Below, piece by piece: positions 1 through 64,000 of a stretch of 64,000 nucleotides of DNA (the stretch's first letter is position 1; the number at the start of each line of letters is the position of its first letter). Origin of the DNA: Pedobacter sp. SL55 (GTDB lineage Bacteria; Bacteroidota; Bacteroidia; Sphingobacteriales; Sphingobacteriaceae); the NCBI RefSeq assembly GCF_026625705.1, contig NZ_CP113059.1, positions 2,604,001 to 2,668,000 on the forward strand. Reading direction: 5' to 3'. Under the pieces are notes generated by a model. The model did not search any database. It was given only the letters and a program-made list of their open reading frames with translations, and was not told where the DNA came from. A program made the position numbers and the translations under genes.

Positions 1-39
1 ATAAGCTGGATTACCAAAATGGAGCGTTTTTCTGATCAT
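1..39 (-). CDS. cas1: Cas1, N-terminal 13 codons only (cut by window edge)
   Basis: Reading leftward from base 39, ATG opens a frame coding MIRKTLHFGNPAY that runs off the window. This strongly resembles the N-terminus of type II-C Cas1 integrases of Bacteroidetes, which begin with a basic residue pair and an FGNPAY-like stretch. It starts only three bases after the cas9 stop codon and on the same strand, as expected for a cas9-cas1-cas2 operon. Cas1 catalyses spacer integration with Cas2. The identification rests on 13 residues plus context, so it is likely but not proven; cas2 and the array should lie further left, outside the window. Confidence 0.72.
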   Translation of the reverse strand, partial: MIRKTLHFGNPAY

Positions 40-42
40 AAA

Positions 43-3000
43 TTATGCTTTTGTGATGCTGCCCAAACGGTCAATGTTTAATTTGACAAAATTATCTTTT
101 ATTGATTTACCATTAAATGAGGCTGTTTTTGAATCAAATGAACCAGATGCTTTTCCCTTTTTTACATTCCAACTCAAATCCATTTCTTTTGGAAAAATAT
201 TCTTTGCAAAGGAATTTTGACTAAAATATATCGTGTATCCGGAAAAATCATTGACATTATAAATCCTTTCTAATTTGGATTTATTAATAGTGTTAAAATC
301 AATAATATCTATATTCTCTGATTCTTCTTCTGTTGGTATATAAACCACGTCAAGTGGGGAAAGCGTTTCACATAATCTATCTCCATTATTGTTGATTTCT
401 GGAACAGGGCTTAACATTTGTTTCATTCTTTCAATTACAATATCCAAACGAATACTATCAAAACTTTTCTTCCTGTCCTCATCTTTATATATTGCAAAAA
501 ACAAGTTTGGAGAACCTTGAACATATTTATCAATTTTATTTCCTGTTTGTCCTAGAGCAAATCTTCCTTTTCCTTTTTCGTAAACACGGACTTTGATAAT
601 GGGTTGGTGAGGTTTTCCCTCATTGTATTTTTCAACATTTTTATTCAAATCTTCAATTCCTTCTGGTGAGAAAGCTAATTCAGGATTATTGTCTTTAGCT
701 TCAAGATAGTTTTTAAGAATTTTTTGAATTCCTGTATCTGTTACTTTCTTAATTTTATCAAGATTAAAACTTGTATCCAAAGATTTTCTTGTAGCAGTAA
801 TAAATTCTCCTTTGCCTGTTTCAACCCAAGGTAGATGTATTTTTCCCGAAACTGTTTCTTCGTGTAATGATTTTCTTATCGCCCAGTTTGTTCCTTTCTG
901 TTCTGCTCTTTCTTTTGTTTTTACGCCGTCTCTCTCAATATACTTTTCGTAATAATTAGTCGCTTTATTAATTACTCGAAGGTTTTGTTTAAAGCTCACA
1001 ACAATTTTTTCTAAAGAATTTTTGGCTTCGGCAGTGAAATTGATCCAAGGTTTTAAAAATTGTTTCGGTACTTCTCTTTCTATTCTTTCTCCTGTCTTAG
1101 CATCATTGTAAACTACTTTTTCAAACTTCATCAATTTCTTTTTCAAATCGTAGCGTTTGGTATCTGATTTTGCCGATTGATTATTTAATAGATTTACGTG
1201 GTCTTTTGTAGCACAAGCGATAATCAAAGCATCTAAAGCGTGATGACGATGGTCGATTCTTTTCTTTGAAAACCCTTTGGAATATTCAATCGGAACGGTT
1301 GGCAAAAACTTTTGATGATTTTCATTCCAAGCAGTAAAATCTGCTGAATTGGTGAGTTGGTTCATTCTTTCAAAACGTGGCAAAATCAAATCATTCCAAA
1401 CATCATTTAATCCCCAATCTTGTTTTAAGGTATTGGTTATTTTTCCATTGCCTGGCACAATATTTTTAGAATTAACGCCTTCATCTGAACCGTCATCTAC
1501 ACGAACAATATTAGATAAAACTTCCGAAATATATTTACTGATATAACGAGTGTCGTTCATTTGCCTTTCAATCATTTTTTCTGGAATGTCTTCCATCAAA
1601 AGTTTGTTTCTTTTGCCTCGATTGTTGGCGTAATTCTTCTTTACAAAATCTTCGTATTCATCTTCTTTTAAAACCGTTACCGATTTTCCTTTTCCACATT
1701 CTACAACAGTTCCGCCTAATTTTTTAATAAATTCAAAACCGATGTAATTATCTTTCAGTTTATTGACCGCCGATTCACAAATCACTTTATTGCTAAAACT
1801 ATCATCAAAATATCGGCTTTGCGGAATAATGTGTTCAATTTCGTATTCTGGCGTAAATAATTTATTCAAAGGAATAATTTGTCCTGTGTAAGGCGATTTG
1901 TATTTCTGTTCCAGCCAAAGTTTATATCGTTTTAAATCTGACAGAGATGGTTGAGCGGTTTTACTGATTTTCAAAATATCGTCTTCAATTTCAATATCAG
2001 AATTCAAAACTCCATCTTCATAGATTTTTAAAATCTCTTGCTGCATCGGCGAAAACGGACGCACATTTTCAACTGAACTGTCATTCATCATTTCTGCCAA
2101 AAGTGCTTTGATGCGAAAGTTGGTATTTTCGTTTTCAGTAATTTGGTTGGTTAGTTTTTTTCGATCATCGGCAGGAAGTTTCATTTCTCTTCCCAACTCA
2201 ATATGTATTTCATTGAAAAAATCTTTTGCTCCGTTTCCGTATTTTAACCAAATATCTTTGACTACCCGAAGCGTTTCTGTAATCACTTGCTCAACAATCG
2301 GATTTCGGAGCGAATGCTGTTTAAAGTCCTTTAAAAACTCTTCTAAATCATCAGCAGAATTCCATTTCCCAATCATCGAAGCTTCGGAATGTCTTCCATA
2401 AACAATGTATTGTGCCAACCACAATTGTAATCCTTGAAAATCATTTTCTTGGGTAAGATGAATGGCTTTTTCTCTTACTTTATTTTTAATGTTTTCATCA
2501 AATTCTCCGGTAATTATTTTCTGAATTCTGTCTTTTGAATACGCATCAATGTTTTCATAATTCCAATATTTTCCCAGTCGCATCAAAGGCAATAACTTCT
2601 TGATTGCTTTTTCAGAAAAAGAGCCATATTCACTTTTAAAAGGCGGGAATTTCTTAAAAGCTTCGAAGAAAGAATTTTCATCCAAACTGTTTTTATTGGC
2701 AAAAGATTTCAAGGCTTTTTCATACTCTATTTTATCATTGACCGAATAGATGATGTGCCAAATTTTCTGCTCAATTTCCCTTGTTAGGAAATCATCGGAA
2801 ATATTTTCGACTTTATCCAATCGAGAAGAAATCATCGTTTTGGTTTCGTTGCACGGATATTTTTTATCTTCTACAAAATTCCAGCGATGTGTTTTTTCAT
2901 TTAATTTAAAGTGCTTTAGTAAAGCTTTTTGGTCAACTTCTTTTCTGGCATTTAAAAATTCAAACAGATTTTCAAAATCTTCTGTTGTGTTTAAAAATTC

Positions 3001-4374
3001 TTTGGTAACATTTGCTTCATTGTCTTTTCTATAAATATTCAGATTATAAATCCATTGCCAAAGACGAAATTCCTGATAATACGGATTGGATTTTGGAATG
3101 GCTTTTAAATATTGCGTATGTTCTGCTCCATTTTCATCTTTGTATTTTCTAAACTCCAACGTACAGTTTGAAATAGAGGATTTCTGGCTTCTCAAAGGTC
3201 TTTGGTAGAAAATAAGATCATCCATCAAAAGATGCACAAAATCTTTTTTGCTCAAAGTCAGTTGATGCGCTTCGTTGTTTCGATACAACGCACGAACGCA
3301 ATCGTTGTACAAATCATCATTTTTAAGTTCCTGATGAAATTCCTTTTGCTTTTCTAAAATCTGTCTGATTTCGTCTTTATAGAATTTTCTTTCAATGGTA
3401 CGAACCAATTTTCCTTTAATTTTTTGTTTCGGATTTTGAAGAAGCGTTTCATAGATATAAGTTCCAACGGTTTTATAAGATTGGTCGATTTCTTGTTCAG
3501 TTTTCTTTTTTACCAACGTCCAATCGTTTTCACTCGGTGCTCTGAAACTTCTTTTTTCGTTTCCGTCTTTATCTTTTTTAATGCTTCCGTCATCATTCAA
3601 ATCAGTTGTCACGATAAAATCTCTTGTTTTGTCTTTCCAATCAAATAGAGGTATTTTACTTGCTCGTCTGTAAACCCAACCATTTTCCAAAATCAATGAA
3701 TACCAAATATCCGATTTTCTTTTTTGAGGTTCATCTGCCAAAACATCTATAATTTTTAAGGAATAAAATTCAACCAACTTATTCGGATTTTCTTCTTCTT
3801 CCTCACCACGCAATTGATAGTATCCTCGTTTCTGATTAAAGTTTAAAAGAATCCACGCCAATTCTTCTTTTTCAATTTTTTGATAAAGGGCTTTTTTGCG
3901 GAGGTAATAAATTGTCCAATCGTAAGGGATTTTTAAATCTTGTCCAGCTGCTTTAAAACCTTCAAGCATTTCATTGAAAGAGTTTTGGAAAAGAAATGAA
4001 AACTGTCCTTCAATTTTTTTCCAAGCTAATTTTGGTTCAGTTTCCACTTTAAACTTTCCAAACCTTTTTTCAAAATCTATTTGCGAGGCATAATGTTCCG
4101 GAAGGAAATTCAATACACTTAAAACTCTGTGTAATCTTTCTCTCCTTAATAAAAATCGTTCACGTAATCTTCTTACACTTCTGTATTTTGTGCGATCTGC
4201 CGTTTGCGAAACAGAATTTCCCTTTCCGAAATCTCCCAGAATATCTTGCGACATCGGAATAATCCTACTTCCCATTCCTAAAATCTCACCATGTTTGTTC
4301 TCAAAATCTTGTTTAATTAATGCCCAACCAATTGAGTTAGTTCCCAAATCCAAACCAAGTATATTTTTTGCCAT
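43..4374 (-). CDS. cas9: CRISPR-associated endonuclease Cas9, type II-C-like
   Basis: RNA-guided DNA endonuclease, 1443 aa, in the size class of the long Bacteroidetes Cas9 proteins. RuvC-I is at the N-terminus (GLDLGTNSIGWALI, catalytic Asp9), followed by an Arg-rich bridge helix around residues 60-80 (RSVRRLRERFLLRRERLHR). RuvC-II (EIHIELGREM) is near residue 725. The HNH nuclease (EIEHIIPQ, with the Asn of FSNKV downstream) is near residue 845, and RuvC-III (HRHHALDALIIACA) is near residue 1045. The C-terminal 350 residues form the wedge/PAM-interacting region. All catalytic motifs are present and the frame is open, so it should be active. The start is the ATG at 4374. cas1 follows after three bases, and a tracrRNA is divergently encoded upstream. 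The subtype is inferred from family resemblance; cas4 or csn2 could lie outside the window. Confidence 0.97.
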   Translation of the reverse strand: MAKNILGLDLGTNSIGWALIKQDFENKHGEILGMGSRIIPMSQDILGDFGKGNSVSQTADRTKYRSVRRLRERFLLRRERLHRVLSVLNFLPEHYASQIDFEKRFGKFKVETEPKLAWKKIEGQFSFLFQNSFNEMLEGFKAAGQDLKIPYDWTIYYLRKKALYQKIEKEELAWILLNFNQKRGYYQLRGEEEEENPNKLVEFYSLKIIDVLADEPQKRKSDIWYSLILENGWVYRRASKIPLFDWKDKTRDFIVTTDLNDDGSIKKDKDGNEKRSFRAPSENDWTLVKKKTEQEIDQSYKTVGTYIYETLLQNPKQKIKGKLVRTIERKFYKDEIRQILEKQKEFHQELKNDDLYNDCVRALYRNNEAHQLTLSKKDFVHLLMDDLIFYQRPLRSQKSSISNCTLEFRKYKDENGAEHTQYLKAIPKSNPYYQEFRLWQWIYNLNIYRKDNEANVTKEFLNTTEDFENLFEFLNARKEVDQKALLKHFKLNEKTHRWNFVEDKKYPCNETKTMISSRLDKVENISDDFLTREIEQKIWHIIYSVNDKIEYEKALKSFANKNSLDENSFFEAFKKFPPFKSEYGSFSEKAIKKLLPLMRLGKYWNYENIDAYSKDRIQKIITGEFDENIKNKVREKAIHLTQENDFQGLQLWLAQYIVYGRHSEASMIGKWNSADDLEEFLKDFKQHSLRNPIVEQVITETLRVVKDIWLKYGNGAKDFFNEIHIELGREMKLPADDRKKLTNQITENENTNFRIKALLAEMMNDSSVENVRPFSPMQQEILKIYEDGVLNSDIEIEDDILKISKTAQPSLSDLKRYKLWLEQKYKSPYTGQIIPLNKLFTPEYEIEHIIPQSRYFDDSFSNKVICESAVNKLKDNYIGFEFIKKLGGTVVECGKGKSVTVLKEDEYEDFVKKNYANNRGKRNKLLMEDIPEKMIERQMNDTRYISKYISEVLSNIVRVDDGSDEGVNSKNIVPGNGKITNTLKQDWGLNDVWNDLILPRFERMNQLTNSADFTAWNENHQKFLPTVPIEYSKGFSKKRIDHRHHALDALIIACATKDHVNLLNNQSAKSDTKRYDLKKKLMKFEKVVYNDAKTGERIEREVPKQFLKPWINFTAEAKNSLEKIVVSFKQNLRVINKATNYYEKYIERDGVKTKERAEQKGTNWAIRKSLHEETVSGKIHLPWVETGKGEFITATRKSLDTSFNLDKIKKVTDTGIQKILKNYLEAKDNNPELAFSPEGIEDLNKNVEKYNEGKPHQPIIKVRVYEKGKGRFALGQTGNKIDKYVQGSPNLFFAIYKDEDRKKSFDSIRLDIVIERMKQMLSPVPEINNNGDRLCETLSPLDVVYIPTEEESENIDIIDFNTINKSKLERIYNVNDFSGYTIYFSQNSFAKNIFPKEMDLSWNVKKGKASGSFDSKTASFNGKSIKDNFVKLNIDRLGSITKA

Positions 4375-4466
4375 TGCGATTAATTTTAGATGCCTTTGGT
4401 TAAAGATAGAAATAAAATATTTTAGCAGTTTACGGTTTCCCGTAATTGCAGTTTCAAAATAAATTC

Positions 4467-4474
4467 TATATTTG
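4467..4474 (+). promoter_or_regulatory. Bacteroidetes-type promoter for the tracrRNA
   Basis: TATATTTG matches the -7 element TAnnTTTG of the Bacteroidetes primary sigma factor, with a TTG at 4445-4447 placed 19 bases upstream as the -33 element. Transcription would start near 4480, exactly at the beginning of the anti-repeat. A short hairpin (TTACGG/CCGTAA, 4430-4445) lies just upstream of the -33 element. Confidence 0.6.
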
Positions 4475-4479
4475 ATATC

Positions 4480-4558
4480 GAAAGCAAATCACAATAAGGA
4501 TTATTCCGTTGTGAAAACATTTGGGTTGCCTCTTGTCCACAAATCAGGAGGCTTTTTT
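4480..4558 (+). ncRNA. tracrRNA of the Cas9 locus
   Basis: The predicted RNA begins with the anti-repeat GAAAGCAAATCACAAT, the reverse complement of the TTGTGATTTGCTTTC that opens many Bacteroidetes type II-C CRISPR repeats (recalled from known repeats). It is followed by AATAAGGATTATTCCGTT, which matches the nexus module of SpCas9 tracrRNA (AAGGCTAGTCCGTT). It ends in a rho-independent terminator: GCCTC (4528-4532) pairs with GAGGC (4548-4552), followed by six T. It is transcribed away from cas9. The RNA would pair with pre-crRNA, allow RNase III processing and load Cas9. Start and end are inferred; the array needed to confirm the pairing is not in the window. Confidence 0.85.
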
Positions 4559-4642
4559 GTGCCGCTGCATTTGTAGCAAACTAAGTTCACAAGGTTTTTA
4601 AAATAATATCACTTCTCTCTTGCTACTATCAAAAATAATCAT

Positions 4643-4669
4643 GATATTTGCACCTCTAAAATTATAGAG
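4643..4669 (+). promoter_or_regulatory. Probable rpmE2 promoter and small leader hairpin
   Basis: GATATTTG at 4643-4650 is a one-mismatch TAnnTTTG element. Immediately after it, CTCTA (4654-4658) can pair with TAGAG (4665-4669), giving a short hairpin at the predicted 5' end of the rpmE2 transcript. Ribosomal protein genes often have leader control, but a role for this hairpin is only inferred. Confidence 0.35.
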
Positions 4670-4752
4670 TTAACGATATAGAAGCATCCATCAGCGTTGT
4701 TGCCAGCAAATTGCAAAAATGGGGTTGGGGCTTCAAACATAAAATAAAGAAA

Positions 4753-5001
4753 ATGAAAAAAGATTTGCATCCATCAAGCTACAGATTTGTTGTATTTAAA
4801 GATATGTCTAACGACTATGCTTTCTTAACTAAATCTTGTGTAGAAACTAAAGAAACAATTAAATGGGAAGATGGTAACGAGTATCCTCTTTACAAATTGG
4901 AGATTTCTCATACTTCACACCCTTTTTATACTGGTAAAATGAAATTGGTAGATACCGCTGGTCGTATCGATAAATTTAAAAACCGTTACGCTAAAAAATA
5001 A
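4753..5001 (+). CDS. rpmE2: 50S ribosomal protein L31, type B
   Basis: An 82-residue ribosomal protein starting [21 protein letters not shown], the family signature of the type B L31, which lacks the four zinc-binding cysteines of type A (only one Cys is present here). L31 bridges the two ribosomal subunits in the central protuberance; zinc-free type B forms remain usable when zinc is scarce. The reading frame is open upstream to 4711, but the ATG at 4753 gives the conserved N-terminus and is preferred. The gene stands alone, with a strong terminator just downstream at 5028-5058. Confidence 0.96.
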
Positions 5002-5027
5002 TTTTAGCTTAAAGACATATTTTTTTC

Positions 5028-5058
5028 AAAGCCCACGATTTTAATCGTGGGCTTTTTT
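5028..5058 (+). terminator. Rho-independent terminator after rpmE2
   Basis: AAGCCCACGATT pairs perfectly with AATCGTGGGCTT across a two-base loop, followed by a T tract that runs into the next promoter. Confidence 0.85.
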
Positions 5059-5066
5059 TATTTTTG
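5059..5066 (+). promoter_or_regulatory. TAnnTTTG promoter element six bases before the GlmU-like start
   Basis: TATTTTTG matches the -7 consensus. Only six bases separate it from the ATG at 5073, so the transcript would be leaderless or nearly so. Confidence 0.5.
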
Positions 5067-5072
5067 TAGCTT

Positions 5073-6242
5073 ATGGTAATCAATCTTTTTGATGATAAAT
5101 CTTGGTTTTCGCTTAGGCCTTTAACTTTTACAAGACCTGTTGCAGATTTAAGAATAGGTATTTTAACCATTGCTGAAAAATGGGGAAAACATCTTAATGC
5201 CGATTTCGGGTATCAAACACAGCCTTATCTTAGTGGAAAATTCAAGTTAGCTAACTCAAATCTTTTTATAAACGGTTCTGTTTGTCCAGACGAGGAATTG
5301 CTAGAAGCCATTGAAAAGCTAAAAAATGGCCAAGTGCTGCATGCGGCAGATATTGTAATTGCCTATTGTGGTAATTTGTTAACTAACTGCCATGAAGCTT
5401 TAAGTAGTTTAGAACGTGTAGCCTATCTTTCAAGTTTTGTGAAAATAGATTATCCAGAACAAATTTTTGGCTTTAACGACATAGAACTACAAAAAGATTT
5501 TGTACTGCTAACTAAAGGTAAAACATCAGCTAGGTTAAGTGCTACAAATACCATTCTTGGCGATCATATCTTTGTAGAAGAAGGCGTAACGGCAGAATGT
5601 TCAACCTTCAACACTTTGCAAGGCCCTATTTACTTAGGTAAAAATAGCTCGGTTTGGGAAGGTTGTCATATCAGAGGTTCATTTGCACTATGTAATGATT
5701 CGCAAGTGAAGATGGGTGCGAAAATATACGGCAAAACTACCATTGGCCCTTTTAGTAGGGTAGGTGGGGAGATTAATAATGCAGTAATATGGGGCTACTC
5801 ATCTAAAGGCCATGAAGGTTATTTAGGCAATTCGGTAATGGGGCAGTGGTGTAACATTGGTGCTGATAGCAACAACTCTAACCTTAAAAATAACTACGGC
5901 GAAGTGCGTTTATGGGATTATGAGAAAGAGAACTTTAGAAAAACTGGCTTGCAGTTCTGCGGATTGATCATGGCAGATCATGCCAAATGTGCCATCAATA
6001 CCATGTTTAATACAGGAACGGTAGCCGGAGTAAGTGCCAATATTTTTGGCGCTGGTTTTCCACGAAATTTTATTCCAGATTTTGCTTGGGGCGGCGCACA
6101 CGGGTTTGATATTTACGCCTTAGATAAGATGTTGGAAACTGCTGCGCTGGTTTACGAACGTAGAGATTTAACTTTAGACGAAACTGAAAAACAAATTATA
6201 GCTCACATTTTTGAATTAACAAAAGAATATAGACACGTTTAA
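5073..6242 (+). CDS. GlmU-like sugar nucleotidyltransferase/acetyltransferase (Bacteroidetes type)
   Basis: This 389-residue protein belongs to the Bacteroidetes GlmU-like family, thought to make UDP-N-acetylglucosamine from glucosamine-1-phosphate for peptidoglycan and LPS. The N-terminal third is the divergent nucleotidyltransferase part (MVINLFDDKSWFSLRPLTFTRP, with the R-x-G-I-L motif of this group). The C-terminal half is a left-handed beta-helix of hexapeptide repeats (about residues 170-330), including MGAKIYGKTTIGPFSRVGGEI and GNSVMGQWCNIGADSNNSN. The start is the ATG directly behind a TAnnTTTG element. It lies just before tpiA on the same strand, but operon membership is uncertain because a repeat-like stretch separates them. 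Confidence 0.85.
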   Translation: MVINLFDDKSWFSLRPLTFTRPVADLRIGILTIAEKWGKHLNADFGYQTQPYLSGKFKLANSNLFINGSVCPDEELLEAIEKLKNGQVLHAADIVIAYCGNLLTNCHEALSSLERVAYLSSFVKIDYPEQIFGFNDIELQKDFVLLTKGKTSARLSATNTILGDHIFVEEGVTAECSTFNTLQGPIYLGKNSSVWEGCHIRGSFALCNDSQVKMGAKIYGKTTIGPFSRVGGEINNAVIWGYSSKGHEGYLGNSVMGQWCNIGADSNNSNLKNNYGEVRLWDYEKENFRKTGLQFCGLIMADHAKCAINTMFNTGTVAGVSANIFGAGFPRNFIPDFAWGGAHGFDIYALDKMLETAALVYERRDLTLDETEKQIIAHIFELTKEYRHV

Positions 6243-6275
6243 ATTACGATTTTAGATTTACGACTTACGATTTAG
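6243..6275. repeat. Short dispersed repeat (TACGATTTTAGATTTACGA)
   Basis: The core TACGATTTTAGATTTACGA recurs in opposite orientation at 57034-57059 before holA. Both copies are intergenic and AT-rich. Confidence 0.55.
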
Positions 6276-6325
6276 GTTAGCAAAACTTAATACCTATAAC
6301 GTACAACTTAAAACCCAATATAGAA

Positions 6326-7087
6326 ATGAGAAAACAAATTGTTGCAGGAAACTGGAAAATGAATAATGATTACAATGAAGGTGTTTCATTGTTTTCTGAA
6401 ATTGTAAACATGGTTAGAGACGAGAAAAAAGGCGATCAAATTGCTGTAATCTGCGCTCCTGCTATTCATTTAAACAGCTTAGCTCAGTTGTCGTCAGGTA
6501 TAGTTAAAATTGGCGCACAAAATTGCCACCAAAATGAAAGTGGTGCTTATACTGGCGAAACTTCTGCAAAAATGATCAAATCTACAGGTGCAGAATACGT
6601 GATCATCGGTCACTCTGAGCGTAGACAATATTTTGCCGAAAGCAACCAATTATTGGCCGAGAAAACAGTTACTGCATTGGCAAATAACTTAACGCCAATT
6701 TTCTGCATTGGCGAAACTTTAGATGAAAGAAACAACGGAAGTTACTTCAACGTAATTGAAACTCAATTGGAAGAAGGCGTATTCGGTTTAAGCGTAGAAG
6801 ATTTCGGTAAAATAGTGTTGGCTTACGAGCCGGTTTGGGCTATCGGTACAGGTTTAACGGCTACTCCAGAGCAAGCACAAGATATTCACGCCTTCATTCG
6901 CTCTAAAGTTGAAGCAAAATATGGTGTTAACGTAGCTGATGATACCACAATTTTATATGGTGGAAGCTGTAACGCTAAAAACGCACCTGATTTGTTTTCT
7001 CAAAAAGACATTGATGGTGGTTTAATTGGTGGTGCATCTTTGAAATCTCGTGATTTTACTGATATTGTTAAAGCATTAAATTCTTAA
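6326..7087 (+). CDS. tpiA: Triosephosphate isomerase
   Basis: TIM-barrel enzyme of glycolysis and gluconeogenesis that interconverts dihydroxyacetone phosphate and glyceraldehyde-3-phosphate in the cytoplasm. The 253-residue length is normal. Visible motifs are the substrate lysine in VAGNWKMN (residues 7-13), the catalytic histidine in IIGHSERR, the catalytic glutamate in AYEPVWAIGTG with the mobile loop after it, and the phosphate-binding ILYGGSCNAKNA and GGLIGGASL. The start ATG gives the canonical MRKQIVAGNWKMN. No defect is visible. Confidence 0.98.
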   Translation: MRKQIVAGNWKMNNDYNEGVSLFSEIVNMVRDEKKGDQIAVICAPAIHLNSLAQLSSGIVKIGAQNCHQNESGAYTGETSAKMIKSTGAEYVIIGHSERRQYFAESNQLLAEKTVTALANNLTPIFCIGETLDERNNGSYFNVIETQLEEGVFGLSVEDFGKIVLAYEPVWAIGTGLTATPEQAQDIHAFIRSKVEAKYGVNVADDTTILYGGSCNAKNAPDLFSQKDIDGGLIGGASLKSRDFTDIVKALNS

Positions 7088-7111
7088 TTCGAAGGAGTTT
7101 TAATGCAACGT

Positions 7112-7186
7112 TGTCATGCTGAGCTTGTCGAAGCATCAGAAAAGTTGTCGAAACATTTTGAAGTCTTCGACAAGCTCAGACTGATA
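7112..7186. repeat. Dispersed palindrome, CTGAGCTTGTCGAAG family
   Basis: GTCATGCTGAGCTTGTCGAAGC and an inverted CTTCGACAAGCTCAG form a long imperfect hairpin between tpiA and prmA. Related copies lie at 9851-9913, 30451-30516 and, as a half-copy, 33751-33772. All are intergenic. Confidence 0.8.
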
Positions 7187-7203
7187 AGAAATATAGAACT
7201 TAT

Positions 7204-8037
7204 ATGGACTACCTAAAAGTAAGTTTTGCCTTTGGCGAAATTGAAGAATATCAGAAAGATTTGTTCATTGCAGATTTGGCTGATATCGATTTTGAAACTT
7301 TTGAAGATACCACAACCGGCTTCGATGCTTTTGTGCAAAAGAGTTTGTTTAGCGAGGTTAAACTTCAAACAGTTTTAGCCGAGCATCAATCGCTAAATGC
7401 GAACTACGAAATAGAAGAAGTGGTTTCCGAAAATTGGAATGAGGAGTGGGAAAGCAATTTCAGTCCGTTAATTATTACCAATGATTGTTACGTTAGAGCT
7501 ACTTTTCACGAAGCGCAACCGCAATATCAATACGAAATTGTAATTGATCCAAAAATGTCATTTGGTACGGGGCATCATCAAACTACAACTATGATGATGC
7601 AGTATATTTTAGAAACTGATTTCACAGGGAAATCAGTTTTAGATATGGGTGCGGGTACTGCCATTTTAGGAATTTTAGCAGCCAAAAGAGGGGCGAAAGA
7701 TGTGGTGGCTATTGATTACGATGAAGTTTGCTACGAAAGTGCCATTGAAAATGCAAAACTAAACGATATTGATAATTTGGTTTCATTACATGGCAGTAAA
7801 GAAGCTATTCCACAACAAGATTTTGATATCATTTTAGCGAATATCAATAGAAATATCCTTTTAGATCAAATTGAAACTTATGTTTCGGTACTTAAAAAAG
7901 GTGGCTTGATTTTCTTTAGCGGTTTTTACGAAACTCCAGATTTGGATATCATCAAATTACATTGCGAGCAGTTTGGTTTAACTTATCAGGATCATAAGAA
8001 AATAGATAACTGGGTTTCGGCCAAATTTATAAAATGA
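7204..8037 (+). CDS. prmA: Ribosomal protein L11 methyltransferase
   Basis: SAM-dependent methyltransferase (277 aa) that trimethylates ribosomal protein L11. The N-terminal L11-binding region is followed by the PrmA signature DPKMSFGTGHHQTT near residues 115-130. The Rossmann SAM-binding motif VLDMGAGTAILGILAAKRGA follows, then the acidic VAIDYD, and NIL-A-NINRN (DIILANINRNIL), which corresponds to the N-P/I-N motif of the family. The start ATG at 7204 lies just after a palindromic repeat, so transcription probably begins independently of tpiA. Confidence 0.95.
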   Translation: MDYLKVSFAFGEIEEYQKDLFIADLADIDFETFEDTTTGFDAFVQKSLFSEVKLQTVLAEHQSLNANYEIEEVVSENWNEEWESNFSPLIITNDCYVRATFHEAQPQYQYEIVIDPKMSFGTGHHQTTTMMMQYILETDFTGKSVLDMGAGTAILGILAAKRGAKDVVAIDYDEVCYESAIENAKLNDIDNLVSLHGSKEAIPQQDFDIILANINRNILLDQIETYVSVLKKGGLIFFSGFYETPDLDIIKLHCEQFGLTYQDHKKIDNWVSAKFIK

Positions 8038-8118
8038 TTGAATGATAAAATGAGTAAGTTTTGAATGGCGTGATGCAAATTCTATCATTTAAAACTTACT
8101 CATTTAATAATTTAAAGT

Positions 8119-9474
8119 ATGCGTATTCATTTAATAGCCATCGGTGGTGCGGCAATGCACAATTTGGCCATCGCTTTGCACAAAAAAGGTTTTGAAGTTA
8201 CAGGTTCTGATGATGTAGTTTACGAACCTTCGAAAAGCAGACTGGATAAATACGGTTTATTACCTGCCGAGATGGGTTGGGACGAAAATCGGATTACCCC
8301 AGATATTGATGCTATTATTTTAGGGATGCATGCCCGTGTAGATAACCCTGAATTGCTAAAAGCGCAAGAGCTAGGTTTGAAAATTTATTCGTACCCGGCC
8401 TATATCTACGAACAATCGAAGGAAAAAATTAGAGTGGTAATTGGCGGTAGTCATGGTAAAACTACCATTACCTCGATGATTTTACACGTGTTGAATTACC
8501 ACCAAAAAGAGTTCGACTATTTAGTTGGTGCGCAATTGGCAGGTTTTGATACAATGGTAAAGATTACAGATTCTGCTCCTATCATGGTAATAGAGGGAGA
8601 TGAGTATCTCGCATCGCCAATTGATAGAAGACCAAAATTTCATTTGTATCATGCCAATATTGCTGTAATTAGCGGTATCGCTTGGGACCATATCAACGTG
8701 TTTCCAACTTTTGCCGATTATGTGGAGCAGTTTGCGAAATTTATAGCTACCATTACGCCAAACGGAAAGCTGATTTATTGTGAGTTGGATGAGGAACTGA
8801 AGAAAACCGTAGAGCAATCTACAGCTGATGTGGTAAAAATTCCTTATGCCATTCCAGCTCATGAAGTAAAAAATGGAATTACCTATTTGTTGCCTCAGCA
8901 TACCGAATTAAATGTTTTTGGAGATCATAACCTAATGAATTTGAACGCGGCCAAACAAGTTTGTGCTCAATTAGGAATTGATGAAGAAGGTTTTAATAAC
9001 GCAATTAGTTCTTTCGCTGGTGCAGCAAAGCGTTTGGAGTTAATTAGTGCTATAAATCAAACCAATGTTTATAAAGATTTTGCACACTCGCCATCTAAAC
9101 TAAAGGCGACTATTCATGCCGTAAAATCTCAATTTACGGATAGAAAGTTAGTGGCTTTTATGGAGTTGCATACATTTAGTAGCTTAAATAAGGAGTTTTT
9201 AAAGGAATATAAAGGCGCTATGAGTGATGCTGATTTAGCTATTGTTTATATCGATGCCAAAACCTTCGAGCAAAAGAAAATGCAGCCCTTAACCGAACGG
9301 GATATTAAACAAGCTTTTGAAGACGATAGCTTATTGTATTTTGATAATGCCGAAAAGTTGGAAGCCTATTTAAAAAGCTTGAACTATCAAAGCACTAATT
9401 TATTGATGATGAGCTCGGGTACTTATGCTGGTTTAGATTTGCCAAAATTGGCTAGCGAGTTAAAAACAAAATGA
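8119..9474 (+). CDS. mpl: UDP-N-acetylmuramate:L-alanyl-gamma-D-glutamyl-meso-DAP ligase (Mpl)
   Basis: Mur-ligase family enzyme (451 aa) that recycles murein tripeptide by ligating it to UDP-MurNAc with ATP. The N-terminal Rossmann part reads IHLIAIGGAAMHNLAIAL, a MurC/Mpl hallmark. The P-loop is VVIGGSHGKTTITSMI near residue 112, and the central EGDEYLASPIDRRPKF and GIAWDHINVFPT stretches are typical of Mpl rather than MurC. The C-terminal domain contains VYKDFAHSPSKLKATIHAVK, where MurC would have DDYxHHP. The gene is followed after one base by an HTH regulator, suggesting co-transcription. Confidence 0.93.
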   Translation: MRIHLIAIGGAAMHNLAIALHKKGFEVTGSDDVVYEPSKSRLDKYGLLPAEMGWDENRITPDIDAIILGMHARVDNPELLKAQELGLKIYSYPAYIYEQSKEKIRVVIGGSHGKTTITSMILHVLNYHQKEFDYLVGAQLAGFDTMVKITDSAPIMVIEGDEYLASPIDRRPKFHLYHANIAVISGIAWDHINVFPTFADYVEQFAKFIATITPNGKLIYCELDEELKKTVEQSTADVVKIPYAIPAHEVKNGITYLLPQHTELNVFGDHNLMNLNAAKQVCAQLGIDEEGFNNAISSFAGAAKRLELISAINQTNVYKDFAHSPSKLKATIHAVKSQFTDRKLVAFMELHTFSSLNKEFLKEYKGAMSDADLAIVYIDAKTFEQKKMQPLTERDIKQAFEDDSLLYFDNAEKLEAYLKSLNYQSTNLLMMSSGTYAGLDLPKLASELKTK

Positions 9475-9475
9475 T

Positions 9476-9829
9476 TTGGCTTTGGCTAACCACAGGTTGA
9501 TATCGGAAATAGGGGCTAACATTAAGCAGTTGCGTTTGGCTCAAGCTAAAGGTCAAACCGAGGTAGCAAAGGCCTTAGAAATTTCTGTCGCTGCGTTATC
9601 TAAAATAGAAAACGGACAAACCGATATCAATCTTTCTAGATTGGCTCAAATTGCTAAGTATTTCGAAGTGTCCGTTTCTTCTATCATTTCCAATGAAGTA
9701 ACTACTTCAGTTTCTCGGAGTGTTATAGAAGAAATAACCGAATTAAAACAGCAGTTGCTAGATAAAGATGCAGAGGTAATGAAACTCCAAAAGAAGGTAA
9801 TTGACTTGTACGACAAGTTGGGTTTGTAG
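9476..9829 (+). CDS. Small helix-turn-helix (XRE-type) regulator
   Basis: A 117-residue protein with an N-terminal Cro/C1-type HTH (about residues 10-68). IGANIKQLRLAQAKGQTEVAKALEISVAALSKIENG has the usual Q-x3-A and S-x2-I-E-x-G pattern. The C-terminal part (about residues 80-115) is a predicted coiled coil (EEITELKQQLLDKDAEVMKLQKKVIDL), probably for dimerisation. The start is probably the TTG at 9476, because the ATG overlapping the mpl stop runs into an early stop in its own frame. It sits one base behind mpl, so translational coupling is likely. Its targets cannot be inferred. Confidence 0.82.
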   Translation: MALANHRLISEIGANIKQLRLAQAKGQTEVAKALEISVAALSKIENGQTDINLSRLAQIAKYFEVSVSSIISNEVTTSVSRSVIEEITELKQQLLDKDAEVMKLQKKVIDLYDKLGL

Positions 9830-9850
9830 CATCGCTTAATAATGCTATTT

Positions 9851-9913
9851 GTCAGGCTGAGCTTGTCGAAGCCTTTTTGAGTAGTAATAGCACTTCGACA
9901 GGTTCAGTGTAAC
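9851..9913. repeat. Dispersed palindrome, CTGAGCTTGTCGAAG family
   Basis: GTCAGGCTGAGCTTGTCGAAGC and the inverted CACTTCGACAGGTTCAG flank an 18-base loop. It lies between two convergent genes and may also act as a bidirectional terminator. Confidence 0.7.
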
Positions 9914-9927
9914 AATGGTAAAGCTTT

Positions 9928-11046
9928 TTAAAAACTCTTTCTTAAAGTCAAATGTTTCTTGCCAAATTTAGCACCTGTTGCTTCGTGTATGGCCAACATT
10001 TTTTCATTAAAATCGCCTACCCAAGAAAGTTCCAATTCAGTATATTGGTTTTTAGGTAAAACGTGTTCCCCAAGTTTAATGAATAATGCAGATTCTAAGC
10101 CGTGTTTCTGGAAAGCTTGTTTGGTGCCCATTACAATTGCCCTCATGCGTTTTACGCCAGCCCAACGTCTATAGGCAAATTTCAGTTTTTGTAATAAACC
10201 AAGTTTACCATTAAAATCTTTAATCATTTGGTTGGCATCTGGAATAAGCACAATGAATGACGCTGGTTCTCCGTTTACGTAAGCAAACCAAATCAGTTTC
10301 TCATCCATAATTACTTCCATTTGTTTGAAACTCTCTTGCAAAGTTTCCTTTTTGATGGGAACAAAATTTTCGAAGTCTTGCCAGCCATCATTGTAAATTT
10401 CCATCAAGTCGTTGATGTATTTATCTGCCTTCTTTTTTTGGAAATACTCAAAGGTGTAACCTGGTTTAGCTGCAACCCAATTGGCAATTTTTGTAAAACG
10501 GGCTGGAAATGGAATGGTTAAATCTATAATGTTGGTTAATTGCTCGTAAGCAGTTTCGAAACCATAATTGGTAAATAGCTGGTGGTAATAAGGTAAATGG
10601 TAGTTCATGCCGTAAGAAGCCGGGATAAAGCCTTCTACCAACAATCCCCAAAAGCTGTCGTTTTCGCCAAAGTTAATTGGACCCTCCATTGCTTTCATTT
10701 CTTTATCTAACAGCCAATTTTTGGCAGTATCAAATAAGAAGTTAGCTGCGGTTTGGTCATTTATACATTCAAAAAAGCCAACGCCGCCAGTAGGAACTTC
10801 GTAGCCAAAAGCTTTTTTTTCATTTACAAAAGCGGCAATTCTGCCAATAACTTTATCTTGGTTATCAACCAAAACCCATCTAATGCAGTCTCCATGTTTA
10901 AAAAAAGGATTTTGGTTACGATCAAATACCTTCTCAACGTCTTGGTCTAACGGTCTAATATATACTTTATCATTGCTGTAAAGTTGGTCTACCAGGTTAA
11001 GAAACTGTTGTTGTGTTTTGCTATTACTAACTACTATTGCTCTCAT
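9928..11046 (-). CDS. GNAT-fold N-acyltransferase-like protein of unknown function
   Basis: A 372-residue cytoplasmic protein without signal peptide or membrane segments. The pattern is that of two tandem acyl-CoA N-acyltransferase (GNAT) folds. The N-terminal half contains VLVDNQDKVIGRIAAFVN and a GFFECINDQ stretch like the beta4-alpha loop of GNATs. The C-terminal half contains KLIWFAYVNGEPASFIVLIPDAN, followed by ELELSWVGDFNEKMLAIHEATGAKFGKKHLTLR, resembling the FemAB/GNAT C-terminus. Orthologues are common in Bacteroidetes, but I know no defined substrate. It is transcribed alone or after the acidic-peptide gene, from which a terminator separates it. Confidence 0.7.
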   Translation of the reverse strand: MRAIVVSNSKTQQQFLNLVDQLYSNDKVYIRPLDQDVEKVFDRNQNPFFKHGDCIRWVLVDNQDKVIGRIAAFVNEKKAFGYEVPTGGVGFFECINDQTAANFLFDTAKNWLLDKEMKAMEGPINFGENDSFWGLLVEGFIPASYGMNYHLPYYHQLFTNYGFETAYEQLTNIIDLTIPFPARFTKIANWVAAKPGYTFEYFQKKKADKYINDLMEIYNDGWQDFENFVPIKKETLQESFKQMEVIMDEKLIWFAYVNGEPASFIVLIPDANQMIKDFNGKLGLLQKLKFAYRRWAGVKRMRAIVMGTKQAFQKHGLESALFIKLGEHVLPKNQYTELELSWVGDFNEKMLAIHEATGAKFGKKHLTLRKSF

Positions 11047-11070
11047 GCGCTACTTGTAAGGGGCTAAAAT

Positions 11071-11103
11071 AACAAAAAGCCCCAAAATATGGAGCTTTTT
11101 GTT
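11071..11103 (-). terminator. Terminator after the acidic-peptide gene
   Basis: On the minus strand AACAAAAAGCUCC pairs with GGGGCUUUUUGUU (one U-G wobble) across a seven-base loop, ending in a U-rich arm. Confidence 0.7.
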
Positions 11104-11127
11104 GTTGTAATATCTAAGGTTTACTGT

Positions 11128-11322
11128 TTAGTAGTCATCATCATCATCGTCATCAAAACTATCGAAAGTATCTAAGTCGTCAAGAGGCATGTCTAAATCA
11201 TCTTCATCCTCATCAACAATTTTCTCATCTTGGATGTCATCTAATTCTTCATCAGATTCTTCTTTCTTAGAATTTGGCTTGCCGGCTGGCTTGTTCTGAA
11301 TGGGTTTTTTTGGCGTTTTCAT
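11128..11322 (-). CDS. Small highly acidic protein of unknown function
   Basis: A 64-residue protein with a basic, Lys/Pro-rich N-terminus (MKTPKKPIQNKPAGKPNSKKE) and an acidic tail of Asp/Glu ending in seven consecutive Asp and a Tyr. It is almost certainly disordered. Small proteins with this two-faced charge pattern occur in Sphingobacteriaceae. The sharp charge split, clean ATG and downstream terminator argue that it is a real gene. No function is assigned; binding to nucleic acid or basic proteins is only a guess. Confidence 0.65.
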   Translation of the reverse strand: MKTPKKPIQNKPAGKPNSKKEESDEELDDIQDEKIVDEDEDDLDMPLDDLDTFDSFDDDDDDDY

Positions 11323-11521
11323 TACACAAAAAATAGTTAATAGTTCGAAAGTTAAATGCTCTAATTAAAGTTACAAAAATCTTTTCTAAAATAGAAGATA
11401 GCAGCTTTTGTTTTGTCTTTTTACAAGGTCAAAAATAGAATAAAAACAACTTTTAGGGAAATTTTTTATACTTTTTTTAGCGGTACTGAAAGTCAAGGAA
11501 ATAGGTTTTGCTGTTAAACAA

Positions 11522-11557
11522 AAAAGCGTCCTAATTATGAAAAATCGGGACGCTTTT
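11522..11557. terminator. Bidirectional terminator-like hairpin in the 11.3-11.75 kb gap
   Basis: AAAAGCGTCC pairs with GGACGCTTTT around a 16-base loop. A-rich and T-rich flanks allow use on either strand. It lies about 190 bases beyond the end of the kinase gene and is the only clear element in the 427-base gap 11323-11749; the rest is AT-rich without further structure. Confidence 0.6.
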
Positions 11558-11749
11558 AACACACAAATGAAACCTGAATTGAGATATAATTTTAGGTTAG
11601 GTTAAAAAATATCTTTTGTCAATCCTATATGAACGTTCTCAGAACAAACAATTAATGTTTGCTTAATTTCTTATAGCAAGTTTAATACAAAAAATGCTAA
11701 GAAGCATGGTTATTTAGTGAGTGGTAGTAATATTTGAGTAAACGGTATT

Positions 11750-14638
11750 TTAGCCTCTCAATGGTACAGAAATAGAGACAATGGTACCTGTTTTTCCGTT
11801 CTGTTTTATATGCACTTGTATGGCTTTTGCTTCAATTTTGTTTAACAGGTTAATTCTCTCGTTGGTTAAGGCCATCCCTTTGCTCTGGTGCCCATCTTTT
11901 TTAGTTGCCAAAGAATTATCAATTCCAATACCGTCATCAGCAATGCTAATTAATAAAGTGTCGTTATTAACTTCTTTTATGGTTATGGTTACTTTACCAC
12001 CATCTTCTTTTGGCATAATGCCATGCCAAATTGCATTTTCTATATAAGGCTGCAATAACATGGATGGTATAAAGGTATCCTCTTTGTCTAGGTCTTGGTC
12101 TACATTAATCTCATATTGTAATTTCTCGCCAAACCTGTTCTTCTCTAAACTTAGATACAGGTTAAGGTAATTTACTTCTTCTTCTAAAGAGATATAGCTT
12201 TGCGTACAAATTTCCAGGTTTTTCCTTATTAACCGGGCAAAGCCTGTAAGCACTTTGTTGGCCGAAGCAGTATTTTTGGTGTTGATGTAATGTTGGATAG
12301 AATTCATCACATTAAATACAAAATGTGGGTTCATCATGGCCTGCAAAGCTTGCTGCTCTAACATTAAAATCTTGTTTTTTAGCAGCAGTTGTTCTTGTTC
12401 TTTGTTTTTTTGTTGTTTGGTTATGCGAACGCCTATCACATAAATAAGATAGCCACCTAAAATTGCAATTGCGCAGATAAACCACCAGCTTTGATAGAAT
12501 TTTCTTTCTAGCGTAAACTTAACTTTTGTGGCCTCACTCCAGTTGCTATTTTGGCTTTTAGCGCTAATTTCGAAGGTGTAAGTACCAGGTTCTAACGAAG
12601 AAAGTTCTAGTCTTCGGTTTTTAGTTTCTATCCACGATGTATTTTCTTTAAGCCTATATCGGTAAGTAACGTTCCTGTTTTTAAAATCTACTGCACTAAA
12701 ATTAATAATTAGGTTTTGCTCGTTAGGTTTTAAGATAAAACTGTTACGGGTTAAATCCAATAGTTTTTTGTTGTTAAGTATTGATGTAATATAGATTTTT
12801 GGAGGTTCCGTATTTTGTAACGAATGGTTGTAGGCAAAGTAGATTAATCCGTTGTTTGTTGCAAAATATGCAGTATCGTTATCTATATATAAATCATTTA
12901 GGTCATCAGATAGTAGGCCATTAACATCGTCGAAAGCGCTAATGTTTACTTTGTTGTTTTGAATAGAAATTCTATTAATTCCGGTAGTGCTAACAGCCCA
13001 TAGGTAGTTATTTCTTACAAATAGTTTATTAACAATATTGTTGGCTATTCCTTTTTGGCGGTTAATAATGTGGCTAATTTTTCCATTTTTAAAAATAATG
13101 ATGCCATAACCGTCAGTTGCCATAGCAATGCTGCCATCAGCCAGTTGGCGCATATCGTTTATTCTTTTTGCTAAAAGCGGATATTTCTCGTAATGTTTGT
13201 TAAGCTTATTGTAATTAAATTCTGATAAGCCGTTAATGTTAGAGAACCAAAGATTTTGTTGCTTGTCATAAAAAACACGATAAGACCTGTCTTTGAAAAA
13301 ATCTTGGTCTTCTTTGTAATTAAATGATGAGAATTGGAGGTCGTTACGGTCGTTGATAATTACCACGCCCGAAGACATCGACAAGGTAAGCTTGGTGGTA
13401 CTGTCTATAGTAAAATTTTTAACTACAAACATTAAATTGTTAACTTCTTTAAGAAATTTGAAGTTTGAGTTAGTTGGGTAATCGCTGCTTACAGCACCTA
13501 AACCATAATCAGAAGCGAAAAAAATACGATTGTTTTTTTTGTCTAAAACCAGTTGCTTAATGCTGTTGTATTTAGAGGTATCAGCTAATTTAATTTGCTT
13601 TTTCTTTTTTGTTTTTAAATCTAGGATATTGATGATGCCGTTGCTGCTGCCTAGCCAAAGCCTGTTGTTTTGATCTTTGATGATACTTTTAATAATGGGG
13701 TTATTTAAACCATCTGCTTTGCCAAAGGTGTGCAGTTGGTCTTTTGGCTTAGGTAGTTTATAAATACCATTGCTGGTGGTAAACCATAAGTTTCCTTGCT
13801 CATCCCTAATCGCTTGATTTACACTGATGCCTTTTAAGAAGGTTTTTTCTTCACTTCCATCAAGGCTGATGCCCTTTACACCATTGCGGGTACAAACCCA
13901 TATTTTCTTTTCTCCGAGTAGCATATAGCCCAAATCGCTGTTAAGCAGTTGTGGGTTTAACTGGGTAGTTTGTGTAATTATGCCGTTTTTTGCTTCGTTA
14001 AGTGCGGCTTTATTTAAAAAAAATATACTTCCGTTTTTTTGGAGTATGGTTTTATAGGAGATAGGGTAAATCTCGGTTGTTGATGGGATAAAACTTCCCT
14101 TGTTAAATATGTAATTGGAGGTACTGGTAATTGCTCTTATATTTTGATGCTCATCTTCAAAAAGAAATGCGTTTTGATACTTATGTTTTACATTTGTAGA
14201 AATAAATTTCGAGGTTTTATGGCCATCCCAAACGCCTATTACATTATTATTTGTGCCAAACCACAAATTTCCTTTACTATCTTCCAAAAAAGACACCACC
14301 ACGCCATTAAAGCTTAAGTTTTTTAAATTTTTATCGGTTTGCTCATTGTGTATTTTTCCGTTCAAAAAGTAACTTAATTGACCGTTTAAGGCCATAAACC
14401 AAATTCTTCCCTTGCTATCTTCCCTAAGCTGTAAAATCTGGTTGTCGGGCAGGCCATCATCTACCGAGAAATTTTCGAAAATTGAGCCGTTAAACCTACT
14501 TATGCCAGCATCGGTAGCAATCCAGATAAAGCCTTTTTGATCTTGCAACGTAAAAAAACAGTTGTTGCTTGGTAGGCCATCTTTAGTAGTGTATTGCGGC
14601 AAATAAACGGTTTGGGCATAAATTTGCTTTGGGCACAA
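11750..14638 (-). CDS. LytS-type sensor histidine kinase with two-component-regulator beta-propeller
   Basis: A large sensor of 962 aa or slightly more. Residues up to about 620 form periplasmic Reg_prop propeller repeats (for example DQKGFIWIATDAGISRFNG, DSKGNLWFGTNN, DEQGNLWFTTSNGIYKL). Next comes a Y_Y_Y Ig-like domain near 640-710 and one membrane helix near 720-740 (WWFICAIAILGGYLIYVIGV). A short coiled coil leads to the LytS-type His_kinase domain, with phospho-acceptor His near 770 in MMNPHFVFNVMNSIQHYI and an ATPase region (PYIENAIWHGIMPK, ADDGIGID). The TTG at 14638 leaves no signal peptide. Upstream codons in the same frame encode NKLLKITLICLLVVLC, a perfect signal core, reachable from GTG 14685-14687 if one A of an A6 run is removed. 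It pairs with the LytTR regulator just upstream. Confidence 0.9.
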   Translation of the reverse strand: MCPKQIYAQTVYLPQYTTKDGLPSNNCFFTLQDQKGFIWIATDAGISRFNGSIFENFSVDDGLPDNQILQLREDSKGRIWFMALNGQLSYFLNGKIHNEQTDKNLKNLSFNGVVVSFLEDSKGNLWFGTNNNVIGVWDGHKTSKFISTNVKHKYQNAFLFEDEHQNIRAITSTSNYIFNKGSFIPSTTEIYPISYKTILQKNGSIFFLNKAALNEAKNGIITQTTQLNPQLLNSDLGYMLLGEKKIWVCTRNGVKGISLDGSEEKTFLKGISVNQAIRDEQGNLWFTTSNGIYKLPKPKDQLHTFGKADGLNNPIIKSIIKDQNNRLWLGSSNGIINILDLKTKKKKQIKLADTSKYNSIKQLVLDKKNNRIFFASDYGLGAVSSDYPTNSNFKFLKEVNNLMFVVKNFTIDSTTKLTLSMSSGVVIINDRNDLQFSSFNYKEDQDFFKDRSYRVFYDKQQNLWFSNINGLSEFNYNKLNKHYEKYPLLAKRINDMRQLADGSIAMATDGYGIIIFKNGKISHIINRQKGIANNIVNKLFVRNNYLWAVSTTGINRISIQNNKVNISAFDDVNGLLSDDLNDLYIDNDTAYFATNNGLIYFAYNHSLQNTEPPKIYITSILNNKKLLDLTRNSFILKPNEQNLIINFSAVDFKNRNVTYRYRLKENTSWIETKNRRLELSSLEPGTYTFEISAKSQNSNWSEATKVKFTLERKFYQSWWFICAIAILGGYLIYVIGVRITKQQKNKEQEQLLLKNKILMLEQQALQAMMNPHFVFNVMNSIQHYINTKNTASANKVLTGFARLIRKNLEICTQSYISLEEEVNYLNLYLSLEKNRFGEKLQYEINVDQDLDKEDTFIPSMLLQPYIENAIWHGIMPKEDGGKVTITIKEVNNDTLLISIADDGIGIDNSLATKKDGHQSKGMALTNERINLLNKIEAKAIQVHIKQNGKTGTIVSISVPLRG

Positions 14639-14661
14639 TACAACCAGTAAACAAATTAGAG

Positions 14662-15459
14662 TTATTTTGAGGAGCTTATTTTTTCACCTTGTAGTAGTCC
14701 GTATTTTTTTATTTTCTCGAAAAAATCGCTTGCTCTTCGCCTAGAAACTACAATGTTTTCGCCGTTGGTTAAAGTTAACACCAAACCATTTTTATTGTTG
14801 TATTCTTTTACATACTTTAAATTTACTATGCTCGATTTGTGTATCCTCATGAAGCGTTCTTCGGGCAAAATTTCTTCGTAGTCTTTTAAAACTTTAGAAA
14901 CTGTAATTTTCTCAGCTGTTAGCAAATGAAAAATAGAATAGTTGCTGTCTGCTTCAATATGTATAATCTCATCTATATCTACCAAGCGGTAGCCCTGTCC
15001 GCTGGGTAGGGTTAATCTATTTATGCCTTTATTTTCTTTTAAATCTGTTTCAAGGTTTTTTAAGCTGTTATTTCTGCTTAACGCATTATTAAGTAGTTGG
15101 TGTTTCGCTGCTTTTTCTACAGCCGTAACCAATTCTTCGATATCAATGGGTTTTAAAAGATAGTCTAACGCATTTGCCTTAATCGCCTTTAGTGCATACT
15201 GATCGTAAGCTGTAGTAAAAATTACCGTTGCGTTTGCTTCTTGTGCTTGCGGTATCAACGAAAACCCGTTTTCGCCTGGCATGGCAATATCCAAGAAAAT
15301 TAAATCAACATCATGGCTTTGCAACAAATTTCTAGCCTCGCTTATCGATTTTGCAATGCCACAAATGTTAACATTCGGACAGTTCTCTTGTAGCAAAAAA
15401 TATAACGAAGAACGTGCAAATTCTTCATCATCAACAATAATTGTATCTAGTGCCGCCAT
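14662..15459 (-). CDS. LytTR-family response regulator
   Basis: A 265-residue regulator. The receiver domain (residues 1-125) has the acidic pocket VDDEE at 9-13, phospho-acceptor Asp57 in LIFLDIAMPG, and the Thr and Lys of VIFTTAYDQYALKAIKANALDYLLKPI. The LytTR DNA-binding domain (residues 160-260) shows IIHIEADSNYSIFHL, FMRIHKSSIVNLKYVKEY and VVSRRRASDFFEKIKKY. It is transcribed before the LytS-type kinase with about 23 bases between annotated ends, so the two form an operon and a signalling pair. Target genes are unknown; the divergent ferritin-like genes are the nearest candidates, by position only. Confidence 0.95.
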   Translation of the reverse strand: MAALDTIIVDDEEFARSSLYFLLQENCPNVNICGIAKSISEARNLLQSHDVDLIFLDIAMPGENGFSLIPQAQEANATVIFTTAYDQYALKAIKANALDYLLKPIDIEELVTAVEKAAKHQLLNNALSRNNSLKNLETDLKENKGINRLTLPSGQGYRLVDIDEIIHIEADSNYSIFHLLTAEKITVSKVLKDYEEILPEERFMRIHKSSIVNLKYVKEYNNKNGLVLTLTNGENIVVSRRRASDFFEKIKKYGLLQGEKISSSK

Positions 15460-15592
15460 GTTTTAGTTTGGCTCAATTTATCAAAAAATAGTACCAATGT
15501 AAAATATTTTTACTTTTCATAAAACCAAAGTTTCCTAGTTCTCGTAAGTGCCATCAAATAACCTTTTAATCAAAACCCTTAAAACTCATATT

Positions 15593-16312
15593 ATGGAAAC
15601 TTTAAAAGAGAACCAAGAAACATCGCCTAAAGAAAAAGATATTTTAGATGCAAAGCTTCAGCGAAGAGCTTTTTTGCAATATGCTGGCGCCGGAGTAGCG
15701 GCAATGGCATTGGTAGCTGCGGGCTGTAAAAAAGACCGAAATCCTGACATGTCGTTTGGTGTAACACTAGATTTTAAAGATGATGTTGGTGTACTCAATT
15801 ATGCTTATGCACTAGAGCAATTGGAAGCTGCTTTTTACATCCAAGTAGCTGCTGCTCCGCCTGCTGCTTTTACACAGGCGCAAAAGAATTATTTTCAAGA
15901 CGTACAGTTTCATGAAATTGCACACAGAGAGTTTTTCAAGAAAAAATTAAGTACAGCAGCAATTGGTAGTTTAGATGTTGATTTTTCTTCCATAGATTTC
16001 ACTAGCGCAACCAGTGTATTGGCAGCAGCAAAAACATTCGAAGATTTAGGTGTAGCTGCGTATAATGGTGCAGGTGTTAGATTAAAAGATGATGCGAATT
16101 TAGTAGTAGCCGGGCAAATTGTGTCTGTAGAAGCTAGGCATGCTGCTTGGGTGCGTGATCAAATTAGTAACGGAAGTTTTGCAGATTTATCTAGCCTAAC
16201 TGCTTTAGGAGCCAATGTAACCGGCGGTTTAGATGCTGCTTTAACACCAGATAAAGTGCTGGGTGCGGCAAGTAAATACATTAAAACAAGAATTAACGTG
16301 ATTAACCTTTAA
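15593..16312 (+). CDS. Ferritin-like domain lipoprotein/exported protein
   Basis: A 239-residue protein whose N-terminus carries a twin-arginine-like RRAFLQYAGAGVAAMALVAAGC: basic pair, hydrophobic stretch and a lipobox-type LVAAGC. It is thus probably exported and lipid-anchored. The rest is a ferritin-like four-helix bundle with iron-ligand pattern: YALEQLEAAFY, FHEIAHREFF, FEDLGVAAYNGAG and VSVEARHAAWVRDQI (E, ExxH, E, ExxH). The family is the Ferritin_2/desiccation-related group, whose chemistry is poorly defined. The ATG at 15593 is preferred over the longer open frame from 15548 because it gives a standard signal. It is paired with a second ferritin-like gene. Confidence 0.85.
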   Translation: METLKENQETSPKEKDILDAKLQRRAFLQYAGAGVAAMALVAAGCKKDRNPDMSFGVTLDFKDDVGVLNYAYALEQLEAAFYIQVAAAPPAAFTQAQKNYFQDVQFHEIAHREFFKKKLSTAAIGSLDVDFSSIDFTSATSVLAAAKTFEDLGVAAYNGAGVRLKDDANLVVAGQIVSVEARHAAWVRDQISNGSFADLSSLTALGANVTGGLDAALTPDKVLGAASKYIKTRINVINL

Positions 16313-16331
16313 TCTTTAAAACCTAGAAATT

Positions 16332-17195
16332 ATGAACATTTTAAACATATTAGACGAAATTGAGAAAGTTGATGGGGAGATTTATGAAAGAATAAATCCG
16401 AGGAGAAAGGCAATGAAAGATTTTTTCCAGATTGGAAAGAAAATCTCGTTGGCAGCTATGCCATTGGCCTTAGGTTCGTTATTTAATAAAGCTTACGGAC
16501 AAGCAACCCCAACTGCAGTAAACGAAGTGCTAAATTTTGCGCTTACCTTAGAGTATTTAGAATATCATTTTTATAACCATGCCGTGGTTGCAGCGCCTGG
16601 TTTAATTCCGGCTGGAGCACCAACCGCGGCCATTACTACCATTAGAGATCACGAAAAAGCACACGTTGATTTATTAAAAGGAGCTTTAGGCGCAGCCGCT
16701 AGAACGGAGTTAGTGTATGATAATTTTGACTTTACTGCCGGAGGTGCTTTTGGTACCGTATATTCTGATTATGTAACCTTTTTAAAGGTGGCTGCTGCTT
16801 TTGAAGATACTGGTGTACGAGCTTATAAAGGACAGGCACCTGCGTTGAAAGGCAATGCCGTTTTAACTACAGCGTTGCAAATTCATTCGGTAGAAGCAAG
16901 ACATGCTTCGCACATCCGTCAAATGTTGGCTGCCAACGGTGCAACAGGATTGAAACCGTGGATTAGTTTAGGCGCTGGTGGCGTATCTAACGATACCGGT
17001 ATTGCAGCCGTAGATCCAGTTTACGCTCGCGAAAATACTACCTTGCAGGCTGGCGTAGAAATTACCCAACTTAATGCTACTGCAACTACTAAAATTACAG
17101 CAGCGGCAGCGGCAGAGTCGTTTGATGAGTTTTTATCTAAAGCCGAAGTGGTTACTATTGCGAATTTATTCTTAAAACCAGGCTTTAAGCTGTAA
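16332..17195 (+). CDS. Second ferritin-like domain exported protein
   Basis: A 287-residue protein, 19 bases downstream of the preceding ferritin-like gene and clearly its paralogue partner. After a short charged start, residues 30-56 (MKDFFQIGKKISLAAMPLALGSLFNKAYG|QA) look like a signal sequence with an unusually long N-region. The ferritin-like core has LTLEYLEYHFY, IRDHEKAHVDLLKGAL, AAFEDTGVRAYKGQA and HSVEARHASHIRQML, supplying the Glu and His ligands of a di-iron site. The C-terminal 60 residues add an Ala/Thr-rich extension. Function is unknown beyond the family; metal storage or oxidative protection is a reasonable guess. A terminator follows. Confidence 0.83.
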   Translation: MNILNILDEIEKVDGEIYERINPRRKAMKDFFQIGKKISLAAMPLALGSLFNKAYGQATPTAVNEVLNFALTLEYLEYHFYNHAVVAAPGLIPAGAPTAAITTIRDHEKAHVDLLKGALGAAARTELVYDNFDFTAGGAFGTVYSDYVTFLKVAAAFEDTGVRAYKGQAPALKGNAVLTTALQIHSVEARHASHIRQMLAANGATGLKPWISLGAGGVSNDTGIAAVDPVYARENTTLQAGVEITQLNATATTKITAAAAAESFDEFLSKAEVVTIANLFLKPGFKL

Positions 17196-17220
17196 AAATT
17201 TTACTGCCAAACCTGCTATT

Positions 17221-17280
17221 CCCCTTATTGTTTTGAAAGAAGTGACAGCTGCTTTGATCAAAATGATAGGGGTTTTTTTA
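17221..17280 (+). terminator. Terminator after the ferritin-like pair
   Basis: CCCCTTAT and ATAGGGG close an imperfect long hairpin with further pairing of TTTTGA and TCAAAA inside, followed by seven T. Confidence 0.6.
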
Positions 17281-17288
17281 TACCAAAA

Positions 17289-17792
17289 CTATTTGGTAAT
17301 CTCAAAGCTGTTTAAAAAAATGCTTTGGTTTTTAACACTTGCGCCATCTGGAACAATGCAAGAAAGACTGTAATAAATGCCATCTATAAATAGGATGTGC
17401 ATAGAAATTGATTTGTGCTCATCCTCATTTTTGCCATCGGTAAAATAGCTAACGTAGTTTTTGTTTTGCTTTATCTTTAACGCCGATAAGTTATAGCCCG
17501 GTAAGGTGGTTTGCAGGCCACTTAAAAACTCGCTTGCAAATTCTTCTGTGGTTGCCAATTTGCTAAATGCTTTTTCATCTATTTTTAAATTTTGGGCAAT
17601 AAAGCTATAAGTGGCAGTAAAGATGGTGTTTGTAGTATCTTTTAGTGCAAATGTGGTGCCTGCCGTTTTTGCTGGTTCTTTAGGAAAAGAAACCGTTAAG
17701 CGATTAGTAATTTTTTGCTTAAACCAGTCCCTTTGTGCAAAACTACTAACGTAAGCTAACATCAACAGGCAAATTAACGTGAATTTTTTCAT
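17289..17792 (-). CDS. Exported protein of unknown function
   Basis: A 167-residue protein with a clear signal peptide (MKKFTLICLLMLAYVSSFAQ|RDW) and no further membrane segment or Cys pair. The mature part is about 147 residues with alternating beta-like stretches such as NRLTVSFPKEPAKTAG and YVSYFTDGKN. It matches small periplasmic proteins seen in Pedobacter that I cannot assign to a function. It is co-directional with mqnC, which ends beyond its start; no shared role is evident. It faces the ferritin-like pair convergently. Confidence 0.7.
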   Translation of the reverse strand: MKKFTLICLLMLAYVSSFAQRDWFKQKITNRLTVSFPKEPAKTAGTTFALKDTTNTIFTATYSFIAQNLKIDEKAFSKLATTEEFASEFLSGLQTTLPGYNLSALKIKQNKNYVSYFTDGKNEDEHKSISMHILFIDGIYYSLSCIVPDGASVKNQSIFLNSFEITK

Positions 17793-17864
17793 TGTGAAGT
17801 GTGATTTAATTCGCTTTTATGTTTGAGGGCCTGCAATTTTTACTTTTGCCTTTTTACTTTAAAC

Positions 17865-18989
17865 TTAATAGGTAATTACCTGTTCTTCCAATTCGGCAGG
17901 CAACTCACGATAATTGTATTTTTGCCCACGCAATTGAGGCTCAAAACCAGCCTCTTTAATGGCAGTTTGTATGCCTTTTGCCGTAAAACGATGTGGAGCA
18001 CCAGCAGCAGAAACTACGTTTTCTTCAATCATGATAGAACCAAAATCGTTAGCACCTGCGTGTAAACACAATTGCGCCACGGCCTTACCAACTGTTAACC
18101 AACTCGCTTGTATATTTTTGATGTTTGGCAACATAATTCGGCTCAATGCAATCATACGGATGTACTCATCGCCAGTAACGTTATTGCTAATGCCACGTAA
18201 ACGTTTCAACAAAGTACCGTCATCCTGAAAAGGCCAAGGAATAAATGCCAAGAAACCATTCGCCTCAGCAGGTTTTTCGCTTTGCACTTCTCTTATCCAA
18301 ACCAAATGCTCAAAACGTTCTTCAATAGTTTCCACGTGGCCAAACATCATGGTAGCAGAGGTGGTAATGTCTAATTGGTGGCAAGCACGCATTACATCCA
18401 ACCATTCTTGTCCGCCACATTTGCCTTTAGAAATCAATCTTCTTACACGGTCGTTCAAAATTTCGGCACCAGCACCAGGAAGCGAATCCATGCCCGCTTC
18501 TTTCAATGCTTTTAAAACTTCGGTATGCGATAACCCTTCTAATTTAGCTACGTGAGCAATTTCTGGTGGACCTAAAGCGTGCAATTTTAAATCTGGATAA
18601 AGTTCTTTCAGTTGTTTAAAAAGGTTGGTGTAAAACTCCAAACCTAAATCTGGGTGGTGCCCACCTTGTAACAATAGTTGGTCGCCTCCCAAACGGAAAG
18701 TTTCTTCAATTTTTACCTTGTAGGTTTCAATATCGGTAATGTAACTTTCCTCGTGCCCAGGGCGACGGAAGAAATTACAGAATTTGCAGTTGGCAATACA
18801 AACGTTGGTGGTGTTTACGTTGCGGTCAATCTGCCAAGTTACCTTGCCACTAGGTACCTGTATTTTTCTCAGTTCGTTAGCCACGTAAGCCAGTTCGGCC
18901 GTACTAGCGTTGTGATATAAAAAAATACCTTCTTCTTTGGTTAAAGAATCGAAGTTTAAGGCTCTTTGTAGTAATGCTGCGGTATTCAT
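17865..18989 (-). CDS. mqnC: Cyclic dehypoxanthine futalosine synthase
   Basis: Radical SAM enzyme of the futalosine route to menaquinone; it cyclises dehypoxanthine futalosine. Length is 374 aa. The 4Fe-4S motif C-x3-C-x2-C is at residues 64-71 (NVCIANCKFC). The family-specific LLQGGHHPDLGLEFY, HALGPPEIAHVAKLEG, GMDSLPGAGAEILNDRVR and GHVETIEERFEHL follow in order, and the C-terminus carries the usual GANDFGSIMIEENVVSAAGA. The downstream SPASM-free end is normal. The presence of mqnC implies menaquinone-based respiration via futalosine. The other mqn genes are not in the window. Confidence 0.96.
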   Translation of the reverse strand: MNTAALLQRALNFDSLTKEEGIFLYHNASTAELAYVANELRKIQVPSGKVTWQIDRNVNTTNVCIANCKFCNFFRRPGHEESYITDIETYKVKIEETFRLGGDQLLLQGGHHPDLGLEFYTNLFKQLKELYPDLKLHALGPPEIAHVAKLEGLSHTEVLKALKEAGMDSLPGAGAEILNDRVRRLISKGKCGGQEWLDVMRACHQLDITTSATMMFGHVETIEERFEHLVWIREVQSEKPAEANGFLAFIPWPFQDDGTLLKRLRGISNNVTGDEYIRMIALSRIMLPNIKNIQASWLTVGKAVAQLCLHAGANDFGSIMIEENVVSAAGAPHRFTAKGIQTAIKEAGFEPQLRGQKYNYRELPAELEEQVITY

Positions 18990-19448
18990 GCTGTAAAGGT
19001 AAGTATTTAAAGGATTACACCGATTAAGCGATTACACAGATTAACTAATTTTAACTTCTAAATTATATTTGATTTATTTGAAAAGCAGTGGCGTTGCTAC
19101 TATTTTAGGATAGCCCCGCCAAACGCTTTACTTCGGGCAAGCCCATAGGTTTGCCGCTACGTGCTCGCTTATGTCGGGTTTAAACAACAAAAAACAATGC
19201 TGTAAACGCACCCAATGGTACTGTGCTTTGTTTGTAAGTGTTGTGTACAATCCCAAGTTAAATAAACCCAATAGTAGCGGCAGCGCCCGAGAGAGCGTTT
19301 GCGAACTCGGGACTATAGCGGATAGTGGGGCTGCATCCGCAATGAAAAACTGACAAACATTTTCAAAAAGAACAATAGCTAAACAGTGCGTGGTTCCATA
19401 TTTACACTCGCTCAACAATTCAGCAATTTAGCAATCCAACAATTAGTC
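18990..19448. other. Intergenic stretch with a large imperfect palindrome
   Basis: No gene is seen. At 19090-19332 two nested inverted arms can pair: GGCGTTGCTACTATT (19090-19104) with AATAGTAGCGGCAGCGCC (19272-19289), and AGCCCCGC (19112) with GTGGGGCT (19325-19332). The phrase GATAGCCCCGC also occurs at 30400-30410, suggesting a dispersed family. The short frames inside are not protein-like. Confidence 0.5.
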
Positions 19449-19456
19449 TATCTTTG
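19449..19456 (+). promoter_or_regulatory. TAnnTTTG promoter element before the M16 pair
   Basis: TATCTTTG, an exact -7 consensus, ends six bases before the ATG at 19463. It excludes the longer frame from TTG 19454 as the true start and suggests a leaderless transcript. Confidence 0.6.
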
Positions 19457-19462
19457 CATCCT

Positions 19463-20701
19463 ATGATAAAATTTAATCGTTTTACACTTGCCAATGGTTT
19501 AAAGGTTTTGGTACACGAAGACAAAACTACGCCAATGGCAGTTTTAAATATACTTTATGATGTTGGCGCTAGGGACGAAGAGGAAGGACGTACGGGGTTT
19601 GCGCATTTGTTTGAGCATTTAATGTTTGGCGGTTCTGTGAACATACCAAGTTACGATGAGCCGTTGCAGCGTGTAGGTGGCGAAAATAATGCCTTTACCA
19701 GTAACGATATTACCAATTATTACATTACGTTGCCGGCGGCGAATATTGAGACTGCGTTTTGGCTAGAAAGTGACAGGATGTTAAGTTTAGCCTTTTCTGA
19801 AAAAAGCTTAGAAACGCAGCGCAATGTAGTTTGCGAAGAGTTTAAACAGCGTTATTTAAACCAGCCTTATGGCGATGTTTGGCTTAAATTGCGTCCTTTA
19901 GCTTACCAAACACACCCATACCGTTGGGCCACTATTGGGCAAGATTTAGCACAAATAGAAAATGCTAAAATGGAAGATGTAAAAGCATTTTTTAAAAAGC
20001 ATTACAATCCGCAGAACGCGATTTTGGTAGTAGGTGGAAATGTGGATACTGATGAAGTGAAAGCGTTAGCAGAAAAATGGTTTGAACCGATTTCGGCAGG
20101 AGAAAAATATGTAAGGAATTTGCCTAAAGAGCCAGAGCAAACCGTAGCCAGAAGCTTAACGGTAAATGCCGATGTGCCTTTAAATGCGATATATATGGCA
20201 TTTAAGATGCCAGCAAGGTTAGATGCGAACTATCAAGTTTTCGATCTATTGTCTGATATCCTATCTCAAGGCCAATCGTCTCGCCTGTTTAACAGCTTGC
20301 TTAAAGAACAGCAATTGTTTAGTGATATCAACGCCTATATTACCAGTAGCTTAGACGAAGGTTTGTTTATTGTAGAAGGCAAATTGATAGAAGGCGTAAC
20401 CATGGAACAAGCGGAAAATGCAATTTGGGCAGAGCTTAACAAAATAGCTTCGGAATTGGTAAGCGAAAATGAGTTGACGAAGGTAAAGAACAAATCGGAA
20501 TCTATTATGGTGTTTTCTGAAATGAGTTTACTAGACAAAGCAATGAATTTGGCATTTTACGAATTGTTAGGCGATGCTGATTTGTTAAACGTAGAAATTA
20601 ATAAATATTTGTCTATCACTGCCGAGCAAATTAGAAGCGTAGCGCAAGAAACTTTTAAGAAAGAAAAATCATCAACCTTATACTATTTAGCCAATGCTTA
20701 A
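19463..20701 (+). CDS. M16 family zinc peptidase, catalytic subunit
   Basis: A 412-residue insulinase/processing-peptidase-type protein. The inverted zinc motif HxxEH is seen in GFAHLFEHLMFGG near residue 52, with the downstream zinc-ligand glutamate in ETQRNVVCEEFKQR. No signal peptide is visible, so it is probably cytoplasmic. The C-terminal inactive half-domain ends in TFKKEKSSTLYYLANA. It overlaps the next gene by eight bases, and the two form the typical heterodimeric M16 pair in which one subunit is catalytic. Substrates are probably peptides but unknown. Start chosen at ATG 19463 because the promoter lies just upstream. Confidence 0.93.
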   Translation: MIKFNRFTLANGLKVLVHEDKTTPMAVLNILYDVGARDEEEGRTGFAHLFEHLMFGGSVNIPSYDEPLQRVGGENNAFTSNDITNYYITLPAANIETAFWLESDRMLSLAFSEKSLETQRNVVCEEFKQRYLNQPYGDVWLKLRPLAYQTHPYRWATIGQDLAQIENAKMEDVKAFFKKHYNPQNAILVVGGNVDTDEVKALAEKWFEPISAGEKYVRNLPKEPEQTVARSLTVNADVPLNAIYMAFKMPARLDANYQVFDLLSDILSQGQSSRLFNSLLKEQQLFSDINAYITSSLDEGLFIVEGKLIEGVTMEQAENAIWAELNKIASELVSENELTKVKNKSESIMVFSEMSLLDKAMNLAFYELLGDADLLNVEINKYLSITAEQIRSVAQETFKKEKSSTLYYLANA

Positions 20702-21968
20702 CAGAACTATAGCGCCTGCTTTTAGGCAGGTAAATGAGATTAATTTTATTAAGCCAACAGCAAATAATTTGGCTAACGGAATACCTGTTTATACGATTAA
20801 TGCTGGCGAAACAGAGTTGGTGCGTGTAGAATTTATTTTTACAAACGTAAATTGGGATGCTAGCAAACCGTTGCAGGCTGTGGCTGTAAATAGCCTAATT
20901 AATAACGGAACCCAACACTTAACCGCCAAAGAAATTGCCGAAAAGGTAGATTATTATGGCGCTTTTTTGCAGACAGATTATAGTGCAGACCATACCACCA
21001 TTACACTTTATTCTTTAACTAAACACTTGGCATCGGTTTTACCAATTGTTTGGTCTATTTTAAACGAAAGTATTTTTCCGCAACAGGAACTGGATATTTA
21101 TAAGCAAAACCAGAAGCAAAAGTTGCAAGTTAGCTTGCAAAAAAACGATTACTTGGCGAGAAAGAATTTTGCTCATGCGATTTTTGGAAATACAGCTTAT
21201 GGTTCAGATATTAATTTAGCCGATTATGATCTTTTGCAGCAACAGGATTTATTAGCTTATTACAAGGCGGCTTTTCAGCCTAAAAATTGCACCATTGTTG
21301 TTGCTGGTAAATTTCTAGAACAAGATTTTAAAGTATTAGATACAGTTTTTGGCAGCTCATGGCAAAATAAAGCTTCGTTTACCAAAAATGAGTTTGTTTT
21401 TGCAGCGCAAGAAGCAAAAGAAATTTACATCGAAAAACCAGAAGCTTTACAATCGGCCATTAGAATGGGTAATTTGAGCATTAATCGTGCTCATGCAGAC
21501 TTTCCGTTATTGCAAATTTTAAATTGCGTTTTTGGCGGCTATTTTGGTTCGCGTTTAATGGCTAACATTAGAGAAGATAAAGGATATACCTACGGCATTG
21601 GCTCTGGTATAGCTTCTTTAAAACATGCTGGATATTTCTTTTTAGCAACCGAAGTTGGTGCCGATGTTTGTGCCAATGCTTTATCAGAAATTGAGAAGGA
21701 AATTAACTTGCTAAGAACAGATTTAATTGGCGACGAAGAGCTTGACTTGGTTCGTAATTACATGTTAGGTTCTTTATTAGGCAGTTTGGAGAATGCCTTT
21801 TCTCATGCTGATAAGTTTAAGAACATTTACTTTGCCAGCTTAGATTATAGCTATTATGATAATTATATTACTACGGTAAAAAACGTAACTGCCGAACAAT
21901 TAAAAGTGATAGCTAACCAATATTTAGATTGGAACGCCATGACAAGGGTGGTAGTTGGTAAGAAATAA
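20694..21968 (+). CDS. M16 family peptidase-like, non-catalytic partner
   Basis: A 424-residue M16 homologue lacking HxxEH: the aligned region reads EIAEKVDYYGAFLQTDYSADHTT. It keeps the second-subunit features FGGYFGSRLMANIREDKGYTYGIGSG, which supply the Arg/Tyr pair that binds the peptide C-terminus in M16B enzymes. It overlaps the end of the catalytic subunit by eight bases (translational coupling), so the two almost certainly assemble as a heterodimer. A terminator follows at 21994. Confidence 0.9.
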   Translation: MLNRTIAPAFRQVNEINFIKPTANNLANGIPVYTINAGETELVRVEFIFTNVNWDASKPLQAVAVNSLINNGTQHLTAKEIAEKVDYYGAFLQTDYSADHTTITLYSLTKHLASVLPIVWSILNESIFPQQELDIYKQNQKQKLQVSLQKNDYLARKNFAHAIFGNTAYGSDINLADYDLLQQQDLLAYYKAAFQPKNCTIVVAGKFLEQDFKVLDTVFGSSWQNKASFTKNEFVFAAQEAKEIYIEKPEALQSAIRMGNLSINRAHADFPLLQILNCVFGGYFGSRLMANIREDKGYTYGIGSGIASLKHAGYFFLATEVGADVCANALSEIEKEINLLRTDLIGDEELDLVRNYMLGSLLGSLENAFSHADKFKNIYFASLDYSYYDNYITTVKNVTAEQLKVIANQYLDWNAMTRVVVGKK

Positions 21969-21993
21969 AAAACGGCGATGTAAAGCCGAAGCT

Positions 21994-22025
21994 AAGCAGA
22001 CGGATTTTTTCGTCTGCTTTTTTTA
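21994..22025 (+). terminator. Terminator after the M16 operon
   Basis: AAGCAGACG pairs with CGTCTGCTT over an eight-base loop, followed by a T tract. Confidence 0.85.
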
Positions 22026-22071
22026 TGTACAATACGCATAGTTCAGAACCGTTTTAAACGCCATTTCGGAT

Positions 22072-22209
22072 TTACTTATCTGTGTTTTCTTTAAATGGAT
22101 ACATTTCGCTTAACGCAGCTCCTCCTTTAATGCCAAAATCAAGTGTTCTAATTGGAAAGGGAATAACGATATTGTGGGCGTGGTAAGCTTTGTGTATATT
22201 GATGATACA
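22072..22209 (-). pseudogene. Remnant of a mechanosensitive channel (MscS) C-terminus
   Basis: A 45-codon open stretch reads IHKAYHAHNIVIPFPIRTLD and ends in SEMYPFKENTDK. The pattern A-x-N/G-I-x-I-P-F-P-x-R-T/D is the conserved C-terminal signature of small-conductance MscS channels. A stop codon interrupts the frame upstream and no channel-forming helix is present, so this is a decayed fragment. It sits between the M16 operon terminator and the OmpA-like gene. Identification rests on this short motif. Confidence 0.5.
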
Positions 22210-22331
22210 TTAGCTTTGTACTTCCAAAAATCTTCGGAAGTACTTACTAATTCTCATTTGCAATCGTTGCTTTTACCTTAAAGCAAAGCAAAAAATGTAT
22301 TGTGCCCAATATAGCAGTATTACTAAGCAGT

Positions 22332-23153
22332 CTATTCGTACCACAAGCTTAAAGTAACCTTACGTTCGCTATCACTCTGTTTTTCGGTGGCAAATTTGCT
22401 TCCAAAGTTTTTTTCTAAGAGTTGGCTCGAAGCTACGCCTAGCTTGGTTAAAAATGCTTTTACCGAGGCCACTCTTTGTTGGGATAGTTTAAGATTGTAA
22501 TCTGGGTTTCCACTTTTATCTGTAAATCCTTCTAGCAAAATCCATTTGGGTTGCTGGCCTTTTATTATTGTAGCGTAGTTTTTTAATTGCTGTGCAGCTT
22601 GGTGGTCAATGTTGGTATCGTTGATTTTAAAATAGATAGCTAACCGTTGTTGATCTTTCTTTGCCACGTTGGTGGTTTGTTTGGACAAGCTATCACTAAG
22701 CAATTTGTTTTTTTGTTGTAGTTGTTCAATCTGCTTTTGTAAATACTGTTGCTGAGAAAGCATTTGAGTGGCACTTTCTTGGTTATTTAACTTGGTGTTT
22801 TCTTTTGCAATTTGCGCTTGCAGGATTAATTTGTTGAGTTGAGCCTGCATAGTACTGAGCTTTTGCTGTATAGAATCTATAGCACTGCTAGATTTTGCAA
22901 GGTACACACTGTCTTTAGCCATAGTATCGGTAAGTTGGCTTGTTGGTGTAGCATTAAAATTACCCATAGGTACTGGTACAATTACTGTTTTTGCTTCTTG
23001 TTGTTTATAATTATAGTTTTCTGGATACCTAGTGGCGGTGTAACCATTACTTACTGAGCTAGCATTGGTAGATCTTTCTGTTTCCAGCAAAGCTAACCTG
23101 TTTTTAAGTGCGGTATTTTCAGCACTTAAATCATCTTTTCTGTTGTTTTCCAA
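22332..23153 (-). pseudogene. OmpA-family protein, C-terminal fragment (frameshifted gene)
   Basis: A 273-codon fragment. Residues 90-175 form a long coiled coil (SIQQKLSTMQAQLNKL and a Gln-rich stretch through QKNKLLSDSL). Residues 185-270 are a peptidoglycan-binding OmpA C-terminal domain: LAIYFKINDTNIDH, WILLEGFTDKSGNPDYNLKLSQQRVASVKAFL, then SKFATEKQSDSERKVTL (G-x-TD and N-x2-LS-x-R-A pattern). The start shown is a TTG inside a frame that stays open upstream to about 23258. Together with the fragments at 23180-23809 and 23728-24282 it reconstructs one outer-membrane protein of about 650 residues broken by two frame changes. Confidence 0.72.
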
Positions 23154-23179
23154 GTTGCCAGCAACAGCGGTTTTTGGCG

Positions 23180-23809
23180 CTAATACTGGATGCTGTTCAA
23201 AGCTTTCGTGGCAACCAGTAAAGTATCGCTTATTGCTGCTAATTTTTTGCTCGATGTCTTTAAATTAAGAAGGCTGTCTGTTGTGTTAGTCTTAACTAGC
23301 GTATTGGTAATTGGTGAGTTTTTATGGAGTTGGCCTAAGTTATTCTCGCCAAATTTATTTGCCACAATTAGCGAATCTGAAACGGTTGAAGTATTGGTAA
23401 GCCTCAAAAGGCTGTCGCTACCAATGCTTTGGCTAGTTTGTTGCTTTTGCGTGGTGGTGTCTCTGCGGATATGATTAAGTACCGTTTTGTTGTCAGCGGC
23501 ATCAAGTGTATCTGTAATGTGGTTACTACGCAGTTCGGTATGGTTATTATATTTAGCCACTGCCGTAGTGTTAGCATTATTAGCCTCAGTTAAAACCTTG
23601 GTTTCTTGGTTCTGCTTCAACGCTTGTGGATATGCTGCTCTGCTATAAATTTGTTGAACCTGTATACGTTGGGCATTTTTGAAACCAAAACGATAGGTTA
23701 GTCTTACCGAAGCTGAGTTGAAAACATTCAGGTAGTGATGGTATTGGTTAGTCCAGCTATTGTGTTTTTTTTTGCTAAGCGATATTCGGCGCTTACACCC
23801 AAGGCCCAT
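23180..23809 (-). pseudogene. OmpA-family protein, middle fragment (frameshifted gene)
   Basis: The useful part begins in an A9 run at 23765-23773 and reads HNSWTNQYHHYLNVFNSASV, then RLTYRFGFKN. This finishes the beta-barrel begun by the upstream fragment; a final strand ending in aromatic residues is typical. It continues as a Ser/Thr/Asn-rich linker of about 150 residues, probably disordered, until a stop at 23180. The frame then changes again to that of the OmpA C-terminal fragment. The first 17 or so residues of this frame overlap the upstream fragment and are not authentic. Confidence 0.62.
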
Positions 23810-24282
23810 TTGCTCGATAAGTTGTAGTCTATTCCGGTAGTAATTGGAATAAATGCATATTTTTCGTCGATTTGATCTAGCTGATTGTTTTGATGCACCG
23901 CGGCATAGCCTATACCCAAAACTATGTAAGGGCTAAATGTTCTAAGCTGGTAAGCTTGGTTAAGCAGAGGCAACTGTAGGCCAAAATCGGCTTGCAAGGT
24001 ATTGGCGGCTAATAAGCTATTGCTCGGACTAATGGCTTGGGCTAGCCGGTAATACTTAGTTTTAATGCCGATGCTGAAATACTCGCTAAGGCCAAAGTTG
24101 TAGCCCAAACTTCCGCTTAAAAAACGGTGGTCTTTATTGAGGAAATGATAATCTGCTGCATTATATTGCAATACGCCATATTCAGCAAAAATTTGATTGC
24201 GATATTTTTCTTGTGCTAATGTTTGTAGCGTGCCCGAAAGCCCCAGCATAAAAAATACTAGTCGTAATATAGATATTTTCAT
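23728..24282 (-). pseudogene. OmpA-family protein, N-terminal beta-barrel fragment (frameshifted gene)
   Basis: 184 codons starting with a signal peptide (MKISILRLVFFMLGLSGTLQTLAQ|EKY), followed by an outer-membrane beta-barrel with alternating strands: HRFLSGSLGYNFGLSEYFSIGIKTKYYRL and FSPYIVLGIGYAAVH, then WALGVSAEYRLAKK. The frame is lost at an A9 run; inserting one A would join it to the middle fragment. It begins three bases after the stop of the exported gene at 24286-25416 and so belongs to the same operon. Either a recent mutation, phase variation at the A-run, or a consensus error explains the break. Confidence 0.7.
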
Positions 24283-24285
24283 AGC

Positions 24286-25416
24286 TTAATTTTTTCTTTG
24301 AAAGCCCAACCACAAATACAACTCAACACTTAAGCCAATAAAGGGCCTTACATAAATACTGTTGTTTTGCGTACTTAAGTTTTGTTCTTCAAGTATAGTA
24401 GCACCAGCATTTACCTTAAAATAATTGAAAAACTTGTGTCCAAATGCAGCGTAAAGTGGCAGCCCTACTACAGGGCCAGAAATTTTTGCGTCGGTATTTG
24501 ACTTAAAGTTTTTTAAAAACACACCGGCACTTATTGAGGTATTACTCCAAAACTGACTGTTAAAGGCTTTTTTGCCAAGCGCAAAGCTCAATCCGGCGTA
24601 AGGGGCATCAAAATAATTTAAGTTATCAATGTTTCCGCTATCATAAATACCACCATAACCTAGGTTTAATGCTAGTGCCCCACTAATTTTTTCCGTACTA
24701 TAATCAATAATTTCTAGTTCATCATCAATTACGTATTCGTACTTATTTACAATGTTGTTTAGTTCATTGGCAATTTGCATTTTTAAACTGTTTAAGTTGT
24801 TTACGGTGTCTAAGCCAACTTCTGTTTTACGCTTGGCTGTTTGTACCAACTGTAGGTAAATCAATTCTGAAAGTTGGTTGTTGCCAGCAAATTGTTTAGG
24901 TTGCCTGTAAAAGGACATACTTTGCGCAACAGCAGCATTTAGGTTTGTCCAAATTGATTTTGGGCTATGTTCTAGCGCATAACGTGTGCCAATTTTGTTG
25001 ATGTTTGCCTGTAGAAAAGCTTCACAGGTTTGCAAAAGCGATCGTTTAATTTCCTCACGTTCTTGAGTAGAAAGTGTGCGGTAATAGGTAAATTTGAAAC
25101 TGTATACAGCATTTTGTCTCAATTTAAAATTACTCATTAAACTCGCTACGGTTTCGTTAGCAGTGCTTCTTTTCCAAACGGCTTCGTATAAAAAGTCTCC
25201 TTTTTTAAAGTCTTTGTTGTTGATTCGCATACTTACCAAGCCTATGTGGCTTGCTAAGGGACTGTTTACCATAAAATTACTTTCGGCAGGTAGTTTAGCT
25301 CCATTATTAAACTGCTGATATTTTTTATTTAATTCCAGCGTTTGTACTTGTGCATTAGCAAAAGCTACGCAAAAAAGTATTAAAAAAAATAAAATAGTTT
25401 TTTTTAGCATTTTCAT
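24286..25416 (-). CDS. Exported protein with probable C-terminal beta-barrel
   Basis: A 376-residue protein with signal peptide MKMLKKTILFFLILFCVAFANAQ|VQT. The N-terminal 230 residues are helix-rich, with an internal stretch KRKTEVGLDTVNNLNSLKMQIANELNNIV. The last 130 residues show outer-membrane-type alternating strands (ALALNLGYGGIYD, APYAGLSFALGKKAF, FFNYFKVNAGATIL, IYVRPFIGLSVELYLWLGFQ), ending near an aromatic residue. It precedes the OmpA-like gene by three bases, so the two products probably act together at the outer membrane. I do not recognise a named family. Confidence 0.72.
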   Translation of the reverse strand: MKMLKKTILFFLILFCVAFANAQVQTLELNKKYQQFNNGAKLPAESNFMVNSPLASHIGLVSMRINNKDFKKGDFLYEAVWKRSTANETVASLMSNFKLRQNAVYSFKFTYYRTLSTQEREEIKRSLLQTCEAFLQANINKIGTRYALEHSPKSIWTNLNAAVAQSMSFYRQPKQFAGNNQLSELIYLQLVQTAKRKTEVGLDTVNNLNSLKMQIANELNNIVNKYEYVIDDELEIIDYSTEKISGALALNLGYGGIYDSGNIDNLNYFDAPYAGLSFALGKKAFNSQFWSNTSISAGVFLKNFKSNTDAKISGPVVGLPLYAAFGHKFFNYFKVNAGATILEEQNLSTQNNSIYVRPFIGLSVELYLWLGFQRKN

Positions 25417-26162
25417 ATGTTTTTCTTTGGCAGGTAAAGTCTAAACTTTTTAATCGTTTGATAGAGTTACGTTGGTATGTAGATGTGATGCAAAAATAAT
25501 GAAAAAAGCACTTAAAGCATTGTTTTACAACTTTTTGGAGTGTTTATGGGTACGTCGAATAGTTGACATTGTTACTAAACTTCTGGCTTTTAGTTTTTTT
25601 AACCCATTATTTATCGTGGTAAAATCGGATGGCTTATAAGCTATAGATTAATAATCTAAAAGGTTTGATAGGCTGCTTAGTTAGCTCTGGATGTTTGTAC
25701 CATAACATGCTCCAATTAACTTCTTGTACAAGCTCAAGGCAACTAAGTGTCTAAATCCTTAATTTGAGGGTTTTCAAAAGATCATTATTCTTGAGGTAAC
25801 GAGAGGTTGCAGCCTAATAGCTCACTCGTAAAAGATATGCCTTTGCGGGATTAAGCTGCAAAAATAACAAGGGCAGCTCAGTCTTTGAGAAGCTAATTTT
25901 AGGTAATCTTTAAAGTTTAGCTTTGCTGATTTTTAATTTCCGATTACGCCAGAAATCGTAGCTGTTTACTGGGTGTTTTTAGCTTGTAAATCTATGATGA
26001 GCTGCTATCAAAGGCAATGTGAGTATGATATCTATCTAAGCTGGTACAGATTGTTGATTGTGCCAGTTGGGGCTTGGGTTGTTTTTGGCCGTAGCACAAG
26101 TGACATCGCACATCAACTCGATTAAATATAGAAATTCAGCACTCGATAGCGTTTGTTTTAAA
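25417..26162. other. 746-base gene-free stretch
   Basis: No protein-like frame, tRNA, terminator or clear repeat was found. The DNA is AT-rich and looks like decayed sequence. The short phrase TAATAGCTCACT at 25815-25826 recalls 23S rRNA, but the flanks do not match and it is judged chance. Confidence 0.5.
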
Positions 26163-27992
26163 TCAGTTTTCTTTAAGTAGGACTATTTTTCCATCCATTG
26201 TGCTTACTACTAAAGTTTTATCGTCTATTACTTTAAAAGTATTTACCATAGCGTTGTCTATTTTATGTGCCCATAAGGTTTTCTTAGCTAAAGGATCAAT
26301 GCAGTAAACCGTTCCGTTTTTGGTGCCGAAGAAAAGCTTGCCATTTTTCTCTATTAAGTCTGATGGCGTGTGTTCGTAACCGTAGCCAGCATTGTATTTC
26401 CAAGCTACACCTTCGTCTGTACGAGTAGTTTTATAGGCTACGATTTCGTCTTGCATGGTTTTACCGTAAATTAAAGCGCTGTCGGCAGACAACCCGATAG
26501 ACTCGCGAACTTTTGCCTCGCTGTTTCTCCATAAAGTTTGGCCAGTAGTAGCGTCTATAGCGGTTAACACTCTATCGGGTGCGGCAATGTAAATGGTATT
26601 GTTTGTGGCAACTGGTGTAACCATTGCTGGCGAAAACATCCTATTGGCGTGTCCGTTGTTCCATTTCCACAGCAACGCACCAGTATTAATGTCTAAAGCA
26701 TATAAATGACGTCCCCAAGAACCAAAGATGATTTTGCCTTGGTAAATGAGTGGTTTGCCTACAATAGTGCCTTCAACTTCCTTAAATTGCCATTTTAGTT
26801 TGCCAGTTTTTACATCCAAAGCACTAAAGGTATTGTCGCTAGCTCCTATAAAAAGAACATCAGCTTGGATAACTGGCGAACCTAGTACCGATTTTTGAGC
26901 GGCCGTTTTCCAAGCGAGTTTACCGTTTTTTAAATGTAATGCGTAAATATTTCCATCGCCCGAGCCAAAAATCACTAGATCATTATTAATTATTGGAGAT
27001 GAATAGATTGCTCCTTTGGTTTGGTACGTCCAGGCAGGTTTACCTGTTTTTCTGTTTAGGGCTTCTACTAAACCTAAGCTATTGCCAAAGATCACTAAAT
27101 TATTGTTGTAGGCAGGTGTATTTACCACATTGGCATTAGAATGATAAGTCCAAACTGGTTTTACATTTGTATATTTTTTATTGATAGAAAAATCTGGTCG
27201 TTCGTAAGCTTTGCCATCGTTAACAAAAGTTTTTAAGGCAATTTTACGCCAGGTTGCTAAAGTTTCTCCGTTAGGTTTTCTGGTAGTGAAAAACACAGAA
27301 TCTTTGGTCATATCTACAATGTTGTAGCCACCAATGCTATCTTTTGCTCTCAGGTTAGATCTACCCATGGTACCTGCTATGCCTTCAAAATTGTAGGCTT
27401 TGTTTTGATGGCCGTGCCCACAAATCGCGTATTGGATGTTTTTGGTTTTTAATCGGTCTACGGTTTCGTACCAATTGTCTAAACTGTTATCTAAAGGGTA
27501 ATGATTGATATAAACAATGGGCATGGTCTTCGGCGTTTTGTTGAGCACGCTATCTAACCAAACGGTGGCATCACGAGGGATGTGGCCATCGCTCATGCGT
27601 ACATAAGGCCCCGAAGCACAAGCAATAAAACGGAAGCCATTGTAATCGAAAGTGAATTTATCGTAGCCAAACTCTTTGATGAAAGAAACACCGCCAGATT
27701 CGGACCAACCTGTATCATGGTTGCCAGGTATAACGTAGAATTTTTTATTTAAGCCTGAGAGAATTTCTTTGGCAAGTTTTAGCTCATCGTTAGTGCCCAT
27801 TTCGGTAATATCGCCAGTTACCACTACAAAATCGATATCTTTTTGCGAGTTAATGTCGGCTACGGTTCTTCTCAAATCTTCTTCGCCTGTTGCGGTGCCT
27901 ACATGCGTATCGGTTACAAAGGCATATTTAAAGTTTTGTGCGTAGCCGAAATTTGCAATCAATAAAAAGATTGCAATACAGAAATTCTTCAT
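26163..27992 (-). CDS. Secreted metallophosphoesterase fused to a PQQ-type beta-propeller
   Basis: A 609-residue protein with signal peptide MKNFCIAIFLLIANFGYAQ. Residues 20-245 are a calcineurin-like phosphoesterase with all metal-binding blocks: FVTDTHVG (D-x-H), VVVTGDITE (GD), VIPGNHD (GNHD), YINHYPL (H) and CGHGHQNK (GHxH). Residues 290-605 are PQQ-like propeller repeats: KTGKPAWTYQTKGAIYSSPII, NGKLAWKTAAQKSVLGSPVI, TGALLWKWNNGHANRMFSPA, and similar. It probably acts in the periplasm or at the surface. The propeller may bind substrate or partners rather than the PQQ cofactor. It appears monocistronic. Confidence 0.88.
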   Translation of the reverse strand: MKNFCIAIFLLIANFGYAQNFKYAFVTDTHVGTATGEEDLRRTVADINSQKDIDFVVVTGDITEMGTNDELKLAKEILSGLNKKFYVIPGNHDTGWSESGGVSFIKEFGYDKFTFDYNGFRFIACASGPYVRMSDGHIPRDATVWLDSVLNKTPKTMPIVYINHYPLDNSLDNWYETVDRLKTKNIQYAICGHGHQNKAYNFEGIAGTMGRSNLRAKDSIGGYNIVDMTKDSVFFTTRKPNGETLATWRKIALKTFVNDGKAYERPDFSINKKYTNVKPVWTYHSNANVVNTPAYNNNLVIFGNSLGLVEALNRKTGKPAWTYQTKGAIYSSPIINNDLVIFGSGDGNIYALHLKNGKLAWKTAAQKSVLGSPVIQADVLFIGASDNTFSALDVKTGKLKWQFKEVEGTIVGKPLIYQGKIIFGSWGRHLYALDINTGALLWKWNNGHANRMFSPAMVTPVATNNTIYIAAPDRVLTAIDATTGQTLWRNSEAKVRESIGLSADSALIYGKTMQDEIVAYKTTRTDEGVAWKYNAGYGYEHTPSDLIEKNGKLFFGTKNGTVYCIDPLAKKTLWAHKIDNAMVNTFKVIDDKTLVVSTMDGKIVLLKEN

Positions 27993-28101
27993 TGTGTGTT
28001 CCTCTTTATTATGGGAGAGGGAAATTAGGCTAAATATTTTTGGTAGAAGAATTCCAACGAAATTTTGACGTATAAGATGAGGTTTTCCATATTGTTTGAT
28101 T

Positions 28102-28491
28102 TTAGTAAATTATTTGAAGCTCTCCGTTGTTACAATTTACTGATTTTGGCCCGCCAACAAGTGCACAGTCAGAAATAACCGACCATTTTTTATTATAGCG
28201 TATCTCGAGGTCGGTATAATTTGCTGCTAGTTTTTCTAATTCTTGTACATTGATGGTGTTGGTGTATGCCACGTAAGAAGAGGGGCCACCACATGCCTTG
28301 TTTCCAAATGGAAGAGTTTGAATGTTTATGTCGTCTCCACAACGGCTAGACTCTGCCAAGGCCCTGATTTTTGTTAAGAGTTGAGCCAATTCCTGTTGGT
28401 CTTCATTTTGTGTTTTTTCTTTGTCGCAGCTACTTATAAAAATTGCTGTGCAAAAAATTACAGCATATACAAGTGAATTTAGTTTTTTCAT
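28102..28491 (-). CDS. Small lipoprotein of unknown function
   Basis: A 129-residue protein with a type II signal: MKKLNSLVYAVIFCTAIFISSC, lipobox ISSC and Cys22 as the likely acylated residue. The Asp after it (SCDKEK) is neutral for sorting in Bacteroidetes. The mature part has four further cysteines (SRCGDD, NKACGGP, ISDCAL, SVNCNN), which could form two disulfides. No family was recognised. It stands alone near a palindromic repeat. Confidence 0.68.
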   Translation of the reverse strand: MKKLNSLVYAVIFCTAIFISSCDKEKTQNEDQQELAQLLTKIRALAESSRCGDDINIQTLPFGNKACGGPSSYVAYTNTINVQELEKLAANYTDLEIRYNKKWSVISDCALVGGPKSVNCNNGELQIIY

Positions 28492-28608
28492 TGATTTAGG
28501 TTTTGTAGCCCATACGCAGGCTCGTTGTTAAACGCTACAAGGTGACGAAAATAGGAGCAATGTTTTTTGTAAAATAAACCTGTATTGAAGCGTAAATACT
28601 TTTTGGAG

Positions 28609-28691
28609 CGTCAATTTCGACGAAGTATGAGGAGAAATCTTCAAATTAAATGCTGCTGTCAACAAGATTTCTCTCTACGTTCGAAATGACG
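28609..28691. repeat. Dispersed palindrome, GAGAAATCTT/AAGATTTCTC family
   Basis: GAGGAGAAATCTT (28629-28641) is inverted as AAGATTTCTCTC (28664-28675), with outer arms CGTCAATTTCGA and TCGAAATGACGG. This resembles a repeat type common in Bacteroidetes intergenic DNA. Confidence 0.7.
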
Positions 28692-28806
28692 GAGGACAGC
28701 ATACAAAAAGATTGAAGCGGAAAGCAGGACTAGCAAAACCTATGAAACACCACATTAGCTTTACTTAAATATAACAATTCTCATTTCATTATCGGAAGAA
28801 ATATTG

Positions 28807-28814
28807 TATCTTTG
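28807..28814 (+). promoter_or_regulatory. guaB promoter -7 element
   Basis: TATCTTTG matches TAnnTTTG exactly and lies 31 bases before the guaB ATG at 28846, implying a leader of about 25 bases. It also shows that the open frame starting at 28804 is not the true start. Confidence 0.65.
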
Positions 28815-28845
28815 CCCCGCAAATAAGAAAACTAATTTATTTGCT

Positions 28846-30318
28846 ATGCAACTCGATCCCCAAAAATTTATTGCTTTAGGTTTAACATACGATGACGTAT
28901 TGTTAGTACCTGCATATTCGGAAATTTTACCTCGCGACGTTAACACCAGCACCCATTTAACCAAGAAAATTCAATTGAATGTACCTCTGGTTTCTGCAGC
29001 TATGGACACGGTTACCGAGGCAGAATTGGCTATTGCCATTGCACAAAATGGTGGCATCGGGATGTTGCACAAAAACATGAGTATCGAAAGGCAGGCAGAA
29101 GAAGTTCGCAAAGTAAAACGTTCGGAAAGTGGCATGATCCAAGATCCGGTAACTTTGTTAGAAACTTCGGTAGTTGCAGATGCTTTTAAAATCATGAAAG
29201 AGCATAAAATTGGTGGTATCCCTGTGGTAAGTGCCGATAATAAATTGGTAGGCATCATTACCAACCGCGATTTGCGCTTCCAAAAGGATATGAGCAAGCC
29301 TATTGCGCAAGTAATGACTAAAGAAAATTTGATTACTGCGCCAGAAGGTACAACGTTAAAGCAGGCAGAAGAAATTTTGCAAGATCACAAAATTGAAAAG
29401 CTACCTGTAGTTAATACAGAAGGTTTTTTAAGTGGCTTAATCACTTTTAAGGATATCCAAAAAGTAAAACATTACCCTTATGCTTGTAAAGATGAGCGTG
29501 GTCGTTTACGTGTTGGTGCTGCGGTTGGCGTTACTCCAGATACTTTGCAACGTGTAGATGCTTTAGTAAATGCTGGAGTAGACGTAATTACCATTGATAC
29601 CGCTCACGGGCACTCGAAAGGTGTGGTAGATAAGTTGAAGGAAGTAAAAGCGAAATATCCAGAATTACAGGTAATTGTAGGTAACATTGCTACAGGCGAT
29701 GCAGCAAAGTTTTTAGCTGATGCTGGTGCAGATGCTGTTAAAGTAGGTATTGGGCCAGGTTCTATTTGCACCACTCGTATTATTGCGGGTGTGGGGGTGC
29801 CTCAGTTATATGCTGTTTTTGAGTGTGCTAAAGCTTTAAAAGGTACCGGTGTACCGGTTATTGCCGATGGTGGTATTAAACACACTGGCGATATTGCCAA
29901 AGCAATTGCTGCTGGTGCAAGTACGGTGATGGCAGGTTCGTTATTTGCAGGGGTAGAAGAGGGGCCAGGCGAAACCATCATTTACGAAGGCCGTAAGTTT
30001 AAATCTTATCGTGGTATGGGCTCTATCGAAGCAATGGAGCAAGGTTCTAAAGACCGTTATTTCCAAGATGTAGAAGATGATATTAAAAAGTTAGTGCCAG
30101 AAGGCATTGTAGGGCGTGTGCCATACAAAGGTACTTTGGCAGAGGTAATGTACCAATACATTGGTGGTTTACGTGCCAGTATGGGTTACTGTGGCGCCGC
30201 TACTATCGAGAAATTACAGGAAGCACAATTTGTACAAATTACCGCTGCGGGTATGCGTGAAAGTCATCCACATGATATTACGATTACTAAGGAAGCACCA
30301 AATTATACAAGTAAATAA
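28846..30318 (+). CDS. guaB: IMP dehydrogenase
   Basis: Catalyses the NAD-dependent oxidation of IMP to XMP, the committed step of GMP synthesis. Length from ATG 28846 is 490 aa. The TIM barrel begins [20 protein letters not shown]. It is interrupted by two CBS domains (about residues 95-210: [60 protein letters not shown]). The catalytic loop [11 protein letters not shown] carries the active-site Cys near residue 305. [20 protein letters not shown] and the flap [11 protein letters not shown] follow. It is monocistronic between its promoter and a repeat/terminator region. Confidence 0.98.
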
Positions 30319-30320
30319 TA

Positions 30321-30370
30321 ACCCCAACCCCTAAAGGGGAATACAAAGTCCCTTTAGGGGATTTAGGGGT
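30321..30370. repeat. Dispersed palindrome, CCCCTAAAGGGG family
   Basis: AACCCCAACCCCTAAAGGGG and CCCTTTAGGGGATTTAGGGGT form an inverted pair directly behind the guaB stop. A related element is at 51407-51452. It may help termination. Confidence 0.75.
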
Positions 30371-30381
30371 AAAGCAAATAC

Positions 30382-30413
30382 AGCGGGGCGTCGGTTATGA
30401 TAGCCCCGCTTTT
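30382..30413 (+). terminator. Terminator hairpin downstream of guaB
   Basis: AGCGGGGC (30382-30389) pairs with GCCCCGCT (30403-30410), followed by TTTT. Confidence 0.7.
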
Positions 30414-30450
30414 CGTTACAACCTTTTTGTGATCCGTTACCGCTAATCAT

Positions 30451-30516
30451 TGTCATGCTGAGTTTATCGAAGCATCTGCGATTAACAAACAATCCTTCGA
30501 CAAGCTCAGGATGACA
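30451..30516. repeat. Dispersed palindrome, CTGAGCTTGTCGAAG family
   Basis: TGTCATGCTGAGTTTATCGAAGC is inverted as CCTTCGACAAGCTCAGGATGACA. It is another copy of the elements at 7112 and 9851. Confidence 0.8.
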
Positions 30517-30638
30517 CACCAAAAAGTATTTCCACTTCAATCTGGTTTAAAACACAAAAATCCCTGCTAAAATCAACCTTCTCCATTACCAAGACCACAA
30601 ATTTCTCAAAATAAAATTTCGGATTGTAAAAACTTTAA

Positions 30639-30663
30639 TATATTTGTCTACTAGTTCTATAGA
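30639..30663 (+). promoter_or_regulatory. TonB-receptor promoter with overlapping candidate operator
   Basis: TATATTTG at 30639-30646 is an exact -7 element. Directly after it, TCTACTAGTTCTATAGA (30647-30663) covers the expected transcription start. The same 17-base frame, TCTACTA-N2-T-N3-TAGA, occurs at the cobA promoter (34965-34981), where it is closer to a perfect palindrome. A repressor site shared by the two genes is inferred; an Rrf2-type regulator is one possibility, not shown by the sequence. Confidence 0.55.
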
Positions 30664-30691
30664 TTTAATATAATTTAAACTTTTGATGTTG

Positions 30692-30719
30692 AAACCGTCC
30701 TGATGCATAGGGGTGGTTT
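30692..30719 (+). promoter_or_regulatory. Leader hairpin 1 of the TonB-receptor transcript
   Basis: AAACCGTCC pairs with GGGTGGTTT (nine pairs including two G-U) around a ten-base loop, about 40 bases after the predicted transcription start and upstream of the small Cys-codon ORF. Confidence 0.5.
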
Positions 30720-30746
30720 GGTCATCATTTAAAACAAATCCAAAAG

Positions 30747-30833
30747 ATGAAAAAGATCCTAAATCCCATGTGTTGCTGTATGTCGAATAATTCTCTTAAT
30801 GTTCTCAAAATACCCATACAGCAAGCACTTTAA
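30747..30833 (+). CDS. 28-codon leader ORF with three consecutive Cys codons
   Basis: ATG opens a frame coding MKKILNPMCCCMSNNS, then 12 more residues to a TAA at 30831-30833. The codons TGT TGC TGT at positions 9-11 are consecutive cysteines. The stop lies 15 bases before the ATG of the TonB receptor, so the two would be translated in close succession. The Cys codons form the 5' arm of a strong hairpin (30770-30828). The arrangement fits a cysteine-responsive leader peptide, where ribosome stalling at Cys codons keeps the hairpin open. This is inference; I know of Cys-rich leader ORFs before other genes, including a TonB receptor in Bordetella, but not of this one. Confidence 0.55.
   Translation: MKKILNPMCCCMSNNSLNVLKIPIQQAL
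30770..30828 (+). promoter_or_regulatory. Attenuator-like hairpin spanning the Cys codons
   Basis: TTGCTGTATG (30773-30782) pairs perfectly with CATACAGCAA (30815-30824). GTG (30770-30772) extends the stem by pairing with CAC (30826-30828) past a one-base bulge. The loop is 32 bases. The 5' arm contains the triple Cys codons, and the 3' arm ends three bases before the leader ORF stop and about 20 bases before the receptor start. Confidence 0.6.
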
Positions 30834-30848
30834 TAGCCAATTACAACA

Positions 30849-33464
30849 ATGAAAATTAAACTATACCCACTTAGAAAAAACTTTTACCTCACTATCTTAA
30901 CCATTTTATCACTAATCCTTTCTGCTGCATCTGCTCATGCTCAAACTCCTTTTAGTGGAGTAGTCAAAAAAGGGGATGGTTCTCCAGTTCCTCACGCTAC
31001 TGTTAAAATAAGAGGCACAAATATTTCTACCAGTGCAAACGAAAAAGGCGAATTTCGCTTAACCTCGGTTCCAGAGGTCCCATTTTACATTCAAGTAAGT
31101 TCCGTAGGTTTTAAACCGCAAGATTTTCAAATTTTAACCATCACGTCCACACCAATAGAACTGGTTTTGCTAGAAGCTTCTCAGCTAGATCAGATTGTGG
31201 TGACCTCGCGTCGCCGTTCGGAAGTTTTACAAGAAGTTCCTATTCCAATTACAGTTATCGGCGGACAGGCCGCTGAAAATGCAGGTGCTTTCAACGTTAA
31301 TCGCTTAAAAGAATTGGTGCCCTCGGTCCAATTGTATGCTTCCAATGCAAGAAATACTACATTAAATATACGTGGTTTAGGCTCTACTTTTGGTTTAACT
31401 AACGATGGTATCGATCCTGGCGTTGGTTTTTATGTAGATGGTGTGTACCATGCTCGTCCAGCAGCAACTTCAACAGATTTCATAGATATCGATCAAATTG
31501 AGGTAATTCGCGGACCACAAGGCACTTTGTTTGGTAAAAATACCACCGCAGGCGCATTTAACATTACTACCAGAAAACCGAGTCATGTTGCAAGTGCAAA
31601 AGTTGAACTAAGTTTTGGTAACTATAATTTCATTCAGGCTAAAACTACGGCTACAGGTAGTGTGGCAAAAAATCTGGCAGCAAAAATCTCCATTTCTGGT
31701 ACGCAGCGTGATGGCACCATCTGGAACGTACGTGAAGAACGAAAATATAGCGGGCAAAATAACTTAGGTGCTAAAGGGCAATTGTTGTTTACGCCAAACG
31801 AAAAATTGGAACTGTTATTAAGCGGCGATGTTAGTATTCAGCATCCAGCAGGCTATCCGTTGGTGGTTGCTGGCGTTACTACCACAGAAAGAAGCGCTTT
31901 CCGTCAGTATGCTAAAATAGTTGAAGATTTAGGGTACACACAGCCAATAGTTGACCCTTTTGCTAGAGAAATTTATACCAATACACCTTGGAGACACAAC
32001 CAATCTATTGGAGGGATATCCTTAAATGCCGACTATAAAATTGGTAGCGGTAAACTTACTTCAACCACCGCTTGGAGATTTTGGAACTGGGATCCAACCA
32101 ATGATCGGGATTTTACCGAGTTTGCTGCATTGACTAAGTCGCAGGGCAATACTCGTCACGACCAATATTCGCAAGAGTTTAGGTACGCAGGAGATCTCAC
32201 CGATAAATTAAGTGGCGTGGTGGGTGTTTTCTTTCTTGGGCAGAATTTACAAGGCTTAGGGCAAACCGAAGAAGTAGGAAGAGACCAATGGCGTTTTGTG
32301 CAAACTAGTGCTACGGGCGAGCAAGCTTTATATAGTGCCAATCGGGATTTATTAACAGGTTACGGTATTACTACAAATTCTACCATTAAGTCGTTAAGTG
32401 CGGCTGTTTTTGCGCAGGTAGACTGGGAGGTGCTTGATAAATTACACGTATTGCCTGGCATCAGGTTTACTTACGATAAAAAAGAAGTAGATTACGATAG
32501 AAGAACTTACGGCGGCTTACAAACTTCGGATGCTGCTTTATTAAGACTTAAAAATGCAGTTTACTCGAACCAGCAATTTAATACCAGTACTAATAACAAT
32601 AACCTGTCTGGAAACTTAACTGTTTCTTACCGCCCAAGCGATAAACTGAACGCATTTGCTACTTATTCTACCGCCTATAAGCCAGTTGGTGTTAATGTAG
32701 GCGGTTTACCAACTACATCAACTGGTGCAGCCGATTTATCTGTAGCTATAGTAAAACCAGAGTATGTACAACATTATGAACTGGGTTTAAAAACAAAGCC
32801 AACTGCGGGTGCAATTTTGAACATTACTGCATTTAATACCGACATTAAAGATTACCAAACTAATGTGCAATCGCCACAATTGGGGGTAAATAGAGGGTAT
32901 TTAGCAAATGCAGAAAAAGTACGCGTCAAAGGTTTAGAGGTTGATGGTAGTTATCAATTGCAGCGGTTTTTAACCTTAAATGCTGCAGTAGCTTATCTGG
33001 AAGGCAAATATGTTAAATTTACAAATGCGCCACTGCCACTAGAAGAAACCGGGAGAACCGAAGTAATCAATGGTGTAGCTACACAGGTTGCATTTAAAGA
33101 TGTTTCTGGAGGTAGATTGCCTGGTATTTCTAAATGGAATATTTCTGGTGGAGCAGAGTTAAGCACAGCAGGTAAGCTAGCCGAAAGAGAAGGTAGGTAT
33201 TTTATTGCTAGCGATATAAGTTATCGCTCGGAGTACTCTTCAAATCCAACGCCGTCAAGAGTTTTAGTGATAAATGGCTATACTTTGTTAAACGCCAGAC
33301 TTGGTTTTAGATCAGAAAAATTCTCGATTTTTGCTTGGAGCAGAAACCTCGGTGGAACTAATTATTTCGAACAATTGCAGGCTGCAGCAGGCAATGCTGG
33401 TTTGTATGCTGGCGTATTGGGAGATCCACGAACTTATGGTGCTACTTTAAGATTTAGTTTCTAA
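30849..33464 (+). CDS. TonB-dependent outer-membrane receptor with carboxypeptidase-regulatory-like domain
   Basis: An 871-residue active-transport receptor. A signal peptide (FYLTILTILSLILSAASAHAQ) is followed by a CarboxypepD-reg-like beta-sandwich at about 33-115 (FSGVVKKGDGSPVPHATVKIRG). The plug domain is at about 120-235 (QIVVTSRRRSEVLQEVPIPIT, LVPSVQLYASNARNTTLNIRG, IDQIEVIRGPQGTLFGKNTTAG), and a 22-strand barrel ends in GATLRFSF. No SusD-like partner follows, so the ligand is unlikely to be a large glycan. The Cys-codon leader and the operator shared with cobA suggest a sulfur-containing or sulfur-regulated ligand, which is inferred. A terminator ends the unit. Confidence 0.93.
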   Translation: MKIKLYPLRKNFYLTILTILSLILSAASAHAQTPFSGVVKKGDGSPVPHATVKIRGTNISTSANEKGEFRLTSVPEVPFYIQVSSVGFKPQDFQILTITSTPIELVLLEASQLDQIVVTSRRRSEVLQEVPIPITVIGGQAAENAGAFNVNRLKELVPSVQLYASNARNTTLNIRGLGSTFGLTNDGIDPGVGFYVDGVYHARPAATSTDFIDIDQIEVIRGPQGTLFGKNTTAGAFNITTRKPSHVASAKVELSFGNYNFIQAKTTATGSVAKNLAAKISISGTQRDGTIWNVREERKYSGQNNLGAKGQLLFTPNEKLELLLSGDVSIQHPAGYPLVVAGVTTTERSAFRQYAKIVEDLGYTQPIVDPFAREIYTNTPWRHNQSIGGISLNADYKIGSGKLTSTTAWRFWNWDPTNDRDFTEFAALTKSQGNTRHDQYSQEFRYAGDLTDKLSGVVGVFFLGQNLQGLGQTEEVGRDQWRFVQTSATGEQALYSANRDLLTGYGITTNSTIKSLSAAVFAQVDWEVLDKLHVLPGIRFTYDKKEVDYDRRTYGGLQTSDAALLRLKNAVYSNQQFNTSTNNNNLSGNLTVSYRPSDKLNAFATYSTAYKPVGVNVGGLPTTSTGAADLSVAIVKPEYVQHYELGLKTKPTAGAILNITAFNTDIKDYQTNVQSPQLGVNRGYLANAEKVRVKGLEVDGSYQLQRFLTLNAAVAYLEGKYVKFTNAPLPLEETGRTEVINGVATQVAFKDVSGGRLPGISKWNISGGAELSTAGKLAEREGRYFIASDISYRSEYSSNPTPSRVLVINGYTLLNARLGFRSEKFSIFAWSRNLGGTNYFEQLQAAAGNAGLYAGVLGDPRTYGATLRFSF

Positions 33465-33499
33465 ATAGTTCAATAGTATCATTAATTTATTAGGTTGGG

Positions 33500-33515
33500 C
33501 GTTTACGTGTAAACG
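33500..33515. promoter_or_regulatory. Perfect 16-base palindrome CGTTTACGTGTAAACG
   Basis: It lies between the receptor stop and its terminator. The half-site resembles LacI-family operators, but the location downstream of a gene makes an operator role doubtful. Confidence 0.25.
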
Positions 33516-33525
33516 TTTGCAGACT

Positions 33526-33575
33526 AACTTTGACAAACTGATAAGCATGTAGCTTTTAGTTTGTCAAAGTTTTTT
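33526..33575 (+). terminator. Terminator after the TonB receptor
   Basis: AACTTTGACAAACT (33526-33539) pairs perfectly with AGTTTGTCAAAGTT (33558-33571), followed by T residues. Confidence 0.85.
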
Positions 33576-33582
33576 GCTTAAA

Positions 33583-33670
33583 AGACTTAAGAAGTTTTTA
33601 AACGGCGAAGTCTTCAACTTTTCAGTAAGAGAAATAAAATAGGCTAAAGTTAAACTTGGTAAGTCTCTAT
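33583..33670. mobile_element. MITE-like element A, copy 1
   Basis: An 88-base element starting AAAAGACTTAAGAAGTT and ending AACTTGGTAAGTCT. Its reverse complement matches 41878-41969 almost throughout, including the inner AGAGAAATAAAATAGGCTAAA. The ends are terminal inverted repeats (AGACTTACGAAGTT in the better copy). It is too short to encode anything. Confidence 0.65.
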
Positions 33671-33705
33671 GCTCATTCTTCGCAATTGCAAAGGTGGACA
33701 ACGAT

Positions 33706-33808
33706 GACGATAATAATAGCGTCCAATGTCATTAAGTTAAGGAACTCTGTGTCAGTCTGAGCTTGTCGAAGACTTTTTCCTTAACTTAAAGACGATAATA
33801 GTAGCGTC
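33706..33808. repeat. Nested repeat: direct repeats flanking a small palindrome
   Basis: The 18-base GACGATAATA(A/G)TAGCGTC occurs at 33706-33723 and 33791-33808. Between them, TTAAGTTAAGGAA (33732-33744) is inverted as TTCCTTAACTTAA (33777-33789) and encloses a half-copy of the CTGAGCTTGTCGAAG repeat at 33751-33772. This looks like one repeat inserted in another. Confidence 0.6.
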
Positions 33809-33911
33809 TTTGCGAGGAGGTACGACGAAGCAATCTATATAGTCATTACAATAATTAAATGGTCGGTACATGCCGACTATTTTTTTGGAAAAAGAGTTTT
33901 ATCTTCGAAGC

Positions 33912-34505
33912 ATGAATAAATTAAAATCACTTTGTGTTTACTGCGGTTCGAATTTTAACGGAGATCCGATACTTAAACAAGCTATTATAGCATTAGCTGA
34001 AACAATGGTGGCACAAGATATTACCTTAGTTTATGGTGGCGGCAGCGTTGGAGTTATGGGCGTAATTGCGGATGAAGTAATGGCTTTAGGAGGAACGGTA
34101 ACTGGTGTAATTCCGCAGTTTTTAATGGATAAAGAAGTTGGTCACAAAGGAATTACTCAAATGATTATTACCGAGAACATGCACCAACGCAAGCAAAAAA
34201 TGGCCGATTTATCTGACGGTTTTGTGATTTTGCCTGGTGGTTTTGGCACGCTCGAAGAATTTTTTGAAGTGTTGACTTGGTTGCAGCTGGGCTTACACGC
34301 CAAGCCAATCGGTGTGTTAAATGTTGGCGGTTTTTACGATCCTCTTTTTGCGCAAATGGATATGATGGTGCACCATCGGTTTTTAAAGCCAGCTAATCGC
34401 GATTTGGTCTTTAACGAAAGTGATGCCAGTGTTTTAATAGAAAAAATGGATAGTTTTTCGGCCATTCCAGATGAAGTTTGGTTTAGAGACAGAAATTTGA
34501 CTTAA
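33912..34505 (+). CDS. LOG-family protein (nucleoside monophosphate phosphoribohydrolase-like)
   Basis: A 197-residue Rossmann-type protein of the TIGR00730/LOG family. The signature PGGFGTLEEFFEVLTWLQLG supplies the PGGxGTxxE nucleotide-binding and catalytic motif, preceded by VYGGGSVGVMGVIADEV and MHQRKQKMADLSDGFVILPGG (the conserved R-K-x2-M). Some members release cytokinin bases from their monophosphates; bacterial relatives may simply hydrolyse AMP-like nucleotides. The ATG at 33912 gives the conserved start (MNKLKSLCVYCGSN); the open frame begins earlier at 33870. It is flanked on both sides by repeat-rich intergenic DNA. Confidence 0.9.
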   Translation: MNKLKSLCVYCGSNFNGDPILKQAIIALAETMVAQDITLVYGGGSVGVMGVIADEVMALGGTVTGVIPQFLMDKEVGHKGITQMIITENMHQRKQKMADLSDGFVILPGGFGTLEEFFEVLTWLQLGLHAKPIGVLNVGGFYDPLFAQMDMMVHHRFLKPANRDLVFNESDASVLIEKMDSFSAIPDEVWFRDRNLT

Positions 34506-34526
34506 GAAGTTGGATTGTTCATCGTT

Positions 34527-34681
34527 CGTCATCCCCGTGAAAACGGGATCTTAAAGCGATAGCTATTGTTTATGCATTATGATACCGCCACTGCACTAGT
34601 TTACTTGTTTTACTGACCCTGAAATAAATTCAGGGTGACGGTAAATTAAGGCTTCGTCATGCTGAATTTATTTCAGCATCA
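34527..34681. repeat. Cluster of dispersed palindromes after the LOG gene
   Basis: CGTCATCCCCGTGAAAACGGGATC (34527-34550) matches the inner part of the element at 58214. CTGACCCTGAAATAAATTCAGGGTGACG (34613-34640) and CGTCATGCTGAATTTATTTCAGCATC (34655-34680) are two palindromes of one family. The remainder of the 516-base gap 34506-35021 holds a degenerate palindrome near 34780-34850 and the cobA promoter. Confidence 0.7.
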
Positions 34682-34964
34682 GTTTTACGGTTTCTTTAGA
34701 AGTTGAATGTTAGTTCTAGAACTAATCTCGAATTTAAACAATATCTATTTCCGAAAACAGTAGCACTTGTCGCAGCAAAATAGCCCTGAACGAAGTGGAA
34801 AGCCCGCATCCAAAGCTTGGCTTGGGGAGGACTTGTAACGAAGTGCAGGACTTTAGGTACCGATGAAATACTGGAAATTGCGCTCCAAATAATTTGTTTA
34901 AGTCACTGAAATTTTAAAATTATTTATCTCATTATCAATTTATTATGTTTTATTTAAAATATAT

Positions 34965-34981
34965 TCTACTAAATAGGTAGA
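34965..34981 (+). promoter_or_regulatory. Candidate operator at the cobA promoter
   Basis: TCTACTAAATAGGTAGA, extended to TTCTAC-N7-GTAGAA, is a good palindrome eight bases upstream of the -7 element and so inside the promoter. It shares its fixed positions and 17-base length with the site at 30647-30663. Confidence 0.55.
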
Positions 34982-34988
34982 AATTATA

Positions 34989-34996
34989 TACATTTG
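34989..34996 (+). promoter_or_regulatory. cobA promoter -7 element
   Basis: TACATTTG matches TAnnTTTG and lies 25 bases before the cobA start. Confidence 0.6.
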
Positions 34997-35021
34997 TGCT
35001 GTTGATTAAAAATGCAGAGCA

Positions 35022-35819
35022 ATGATTTTAGAAAAAGTAGACAGAAACGTAGTTGAGCCTAAAATAACTTTAGTGGGTGCGGGTCCTGGAGATCCGGATT
35101 TATTAACCTTAAAAGGGGTTAAAGCGTTAGCAACTGCCAATGTAGTTTTGTATGATGCTTTGGTAAACGAAGCATTGCTAAACCATGCACCAGAAAATGC
35201 CATCAAAGTTTATGTGGGCAAACGTTCTGATGATGAGTCATTCTCTCAAAAATTAGTCAACAAGTTAATGATCGATTATGCTTTAAACTACGGTCATGTA
35301 GTGAGATTGAAAAGTGGAGATCCGTTCGTGTTTGCTCGCGGTTACGAAGAAGTTAATGTTGCAGAATCTTACAACATTCCAACCGAAATTGTACCGGGCG
35401 TTTCTAGTGCGCTAGGCGTACCAGGACTGCAAAAAATCCCGATGGTTTATGGCAATATGAGCGAAAGTTTTTGGGTGGTAACGGGAACCAATGCTCAAGG
35501 ACAAATTTCTCCAGATTTGTATGTGGCTGCAAAATCTAACGCTACCATTGTGGTGTTAATGGGTATCGAAAAAATTAAAGAAATTGCTTCCATCTTTAAA
35601 GCAGAAGGAAAAGCAAATTTACCTGTGGCGGTAATAGAAAACGGTTCGTCGAAAGAAGAAAACGTGGTGGTAGGTATAGTAGATACGATTGAAGAATTAA
35701 TTGAAGAAAAGAAATTAAGTTCGCCAGCTTTATTGGTGTTTGGAAATGTGGTTTCATTACATCCGCAATTTAACTCCATCCATCAATTTTATGCGATAAT
35801 GGCACAAGAAGAATATTAA
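35022..35819 (+). CDS. cobA: Uroporphyrinogen-III C-methyltransferase
   Basis: SAM-dependent enzyme (265 aa) that methylates uroporphyrinogen III twice to precorrin-2, the branch to siroheme and cobalamin. Tetrapyrrole-methylase motifs are in order: ITLVGAGPGDPDLLTLKGVKAL (residues 15-36), VLYDALVN, VRLKSGDPFVFARGYEE, EIVPGVSSALGVPGL, and PVAVIENGSSKEE. It is a stand-alone SUMT without the CysG oxidase/chelatase part. Siroheme serves assimilatory sulfite reductase, so a sulfur-assimilation role is likely. Its promoter carries the palindrome shared with the TonB receptor. A terminator follows. Confidence 0.94.
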   Translation: MILEKVDRNVVEPKITLVGAGPGDPDLLTLKGVKALATANVVLYDALVNEALLNHAPENAIKVYVGKRSDDESFSQKLVNKLMIDYALNYGHVVRLKSGDPFVFARGYEEVNVAESYNIPTEIVPGVSSALGVPGLQKIPMVYGNMSESFWVVTGTNAQGQISPDLYVAAKSNATIVVLMGIEKIKEIASIFKAEGKANLPVAVIENGSSKEENVVVGIVDTIEELIEEKKLSSPALLVFGNVVSLHPQFNSIHQFYAIMAQEEY

Positions 35820-35860
35820 AGATTTATTACTTGATGTAATATTTTTGTTTGGTTGTGATT

Positions 35861-35886
35861 AGCTGGGTCTTCGGGTCCAGCTTTTT
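35861..35886 (+). terminator. Terminator after cobA
   Basis: AGCTGG pairs with CCAGCT, with additional G-T pairs towards the loop, followed by TTTTT. Confidence 0.7.
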
Positions 35887-35903
35887 CGTTTTTAAGGGTG
35901 TTG

Positions 35904-35974
35904 TTAGCCACAGGTGCACAGATTTTTTAATTGATGTGTGCTGTAAAAATATTTATCTGTGCATCTGTGGCTAA
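35904..35974. repeat. 71-base inverted-repeat element (TTAGCCACAG ends)
   Basis: TTAGCCACAGGTGCACAGAT and its inverse ATCTGTGCATCTGTGGCTAA differ at one position and flank a 31-base AT-rich core. A degenerate half resembles 58092-58110. Confidence 0.65.
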
Positions 35975-36028
35975 ACCTTGATATTCTTTATTTTGCTAAA
36001 AATAATTTCAGTAAAATTTTATGTAAAT

Positions 36029-36115
36029 CGTCATTGCGAGGTACGAAGCAATCTTAATGCGATAGTTTTTATTGCCAGCTATAGTTGTAAGATTGCTTCG
36101 TACCTCGCAATGACG
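36029..36115. repeat. 87-base element with perfect 28-base inverted ends
   Basis: Bases 36029-36056 (starting CGTCATTGCGAGG) are exactly inverted at 36088-36115 around a 31-base core. A half-copy (TTTGCGAGGAGGTACGACGAAGC) lies at 33807-33833. It belongs to the widely scattered CGTCATTGCGAGG repeat type. Confidence 0.8.
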
Positions 36116-36226
36116 AAACAGGAGACAAAAACTGATATTCCCCAGTTTACTAAAATAATTTGAGTAAAAGTTTGCAATACTCGATGATTTAGGTAATTTA
36201 AAACAATTTCTTTCTGAGTATATTTT

Positions 36227-36715
36227 ATGGAGATCATACATTTAAGTGCAGAGTGCTATCCGGTTGCTAAAGTAGGTGGCTTGGGTGATGTTGTAGGTGC
36301 TTTGCCTAAATATCAAAATAAACTTGGCCATGTGGCTAAAGTGGTTATGCCCGCCTACAATTGTAAATTTTTATATGAAAATGATTTTGAAACCGTTTAC
36401 GATGGCTGGGTTAAGGTAGCTTCAACAAATTATCAGGCTAGAATTTTAAGGGAAAAAACAAATAAACTCGGCTTCGATATTTTTTTAGTACACATTGCCG
36501 GCTTGTTTGATAGAGAGGGTGTATATGGCCATAGTGATGATACAGAACGCTTTTTGGCTTTTCAAATTGCTGCGTTAGATTGGATTGCGCAGTGGCAACA
36601 CCGCCCAGATGTAATTCATGTTCACGATCATCATGCCGGTTTAGTTCCGTTTATGGTAAGTAATTGCTACCAATATGCGCACTTAAACCAAGTACCAACA
36701 GCTGAGTATCCATAA
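36227..36715 (+). pseudogene. glgA: Glycogen synthase, N-terminal fragment (frameshift)
   Basis: Codes the start of a GT5 glycogen synthase: MEIIHLSAECYPVAKVGGLGDVVGALPKYQ contains the ADP-glucose-binding K-V-G-G-L-G-D motif, and RPDVIHVHDHHAGLVPFMV follows. The frame breaks at about 36701, where VPTAEYP and a stop replace the expected VPTVLSIHN. The downstream frame resumes the protein at once. Two bases appear to be missing. The rest is at 36702-37631. The pair, if intact, would be about 469 aa, the normal length. A true pseudogene or a consensus error are both possible. Confidence 0.85.
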
Positions 36716-37631
36716 TGCACAATATCAGGGTCAGTTTGGTTGGGATAAATTACATTATCTTCCAGCATTTGATTTAATTAATACCAGTAAACTAGATTGG
36801 GCCAATGCAATTAACCCTTTGGCTGCGGCTATTAAATGCGCTTGGAGGGTAACTACGGTGTCTCCTAGTTACTTAGATGAAATTAGTCACACAGCAAATG
36901 GTTTAGAAAGTTTACTAGCGCAAGAGCGAGGCAAATCTTTCGGCGTGCTTAACGGTATAGATACCGAAGTTTGGAATCCGCAACAAGATAAAATGATTAC
37001 CAAGGGCTTTAATGCCAGAACCGTAGAAAGTGGAAAAAAAGCAAACAAAGCAGAGCTTTGCCGTGTTTTTAATCTCGATCCAACTAAGCCACTTTATACA
37101 TTTATCGGCAGGTTGGTAGGAGAAAAAGGAGCTGATTTATTACCTGATATTTTTTACAATGCCTTGGCACAAAGTGATGGCGAAATCAATATTTTAGTTT
37201 TGGGGTCTGGAGATACACACGTTGAGGACAGGTTAAATGATATTACACACAGGTATCCTGGCAAGTACAATGCCTTTATTGGCTATAACGAAGCTTTGTC
37301 GCATCAAATTTACGCGGGGGCAGATTTTCTTTTAATGCCATCGAGGGTAGAGCCTTGCGGTTTAAACCAAATGTACGCATTACGATATGGAACAATACCA
37401 ATAGTAAGGCGCATTGGTGGATTAAAAGATACCGTAATTGATATTGGCGATGGCGGTTTTGGTATCTGCCACGATCAAACCAGTGTATGGGATGTAGGCC
37501 ACGCCATAGGTAGGGCTTATGAACTTTACGGCGACCAGAACAGAGTAAAAGAAATAAGAAAATATATGATGTCGATAGATCACTCATGGGACAGCTCGGC
37601 ACAACGATACATAGAGATATACCAAATGTAA
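36702..37631 (+). pseudogene. glgA: Glycogen synthase, C-terminal fragment (frameshift)
   Basis: Continues glgA in a shifted frame from LSIHNAQYQGQFGWD onwards. It includes the GT-B features KCAWRVTTVSPSYLDEI, FGVLNGIDTEVWNP, LYTFIGRLVGEKGADLLPDI and the acceptor/donor site DFLLMPSRVEPCGLNQMYALRYGTIPIVRRIGGLKDTV (E-x7-E region with EPCGL). It would transfer glucose from ADP-glucose to glycogen. The frame stays open from 36702, and the first in-frame start-like codon is only at 36819. The stop is 15 bases before glgC, so glgA and glgC form one operon. Confidence 0.85.
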
Positions 37632-37646
37632 AACATAAATAAAACG

Positions 37647-38918
37647 ATGACGGACAAAGTATTAGGAGTAATTCTTGGCGGTGGCCAAGGTTCTAGGTTA
37701 GCACCATTAACATTAACAAGATCTAAACCAGCAGTGCCTATCGCAGGTAAATACCGCTTGGTAGACATCCCAATTTCTAACTGTTTAAACTCGGGCATAC
37801 ACCGTATGTTTGTACTTACTCAGTTCAATTCGGCATCGTTAAATAAACACATTAAAAATACTTATCATTTTAGCCATTTTTCTAAGGCTTTTGTAGATAT
37901 TCTGGCAGCAGAGCAAACGCCAGATAACCCGGCATGGTTTCAGGGAACTGCCGATGCCGTTCGCCAGTGTATGCACCATATTGTAAGCCACGAGTTTGAC
38001 TATATTTTGATTTTATCGGGAGACCAGTTGTATCAAATGGATTTTAAGGATATGCTGAAAGCACACATTGATGCCGAAGCAGAAATATCTATCGCTACTA
38101 TCCCAGTAACTGCTAAAGATGCCAATGATTTTGGTATCATGAAGACGGATGAAAACAACGTGATCACTTCTTTTATCGAAAAACCGAAAGATGAGTTGTT
38201 GCCAGACTGGACTTCTGATACTGGCGAGGAAATGATGCGTGAGGGTAAACATTTCTTAGCATCGATGGGTATTTATGTATTTAACAGAGATGTGCTCATC
38301 AAAATGTTAAACGAAAGCCCCGAAGAGAAAGATTTTGGTAAAGAAATTATCCCAAGAGCACTAGAAGCAAATAAGGTTTTAAGTTACCAGTACGAAGGTT
38401 ACTGGACCGATATTGGTAATATTTCTTCTTTCTTTGATGCCAATTTAGGATTGACAGATGAGCTGCCTCAATTTAATATGTTCGATACCGCACATACCAT
38501 TTTCACAAGAGCAAGGATGTTGCCGCCATCCAAAGTATCGGGCACTACTTTAGAAAAAGCAATTATTGCCGAAGGTTGCATTATACAAGCCAGTAGGGTA
38601 GAACGCTCTGTTTTAGGGATTAGAGCACGTATTGGCAGAGGTACCACTATCGCCAATTGTTATGTAATGGGTAGCGATCGTTATCAAAACTTAGATGAAA
38701 TAAACGAAGCCAACAAAGCTGGCGTGCCTTTGCTAGGTATTGGCGATAGGTGTTACATTAACAACGCTATTATTGATAAAAATTCGAAAATTGGTAATGA
38801 TGTACGTATTAATGGCGGGCCACATTTAGCGGAAGGCGATTATGGTTTGTACGTAGTGAAAGATGGTATTGTGGTCGTTAAAAAAGGTGCGGTGCTGCCT
38901 AGCGGTACGGTAATCTAG
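37647..38918 (+). CDS. glgC: Glucose-1-phosphate adenylyltransferase
   Basis: Makes ADP-glucose from glucose-1-phosphate and ATP, the committed step of bacterial glycogen synthesis. Length is 423 aa. The nucleotide-binding loop GVILGGGQGSRLAPLTLTRSKPAVPIAGKYRL is at the N-terminus. WFQGTADAVRQ, ILILSGDQLYQMDF and SFIEKPKDE follow in the catalytic domain, and SYQYEGYWTDIGNISSFFDANL precedes the C-terminal left-handed beta-helix. It lies 15 bases after the glgA stop and before a strong terminator. Confidence 0.97.
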   Translation: MTDKVLGVILGGGQGSRLAPLTLTRSKPAVPIAGKYRLVDIPISNCLNSGIHRMFVLTQFNSASLNKHIKNTYHFSHFSKAFVDILAAEQTPDNPAWFQGTADAVRQCMHHIVSHEFDYILILSGDQLYQMDFKDMLKAHIDAEAEISIATIPVTAKDANDFGIMKTDENNVITSFIEKPKDELLPDWTSDTGEEMMREGKHFLASMGIYVFNRDVLIKMLNESPEEKDFGKEIIPRALEANKVLSYQYEGYWTDIGNISSFFDANLGLTDELPQFNMFDTAHTIFTRARMLPPSKVSGTTLEKAIIAEGCIIQASRVERSVLGIRARIGRGTTIANCYVMGSDRYQNLDEINEANKAGVPLLGIGDRCYINNAIIDKNSKIGNDVRINGGPHLAEGDYGLYVVKDGIVVVKKGAVLPSGTVI

Positions 38919-38940
38919 CTCCTATGCCTCTAATAAAATT

Positions 38941-38973
38941 AAAGCCTTTCAGTTGTGTCTGAAAGGCTTTTTT
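38941..38973 (+). terminator. Terminator after glgC
   Basis: AAAGCCTTTCAG pairs with CTGAAAGGCTTT over a six-base loop, followed by T residues. Confidence 0.9.
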
Positions 38974-38976
38974 GTC

Positions 38977-39001
38977 GGGGCGAAAAATTTTTCGCCCGTA
39001 C
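38977..39001. repeat. Dispersed palindrome GGGCGAAAAATTTTTCGCCC
   Basis: Perfect palindrome followed by GTAC. Two further copies lie at 44264-44284 and 44320-44343. Confidence 0.85.
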
Positions 39002-39215
39002 TCTTAAAATATCCAAATATCTCCAATTCATCCCGTTCTGGTTCAAGTTTTCTGAAAGACCAATAAATCAATTTTGAAAGCCAAAGTCTCCAAACTGTAA
39101 TAGCTTGACTAGATTTTTATAGCTTAATTGGTGTTGTATTGCCAGATGTAGTCTTGGGTTTAATGTTTAGATTTAAGTGACCGCAAGCGAGCAATTAAAC
39201 CATTGGGATAGTTTT

Positions 39216-39848
39216 TTACTTTGTAATTTCAATTCTATATTCGGCAATTATCGATAAAAGATCTTTGCCAACTAAAAACATATTAAATGAATAATCTAAT
39301 TTTTTAGAAATGTCCAAGTTTTCAATATTTCCTACAGATATTGAGACAGTTCCATTTTCGACTTTATTGTTAAAAGAGAAGTGTTCAGATGAAAAATGTA
39401 TATGTCCGCTTAATGTTTTATATAGTGAATCGAATTGGGGGAATATTTTGTCAATTTTATTAACTAAATAGTTATCTGTCATTTTATTACCGTCTCTATC
39501 TTTAAGGTTTCTGATATGTTCACCCTTAATTATTTTTTCATAAAATTCGCTAGGGTTGCCGTATAGGCTTAAAGCATAAAGTCTTAAACAGTTATCTATT
39601 TGAAGTCTCATCAATGAGATAGCTGACTGATAATTATTACTTTCAGCTAACGTTACAAAACCTCTATTTAAAGAAATCGCTCTATTTGCAATAGACATTA
39701 TGTAGTGATTAATTTCACTTATTCCATCTTCAATCTCATAAATTTTCTTAATCTCGAGAATGAATAATTTTTCCAGAAGAAGAATATTCTTAAAAGTATG
39801 ATTTAAGTTGTCTTCAGTTACATCCTTATTCAGTTTTTGTTTATCCAT
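39216..39848 (-). CDS. Helical protein of unknown function, probably acquired
   Basis: From ATG 39848 the product has 210 residues (the open frame extends 18 codons further with an unlikely Cys-rich start). It has no signal peptide or membrane segment and is predicted mostly helical. Recognisable points are SIANRAISLNRGFVTLAES, ISLMRLQIDNCLRLYALSLYG and SLYKTLSGHIHFSSEHFSF, the latter with three His in a row of turns. This loosely resembles DUF5677/HEPN-like helical families, but I cannot assign it. It is more AT-rich than its neighbours and interrupts the glycogen/trehalose gene cluster, which suggests acquisition. Its upstream DNA carries two TTTGCGCAAC repeats. Confidence 0.6.
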   Translation of the reverse strand: MDKQKLNKDVTEDNLNHTFKNILLLEKLFILEIKKIYEIEDGISEINHYIMSIANRAISLNRGFVTLAESNNYQSAISLMRLQIDNCLRLYALSLYGNPSEFYEKIIKGEHIRNLKDRDGNKMTDNYLVNKIDKIFPQFDSLYKTLSGHIHFSSEHFSFNNKVENGTVSISVGNIENLDISKKLDYSFNMFLVGKDLLSIIAEYRIEITK

Positions 39849-39879
39849 ATTTTCTGCAAAATTCTGCAAACTAACGTAT

Positions 39880-39927
39880 TTTGCGCAACACACTTGTCCC
39901 AAAAGAACATGTTAGGCTTTGCGCAAC
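39880..39927 (-). repeat. Paired TTTGCGCAAC repeats with a GCCTAAC box
   Basis: TTTGCGCAAC occurs at 39880-39889 and 39918-39927; each holds the palindrome TTGCGCAA. On the minus strand GCCTAAC and, about 45 bases on, CGTTAG resemble the core boxes of integron attC sites (RYYYAAC/GTTRRRY), but the second box does not fully fit. Confidence 0.35.
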
Positions 39928-40073
39928 TGCTTTCACCATAAAGTTAAAAAATAAACTAAAAAGATTGTGAAGAAATTGAACCAAGCCAGCTCAATTCGTG
40001 CCAGTAATTTCAGGCTTTTCTAAACCTTACCGAAGTTTTGCTGTTCTTAATATTTACACATCCTATATTTTTT

Positions 40074-41858
40074 ATGACAGCTACACATTTATATCAAACA
40101 GGAATTATTGGAAACTGCTCTTACATCGCTCACATCCATAAAAACACAAACATCAGCTGGCTTTGCTGGCCAAGGTTCGATAGTTCTTTTGTTTTCGGCG
40201 CCATGCTCGACGAGCAAAAAGGTGGAAGATGTACCATTTTGCCAACTACCGAATACAGCTCGCAACAATATTACATTGAGAACACCAATGTATTAAGAAC
40301 AGAAATTACCGCTGCTGATGGCAAATACCGAATTACCGATTTTGCCCCTCGGTTTCACTTGCATGAGCGCTATTTTAAGCCTTTAATGTTGGTTAGAAAA
40401 ATAGAACCTTTAGAAGGAACTCCGCGAATTAAAGTGGCCTGCGAACCCGTTTGCGATTATGGTAAAGGTAAAATGAGGTCTGCCTTAGGTAGCAACCATA
40501 TCGATTATTTTGGTTGCGAAGAAGATATGCGCTTAACCACCAACGTGTCGTTAAACTATATTTTAGATGAGCAAGATTTTGTGCTAAATGATCCAAAATA
40601 TTTGATTTTTACCTACGGCTATAATTTAGAAGCTCCAATAGTAGCTACCGCTGAGGACTTTTTAAGAGAAACCGTTGCTTATTGGCGAATGTGGATCAAG
40701 CATTCTTCTATCGCGGGTTTTCATCAGCCTTTGGTTATCCGCTCTGCGCTGGTTTTAAAAATTCATCAATATGAAGATACTGGATCTATCATAGCGGCCA
40801 GTACTACAAGCTTGCCCGAATCGCCAGGCAGTACACGTAACTGGGATTATAGATATTGCTGGTTGCGAGACTCTTTCTATGTGCTTACTTCCCTTAACCA
40901 TATTGGGCATTTTGAGGAAATGGAGAAGTATTTCAATTACATCTCGGATATTACTTTTGATACGGATAAGCGTTACCAGCCTTTGTATGGCATTACTGGG
41001 AAACGCGATATTGTAGAAGAAACTTTAGATCATTTGACGGGTTATTTAGGAGAAAAACCAATTAGAATTGGAAACCAGGCTTACGAGCATATTCAAAATG
41101 ACATTAACGGACAAGTGCTCATTTCAATGTTGCCACTCTACACAGACCACCGCTTTGTTTTTTCGGAAAGAGGAGATTCTGTAAGATGGATAGATGGCGT
41201 TTTAACTAAAATTGAAATGACTATTGATGAAAAAGATGCTGGTATTTGGGAGTTTAGAAACATTGCCAATACGCATTGTTATAGTAATTTGTTTCAGTGG
41301 GCAGGTGCTAATGCAGCTTTAAAAATGGCTAAAACCATTGGTAACAGTTCGTTAGAAGAGCGAGCTAAAGTATTGATAGCTAAAGCTGCAGCGCACATAG
41401 AAGCTTGCTACGATGAAGAACGGAAAGTTTATACCAATGCTGTTGGAAGCAAGCATTTAGATGCCAGTACACTGCAACTCATCATGATGAATTATTTAGA
41501 TCCTTCGTCGCAGCGAGCCAAAGACCATCTAATTGGTTTAGAAAAAGAATTGAAAACCGAGGATGGGTTGTTTTATCGCTATGTACATGCAGATGATTTT
41601 GGAAAGCCAAAAACTACCTTCTTAATTTGTGCTTTTTGGTACGTAGAAGCCTTGGCTTGTGTGGGCAGATTAGATGAAGCGGTTGAAGCTTTTGAAAATA
41701 TCATTAAATATTGCAACCATTTGTTATTGTTTAGCGAAGATGTAGATGCTAAAACGGGCAGTCAGTGGGGTAATTTTCCGCAGGCTTATAGCCATGTGGG
41801 TTTAATGAATGCAGCCTATCGGATTGCAAAGAAATTAGATAAGCCTGTGTTTTTATAG
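40074..41858 (+). CDS. Glycoside hydrolase family 15 protein (glucoamylase/trehalase-like)
   Basis: A 594-residue GH15 enzyme from ATG 40074. The N-terminal beta-sandwich begins YQTGIIGNCSYIAHIHKNTNISWLCWPRFDSSFVFG, typical of bacterial and archaeal GH15 proteins. The (alpha/alpha)6 barrel carries the signature RNWDYRYCWLRDSFY near residue 262 and the late PKTTFLICAFWYVEALACVGRLDEA, with a catalytic Glu in the latter region. No signal peptide, so intracellular. Members hydrolyse alpha-glucans or trehalose; the neighbouring glycogen and trehalose genes support either. It is transcribed opposite to otsB/otsA. Confidence 0.92.
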   Translation: MTATHLYQTGIIGNCSYIAHIHKNTNISWLCWPRFDSSFVFGAMLDEQKGGRCTILPTTEYSSQQYYIENTNVLRTEITAADGKYRITDFAPRFHLHERYFKPLMLVRKIEPLEGTPRIKVACEPVCDYGKGKMRSALGSNHIDYFGCEEDMRLTTNVSLNYILDEQDFVLNDPKYLIFTYGYNLEAPIVATAEDFLRETVAYWRMWIKHSSIAGFHQPLVIRSALVLKIHQYEDTGSIIAASTTSLPESPGSTRNWDYRYCWLRDSFYVLTSLNHIGHFEEMEKYFNYISDITFDTDKRYQPLYGITGKRDIVEETLDHLTGYLGEKPIRIGNQAYEHIQNDINGQVLISMLPLYTDHRFVFSERGDSVRWIDGVLTKIEMTIDEKDAGIWEFRNIANTHCYSNLFQWAGANAALKMAKTIGNSSLEERAKVLIAKAAAHIEACYDEERKVYTNAVGSKHLDASTLQLIMMNYLDPSSQRAKDHLIGLEKELKTEDGLFYRYVHADDFGKPKTTFLICAFWYVEALACVGRLDEAVEAFENIIKYCNHLLLFSEDVDAKTGSQWGNFPQAYSHVGLMNAAYRIAKKLDKPVFL

Positions 41859-41877
41859 TAAGATTAAACTCAAAATT

Positions 41878-41969
41878 TTTTAAAGACTTACGAAGTTCAA
41901 CTTTAGCCTATTTTATTTCTCTTATGGAAAAGTTGAGGGCTTCGGCGTTTAAAAACTTCGTAAGTCTAC
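41878..41969. mobile_element. MITE-like element A, copy 2
   Basis: Starts AAAGACTTACGAAGTT and ends AACTTCGTAAGTCT: 14-base perfect terminal inverted repeats around a 60-base core. It is the inverted relative of the copy at 33583-33670. It sits between the convergent GH15 and otsB genes. Confidence 0.7.
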
Positions 41970-42018
41970 ATTTGATTTTTAGAAGATACAGATGATAGCT
42001 GTAAAATTTACGGGTAAA

Positions 42019-42909
42019 TTATAATGAGAGTTGTTTGCTCTCTGCCAATATCGATCTCAACAACTCCCTCACTTCCTTATGGTCGTTCAAGTAGAACTTC
42101 GCTTCTGATACCTCGCTGCCTACCTTGATCGTAATTCCGCTATTTGGCATAGCCTTAAAAATGTCTTCATCGGTATGGTCATCGCCCATGGCTAAAATAA
42201 AATCATACTCCGTTTCGTGCATCCAATTTAAAGCGGCTTTACCCTTATTTACTTCCATGTTTCTAAACTCTATAACCTTATTGCCAGGCATAATCTGCAA
42301 GCCTTTATCGGCGGCTAAAACGCGTAAGTTGTTGATGATCTCATTAGCTCTAAGCTCGCCTAAACCACTTTCAGATTTGCGGTAATGCCAAACCAAAGAA
42401 AAACTTTTTTCTTCGATAAATGATCCCGGGGTGCGGTCTGTATAAGTGTTCAAAATACTGGTAATCTCGTTTTTCCAATGGTCGTTTAACATCGGTAGCG
42501 AATGCCATTCATCGTTAGGTTTTTTTTGCCAAGCGCCGTGTTCAGCAATAATACCAAGGTTTAAGTCTCCAAACCAGCTTTGTAGGGTTTCGTGTTTTCT
42601 GCCACTTATAATTACTACTTTGTTGTGAGGATCTTTATTCAGCTCTTTCAATAGTGTTATTAATTCTTCATCAGGACTGGCATCATCTATATTACCTTTA
42701 AAACCCACCAAAGTACCATCGTAATCTAGAAAAATAATACGGTTTCGGGTAGAGGTGTATCTGTTAATGATGCCTTGCCTTACTTTGTTTACGGCATGTT
42801 TGGTCTTTAGCGAATGCTGCAGCAATTTGGTGTCGTCCATACGGCTTAAAAAGTTGCTTACCCATCGTTTTACGTTAAATTTACTTACCAAGGCCCGCAT
42901 CAGTTGCAT
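42019..42909 (-). CDS. otsB: Trehalose-6-phosphate phosphatase part of a split bifunctional enzyme
   Basis: A 296-codon frame. The first 45 residues (QLMRALVSKFNVKRWVSNFLSRMDD) are really the C-terminal helix of the synthase domain. From about residue 55 comes the HAD phosphatase: IIFLDYDGTLVG (motif I nucleophile Asp), VVIISGRKHETL, GIIAEHGAW, NKGKAALNWM and LAMGDDHTDEDIF. It removes phosphate from trehalose-6-phosphate. Its start overlaps the otsA stop by ten bases, and adding one A to the A5 run in the overlap fuses both frames into a single protein of about 730 aa, the usual size of the fused TPS-TPP enzymes. Confidence 0.9.
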   Translation of the reverse strand: MQLMRALVSKFNVKRWVSNFLSRMDDTKLLQHSLKTKHAVNKVRQGIINRYTSTRNRIIFLDYDGTLVGFKGNIDDASPDEELITLLKELNKDPHNKVVIISGRKHETLQSWFGDLNLGIIAEHGAWQKKPNDEWHSLPMLNDHWKNEITSILNTYTDRTPGSFIEEKSFSLVWHYRKSESGLGELRANEIINNLRVLAADKGLQIMPGNKVIEFRNMEVNKGKAALNWMHETEYDFILAMGDDHTDEDIFKAMPNSGITIKVGSEVSEAKFYLNDHKEVRELLRSILAESKQLSL

Positions 42910-44207
42910 TCTTCTTTTTGTTCTTCTACAGGCATGGTCAAAGCTTCTACAATCGCGTTCATAATATCGCCAATGTTGTTAGGGTTCACAATAATGGCAT
43001 CGTTAAGCTCTTTAGAAGCACCGGCCATTTCGCTTAAAATCAATACACCTGTGTCGTCTCTTCTGCTGGCCACGTATTCCTTACTTACCAAGTTCATGCC
43101 ATCTCTCATTGGTGTTACCAAGCAAATATCAGCTACGCTATACATCGCCGAAAGTGTTTCTATAGGAAAAGAGCGGTAGAAATAATTAATCGGCACCCAG
43201 TCTAAGGTTCTATATTTTGCGTTGATATTACCCACCAACTGGTCGATTTTCTCTTTGAGTTCCTTGTATTGTGGCACAGTATCTCTAGATGGCACCACAA
43301 TCATGAATAAACTGATTTCTCCGATAAATTTTGGGTTCAACTGTAGCAGTAATTCGAAAGCCCTAATACGTTCTAAAATACCTTTACTGTAATCCAGTCT
43401 ATCGATAGATAGTGCAATTCTACCACTTTTTTCGCTATTAAAGTTGTCTATTTCTGCCAATACCTGTCGTTGTAACGGTAGCTTCTCAAATTTATCGTAA
43501 TCTATACCCATGGGGAAAGGTTCTACAATAATTTGACGGTTATTTTTAGAAATTACATTTGACGAGAAAGTAACCGGGGTAAGCCTAGAGGCAGCACTTA
43601 AAAAATGGCGAACATCATCATAAGTATGAAAACCAATTAAATCTGCACCCAACATTCCTTCAATTAATTTATCTCGCCACGGAATTAGTCTGAAAATCTC
43701 GAAAGATGGAAAGGGAATATGTTGAAAAAATCCGATAGTAGTATCTGTTAGGCGCTCTCTTAATAACGACGGTAGGCACAAAAGTTGGTAATCTTGTATC
43801 CATATTTTATCGCCTTCGTTAAAAGCATTTTGTGTTGCCGCTGCAAATTTTTCATTTACAGTAACATAACTGTCCCAATAGGCTTGTTCAAAGCGGGCGT
43901 AGGTAACCAAGTAATGAAAAACTGGCCACAACACTTCGTTAGAGAAACCTTCGTAGAAAAGATTAATTTCTTCTTGCGTTAAAAATACTGGTATTAAATT
44001 TAGTGTTGCTAATTGCTTTGCAATTTCTGGTTGGTCTTTTTCGGGAATATCTATGCCGGGCCAACCCACCCAAAGCATACTGCCGCTTTTGTAAACGTCG
44101 CCAAGTCCAGTAGCTAATCCGCCCTCGCTCTTCTTTAAAACGTATTTTCCCTTGTTTTTACTGATTTTTACGGGTAGTCTATTCGAAATAATAATTGTTC
44201 TGCTCAT
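42900..44207 (-). CDS. otsA: Trehalose-6-phosphate synthase part of a split bifunctional enzyme
   Basis: A 435-codon GT20 enzyme that joins UDP-glucose and glucose-6-phosphate. Motifs: IISNRLPVKI and SEGGLATGL at the N-terminus, IWIQDYQLLCLPSLLRERL, IGFFQHIPFPSFEIF, DLIGFHTYDDVRHFL, ALSIDRLDYSKGI and the nucleotide-sugar site TPMRDGMNLVSKEYVA with VLILSEMAGASKEL. The frame ends prematurely at MPVEEQKEECN; the true C-terminal helix continues in the next frame (QLMRALVSKFNVKRW). No promoter element is obvious in the 185-base gap upstream, which contains two GGGCGAAA palindromes. Confidence 0.93.
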   Translation of the reverse strand: MSRTIIISNRLPVKISKNKGKYVLKKSEGGLATGLGDVYKSGSMLWVGWPGIDIPEKDQPEIAKQLATLNLIPVFLTQEEINLFYEGFSNEVLWPVFHYLVTYARFEQAYWDSYVTVNEKFAAATQNAFNEGDKIWIQDYQLLCLPSLLRERLTDTTIGFFQHIPFPSFEIFRLIPWRDKLIEGMLGADLIGFHTYDDVRHFLSAASRLTPVTFSSNVISKNNRQIIVEPFPMGIDYDKFEKLPLQRQVLAEIDNFNSEKSGRIALSIDRLDYSKGILERIRAFELLLQLNPKFIGEISLFMIVVPSRDTVPQYKELKEKIDQLVGNINAKYRTLDWVPINYFYRSFPIETLSAMYSVADICLVTPMRDGMNLVSKEYVASRRDDTGVLILSEMAGASKELNDAIIVNPNNIGDIMNAIVEALTMPVEEQKEECN

Positions 44208-44263
44208 GCTTTTATCTTAAGTATCCTATATATAAAAAGGTTTTTAAAGTCTTTTTGTTTGTT

Positions 44264-44343
44264 GGGGCGAAATATTTTTCGCCCATTTAGGGTGGTGGTT
44301 GGAGCAGCCGAAGTAGCTAGGGCGAAATATTTTTCGCCCGTAC
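44264..44343. repeat. Two GGGCGAAATATTTTTCGCCC palindromes
   Basis: Copies at 44264-44284 and 44320-44343 match the element at 38977-39001 apart from one base pair in the centre. Confidence 0.85.
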
Positions 44344-44380
44344 GCTAATATGCTAAAGCAATTTAATTTTTTAATAAAGC

Positions 44381-44388
44381 TATCTTTG
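44381..44388 (+). promoter_or_regulatory. TAnnTTTG element four bases before the BtuF-like start
   Basis: TATCTTTG ends at 44388 and the ATG is at 44393, so transcription would begin at or just after the start codon (leaderless). Confidence 0.5.
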
Positions 44389-44392
44389 TCTA

Positions 44393-45169
44393 ATGCAAAA
44401 GTCTTTTACAGATCATCTCGGCAATGCAATTACAATTAATTATCCTCCTAAAAGGATAATATCTATTGTACCCTCGCAAACCGAGCTGCTTTTTGATTTA
44501 GGTTTAGATGAAGAAGTGGTGGGCATTACCAAATTCTGCATACATCCGATAGAGAAATTTGCATCGAAAGCTAAAGTTGGTGGAACTAAAAAACTGCAAA
44601 TCGAAAAAATTAGAGATTTAAAGCCAGACCTTATTATTGGCAATAAAGAAGAAAATAGCAAAGCTTATATTGAGCTATTGCAACAGGAGTTTCCGGTTTG
44701 GATGAGTGATATCTACAACCTGGAAGATGCCATGCAGACGATTACCGATATAGGTGCTTTGGTAGATCGACAACCAGAAGCCACCTACTTAAACCATTTA
44801 ATTAATGCTGGTTTTAGAGATTTGCAAACTTTGGCAGTAGAGAAAAAGATTGATCAAACCGTAGCTTACTTAATTTGGAAAGACCCATATATGGCTGCTG
44901 GAAGAAATACCTTTATTGATGATGTTTTAAGAAAGATTGGATTAACAAATGTCATTACTGAAACTAGATATCCCGAAAGTCAGCTCTTGCAACTCGTAAC
45001 ACTTAACCCGCAACTCTTATTCCTGTCCTCAGAACCTTATCCTTTCAAAGAGAAGCACATCGAAGAAATTCAATCAGTTTTGCCGAGTACTAAGGGTGAT
45101 TTTGGTAGATGGCGAAATGTTTTCTTGGTACGGCAGCCGTTTGGTGAAAGCTGTTCAATACTTTTTTGA
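44393..45169 (+). CDS. BtuF-like helical-backbone metal/vitamin-binding protein (C-terminus frameshifted)
   Basis: A 258-codon frame of the cobalamin/iron-siderophore substrate-binding family: KRIISIVPSQTELLFDLGLDEEVVGITKFC, KVGGTKKLQIEKIRDLKPDLIIGNKEEN and NTFIDDVLRKIGLTNVI. No signal peptide is visible, as in several Bacteroidetes homologues. The last 27 residues are out of frame: removing one G of the GGG at 45090-45092 restores PSTKVILVDGEMFSWYGSRL and a natural end at 45197. No ABC permease or ATPase lies next to it. The ligand could be cobalamin or a metal chelate. Confidence 0.8.
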   Translation: MQKSFTDHLGNAITINYPPKRIISIVPSQTELLFDLGLDEEVVGITKFCIHPIEKFASKAKVGGTKKLQIEKIRDLKPDLIIGNKEENSKAYIELLQQEFPVWMSDIYNLEDAMQTITDIGALVDRQPEATYLNHLINAGFRDLQTLAVEKKIDQTVAYLIWKDPYMAAGRNTFIDDVLRKIGLTNVITETRYPESQLLQLVTLNPQLLFLSSEPYPFKEKHIEEIQSVLPSTKGDFGRWRNVFLVRQPFGESCSILF

Positions 45170-45260
45170 GTTTCAAAATCAACTAATTGAAAAATAAATA
45201 CACTCTTTTATTTTTAAAATAATTTAAAAATTATAATTTAGTTTTTAAAATTTTGAAAAT

Positions 45261-45770
45261 ATGCGTCGATTAATATTTGGCTTTGCCGTAGTTGGATTAA
45301 GTAATTTAGCTGCATGCGGAGTTAACAAAACTCAATCATTAACCAGCAATAAAGACATCGTTATACTTAATGAGGTATTGCCAGAGAAACAAAAGCCATG
45401 TTTTGCTGGTGCTTATTATCGCAAATTAGTTTCTAGTCATGATTACTGGCGAGGCATAGAAGGAACAGTTGTTTTGCCTACTATTGTTTTTGATGAGGAT
45501 AGAAAACATCCAAAAAAAACAGGACAGTATTTAGATAATCCTTCGATTTATTTAGGTGGCAGTATGGGTAACCAAGAAACAGATATCGGCTTAACCTGGG
45601 AAGTAGTTAAAGAAGAAAATGGTCAAATATCTAAATCCAGAAAAGCATTTAGACCTTTTTTACGCCGAACGGAACATGAGAGTGGACAAAAATCAGTGTT
45701 TGAGAATGCGCCTGCTCAAAAAGAATATTACTGGTATCCGGGGAAGAAGTTAAAATGTCTTTGCTGTTGA
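45261..45770 (+). pseudogene. Lipoprotein of unknown function, N-terminal fragment
   Basis: 170 codons with a lipoprotein signal (MRRLIFGFAVVGLSNLAAC, lipobox NLAAC). The frame ends at PGKKLKCLCC, but one extra G in the GGGG near 45741-45744 would give PGEEVKMSLLLIADKK and run on into the next frame. The two fragments then form one 290-residue protein. I do not recognise the family. Either a frameshift mutation or a homopolymer error explains the break. Confidence 0.6.
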
Positions 45771-46132
45771 TTGCAGATAAAAAAGTGCGCTTTGTGGTAG
45801 AAGGCGCAGGCAAGAAATTTGAACGAGATTTTACTTGTGATGGTTATTTGTTAAATGCTGTTGGAGAATTTAAACGTGTAAACGCAATAGACCAAGTAGC
45901 CAATGAGGGGAAGCCGGTGCAAGCTACTAAAACTAAGGTGTTAAATGCCGAGTGGAAAGAAACTAGCCTGTTTAGGTTAATTAAAAATGAAATCGTAACC
46001 GTACCATTTAAAAAAACTAGATATACAGAAATGATGTGTCCTGCTGCTGTTCATTTTGACGTAAGGGCAAATTCAAATCAAATAGCAAAAGGAGCAGAGG
46101 TATTGTCTATAAGCGGTGTATCTTATCGTTAG
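45755..46132 (+). pseudogene. Lipoprotein of unknown function, C-terminal fragment
   Basis: 125 codons in the +1 frame relative to the N-terminal fragment, with beta-rich stretches (VRFVVEGAGKKFERDFTCDG, HFDVRANSNQIAKGAEVLSISG). The apparent ATG is internal to the reconstructed gene and has no promoter of its own. There is no terminator before the tRNA promoter at 46227. Confidence 0.55.
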
Positions 46133-46226
46133 AAATTATTTCTACTGAATATGAATGGGTTAGGTTTTTATAAGAAATAAAATGAAAATTTTTCTGCAAA
46201 TGTTGCGAAATAACCAATGTAATTTC

Positions 46227-46234
46227 TATCTTTG
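46227..46234 (+). promoter_or_regulatory. tRNA-Leu promoter
   Basis: TATCTTTG with TTG at 46203-46205, 21 bases upstream; the tRNA begins 23 bases later. Confidence 0.65.
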
Positions 46235-46256
46235 CAGTCCTAAATACATCCTAACT

Positions 46257-46338
46257 GCGGAAGTGGCGTAATTGGTAGCCGCACCAGACTTAGGATCTGG
46301 CGCTTCACGGCGTGGGGGTTCGAGTCCCTTCTTCCGCA
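46257..46338 (+). tRNA. tRNA-Leu (anticodon TAG)
   Basis: An 82-base class II tRNA without encoded CCA. The acceptor stem GCGGAAG pairs with CTTCCGC, with discriminator A. The anticodon stem CCAGA/TCTGG closes the loop CTTAGGA, giving anticodon TAG at 46291-46293 (reads CUA/CUG leucine codons). The variable arm (CGCTTCACGGCG region) and T-arm GGGGG-TTCGAGT-CCCTT fit. A terminator follows. Confidence 0.97.
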
Positions 46339-46351
46339 CTAAAGATAAAGG

Positions 46352-46379
46352 CCGTTCCGATACACATCGGGACGGTTTT
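46352..46379 (+). terminator. Terminator after tRNA-Leu
   Basis: CCGTTCCGAT pairs with ATCGGGACGG (one G-U) over a four-base loop, followed by TTTT. Confidence 0.85.
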
Positions 46380-46498
46380 ATTTTAAAAAGACATTGATAA
46401 AGAAATAAACAGAAATCGATGTGTGCTTTTGGACTAGCTTTTTGTCTCAAATCTCATATCTTCCCAAAGGGATGCCTTTGGCACAAAACTATATCTAA

Positions 46499-47845
46499 AT
46501 GAATATTACACAGGAAAAAGTTGACGATTTAAATGCTTTAGTAAAAATTACTTTAGCCCCTGAAGATTACACTCCAAACGTAGAGAAAGCGATTAAGGAG
46601 CAGGCTAAAAAAGCTAATTTACCAGGTTTCCGTAAAGGAATGGTGCCAGCTGCACACATCAAAAGAATGTACGGTAAAAGCATTTTGGTAGAAGAAATCA
46701 ACAATATGTTGAACGAAAACATCTCAAAATATCTTACAGATAACAACGTTGAGATTTTAGGTCAACCTTTGCCTGTGCAAGAAGAGGATGGTGCCTATAA
46801 CTGGGATTACAACGATACTTTCAACTTTTCTTACGAGTTAGGTTTAGCTCCAGCTGTTGATATCGAAGTTTCTTCTAAAGATAAATTTACGCACTATAAC
46901 GTTAAAGCCGATGAAGAAACGTTAAATGAGCGTATCAAAAATATCCGTAAGAGCTATGGTAAAATGACAAACCCTGAGGTTGCTGCTGAGGGTGATGTGC
47001 TTTACGCCGAATTGAAGCAATTAGCTAACGACGGTTCTGAGTTTGAAGGCGGTATTGTTGCTACTGGCTCTATCCGTTTAGATTTAATAACCGACAAGAA
47101 AATCTTAAAAACCTTAGTTGGTGTTAAAAAAGACGATACTTTTGAGCTTGATGTAAACAAAGCTTTTGGCGGCGATGCTGCTGCAATTGCTAAATTGTTA
47201 AACATTAGCGAAGAGGATGCTGTTGAGTTGAAATCTAAATTCTCGGTAACTGTTAAAAACGTTAACCGTTTAGAAGAGGCTGATTTAAACCAAGAGTTTT
47301 TTGATAAAATCTTTGGTGCTGATGCTGTAAAAGACGAAGCTGGTTTCACTGCTAAAATTACAGAAGAGATTGAGGCAATGTTTAAGCAAGATGCTGATCG
47401 TAAATTACAAAACGATATTTATGCGCAGTTAACTGAGCAAACTAAAATGCAATTGCCAGATGAGTTTTTACGTAAATGGTTAAAAGCTACTAACGAAAAA
47501 CTAACTGACGAAGAGTTAGCTCAAGGTTATGATGATTTCGCTAAAAACTTAAAATGGACTTTGATCGAAAATAAAATCATTAAAGACAACGACATCAAAA
47601 TTGAATATACTGACGTTTTAGAAGCTGCTAAGCAACGTTTAGATGCGCAATTTAGAATGTACAGCCCAACTCCACTTCCAGAAGATCAATTGGCACAATA
47701 TGCGGCTAACTTCTTGCAAGAAAGAGAAAATGCTAACCGTATTTTCGAAGAGGTAAAAGCATTGAAAGTTTTCGATTATATCAAATCGGTAGCTACTTTA
47801 AACGAAAAAGAAATTGCTTACAATAAGTTTACGGAGTTGAAGTAA
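46499..47845 (+). CDS. tig: Trigger factor
   Basis: Ribosome-bound chaperone and prolyl isomerase (448 aa) that receives nascent chains at the exit tunnel. The ribosome-binding N-terminus contains the signature LPGFRKGMVPAAHIKRMYG (G-F-R-x-G-x-x-P) at about residues 41-60, with ILVEEINNMLNENISKYL after it. The central PPIase region is divergent, and the helical C-terminal chaperone arms (MFKQDADRKLQNDIYAQL, LPDEFLRKWLKATNEKL) complete it. It would normally lie next to clpP and clpX; here a small gene separates them. Confidence 0.96.
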   Translation: MNITQEKVDDLNALVKITLAPEDYTPNVEKAIKEQAKKANLPGFRKGMVPAAHIKRMYGKSILVEEINNMLNENISKYLTDNNVEILGQPLPVQEEDGAYNWDYNDTFNFSYELGLAPAVDIEVSSKDKFTHYNVKADEETLNERIKNIRKSYGKMTNPEVAAEGDVLYAELKQLANDGSEFEGGIVATGSIRLDLITDKKILKTLVGVKKDDTFELDVNKAFGGDAAAIAKLLNISEEDAVELKSKFSVTVKNVNRLEEADLNQEFFDKIFGADAVKDEAGFTAKITEEIEAMFKQDADRKLQNDIYAQLTEQTKMQLPDEFLRKWLKATNEKLTDEELAQGYDDFAKNLKWTLIENKIIKDNDIKIEYTDVLEAAKQRLDAQFRMYSPTPLPEDQLAQYAANFLQERENANRIFEEVKALKVFDYIKSVATLNEKEIAYNKFTELK

Positions 47846-47850
47846 AAGAT

Positions 47851-47876
47851 AAGAGTTTGGCGATTGGCGTTTAGCG
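47851..47876. repeat. Left flank of the four-helix-bundle cassette
   Basis: TTTGGCGATTGGCGTTTAGCG (47856-47876) is similar in inverted orientation to AAACGCCAAACGCCAAACGC at 48317-48336, on the other side of the small gene. Confidence 0.45.
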
Positions 47877-47930
47877 ATGCCGTGTAACTCGCCAAATGTT
47901 TGTAAATTGGCTAATCATTTACCTATTGAT

Positions 47931-48290
47931 ATGAGCCAATTTAAATTTCAAGCTTTGGAAGTTTGGCAATTAGCCATCGCAATTACAGACAAATTGTTAG
48001 ACATAGCTGACCGTTTGTCAGAAGATAAGAAATACAGATTTGCAGAGCAGCTCAATGGGGCTGCTCTTAGCATATCTAATAATATAGCCGAAGATTCAGG
48101 GTCTATTTCAAACAAGGAATTCGCTCATTATTTGAATATTGCACATCGATCGGTATTCGAGAATGCAAATATTTTAGTAGTATTGGAACGTAGAAAGATA
48201 ATTTCTGACAACGAATTAATTTATTATCTAGAGGAATTAGATAAATTGGCACGAAAATTAACAAACCTTAGAAAATATTTGCTCAAATAA
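47931..48290 (+). CDS. Four-helix-bundle protein of the 23S-intervening-sequence (IVP/S23) family
   Basis: A 119-residue protein from ATG 47931. The family is clear: FQALEVWQLAIAITDKLLDIA (W-Q-x-A), the conserved YRFAEQLNGAALSISNNIAEDSG (R-F-x-x-Q-L-x-x-A-x-S-x-x-x-N-I-A-E), and FAHYLNIAHRSVFENANIL. Relatives are encoded within 23S rRNA intervening sequences, and the accessory protein Avd of diversity-generating retroelements has the same fold; free-standing copies are scattered in Bacteroidetes with no settled function. It is inserted between tig and clpP and flanked by related GGCGTTT repeats, suggesting a mobile cassette. Confidence 0.9.
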   Translation: MSQFKFQALEVWQLAIAITDKLLDIADRLSEDKKYRFAEQLNGAALSISNNIAEDSGSISNKEFAHYLNIAHRSVFENANILVVLERRKIISDNELIYYLEELDKLARKLTNLRKYLLK

Positions 48291-48316
48291 CAATATCGTC
48301 TGGCCTAGGCATAATG

Positions 48317-48341
48317 AAACGCCAAACGCCAAACGCTAATC
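48317..48341. repeat. Right flank of the four-helix-bundle cassette
   Basis: AAACGCCAAACGCCAAACGC, a short tandem of AAACGCC, is the inverted counterpart of 47856-47876. Confidence 0.45.
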
Positions 48342-48353
48342 GAAAAACGTATC

Positions 48354-49040
48354 ATGAAAATAGACAAAGACGAATTTAGAAAATATGCCGTTAAACACCA
48401 TAGAATTAACGGATTAAACGTAGATAGATTTATTGGTGCAACTAATAATTCTCCGAAAGGCATGACGCCTTACATTATTGAAGAGCGCCAATTAAACGTA
48501 GCACAAATGGACGTGTTTTCTCGTTTAATGATGGATCGTATCATCTTTTTAGGTGATGCAGTTTATGATCAAAATGCAAACATCATTCAAGCACAGTTGT
48601 TGTTCTTGCAATCGGTAGATGCAGATAGGGATATCCAAATCTATATCAACTCTCCCGGTGGTTCGGTTTATGCAGGTTTAGGTATTTACGATACCATGCA
48701 GTACATCACACCAGATGTGGCCACCATTTGTACAGGTATGGCGGCATCAATGGGGGCGGTTTTATTGGTAGCCGGTGCTAAAGGCAAACGTGCAGCGTTA
48801 AAACACTCTAGAGTAATGATCCACCAACCTTCGGGCGGGGCACAAGGTGTAGCGTCAGATATGGAAATCAATTTGAGAGAGATGCTTAAATTGAAAAAAG
48901 AATTATATGACATTATTTCATCACACTCTGGACAATCTTACGAGTGGGTAGAAAAAGCATCTGATCGTGATTATTGGATGACCTCTACCGAAGCGAAAGA
49001 ATTTGGAATGATTGATGAAGTATTAGGCGGAACAAAATAA
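48354..49040 (+). CDS. clpP: ATP-dependent Clp protease proteolytic subunit
   Basis: Serine peptidase (228 aa) that forms the double-heptamer chamber fed by ClpX. The catalytic triad is visible: Ser in ICTGMAASMGAVLL, His in RVMIHQPSGGAQG and Asp in KASDRDYWM. The substrate-binding strand reads IQIYINSPGGSVYAGLGIYDTMQYI. An N-terminal extension of about 35 residues precedes the conserved core, common in this phylum and possibly processed. It precedes clpX in the same direction, with a palindrome between. Confidence 0.97.
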   Translation: MKIDKDEFRKYAVKHHRINGLNVDRFIGATNNSPKGMTPYIIEERQLNVAQMDVFSRLMMDRIIFLGDAVYDQNANIIQAQLLFLQSVDADRDIQIYINSPGGSVYAGLGIYDTMQYITPDVATICTGMAASMGAVLLVAGAKGKRAALKHSRVMIHQPSGGAQGVASDMEINLREMLKLKKELYDIISSHSGQSYEWVEKASDRDYWMTSTEAKEFGMIDEVLGGTK

Positions 49041-49045
49041 AATAG

Positions 49046-49107
49046 TTGCGGGTTACGAGTTAAAAGTTGTAGGTCTAGGCCGGCACAACTCATAACACGT
49101 AACCCGT
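49046..49107. repeat. Inverted repeat between clpP and clpX
   Basis: GCGGGTTACGAGTTAAAAGTTGT and ACAACTCATAACACGTAACCCG are imperfect inverses around a 15-base core. It would lie inside a clpP-clpX transcript. Confidence 0.6.
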
Positions 49108-49127
49108 AGCTCATAACAAAAATAAAA

Positions 49128-50366
49128 ATGGCTAGACAAAGTAAAGATTCACACTGTTCGTTTTGTGGCACTCCTAAAAGCGAAACCTTAATGTTAATTG
49201 AGGGTTTGGATGCGTACATCTGTGATAAATGCGTTACCCAAGCCAATGTGTTGCTAGCGCAAGAACTAGGAAGTAAAAAAGGTAAAGCGTTTGACGAATC
49301 GTTTAAACTGCTTAAGCCTGCCGAAATTAAAGCGCATTTGGATCAGTATGTAATTGGACAATATGATGCTAAAAAAGTGCTTTCTGTAGCGGTGTATAAC
49401 CATTACAAACGTTTAAGCCAGAAGATAGACAAAGATGAAGTAGAGATTGAAAAATCTAACATTATGTTGGTTGGCGAAACAGGTACTGGTAAAACACTTT
49501 TGGCTAAAACCATTGCTAAAATACTTCACGTACCATTTTGTATTGTTGATGCTACAGTTTTAACTGAAGCTGGTTACGTAGGCGAGGATGTAGAAAGTAT
49601 TTTAACCCGCTTGTTACAAGCTGCTGATTATGATGTGGCTTCGGCAGAGCGTGGCATTGTTTATATTGATGAAGTAGATAAAGTTGCTCGTAAAAGCGAC
49701 AATCCATCGATAACCAGGGACGTAAGTGGCGAAGGTGTGCAGCAAGCTTTATTAAAAATTTTGGAAGGAACCATTGTTAACGTACCACCTCAGGGCGGTA
49801 GGAAACATCCAGACCAGAAAATGATTGCGGTAAACACCAATAACATTCTTTTTATATGCGGTGGCGCTTTTGATGGTATAGAAAGAAAAATTGCTAACAG
49901 ATTGCGTACCCAGGCCGTAGGTTACAAAGTGAAGAAAGAGGAAGCCGATATCGATTTTAAGAACTTGTATAAGTACATTACGCCGCAAGATCTAAAATCT
50001 TTTGGTCTAATTCCAGAACTAATTGGACGTATTCCGGTACTAACGCATTTGGTGCCTTTAGATAAAGCCGCATTGCGTAATATCTTAACAGAACCTAAAA
50101 ATTCGTTAACAAAGCAATATGTGAAGCTTTTCAATTATGAAAATGTAAAGCTCAAGTTTGATGACGAAGTATTGGAATTTATTGTAGATAAAGCGATGGA
50201 ATTTAAACTTGGGGCAAGGGGATTAAGATCTATTTGCGAATCGATAATGCTGGATGCCATGTATGACACCCCATCTGAAACAGATGTAAAAGAGTTGGAG
50301 ATTACACTAGCTTATGCTAAAGAAAAGTTTGAGAAATCTGATTTCAAAAAACTTAAAGCAGCTTAA
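49128..50366 (+). CDS. clpX: ATP-dependent Clp protease ATP-binding subunit ClpX
   Basis: AAA+ unfoldase (412 aa) that delivers substrates to ClpP. The N-terminal zinc-binding domain has CSFCGTP and CDKCV (four Cys, about residues 8-36). Walker A is [19 protein letters not shown] near residue 117, Walker B is [14 protein letters not shown], the pore loop lies in [12 protein letters not shown], and the sensor/box VII region reads [11 protein letters not shown]. The C-terminal small domain has [20 protein letters not shown] (sensor 2 Arg). A terminator directly follows. Confidence 0.98.
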
Positions 50367-50372
50367 AATATA

Positions 50373-50400
50373 AAATCCCGACTTGTTCGGGATTTTTTTA
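50373..50400 (+). terminator. Terminator after clpX
   Basis: AATCCCGA pairs with TCGGGATT, followed by seven T. Confidence 0.85.
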
Positions 50401-50427
50401 ACCTGTTGGTTTTGTAGTTGATGGCAC

Positions 50428-50465
50428 ATAGTTTATAGTCATTGACCATTAACTATGAACTATGA
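50428..50465. repeat. Short ATAGTT/AACTAT inverted repeat
   Basis: ATAGTTTATAGTCATTGACC followed by ATTAACTATGAACTATGAAC, a simple low-complexity inverted repeat upstream of the AMP nucleosidase gene. Confidence 0.45.
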
Positions 50466-50501
50466 ACAAAAATTTATAAATTTAAAAAAAGGAGAAAATG
50501 T

Positions 50502-51365
50502 ATGAATGAAGAAAAAGATGTAAAAAAAGATGAAGAAATCGTAAAGAAAGCGAAAAGAGTTAAAGAGGTTGAAACACCAGTAAGAAAGGGTTTAAAAACC
50601 AAAGAAGATATTGTGAAAAACTGGCTGCCCCGTTACACAGGTAGGCCATTGGATGAATTCGGTCAGTATATTTTGCTAACCAATTTCAGTAAGTACGTAT
50701 CGCTGTTTTCTGAATGGAATGACAATGCACCTATTTACGGCTTAGACAAACCAATGCAGAGTGTAACCGCCAACGGTATTACCATTATCAATTTTGGTAT
50801 GGGTAGCCCGCTTGCAGCTACCATGATGGATTTGCTAACTGCTATTCAGCCTAAAGCGGTATTGTTTTTGGGAAAATGTGGTGGTTTAAAGAAGAAAAAC
50901 CAAATTGGCGACTTGATCCTTCCTATTGCCGCAATTAGGGGAGAAGGAACGTCTAATGATTACTTACCTGCCGAAGTACCAGCTTTACCTGCCTTTGCTT
51001 TACAAAAAGCTATTTCTACAACTATTAGAGATCACTCTAGAGATTACTGGACTGGTACTTGTTATACCACCAACCGTAGGGTTTGGGAGCACGATAAAGA
51101 ATTTAAAAAGTATCTAAAAAGCTTGCGTGCCATGGCAGTAGACATGGAAACAGCTACGGTTTTTACCACTGGCTTTGCTAACAAAATTCCTACTGGAGCT
51201 TTGTTGTTAGTTTCAGACCAGCCAATGATACCCGAAGGAGTAAAAACAACCGAAAGTGATAGCTCGGTAACAGCTAACTATGTAGAAACACACCTAAGAA
51301 TAGGTATTGATTCGTTGAAACAATTGATCAACGGAGGTTTAACCGTTAAACACCTTCAGTTTTAA
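50502..51365 (+). CDS. amn: AMP nucleosidase (Bacteroidetes type)
   Basis: A 287-residue purine nucleosidase-fold protein that would cleave AMP to adenine and ribose-5-phosphate. After a Lys/Glu-rich, probably disordered N-terminus (1-45), the phosphorylase-type core shows GITIINFGMGSPLAATMMDLL, AVLFLGKCGGLKKKNQIGDLILPIAAIRGEG, and the nucleoside-binding MAVDMETATVFTTGFANKIPTGALLLVSDQPMIPEG (D-M-E-T/S motif). It is shorter than the E. coli enzyme, lacking that protein's N-terminal regulatory domain, as in other Bacteroidetes. It is monocistronic behind the clpX terminator. Confidence 0.9.
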   Translation: MNEEKDVKKDEEIVKKAKRVKEVETPVRKGLKTKEDIVKNWLPRYTGRPLDEFGQYILLTNFSKYVSLFSEWNDNAPIYGLDKPMQSVTANGITIINFGMGSPLAATMMDLLTAIQPKAVLFLGKCGGLKKKNQIGDLILPIAAIRGEGTSNDYLPAEVPALPAFALQKAISTTIRDHSRDYWTGTCYTTNRRVWEHDKEFKKYLKSLRAMAVDMETATVFTTGFANKIPTGALLLVSDQPMIPEGVKTTESDSSVTANYVETHLRIGIDSLKQLINGGLTVKHLQF

Positions 51366-51406
51366 TCGGCCCATTTGCATTTTGCAACACATGTTCCTAG
51401 TTAGAC

Positions 51407-51452
51407 TCTCGCCCCTTTAGGGGAGAGATGTCCAAAGGACAGAGAGGGGTTC
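51407..51452. repeat. Dispersed palindrome, CGCCCCTTTAGGGG family
   Basis: CTCGCCCCTTTAGGGGAGAG and the inner TGTCCAAAGGACA lead into GAGAGGGGTT. The block overlaps the end of the sixA gene and resembles 30321-30370. Confidence 0.7.
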
Positions 51453-51948
51453 AATCCATCCCACTTTTTGGGTAATCAAATAACACTAAATTTCCTGTGT
51501 TGCTGCTAATCAATTTCCATTCATCAAAAGGAAATTCGATTACTACTGCGCTACAAGTTGGCATGTTGGCTATCTGTCCGTCGGTTAAGTAATTTACCAG
51601 GTTAGTTAAGCCAGGGTTGTGGCCAAATAAGGCAATGCTATTGAAATCATCATTAAATCTGTTGATGACTTGTAATAGCGTTTTAGTATCTGCTTCATAT
51701 ATAGAAGGGTTGGTGCTTAATTGTTCGGCTTTTAGCTGCCAGCCAGTAGCAAAATATTTTGCAGTAGTTAAGGCTCGTAAAGCAGGGCTACTTACCATCA
51801 CATCTGGTTTAAGGCCTTTAGCTACAAAGCGTGCTACCATTTCTGGTGCGTTGTGATGGCCTCTTTTGTTCAAAGGTCTATCAAAATCTTTGAGGCTAAA
51901 ATCTCCCCAATCAGATTTGGCATGTCTAATTACGAAAAGTTGTTTCAT
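51451..51948 (-). CDS. sixA: Phosphohistidine phosphatase SixA-like protein
   Basis: A 165-residue histidine-phosphatase-superfamily protein with the RHG-type motif MKQLFVIRHAKSDWGD (nucleophile His9), the partner Arg in SSPALRALTTA, and the second His in IALFGHNPGLTNLV. The small size and RHAKS sequence favour SixA, which dephosphorylates phosphohistidine on Hpt domains, over phosphoglycerate mutases. It starts three bases after the polX stop, so the two are co-transcribed. An orphan Hpt protein gene lies 4 kb away at 56103; a link is speculative. Confidence 0.88.
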   Translation of the reverse strand: MKQLFVIRHAKSDWGDFSLKDFDRPLNKRGHHNAPEMVARFVAKGLKPDVMVSSPALRALTTAKYFATGWQLKAEQLSTNPSIYEADTKTLLQVINRFNDDFNSIALFGHNPGLTNLVNYLTDGQIANMPTCSAVVIEFPFDEWKLISSNTGNLVLFDYPKSGMD

Positions 51949-51951
51949 TAA

Positions 51952-53628
51952 CTACGGTTTCTTGCTGGCAAAAAAATCAGTTATTTCTGTTAAAGAAAAT
52001 GCATTTAAACACTTTTCGGCAGTTAAACCACCTTTTCGTGCAACCATAACCCCATAACGCATATCTAAAAAGCCTTCTTTACGGTGCGCATCTGGATTAA
52101 TGGCAAGTAGCACGCCTTTTTCTAACGCATAGCGATGCCAGCGCCAATCTAAATCTAAACGCAATGGATTAGCATTGATTTCGATGACTACGCCATTAGC
52201 CGCACAGGCATCAATCACTTTTTTGTAATCAATCTCGTAACCTTTTCTGCTTAACAACAACCTTCCCGTTGGGTGGCCTAAAATGGTAGTATAAGGGTTT
52301 TCGATGGCTTTCAGTAGACGTTCGGTGGCTTTTTCTTCCGTCATTTTTAGCTGAGTGTGAACAGAAGCTACCACAAAATCGAAAGTTTTTAAAATGTCGT
52401 CACTGTAATCGAGAGATCCGTCGTACAAAATGTCGCTTTCTATGCCTTTAAAAATTTTGAAAGGTGCTAGTTTTTGGTTCAACTCGTTAATTTGTTGATG
52501 TTGGGCATACACTCTTTGTTCATTTAGGCCATTGGCATAAAACGCAGATTTAGAGTGATCGCACATACCTAAATAATCTAATTTCAACACATCACGGCAG
52601 TATAAGGCCATTTCTTCTAAAGTATGTACGCCATCGCTCCAATCAGAGTGATTGTGCAAACTTCCCTTTAAATCACTATCCGTAATAAGTATCGGTAATT
52701 GATGTTCTTTTGCCAGCTGTACTTCATTTAAGCCTTCACGTAATTCGGGAGCAATGAAATCTAAACCTGCTTTAGCATAAATTTCTTCTTCGTTTTTGAA
52801 AGGATGATCTCCTGCCAAAGCAAGAACTTGATCAACATGTGTTTCGCTACCAGTTAATCTAAAATAATCTAAGTAGAAATTAATTTTTGGAACAATAAAC
52901 AGTTTGATATTTAAACCATTTTCTAGTTGGGTGCTAAAAATATTTGGACTTGCTTCTACAAATCCAAGTTCTAAATTAATCAGTTCTGTTGCAATAATGT
53001 CTGGAGTTTCAGGTCCTACTACCAAAACAACTTCTTCAATTATTTCACATAATCTACGGTACTCGCCCGCAACTGCAAATAAGCATTCGTGGTCTATTTG
53101 CGTTAACCAAACGGATAGCTTTTCGTGTAGGTCGTTAACAATTGGCTCTGCTTGGGCGTATAAAAATTTGCCACTAGCAGCCATTTTAAACTCAATTACT
53201 TTTTTAATTTCTTCTTGAGTTTTTAAACCAAAGCCTTTCGCTTCGATTAAGCGGTTTTCGTTACAAGCATAATAGAGTTCGCCAATACTCTCAATGTGCA
53301 GGTCGTTCCAAATGATACCGATTTTTTTAGGTCCGATACCTTTAATCGCTAACATTTCTACAATGCCTGGAGGCGTTTGGCTCAATAAAGTTTCTAGCTC
53401 TACAATAGTTCCAGTTTCTAACAGCTCAACAACTTTAGCGGCAATGCTTTTGCCAACGCCATCTATTTTGTCAATTTCGCTAATGGGTTTACTCGAAATA
53501 GCGAAAGGTAATTTATCTATTTTAAATGCCGCGTTAGCTACAGATTTTATCTTAAACGGATTTTCGTTATGAAGTTCCATTAACTGAGATAGTAATCTGA
53601 GTGTGCGTGCTATGGGTTTGTTTTCCAT
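51952..53628 (-). CDS. polX: PolX-type DNA polymerase/3'-5' exonuclease with eroded polymerase site
   Basis: A 558-residue PolX. Residues 1-140 hold the HhH 8-kDa-like region (VGKSIAAKVVELLETG, IKGIGPKKIGIIWNDL). The palm (about 150-320) should read GS-x-RR-x3-E-x3-D-x-D but reads GEYRRLCEIIEEVVLVV, and the third Asp position reads LNIKLFIVP. All three metal carboxylates thus look lost or changed. The C-terminal PHP domain (about 335-555) is intact: SLHNHSDWSDGVHTLEEM, GMCDHSKSA, KGIESDIL, VASVHTQLK, LGHPTGR, INPDAHRKE. I infer a metal-dependent exonuclease or AP-site nuclease without polymerase activity. sixA follows. Confidence 0.93.
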   Translation of the reverse strand: MENKPIARTLRLLSQLMELHNENPFKIKSVANAAFKIDKLPFAISSKPISEIDKIDGVGKSIAAKVVELLETGTIVELETLLSQTPPGIVEMLAIKGIGPKKIGIIWNDLHIESIGELYYACNENRLIEAKGFGLKTQEEIKKVIEFKMAASGKFLYAQAEPIVNDLHEKLSVWLTQIDHECLFAVAGEYRRLCEIIEEVVLVVGPETPDIIATELINLELGFVEASPNIFSTQLENGLNIKLFIVPKINFYLDYFRLTGSETHVDQVLALAGDHPFKNEEEIYAKAGLDFIAPELREGLNEVQLAKEHQLPILITDSDLKGSLHNHSDWSDGVHTLEEMALYCRDVLKLDYLGMCDHSKSAFYANGLNEQRVYAQHQQINELNQKLAPFKIFKGIESDILYDGSLDYSDDILKTFDFVVASVHTQLKMTEEKATERLLKAIENPYTTILGHPTGRLLLSRKGYEIDYKKVIDACAANGVVIEINANPLRLDLDWRWHRYALEKGVLLAINPDAHRKEGFLDMRYGVMVARKGGLTAEKCLNAFSLTEITDFFASKKP

Positions 53629-53723
53629 GTGGATTTATTGCTGAATTGTTGTACTGTTATATTGCTATTTTAAACTGCCAGCTCTAAAACAATTTAACAA
53701 TAGCGCAATTAAACTGTTACAAA

Positions 53724-55490
53724 TTATTTAATTCTAATTTCATAATCCATTCTAGCTTGTATACCCGTATTGCTTATTGCTTTTTGCATTTGCTTGTACA
53801 ATACATAGTTTTCGCCAAACTCTTTTTTAGCATAATAAGCGCTCACATTATCTTTGGCAGCACCTAAAAATTCTTTCAATGGATCAATTTTTTCTGGATA
53901 TTCCACTACTTTGTAATCCTTTAGTTTTGCTTTTTTAGCGGCAGAAGCTACTGCGTCTTTGAAACTTCCTAATCTATCTGCCAGCCCATTTTTAACGGCA
54001 TCGGTACCAATCCAAACTCGGCCGCCACCCAAGCTGTCTACTTGCGTTTTGGTTTTCTTTCTACCATCTGCCACTTTAGTAATAAAAGTGTTGTAGATAT
54101 TGTTTACGCCTTTTTGTATCATTGCTCTTTCGGCAGGTGTTAATGGGCGGTTGCTGCTCATAATATCAGCATATTGGCCAGTTTTTACACCATCAAAAGT
54201 TAATCCCAATTTATTATTAAACAACTCTTGGAAATTGAGGATTACCCCAAAAACACCAATAGAACCAGTAATGGTATTAGGTTGTACAAAAATGCTATCA
54301 GCAGCGCAACCAATATAATATCCGCCAGATGCGGCTACATCTCCAAAAGAAGCAATTACGGGTTTTGCTTTTTTGCTCAGTACCATTTCTCTCCAAATTA
54401 CATCAGAAGCTAAAGCGCTACCGCCTCCAGAATTTACGCGAAGTACAATGGCTTTAACATCATCATCTAAACGGGCTTTTCTAATGGCACGAGAAATGCG
54501 CTCAGAACCAATTTGTTCATCAGAGCCTTCGCCACCAACAATATCGCCGTTGGCATAAATTACAGCTACTTTGTTTTTAGAACTAGATTCGCCTTCGGTA
54601 CTTAAACTTTTGATATAATCGTTGATGCTTAACGAGTTAATGTCTTTCTTCTTGTCTGTTCCGGTAATGTTTCTTAGCTCGTCTAAAATTTCATCCTTAT
54701 ATTTTAAGCCATCTACCATTTTGTAAGCCAAAGCATCTTTAGGTAATTGGATTTTATATTGATCGGCAATTTGCCACAAGCTGTCTTTTTCTATTTTACG
54801 GGTTTGCGAAATACCAGTTAAAAAAGTATCGTATAAGCCGTTCACATAAGCGGTTACCTGTTGGCGGTTATAATCGCTCATTTTAGTGTTAATCAACGGT
54901 TCTACAGCACTTTTGTAATTTCCTACACGTATAATCTGCGCTTCAATTCCTAATTTTTCTAAGGCACCCTTAAAAAACATCAAATTAGAGCTAAAACCTT
55001 TAAATTCTAGTTCTCCCTCTGGGTTTAAATAAACTTTGTTAGCTGCCGAAGCCAAATAATAAGCGCCTTGAGAGTAAACTTCGCTGTAAGCAATTACTGG
55101 TTTTTTGCTTTTCTTGAAATCAATGATCGCATTTCTAACTTCAAGCATAGTTGCCATGCCTGCGTTTGGAGCGCTTACATTAATATAAACGGCTTGTATG
55201 TTCTCGTCGGTTTGTGCTTTTTTAAGGGCTCTAATTACATCGTTAAAACCTATACTTTTATCGCTGGCACCGCCAAATAAACTACCAAACGACCCCTCTG
55301 GTGTACGTTCTATAATGGCTTGGTCTAGGTTAAGAAATAACACGGAGTTTTTCTTAACTACCGTTTCACTTTCGCTTCCAATAGACGAAATCATCCCCAC
55401 AAATACTACAAAAAACAGGATGCCCAAAATAACTGCCGAAATGACAATACCGAATACGGTAGCGAAAACATATTTGAAAAATTCTTTCAT
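53724..55490 (-). CDS. sppA: Signal peptide peptidase SppA (67K type)
   Basis: A membrane-anchored serine protease (588 aa) that degrades cleaved signal peptides. One N-terminal membrane helix (VFATVFGIVISAVILGILFFVVFVGMI) anchors a tandem duplication of ClpP-like folds. The first half supplies the general-base Lys region (AYSEVYSQGAYYLASAANKVYL). The second half holds the nucleophile Ser in ASFGDVAASGGYYIGCAADSIF. IRVNSGGGSALASDVIWREM is the usual substrate strand. The full length indicates the double-domain E. coli-like form. It is transcribed alone. Confidence 0.95.
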   Translation of the reverse strand: MKEFFKYVFATVFGIVISAVILGILFFVVFVGMISSIGSESETVVKKNSVLFLNLDQAIIERTPEGSFGSLFGGASDKSIGFNDVIRALKKAQTDENIQAVYINVSAPNAGMATMLEVRNAIIDFKKSKKPVIAYSEVYSQGAYYLASAANKVYLNPEGELEFKGFSSNLMFFKGALEKLGIEAQIIRVGNYKSAVEPLINTKMSDYNRQQVTAYVNGLYDTFLTGISQTRKIEKDSLWQIADQYKIQLPKDALAYKMVDGLKYKDEILDELRNITGTDKKKDINSLSINDYIKSLSTEGESSSKNKVAVIYANGDIVGGEGSDEQIGSERISRAIRKARLDDDVKAIVLRVNSGGGSALASDVIWREMVLSKKAKPVIASFGDVAASGGYYIGCAADSIFVQPNTITGSIGVFGVILNFQELFNNKLGLTFDGVKTGQYADIMSSNRPLTPAERAMIQKGVNNIYNTFITKVADGRKKTKTQVDSLGGGRVWIGTDAVKNGLADRLGSFKDAVASAAKKAKLKDYKVVEYPEKIDPLKEFLGAAKDNVSAYYAKKEFGENYVLYKQMQKAISNTGIQARMDYEIRIK

Positions 55491-55598
55491 AAGTTTTAAT
55501 AACGTTTAATTTGTAAATATAAAAAATGCATTGTGATATACGGCAATTAAGCTAAACAAGCGCAATAAATACAATGCTTTTAGCTAAACAAAAAGTAT

Positions 55599-56090
55599 AT
55601 GGAATTAGAGCATCAAAATGCTTATTTGTTACTGGGTACTAATTTAGGCGATAGGGCTGATAACTTAAGAAATGCCATTGCGCTGATAAGCAATGAGGTA
55701 GGGGATGTTTTTGCTGCCTCTGGTGTATATGAAACAGCTGCTTGGGGCAAGACAGATCAGCCTAATTTTTTAAACCAGGCCATTGGTGTACAAACACATT
55801 TGCAGCCGCTTACTTTGCTTAGCACTTTGTTGGGCATTGAGCAGCAAATGGGAAGAGTAAGGTTAGAACGCTGGGGCGAGCGTTTAATTGATATAGATAT
55901 TATTTTTTATGCCGATTTGATTTTTTCGAACAATGATTTGCATGTGCCTCATCCTGAAATGCATAGGCGCAGATTTGTGTTAGAGCCGCTAAATGAAATT
56001 GCAAAAGATTTCATTCATCCGGTGTTAAAAGAAAAAGTTTCGAGCATTTTATTTAACTTGACCGATAAATTAACTGTCGAAAAAATATAA
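55599..56090 (+). CDS. folK: 6-hydroxymethyl-dihydropterin pyrophosphokinase
   Basis: Folate-synthesis enzyme (163 aa) that transfers pyrophosphate from ATP to hydroxymethyldihydropterin. The sequence shows YLLLGTNLGDRADNLRNAIALI, the pterin-binding ETAAWGKTDQPNFLNQAIGV, the catalytic LLGIEQQMGRVRLERWGERLIDIDIIFYADLIF (R-x3-R-W-x-x-R-x-I-D-I-D) and VPHPEMHRRRFVLEPLNEI. It is 12 bases upstream of the Hpt-domain gene and probably co-transcribed. No other folate genes are adjacent. Confidence 0.96.
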   Translation: MELEHQNAYLLLGTNLGDRADNLRNAIALISNEVGDVFAASGVYETAAWGKTDQPNFLNQAIGVQTHLQPLTLLSTLLGIEQQMGRVRLERWGERLIDIDIIFYADLIFSNNDLHVPHPEMHRRRFVLEPLNEIAKDFIHPVLKEKVSSILFNLTDKLTVEKI

Positions 56091-56102
56091 CAAAGTGCAA
56101 GT

Positions 56103-56480
56103 ATGATCAACTTAACTAAGAGTAAAGAAGATTTAGATTTATCCTATTTAAGAGAAATGTCTGGCGATAGCGCCGAATTTATGATTGAAATGTTGGACAC
56201 CTTGGTAGAACAGATACCTTTATATATGGAGGATTTGCAAAAAGCTGTAGATGCCCAAGATTGGAAAGCTGTTTCTGAATTTGCACATAAAGTAAAGCCA
56301 ACTTTTTATTACGTAGGTAGAGAAGATGTGAGAGATTATGTACAGGTGATTGAGCGTAATGCAAAAGAAGGTGTAGGTTTGGCAATTATTCCGTCTGCAC
56401 TTGCCGAAATTAAAGCCGAATTAACGGTTATTTTAACACAAGTGGCAAAATCTAGAACTGAATTAGAGCGGCAGCTTTAA
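56103..56480 (+). CDS. Histidine phosphotransfer (Hpt) domain protein
   Basis: A 125-residue four-helix protein with the Hpt motif EFAHKVKPTFYYVG; the phospho-accepting residue is His62 in AHKVK, where the usual consensus is HxLKG/S. The flanking helices (AEFMIEMLDTLVEQIPLYMEDLQ and ALAEIKAELTVILTQ) fit a monomeric Hpt module. It stands without a kinase or receiver nearby and shares a likely transcript with folK. It would shuttle phosphate between a hybrid kinase and a response regulator encoded elsewhere. The weak conservation after the His lowers certainty slightly. Confidence 0.85.
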   Translation: MINLTKSKEDLDLSYLREMSGDSAEFMIEMLDTLVEQIPLYMEDLQKAVDAQDWKAVSEFAHKVKPTFYYVGREDVRDYVQVIERNAKEGVGLAIIPSALAEIKAELTVILTQVAKSRTELERQL

Positions 56481-56488
56481 AGCAGTGC

Positions 56489-56947
56489 TTATAATTGGCT
56501 ATATGTTGGCAGCTCTTCTACTAGCTTAAATGCCTTGTTATGATGGTCTATTTCTGCATAATAGTGGTTTAAGCCATTGGTAATTGCTAACCATTTTGCT
56601 TTATATACAGCATTGTATCTTGCAGCTTGGTCAAAAGTTGCTTGCGTGATATTTACTGATGGCGCTTTACATTCTATAACCATTAGCTTTTCTCCGCTTT
56701 GGGTGTAAACTAAAATATCACTACGTTTTTTGGTTTGGTTTAAACTTAAACCTCCTTCAATTTGCATTAAAGTTGGTGGAAACTGTTTTTCGCTAATCAA
56801 ATATTTGATAAAATGTTGGCGCACCCATTCTTCGGGTGTAAGAACCAAGTGCTTTTTTCTGGCTTCGTCAAATATGTAATAAAGCCCATCCCTTTGGGTA
56901 ATTTTAAATGGATAAAAGGGTAGGTTAAGCGGAGTAGGGTTAAACAT
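56489..56947 (-). CDS. Stand-alone HsdR-N/PD-(D/E)XK nuclease-domain protein
   Basis: A 152-residue protein matching the type I restriction HsdR N-terminal nuclease fold: KKRSDILVYTQSGEKLMVIECKAPSVNIT provides Asp77, Glu92 and Lys94 of the D-ExK active site, followed by a conserved Q-x-x-R-Y (TFDQAARYNAVYKAKWLAITNG). It lacks the helicase and C-terminal parts of HsdR, and no hsdM or hsdS is nearby. It is divergent from holA. I think the same pairing occurs in other Bacteroidetes, which suggests a housekeeping DNA-repair role rather than restriction; this is from memory and not verified. Confidence 0.85.
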   Translation of the reverse strand: MFNPTPLNLPFYPFKITQRDGLYYIFDEARKKHLVLTPEEWVRQHFIKYLISEKQFPPTLMQIEGGLSLNQTKKRSDILVYTQSGEKLMVIECKAPSVNITQATFDQAARYNAVYKAKWLAITNGLNHYYAEIDHHNKAFKLVEELPTYSQL

Positions 56948-57033
56948 GGAGGGGTAAAGTTAAAAGTTAAAGTAGAAAGTTAAAAGTATATAGAGAGAAA
57001 GCAAAAATTAGCTACTACAGCAGACAAATCTAA

Positions 57034-57060
57034 AATCGTAAATCTAAAATCGTAATTTTG
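57034..57060 (+). promoter_or_regulatory. holA promoter within a dispersed repeat
   Basis: The repeat core TCGTAAATCTAAAATCGTA (inverse of 6243-6275) ends in TAATTTTG (57053-57060), which matches TAnnTTTG and lies four bases before the holA ATG at 57065. Confidence 0.45.
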
Positions 57061-57064
57061 AAGT

Positions 57065-58084
57065 ATGAGTGCCGAGGATATCATCAAGGATTTAAAAGCT
57101 AGAAAATTTAAACCAGTTTACCTGTTGCAGGGCGAAGAGCCTTATTACATTGATCAGATTGTAGATTACATGGAAAAGCATGTATTGTCTGATGGGGAAA
57201 AAGGTTTCAATCAAACCGTTCTTTATGGTAAGGATACGGATATGGCTACCATCATGAATGCGGCAAAGCGTTATCCAATGATGTCTGAATATCAGCTGAT
57301 TATTGTTAAGGAAGCCCAAGATTTAAAATTGGGAAACGAGGGAGCGAGTAAAGAAGCCGATTTTACTTTAGCTTACTTTGAAAAGCCTTTGCCCAGCACT
57401 ATTTTGGTTTTAGCTTATAAATATGCCAATTTCGATAAGCGGAAGAAGATTTACAAAGCCATCAATAGCAATGGGCTGGTTTTTCAGAGTGATCCGGTAA
57501 GAGATTATAAGTTGATGCCGTGGATAGAGGAGCATATCAAAAGCAAGGGCTATAAAATAGATCCGCAAGCTGCTGCATTAATGGCAGAGTATTTAGGAAC
57601 AGATCTTTCTAAAATTGCCAACGAAGTAGAAAAATTGTGTTTAAATATTGATAAAAGCACTACGATACAGACTGATCATATCCAACGTAATATTGGTATT
57701 AGTAAAGAGTACAATGTCTTCGAATTGCAGAAAGCTTTGGCTACCCGAAATGTGTTGAAGAGCAATCAGATTATCAACTATTTTGCTGGTAACCCCAAAG
57801 CCAACCCAATGATTATGGTAATGGCCAACCTTAATTCTTATTTCTCTAAGATATTAAAGTATCATTATTTGCCTAATAAAAACGATGCCGCTAGAGAGTT
57901 AGGAGTAAGTCCGTATTTTGTTAAAGATTATGAAACAGCTGCACGTACATTTAGTGCAGGTAAAACCTTTGATATTATTAGTTTGCTGAGGGAATACGAT
58001 TTGAAAAGCAAAGGCTTGGATAGTACGGGTAACATAGCTGATGGCGATTTGTTGAAAGAACTGGTGTTTAAGATTTTACATTAA
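57065..58084 (+). CDS. holA: DNA polymerase III subunit delta
   Basis: Clamp-loader subunit (339 aa) that opens the sliding clamp. AAA+-like organisation without a Walker A: FKPVYLLQGEEPYYIDQIVDYME at the N-terminus, then YQLIIVKEAQDLKLGNE and STILVLAYKYANFDKRKKIYKAI. Domain II shows DPQAAALMAEYLGTDLSKIANEVEKLCL, followed by the C-terminal collar helices. This start follows a TAnnTTTG element by four bases and fits the conserved N-terminus. Confidence 0.95.
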   Translation: MSAEDIIKDLKARKFKPVYLLQGEEPYYIDQIVDYMEKHVLSDGEKGFNQTVLYGKDTDMATIMNAAKRYPMMSEYQLIIVKEAQDLKLGNEGASKEADFTLAYFEKPLPSTILVLAYKYANFDKRKKIYKAINSNGLVFQSDPVRDYKLMPWIEEHIKSKGYKIDPQAAALMAEYLGTDLSKIANEVEKLCLNIDKSTTIQTDHIQRNIGISKEYNVFELQKALATRNVLKSNQIINYFAGNPKANPMIMVMANLNSYFSKILKYHYLPNKNDAARELGVSPYFVKDYETAARTFSAGKTFDIISLLREYDLKSKGLDSTGNIADGDLLKELVFKILH

Positions 58085-58213
58085 GTTTTTTTAGCTACTG
58101 ATGCACAGATTATTTGCTTCTTTTAGTAAATTCTGCAGTGTAGCAATAATTTATTCATCTACTGCTCAAATTTTCTAAAATATTGCCTGCCAAATTTGTG
58201 CATCCCGATTTTT

Positions 58214-58372
58214 CCTATCGTGTGGACACAAGTCCGAGGGTTTGTCGTCATTCCCGCGTAGGCGGGAATCTTAAAGCGATTAAAGGTTATGTCCATTGCA
58301 TTAAGATTCCCGTTTTCACGGGAATGACGCGTGATTCATAAGAAAGAGCAAAAGATGTGTCCACACGATAGG
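58214..58372. mobile_element. 159-bp MITE with 17-bp terminal inverted repeats and 6-bp target duplication
   Basis: CCTATCGTGTGGACACA (58214-58230) is perfectly inverted as TGTGTCCACACGATAGG (58356-58372). ATTTTT flanks both ends (58208-58213 and 58373-58378). Inside lies a second palindrome family, CGTCATTCCCGCGTAGGCGGGAATC and GATTCCCGTTTTCACGGGAATGACG, also found at 34527. No coding capacity. The shape is that of a non-autonomous transposon; the parent transposase is unknown. The rest of the 58085-58498 gap has no further structure. Confidence 0.75.
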
Positions 58373-58498
58373 ATTTTTAGGGACAATGCTGAGGGTAATA
58401 TATTTCTTCGTCTTGTAACTAAGAAGTTATATCTAATTCTGAAATATTCGTAGCTAGAAACTTACTTTTACTTCACAATTAACTTATACAACAAATTG

Positions 58499-61057
58499 AT
58501 GAAGAAAAATTTATTTACACTACTGATGGTTGCTGGAGCGGTAACATTTGCCCACGCTCAACGCCCAACACAAGGTGGTGCGGTTCCGTCTGACAGTACC
58601 CGTAGAGCACCTGGTGCTATGGGAGGCGCTGCAGCGGCTGCAAAACCTAAGCCTTATGATCAAGTAATTACCAATAAAGCTCAAACTAGATTGGGTTTGG
58701 TAATCTCTCACAAAATTGAAGATAAGTATTTCTTTGAAATTGCCGATTCTGTGCTGAACAGAGATATTTTGGTAGTTAGCAGAGTATCAAAATCATCAGC
58801 TACGCTTAGAGATAACCAAGTTTATGCTGGCGATCAAATTGGTTCTTCGGTTATTCGCTTTGAGAAAGGACCAAACAACAAATTGTTTATCCGTAAAATT
58901 AGTTTTAGAGCGTACAGCCCAGATTCTACCTCTTCGATGTACAAGAACGTACAAAATTCTACCGTACAAAATATAGCTGCGTCATTTAACGTAGCGGCTT
59001 ATGCTAAAGATAATAAGGGGGTTGTTGTTGATGCTACAGATTTCATCAACAGTGATAACGATGTGTTTTATTTTTCTTCTCCAGCGGCTAAAACCAGATT
59101 TCGTTTAGGCGCTCAGCAGGCTGATAGAAGTTTTATCAACACGATCAAAACTTTTCCAACTAATACCGAGATTAACGTTACCAAAACTTACAGCATGAGC
59201 GCTGCGCCTACAACTGGTGGTGCTGGCGGTGGTATGATGGGCGGTGGCGCATCTGGCGGTTCTATCACTTTAGAACTTAATACATCGTTGGTAGCTTTGC
59301 CTAAAGTGCCAATGAGAGCAAGATATTTTGATCCTCGTGTAGGTTATTTTGCGGTTGGTTATACAGATTTCGATGCCAACCCACAAGGAGTTAAAGATTT
59401 AGAGTTGGTTAAACGTTGGAGATTAGAGCCTAAACCACAAGATATGGCTAAATACAAACGTGGCGAATTGGTAGAGCCTGCAAAACCAATTGTTTTCTAT
59501 ATTGACCCGGCTACACCTAAAAAATGGGTGCCATATTTAATTGCTGGTGTTAACGATTGGCAAAAAGCTTTTGAAAAAGCAGGTTTCAAAAATGCAGTTA
59601 TTGGTAAAATGGCGCCAACTAAAGCACAAGATTCTACTTGGAGCTTAGACGATGCCCGTAACTCGGCCATTGTTTACAAACCATCAGAAATTCCTAACGC
59701 TAGTGGACCAAGCATTTCAGATCCACGTACTGGCGAGATCATGGAAAGTCACATTAACTGGTACCACAACGTAATGAAGTTGGTACGCGATTGGTATTTC
59801 ATTCAAACTGCAGCAGTAGATAAGAGAGCTCGTACCGTAAACTTTAGCGATGAGTTAATGGGCGATTTGATCCGTTTTGTATCATCACACGAAGTTGGCC
59901 ATACTTTAGGTTTGCGCCACAACCACGGTTCTAGTTCTACTGTGCCTACAGAGAATTTACGTAACAAAAAATGGGTTGAAGAACATGGTCACACGCCATC
60001 TATCATGGATTATGCTCGTTTCAACTATGTGGCGCAACCAGAAGATAACATCTCTAAAGCAGGTTTATACCCACGCATTGGTGATTACGATAAATGGGCT
60101 ATTGAGTGGGGATACAGATACTTTCCAGATAGTAAAAACGTAACTTCTGATATGAAAATATTAGATAAAATGACGGTAGAAGCTGCTAAAAACAGACGTT
60201 TATGGTTCGGTACGGAAACCAATCCAGATGATCCGCACTCGCAAAGTGAAGATTTGAGCGACAATGCCATGAAAGCTAGTGATTATGGTATCAAGAACTT
60301 AAAAGTAATTTTAGCTAATCTTAAAACTTGGACTAAACAACCAGGCGAAAACTATGATGAGCTAGGTAACATGTACGGTCAATTAACTACTCAATTAGGT
60401 CGTTATATTGGTCACGTTAGTAAAAACGTAGGCGGTATCTACGAAAATCCAAAAACTGTAGATCAAGCAGGCTTAATTTATGAGCGTACACCAGCGGCAA
60501 CACAAAAAGAAGCCATGAACTGGTTAAATGCCCAAGTGTTTACTACGCCTAAATGGTTGTTAGACCAATCTATTTTAGATAACATTAACGAAAGCCCATT
60601 GGTAGTAGTTTCTAAATTGCAAAATGCTGCTTTAGGCCGTGTGGTATCTACAAGAGTATTAGGCAACTTAATTGCTGCTGAGGCTGCTGATGGTGCAACG
60701 GCTTACAAAATTTCTGATTTATTCAAAGATTTGAATGCTTCGATTTTTACCGAATTAAAAGGTGGTGCAGCTATTGATGTTTATCGTAGAAACTTGCAGA
60801 AAGCTTACGTAGACAGGTTGATTTCGGTTATTGCTCCTCCAGCCGCTCCATCTGGTTTAGCCGCTGCTTTTGGTGGTAGAGGTGGTGCGCCAAGTGGTTT
60901 ATCTGCTAGCCAAACCGATGCTGTTTCTGTAGTTAAAGGTCAGCTGCGTGAGTTAGATAAAGCAATCAAAGCCAATTCAACTTCAGATAGCTTAACTAAA
61001 TACCATTTAGAAGATTTATCTGATCGTATTGAGAGCGCTTTAGATAGCAAAAAGTAA
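58499..61057 (+). CDS. Secreted zinc metalloprotease (DUF5117/DUF5118 type)
   Basis: An 852-residue exported protein. The signal peptide is KNLFTLLMVAGAVTFAHAQ. A Gly/Ala-rich linker (about 20-50) leads to the DUF5118/5117 region with ITNKAQTRLGLVISHKIEDKYFFEIADSVL. The metzincin-type zinc site is FVSSHEVGHTLGLRHNHG near residue 464 (HExxHxxGxxHN), and the downstream Met-turn candidate is SIMDYARFNY. The C-terminal part is helical. Many Bacteroidetes carry several paralogues; substrates are unknown. ATG 58499 gives a normal signal peptide; the TTG just before it adds only one residue. Confidence 0.92.
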   Translation: MKKNLFTLLMVAGAVTFAHAQRPTQGGAVPSDSTRRAPGAMGGAAAAAKPKPYDQVITNKAQTRLGLVISHKIEDKYFFEIADSVLNRDILVVSRVSKSSATLRDNQVYAGDQIGSSVIRFEKGPNNKLFIRKISFRAYSPDSTSSMYKNVQNSTVQNIAASFNVAAYAKDNKGVVVDATDFINSDNDVFYFSSPAAKTRFRLGAQQADRSFINTIKTFPTNTEINVTKTYSMSAAPTTGGAGGGMMGGGASGGSITLELNTSLVALPKVPMRARYFDPRVGYFAVGYTDFDANPQGVKDLELVKRWRLEPKPQDMAKYKRGELVEPAKPIVFYIDPATPKKWVPYLIAGVNDWQKAFEKAGFKNAVIGKMAPTKAQDSTWSLDDARNSAIVYKPSEIPNASGPSISDPRTGEIMESHINWYHNVMKLVRDWYFIQTAAVDKRARTVNFSDELMGDLIRFVSSHEVGHTLGLRHNHGSSSTVPTENLRNKKWVEEHGHTPSIMDYARFNYVAQPEDNISKAGLYPRIGDYDKWAIEWGYRYFPDSKNVTSDMKILDKMTVEAAKNRRLWFGTETNPDDPHSQSEDLSDNAMKASDYGIKNLKVILANLKTWTKQPGENYDELGNMYGQLTTQLGRYIGHVSKNVGGIYENPKTVDQAGLIYERTPAATQKEAMNWLNAQVFTTPKWLLDQSILDNINESPLVVVSKLQNAALGRVVSTRVLGNLIAAEAADGATAYKISDLFKDLNASIFTELKGGAAIDVYRRNLQKAYVDRLISVIAPPAAPSGLAAAFGGRGGAPSGLSASQTDAVSVVKGQLRELDKAIKANSTSDSLTKYHLEDLSDRIESALDSKK

Positions 61058-61083
61058 GCAATAGCTTAGGTTTAAATTTTTTG

Positions 61084-61118
61084 AAATCCTCCGGTAGTTT
61101 TATCGGGGGATTTTTTTT
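61084..61118 (+). terminator. Terminator after the metalloprotease gene
   Basis: AAATCCTCCGGTA pairs with TATCGGGGGATTT (with G-T), followed by T residues. Confidence 0.85.
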
Positions 61119-61149
61119 ATTGAACAACTTTGAAAGACTGTTATTAGAG

Positions 61150-62226
61150 CTAAGTAACGAGCGATTTTAGGGGTTTAAATGCAGACAATATTCTAATTAG
61201 CAAATAGGAAACCAGATAAGTAACTAAAGCTAAACCAATAATATATAGGCAAAGAAATGCAGTAGAATTGGTATTGATTTTAAGCTGTGCGGTAAACCGA
61301 TATACGTAATGCAATACCAGCACATGTGCCAAGTAAATTCCGAAGCTATGTCTATCCAGATTTATTAAAGCTGTATTCGTCTTTTGTAGCCAGTTTTTGC
61401 CTAAAAGGAAAATACCAATAGCCATTAAACATACATTGGGCGATAGGTAGTTATAATACGTAATATTAAGCTGATTGGCGGTAACGCTTAGGTAGCTGGT
61501 AGATAAAAATGTTAAAGCTACGCCTAAAATAAATAACATAAAGTAGGCGTTGTTTCTACTAGGTTTAGCTTCTACATATTTATCAAGGTAATGGCCTAAT
61601 ACCAAGTAGCCAATATATTTGCTGAAATACAGTACCTCGATACTAGGAATATACTTAGCCATATCTGTATTGATGAAAAGCGTTATTGCCCACAATAATA
61701 GAAAATAGTGGAGCTCTTGTTTAGTGCTATTTTGTACCCATTTTCTAATGATAGGTACGAATAGATAAACGCCTAATATCATGTAGATGTACCAAAGGTG
61801 GTAATAGGTACCTTTCAATAATTTGTCTGCTAATATTTGGGTAAGTTGTGCAATCGAAAATTTTTGGAAGTTACCTGCGTAGATAAAAACGAAGTACACC
61901 ATACTCCAAAACAAAAAAGGCAGAAAAATTCGTTTCAGTCGCTTGCGTAGAAAGATGTTTAATGGTTCGTTGCGATCTAACAATACAGCGCCAGAAATCA
62001 TCACGAAAACAGGAACACCAAACCTTAGCATAGAATCTAGCAAGTTAGCCAACTGCCAAGAAGCAAAGCTGATTTTATTAAATTTGAGCACAAATGGAGC
62101 GGTAACGTGCAATACAATTACTGCAAAGGTAGCTATGTTTCTTAAGTTGCTGATGTAGTTTTTCAACGATTTTACTTTGTGGCAAAAGTAAGGATAATTT
62201 GCCTGCCAATATTTGAAAAGCGGCAT
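61150..62226 (-). CDS. Membrane acyltransferase (acyltransferase family 3)
   Basis: A 358-residue integral membrane protein with about ten hydrophobic helices. It shows the family opening NYISNLRNIATFAVIVLHVTAPFVL, with a conserved His shortly after an Arg/Asn-rich start, FGVPVFVMISGAVLLDR, RLKRIFLPFLFWSMVYFVF and YYHLWYIYMILGVYLFVPII (L-W-F/Y-I/L). The C-terminal FGIYLAHVLVLHYVY also fits. It would transfer an acyl group to a cell-surface glycan or lipid, but the substrate is unknown. The first 15 or so residues (MPLFKYWQANYPYF) may be extra; the ATG at 62226 is the only ATG in this stretch. It appears to be a single gene. Confidence 0.87.
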   Translation of the reverse strand: MPLFKYWQANYPYFCHKVKSLKNYISNLRNIATFAVIVLHVTAPFVLKFNKISFASWQLANLLDSMLRFGVPVFVMISGAVLLDRNEPLNIFLRKRLKRIFLPFLFWSMVYFVFIYAGNFQKFSIAQLTQILADKLLKGTYYHLWYIYMILGVYLFVPIIRKWVQNSTKQELHYFLLLWAITLFINTDMAKYIPSIEVLYFSKYIGYLVLGHYLDKYVEAKPSRNNAYFMLFILGVALTFLSTSYLSVTANQLNITYYNYLSPNVCLMAIGIFLLGKNWLQKTNTALINLDRHSFGIYLAHVLVLHYVYRFTAQLKINTNSTAFLCLYIIGLALVTYLVSYLLIRILSAFKPLKSLVT

Positions 62227-62233
62227 TAAGCCC

Positions 62234-62441
62234 TTTCAAAATTTATGTTTTTCTTTGAAGTTGATTTTACCGCAAAGTTTTTTAAGTATCGCTAAGAACG
62301 CGAAGTGTTGTAACGTAGTTTGTGTATTTGAAAAGCGACAAGTAAATCTTTTCGAAATTTAAGTTCTTGTTTGTAGTTGGCTTTACCGCAAAGTTTTTTA
62401 AGTATCGCTAAGAACGTAAAGTCTTGTAACGCAGTTTGTGT
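62234..62441. repeat. 92-base sequence repeated in tandem with a 24-base spacer
   Basis: Copies at 62234-62325 and 62350-62441 share long identical blocks such as TACCGCAAAGTTTTTTAAG and TATCGCTAAGAACG, differing at about ten scattered positions. No coding capacity. The 372-base gap 62227-62598 also holds short CAGTT/AACTG repeats near 62535-62590. Confidence 0.75.
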
Positions 62442-62598
62442 TTAAATAAGCCCTAAGGATATAAGGTGTTGAAGAGTACAGAGCGAAAAAAAGCAGGGCT
62501 TACATTGTTTAGATGTTACAGCCCTGCTTTTTAATTATCAGTTGGTAGTTATCAGTTGACAGTTCAATTTAACAATTAAACAGTTTAACAATTAACCC

Positions 62599-63444
62599 TT
62601 AATTCTTCATCATTTTCAAGAAAGTAGCCAACTTAGCTTTCATTTCTCTGCGGTCTACAATAAAATCTAAGAAACCGTGTTCCAATACAAACTCCGAAGT
62701 TTGAAAGCCTTTAGGCAAATCTTTTTTAATGGTTTCTTTAATTACACGAGGACCAGCGAAGCCAATCAGTGCTCCAGGTTCAGCAATATTAATATCGCCC
62801 AGCATAGCATACGAAGCTGTTACGCCACCCGTAGTTGGGTCGGTTAATAAAGAGATATAAGGGATTTTCGCCTGGTTTAACAAAGCTAGTTTTGCCGATG
62901 TTTTAGCCATTTGCATTAAAGAAAATGCAGCTTCCATCATACGTGCACCACCAGATTTAGAAATCATTAAGAAAGGGATTTTCTTTTTCAAGCTGTAATC
63001 GATAGATCTAGCGATTTTTTCGCCCACTACCGAGCCCATAGAACCACCAATAAAATTGAAATCCATACAGGCAATTACAATATCTTCGCCATCTATTTTA
63101 CCATAAGCAGAACGGATAGCATCTTTTAAACCTGTTTTTTTAGTGGTTTCGATAATCCTATCGGTATAAGGTTTGCTATCTATAAAGTGTAACGGGTCGC
63201 CAGAAGTTAAATTTTCATCAAGCTCTGTAAACTCGTTGTTATCAAAAAGTACGTGGAAATATTCTTTTGAACCTACGCGTAGGTGGTAGTTGCAGTATTG
63301 GCAAACCCACTTGCTTTCTTGAAGGTCGGCACTGTGAAGGGCTTTTTTACAGCTCGGACACTTGTTCCATAAGCCATCTGGAGCCTCTTTCTTTTCGTCG
63401 GTACTAGTGCTAATTCCTTTTTTCTCTCTTTTAAACCAAGACAT
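62599..63444 (-). CDS. accD: Acetyl-CoA carboxylase carboxyltransferase subunit beta
   Basis: The beta half of the carboxyltransferase that makes malonyl-CoA for fatty acid synthesis. Length is 281 aa. An N-terminal Cys4 zinc ribbon (CPSCKKAL at about 29-32 and CQYCNYHL at about 48-51) precedes the crotonase-fold core with [45 protein letters not shown] and [37 protein letters not shown]. The last is the canonical acyl-CoA-binding signature. It is divergent from the probable fba gene. Confidence 0.97.
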
Positions 63445-63900
63445 GTGTATTTTTTAAAAATGCGACTACAAAGAAACGAAAAAAAAATTAACGCAAAGTG
63501 TTTTTAGGTACTAGGTATTAGTGGTCAGGGATTAGGTATTAGTGGTAGGGTTTAAAATGCAAGTGCTGTGCACAGGTTTAAGTTCCCGATGCGGTATTAG
63601 CTTTAACCAACCTTTAGCAAATGGGATAGAGGTTGGTCAAAGTTGTTAGTAGCAGAGGTTGGTGTTTATTAAACCCGATTGCAGTGTATCCCGATTTTCA
63701 TCGGGAGAAACGAAAAGCGGGACTAGCGGAACGTTTGGAAAACTGAAAGTGCTTTCTAAGGAAATAACCAACTATCAGTTATCAGTAACCAATTATCAAT
63801 TATCAATAATCAAATCTCAATAACCAATAACCAATAACCAATTAACCAAATGAACCAAAGCTAATGCTTAGTGTATAATTGACAATAAGTAAAATTTGAT
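63445..63900. other. Repeat-rich intergenic region between accD and the probable fba
   Basis: No gene. It contains a hairpin CCCGATTTTCATCGGG (63690-63705), the related phrase GCGGGACTAGCGGAAC, an inverted CCAACC/GGTTGG pair at 63608-63637, and a low-complexity run of ATCAGTT and AACCAAT units (63760-63850). Confidence 0.55.
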
Positions 63901-63908
63901 TACATTTG
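63901..63908 (+). promoter_or_regulatory. Promoter of the gene at the right edge
   Basis: TACATTTG with TTG (63879-63881) 19 bases upstream: a textbook Bacteroidetes promoter, 65 bases before the ATG at 63974. Confidence 0.65.
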
Positions 63909-63973
63909 TAAGAGAACACAAGTTGTTAGATTAATTTTCCTAACTTCGAAACAATAATAAAACTAAATATAAA

Positions 63974-64000
63974 ATGAGTTTAAAAGGCTACAAAGGCGTA
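63974..64000 (+). CDS. Probable class II fructose-bisphosphate aldolase, first nine codons
   Basis: ATG followed by SLKGYKGV, cut by the window end. Nine residues cannot identify a protein. The call rests on the position next to accD, where Bacteroidetes often carry the aldolase gene, and on a start (basic, G-V) compatible with that family. Treat as a hypothesis. The good promoter upstream supports a real gene start. Confidence 0.4.

Follow-up and report, generated by a model that had tools for sequence, protein, structure and literature searches.

A conserved poly-cysteine upstream ORF as a candidate cysteine-sensing leader of a TonB-dependent receptor in Pedobacter

In attenuators of the trp/his type, amino-acid leader peptides control transcription, and in translation attenuators of the erm/cat type a hairpin close to the downstream start is opened by a ribosome that stalls on the leader ORF. 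Polycysteine short ORFs have been described in mycobacteria, where a response to cysteine availability was proposed (Canestrari et al. 2020, via PMC9094748 and PMC13236596); the available part of PMC13236596 presents these poly-Cys uORFs as attenuating the translation of genes for cysteine biosynthesis. CruR of Bordetella pertussis is, in the available part of PMC9426467, a copper-responsive DUF2946 protein in which 45 residues separate a CXXC from a RAPP arrest motif.

We analyzed a stretch of 64,000 nucleotides from Pedobacter sp. SL55, referred to here as the window. A first-pass annotation had described a 28-codon ORF containing TGT TGC TGT that ends 15 nt before the ATG of a TonB receptor, a perfect pairing of its Cys-codon segment with its 3' end, and a further hairpin upstream. 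All of these elements were found again, and the receptor assignment is borne out by the domains of the protein. The features of the locus are the following:

30639-30646, + strand: TATATTTG, fitting TAnnTTTG, the -7 promoter element of Bacteroidetes
30647-30663, + strand: operator-like dyad TCTACTAGTTCTATAGA, at the putative transcription start and common to sulfite-reductase leaders
30692-30719, + strand: upstream hairpin, a lineage-specific insert
30747-30833, + strand: poly-Cys uORF of 28 aa, peptide MKKILNPMCCCMSNNSLNVLKIPIQQAL followed by the stop
30771-30779, + strand: Cys codons TGT TGC TGT, identical in 10/10 aligned members of the window's clade
30773-30782, + strand: 5' arm of the Cys-codon hairpin, TTGCTGTATG
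30815-30824, + strand: 3' arm of the Cys-codon hairpin, CATACAGCAA, with 24 nt to the receptor ATG
30849-33464, + strand: TonB-dependent receptor of 871 aa with CarbopepD_reg_2, Plug and beta-barrel domains
34964-34982, + strand: second operator-like dyad TTCTACTAAATAGGTAGAA, upstream of the methylase gene
35022-35819, + strand: tetrapyrrole methylase gene (PF00590), clustering by sequence with methylases of the loci L107, L110 and L111

The 5' arm overlaps the Cys codons and is the exact reverse complement of the 3' arm. The uORF ATG (30747) lies about 100 nt downstream of the TATATTTG element, whose label follows the Bacteroidetes -7 consensus TAnnTTTG; the transcript start is a prediction.

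Poly-Cys uORFs were scored as frames of 8-45 aa with an ATG start and at least three Cys in five residues, at most 350 nt upstream of a gene, in a set of 81 receptor loci (the window and 80 others). Such a frame precedes the receptor at 54 of the 81 loci; 20 rounds of dinucleotide shuffling yielded a mean of 0.2 and a maximum of 1, and the reverse strand 0. The other genes of the same loci have one in 6 of 347 cases, one of the six being a PhyH leader. The predicted uORF upstream of the receptor is conserved beyond chance. Three otherwise different peptide types (groups A, B and C), which track the receptor clades, retain the Cys run; the peptides differ in how many Cys they contain and in where the run lies, and its near-consecutive character stays. 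In group A, the window's clade, entropy is 0 at the MCCC columns and 0.10 bits over a block of 18 columns that ends in the 3' arm, compared with 0.92 over the 27 columns that follow the Cys codons. Upstream of the 3' arm, the coding part has gaps of 21 or 12 columns only, both multiples of three. The alignment upstream of orthologous receptors, which had been suggested to look for conserved Cys codons and compensatory changes in the stem, bears out the former; the stem has a single compensatory cell, and its covariation in the window's clade is not significant (54 of 500 shuffles attain the score). Within the window, the guaB-like gene, too, has a CCC uORF (28627-28689), and none of the other genes of its cluster is among those that score for a poly-Cys uORF.

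The operator-like motif CTACTANNTCTATA, allowing up to two mismatches, is present in 58/81 receptor and 34/59 sulfite-reductase upstream regions, whereas one mononucleotide shuffle gave 1 match in each set. A TAnnTTTG box is found at most 16 nt upstream of the motif in 10/10 group A leaders and in 24/25 of the group B leaders having the motif. A genome search for TCTACTANNTNNNTAGANNT with one mismatch allowed yielded 19 matches versus 11 for the reversed control, and we therefore rely on no sites other than those of the receptor and the methylase; behind the third perfect match (L113) there is no sulfur gene. The uORF is dispensable, because 27 of the 81 receptor loci are without a strong Cys uORF and, among the 23 loci put in the class without it, 15 retain the motif (up to two mismatches). 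The latter count would suit a receptor that is regulated by the operator-like site alone, with the uORF being a relic or serving another role, such as encoding a short peptide of its own. We consider this improbable, as the Cys run persists while the peptides diverge, and group C keeps it although the motif was found behind a TAnnTTTG box within 350 nt in 0/22 of its leaders.

This motif and the neighbours in four of five distant relatives suggest that the receptor belongs to a sulfur/cysteine regulon. In these four (L107, L110, L111 and L112; 63-65% identity) it is located among sulfur-assimilation genes, adjoining sulfite-reductase or siroheme genes or one gene away from them. The neighbours include an Rrf2 regulator and PAPS-reductase-family genes in L110, and CysE-like and CysK-like genes in L107. 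The fifth relative (L108) has no sulfur gene beside the receptor, and most Pedobacter receptor loci have none among the neighbours fetched. A methylase gene lies close to the receptor in 8/10 group A loci. That of the window is probably a uroporphyrinogen-III C-methyltransferase, of the siroheme branch needed for sulfite reductase; it clusters by sequence with the receptor-adjacent methylases of L107 and L110 and the cys-cluster methylase of L111.

We regard it as quite probable that the uORF encodes a cysteine-sensing leader peptide, in which a ribosome at Cys codons with scarce tRNA raises receptor expression. Consecutive Cys codons would slow the ribosome when charged tRNA-Cys is scarce, the position of the slowed ribosome would raise expression of the downstream receptor, and an uptake receptor of the sulfur regulon would thus be made under cysteine shortage. 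In this scheme we infer the translation of the uORF, the stalling of the ribosome, the direction of the response and tRNA-Cys charging as the sensed quantity, and the action of the stalled ribosome on the receptor is the least certain step. Ribosome occupancy at the Cys codons had been put forward before as the sensor, with the hairpin as its switch. The conserved Cys run, the signs of a sulfur regulon and a Cys leader with a terminator in the same genome argue for the sensor; the hairpin did not hold as a general switch.

The same annotation had offered copper or Cys damage as possible signals, for which no evidence was found. A Cys-rich nascent peptide might sense copper or another metal like the Bordetella CruR uORF, given that a Cys-containing uORF also precedes the TonB receptor in CruR-BfrG. 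The CXXC...RAPP anatomy of CruR is absent, however: the peptide has just 28 aa and lacks both the RAPP arrest motif and a CXXC at a distance of 45 residues. Moreover, sulfur genes are the neighbours of the receptor in 4/5 distant relatives, and a near-consecutive run that is kept while Cys number and run position vary fits codon counting over a metal site. A metal sensor is hence very improbable, and copper sensing as in CruR was set aside on peptide anatomy and gene context.

Folding of the region from the uORF start to the receptor start gave -15.0 kcal/mol (z -2.0; 7/200 shuffles equally good), and the fold of the full leader is unremarkable (z -1.2; 24/200). The 7-bp core of the Cys hairpin pairs in 10/10 sequences of the window's clade, but almost without covariation. 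Groups B and C retain the Cys codons and in most cases show no hairpin like it. The Cys block pairs better than all its own shuffles in no group C leader and in 1/25 of group B, and RNAalifold detected next to no conserved fold in the leaders of either group. In group C, a small GGATG-CATCC element with a GGCTTTGCTTTGC-like stretch behind it is found repeatedly upstream of the gene. No Rfam family was found at the receptor or related leaders. The upstream hairpin is an accessory insert, since by inspection it is present in just 3/10 leaders of the clade (window, L033, L040).

For the receptor, the sensor is supported by these comparisons and the switch less so, with no terminator and a hairpin kept in one clade only. 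Intrinsic terminators at -8 kcal/mol or below were detected in 0/10 group A, 1/28 group B and 1/22 group C receptor leaders. In the window's clade we favour a translational switch, in which the stalled ribosome would hold the Cys hairpin open and would also prevent ribosomes from reaching the uORF stop codon, which is 15 nt from the receptor start. With its 3' arm ending 24 nt ahead of the ATG, the hairpin leaves the start region itself unmasked. The main alternative for the output step is Rho-dependent termination in the C-rich leader, which we hold to be possible but rather unlikely. When cysteine is plentiful, the uORF would be completed and Rho would load on C-rich RNA and stop transcription before or early in the receptor gene, while a stalled ribosome would shield the RNA. 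The absence of an intrinsic terminator from the receptor leaders of the window's clade is in keeping with Rho, as is base composition: in the 70 nt that lead up to the receptor ATG, C is 0.21-0.22 and G 0.08-0.10 with a uORF, against C 0.14 and G 0.10 without, although an A/C-rich initiation region would likewise give C over G. Group A, moreover, leaves little naked RNA, with just 15 nt between the uORF stop and the receptor start. For the CruR uORF, which likewise precedes a TonB receptor, the published model has a stalled ribosome block Rho, as given in the available part of PMC9426467.

The sulfite-reductase (cys) operon of the same genome has an Rrf2 gene, its own Cys-Cys leader MKSIIIYFLMPQSTMNHCCKTR and an intrinsic terminator. 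For sulfite-reductase leaders in general, a Cys uORF was defined by at least two Cys in five residues, and a terminator as a U-tract hairpin of -8 kcal/mol or below in the last 260 nt. A terminator was found in 41/41 fetched leaders with a Cys uORF versus 4/18 without, although in one of the 41 (L230) uORF and hairpin are probably unrelated. The segment 3-30 nt past the last Cys codon pairs with the 5' arm of the terminator at a mean of -8.4 kcal/mol, compared with -1.9 for an upstream segment (n=36). This antiterminator pairing has z below 0 in 40/40 leaders (mean -1.45) and is weak locus by locus, with 9/40 at a shuffle fraction of 0.05 or below. Outside the genus, own segments pair better than swapped ones (-11.0 vs -8.5; n=10); inside it they are no better (-7.39 vs -7.30; n=26). 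Judged by sequence, these leaders have the anatomy of an attenuator, comprising a Cys leader, an antiterminator-like strand and an intrinsic terminator. With a Cys leader and a terminator before sulfite reductase, cysteine attenuation in Bacteroidota is therefore well supported at the sequence level.

A 12-base Cys pattern occurs at 66 places in the same genome, all examined bar one inside the window. Most CCCC frames of 12-70 codons lie within longer frames, usually antisense; four lie outside (L134, L171, L173 and L185), of which L134 and L185 precede a long frame. Across 60 genomes of the genus, five Cys codons with a TGA stop were found at 14 places in 10 genomes. Two are leader-like, L280 (a group C receptor) and L285 (PhyH); the others are inside longer frames, without an ATG or without a gene behind. 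The leader of the PhyH-family dioxygenase gene has six or seven Cys codons.

Taken as a whole, we lean slightly towards a two-layer cysteine-starvation regulon in Bacteroidota, in which an Rrf2/CymR-like promoter repressor would be combined with poly-Cys leaders that read tRNA-Cys and differ in their output devices. For sulfite reductase the device would be an intrinsic terminator, and for the TonB receptor a switch without a terminator, either translational or Rho-based; the PhyH-family dioxygenase gene would be a third target. If so, the receptor would be the importer of a sulfur compound, an orphan TonB receptor would acquire a testable role in sulfur uptake, cysteine attenuation would gain a phylum, and the coupling of sulfate reduction to cysteine supply in Bacteroidota would be explained. 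One cell would then offer a natural comparison, in which the same codon sensor works through a terminator in one operon and through a different output in another.

A comparison with the described systems reveals partial likeness to each. The sulfite-reductase leaders resemble trp/his-type attenuators in their run of end-product codons, antiterminator-like strand and intrinsic terminator; the end product here is cysteine, the host belongs to Bacteroidota, and the receptor leader has no terminator. As in the erm/cat type, a stalled ribosome could open a hairpin near the receptor start, but the start region (ATG at 30849) lies outside the hairpin, whose 3' arm spans 30815-30824. CruR-bfrG, as far as the available part of its description goes, shares the Cys-bearing uORF directly before a TonB receptor and is controlled post-transcriptionally; the 28-aa peptide, read from its sequence, differs in having neither CXXC nor RAPP. 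The mycobacterial type, in the available parts of its sources, shares the short 5'-leader ORF with several Cys codons (CCC in the window peptide). A downstream gene of cysteine or sulfur metabolism is present in the sulfite-reductase operon of the same genome; the receptor may be another, judging by its neighbourhood in 4/5 distant relatives and the shared motif. The mycobacterial type belongs to another phylum and is leaderless according to the title, whereas the uORF of the window is not at the putative 5' end of the transcript; here, sulfite-reductase leaders have intrinsic terminators and one target is an outer-membrane TonB receptor. Poly-Cys leader sensing is known from mycobacteria, and the form proposed here differs from it and, against these partial accounts, would be new for Bacteroidota.

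Re-reading of the sequence bore out the coordinates given in the first-pass annotation. The two hairpin arms are exact complements, so the perfect pairing it described is present, and 15 nt separate the uORF stop codon from the ATG of the TonB-dependent receptor, placing the uORF directly before that gene. The features in the window and in two further loci are as follows.

30639-30646, inferred promoter TATATTTG
30747-30833, poly-Cys uORF, encoding MKKILNPMCCCMSNNSLNVLKIPIQQAL
30771-30779, Cys codons of the uORF
30773-30782, 5' hairpin arm TTGCTGTATG
30815-30824, 3' hairpin arm CATACAGCAA
34964-34982, dyad similar to the operator-like motif, upstream of the methylase gene
G000:C1:3598929-3601016, sulfite-reductase gene of the same genome, with NIR_SIR domains and HEPN
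L089:3903-4019, leader of a PhyH-family dioxygenase gene

The receptor contains carboxypeptidase-regulatory-like, plug and barrel domains. Because its solved relatives, siderophore and other TonB receptors, are of low similarity and no NCBIfam family is reached at its cut-off, the substrate cannot be read from homology. Among the named loci, the closest receptor is that of Pedobacter ureilyticus, at 91% identity.

The window and 80 loci from one scan (the top-ranking 80 among 452 confirmed stretches) were searched for ATG-initiated uORFs of 8-45 aa with at least three Cys in five residues, located at most 350 nt upstream of the gene; receptor starts were assigned by script, and a few contigs offer less than 350 nt upstream. 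Such a uORF precedes the receptor in 54 of the 81 loci, which come from related species and therefore do not represent 81 independent events. Dinucleotide shuffling (20 rounds) gave a mean of 0.2 and a maximum of 1, and the reverse strand gave 0. In this comparison of orthologous leaders, which the first-pass annotation had proposed, the Cys run is kept beyond chance. Of 347 further genes at these loci, 6 score, including that of the PhyH leader. In the window, a uORF MRRNLQIKCCCQQDFSLRSK (28627-28689) lies 114 nt upstream of a guaB-like gene; no further member of this gene cluster is among the scoring genes, and the uORF is therefore probably a chance occurrence.

Many of the loci have a short upstream ORF with a Cys run, and the encoded peptides are of different kinds: group A is window-like (...MCCC...KIPIQ...), group B is exemplified by MRTNQKSRFYCCCCHAKTVIEYFRTGR in locus L043, and group C by MKTDLHFIKMKRKTAKEGTLFLVDCTCCC in L079, with the Cys run at its end. 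On a receptor tree made by a quick method, the classes (A 10, B 26, C 22, none 23) need 12 changes; group A forms one side of a branch and the uORF-less class needs 11 changes. The class of two or three incidental loci differs between analyses: the terminator count has B 28 and none 21, the pairing test B 25.

The hairpin was aligned in 10 group A members, the L256 leader, an eleventh of the kind, not being counted. The MCCC columns are invariant (mean entropy 0 bits) and the 18 columns ending in the 3' arm nearly so (0.10 bits); the 27 columns after the Cys codons are variable (0.92 bits). Over all 10 stem pairs, 90 of 100 cells are paired and one is changed on both sides, and the inner 7 pairs are paired in all 70 cells. 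Compensatory changes had been proposed as support for the stem; its covariation is not significant, the score being equalled or exceeded by 54 of 500 shuffles. With 68 of the 70 inner cells unchanged (the other 2 have G-U), the group A stem is kept yet hardly tested by variation. When leaders were folded against 16 shuffles of the downstream sequence, the Cys block paired about 24-28 nt before the ATG in 10/10 group A leaders, four of which beat all shuffles. Pairing at a similar place (28-32 nt) was found in 8 of 25 group B leaders; of all 25, only L048 beat all its shuffles, and none of the 22 group C leaders did so. As pairing in groups B and C rarely or never beats the shuffles, the Cys codons are more widely kept than the hairpin. 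Group C leaders (e.g. L103:5660-5962) display a recurring GGATG-loop-CATCC element between uORF and receptor, followed by a stretch like GGCTTTGCTTTGC; no conserved fold was found for this element in group C receptor leaders.

The sulfite-reductase gene, named by its operon and with no NCBIfam equivalog above cut-off, is preceded by an Rrf2 gene, a uORF ending in ...NHCCKTR and the hairpin GAATGCTTCTC-CAACAA-GAGAGGCATTTTTT. The operon lies on the reverse strand of L191 (G000:C1:3590001-3609000); its leader peptide carries a Cys-Cys pair, and its intrinsic terminator is strong. Sulfite-reductase matches occur in 57/60 genomes of the genus and 38/149 of the class, and 59 loci were compared (the best 30 from the genus search and 29 more from the class search). 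A uORF with at least two Cys in five residues precedes the gene in 26/31 loci in the genus and 15/28 outside (shuffle means 2.8 and 5.1). With at least three Cys the counts are 16/31 and 12/28 (shuffle means 0.1 and 0.5), and these 12 outside loci span nine families, the window's own among them.

A terminator (hairpin and U-tract, at most -8 kcal/mol, last 260 nt) is found in 41/41 fetched loci with a Cys uORF versus 4/18 without; the leader of L216 lacks a Cys run and still has one. In L230, one of the 41, the uORF has probably arisen by chance, with a hairpin unrelated to it, and this locus was omitted from later analyses. Downstream of the final Cys codon, a strand can pair with the 5' arm of the terminator, with z < 0 in 40/40 loci (mean -1.45), 9 of the 40 reaching a shuffle fraction of at most 0.05 individually. 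In the 36 loci with 40-80 nt from Cys to terminator, this pairing averages -8.4 versus -1.9 for an upstream segment. Own segments pair better than swapped ones outside the genus (-11.0 versus -8.5, n=10) and have no advantage inside it (-7.39 versus -7.30, n=26), where the sequences are near-copies.

The inferred receptor promoter is followed directly by TCTACTAGTTCTATAGA. The motif CTACTANNTCTATA (at most 2 mismatches) occurs in 58/81 receptor and 34/59 sulfite-reductase upstream regions, against 1 per set in one mononucleotide shuffle. Among leaders with the motif, a TAnnTTTG box lies ahead of it in 10/10 of group A, 24/25 of group B, 10/15 of the uORF-less class and 0/8 of group C. The Rrf2 protein of the window's genome may bind this motif. 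Its gene passes the Rrf2 superfamily cut-off; against the CymR model it scores 78 bits, below the cut-off of 195, and "CymR-like" thus denotes resemblance only.

The PhyH-family gene, with Pfam run on the L089 protein, is preceded by a leader that closes on a run of Cys codons, six long in L089 and seven long in L285. In both loci the leader follows TGTCTACTAAATT..., an operator-like sequence of this type. With two loci only, it is a candidate third target of Cys leaders. On the minus strand of L185 (G000:C1:4298800-4301800), a small ORF MLWCCISFIGISKAKDCICHYCCCCFSKNKLRKY lies 27 nt upstream of a 342-aa frame.

In four of the five loci at 66% identity or less, the neighbours of the receptor include sulfur genes. 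L110 carries an Rrf2-family regulator, sulfite reductase, tetrapyrrole methylase, the receptor, peroxiredoxin, a CysG N-terminal domain gene, aldo/keto reductase, two PAPS-reductase-family genes resembling CysH and CysD, and a CysN-like GTPase. L107 has a reductase fragment and a methylase ahead of its receptor, with CysE-like and CysK-like genes further downstream; in L111 and L112 the distance to sulfite reductase is one gene, and L108 shows no sulfur gene. The CysH, CysD, CysN, CysE and CysK names were assigned by reading, in addition to Pfam families where scanned. Most Pedobacter receptor loci have no sulfur genes among the neighbours fetched; a methylase is near the receptor in 8/10 group A loci. 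The minus strand of L111 (5225-5396) carries a SAM riboswitch (RF00162); behind it come a small ORF MKKRMCCCCYEK and then a dehydrogenase-like gene, an arrangement that may put two sulfur sensors in series.

In the proposed mechanism for sulfite reductase, a ribosome delayed at the Cys codons when cysteine is short would leave strand 2 free, the antiterminator would form and the operon would be on; with plentiful cysteine, a ribosome at the stop codon would cover strand 2, allowing the terminator to form and turning the operon off. The receptor leader would use the same sensor. Intrinsic terminators (at most -8 kcal/mol) were found in 0/10 A, 1/28 B and 1/22 C receptor leaders. The chief alternative to a translational switch at the receptor is a Rho-based one, in favour of which leaders with a uORF have C at 0.21-0.22 versus G at 0.08-0.10, and those without have C at 0.14 versus G at 0.10. 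The distance from uORF stop to receptor start is 14-15 nt in group A (20 in L039) and mostly 31-38 nt in group B; ribosomes finishing the uORF would therefore crowd the receptor start, which a stalled ribosome would not, and in group A the hairpin would add to this effect. The spacing in group C, mostly 125-215 nt, does not fit a simple crowding picture.

No Rfam family matches these leaders, and the literature matches listed, with most subscription journals outside their scope, contain nothing on a cysteine leader in Bacteroidetes. PMC9094748 and PMC13236596 cite mycobacterial poly-Cys uORFs that answer to cysteine, by translation attenuation according to the latter. The copper-sensing uORF upstream of a TonB receptor in Bordetella, described in PMC9426467, differs in anatomy from the uORF here. 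Sensing by Cys uORFs as such is thus already known from mycobacteria, whereas the form seen here, with neither a match for the phylum in the literature listed nor an Rfam family, appears new.
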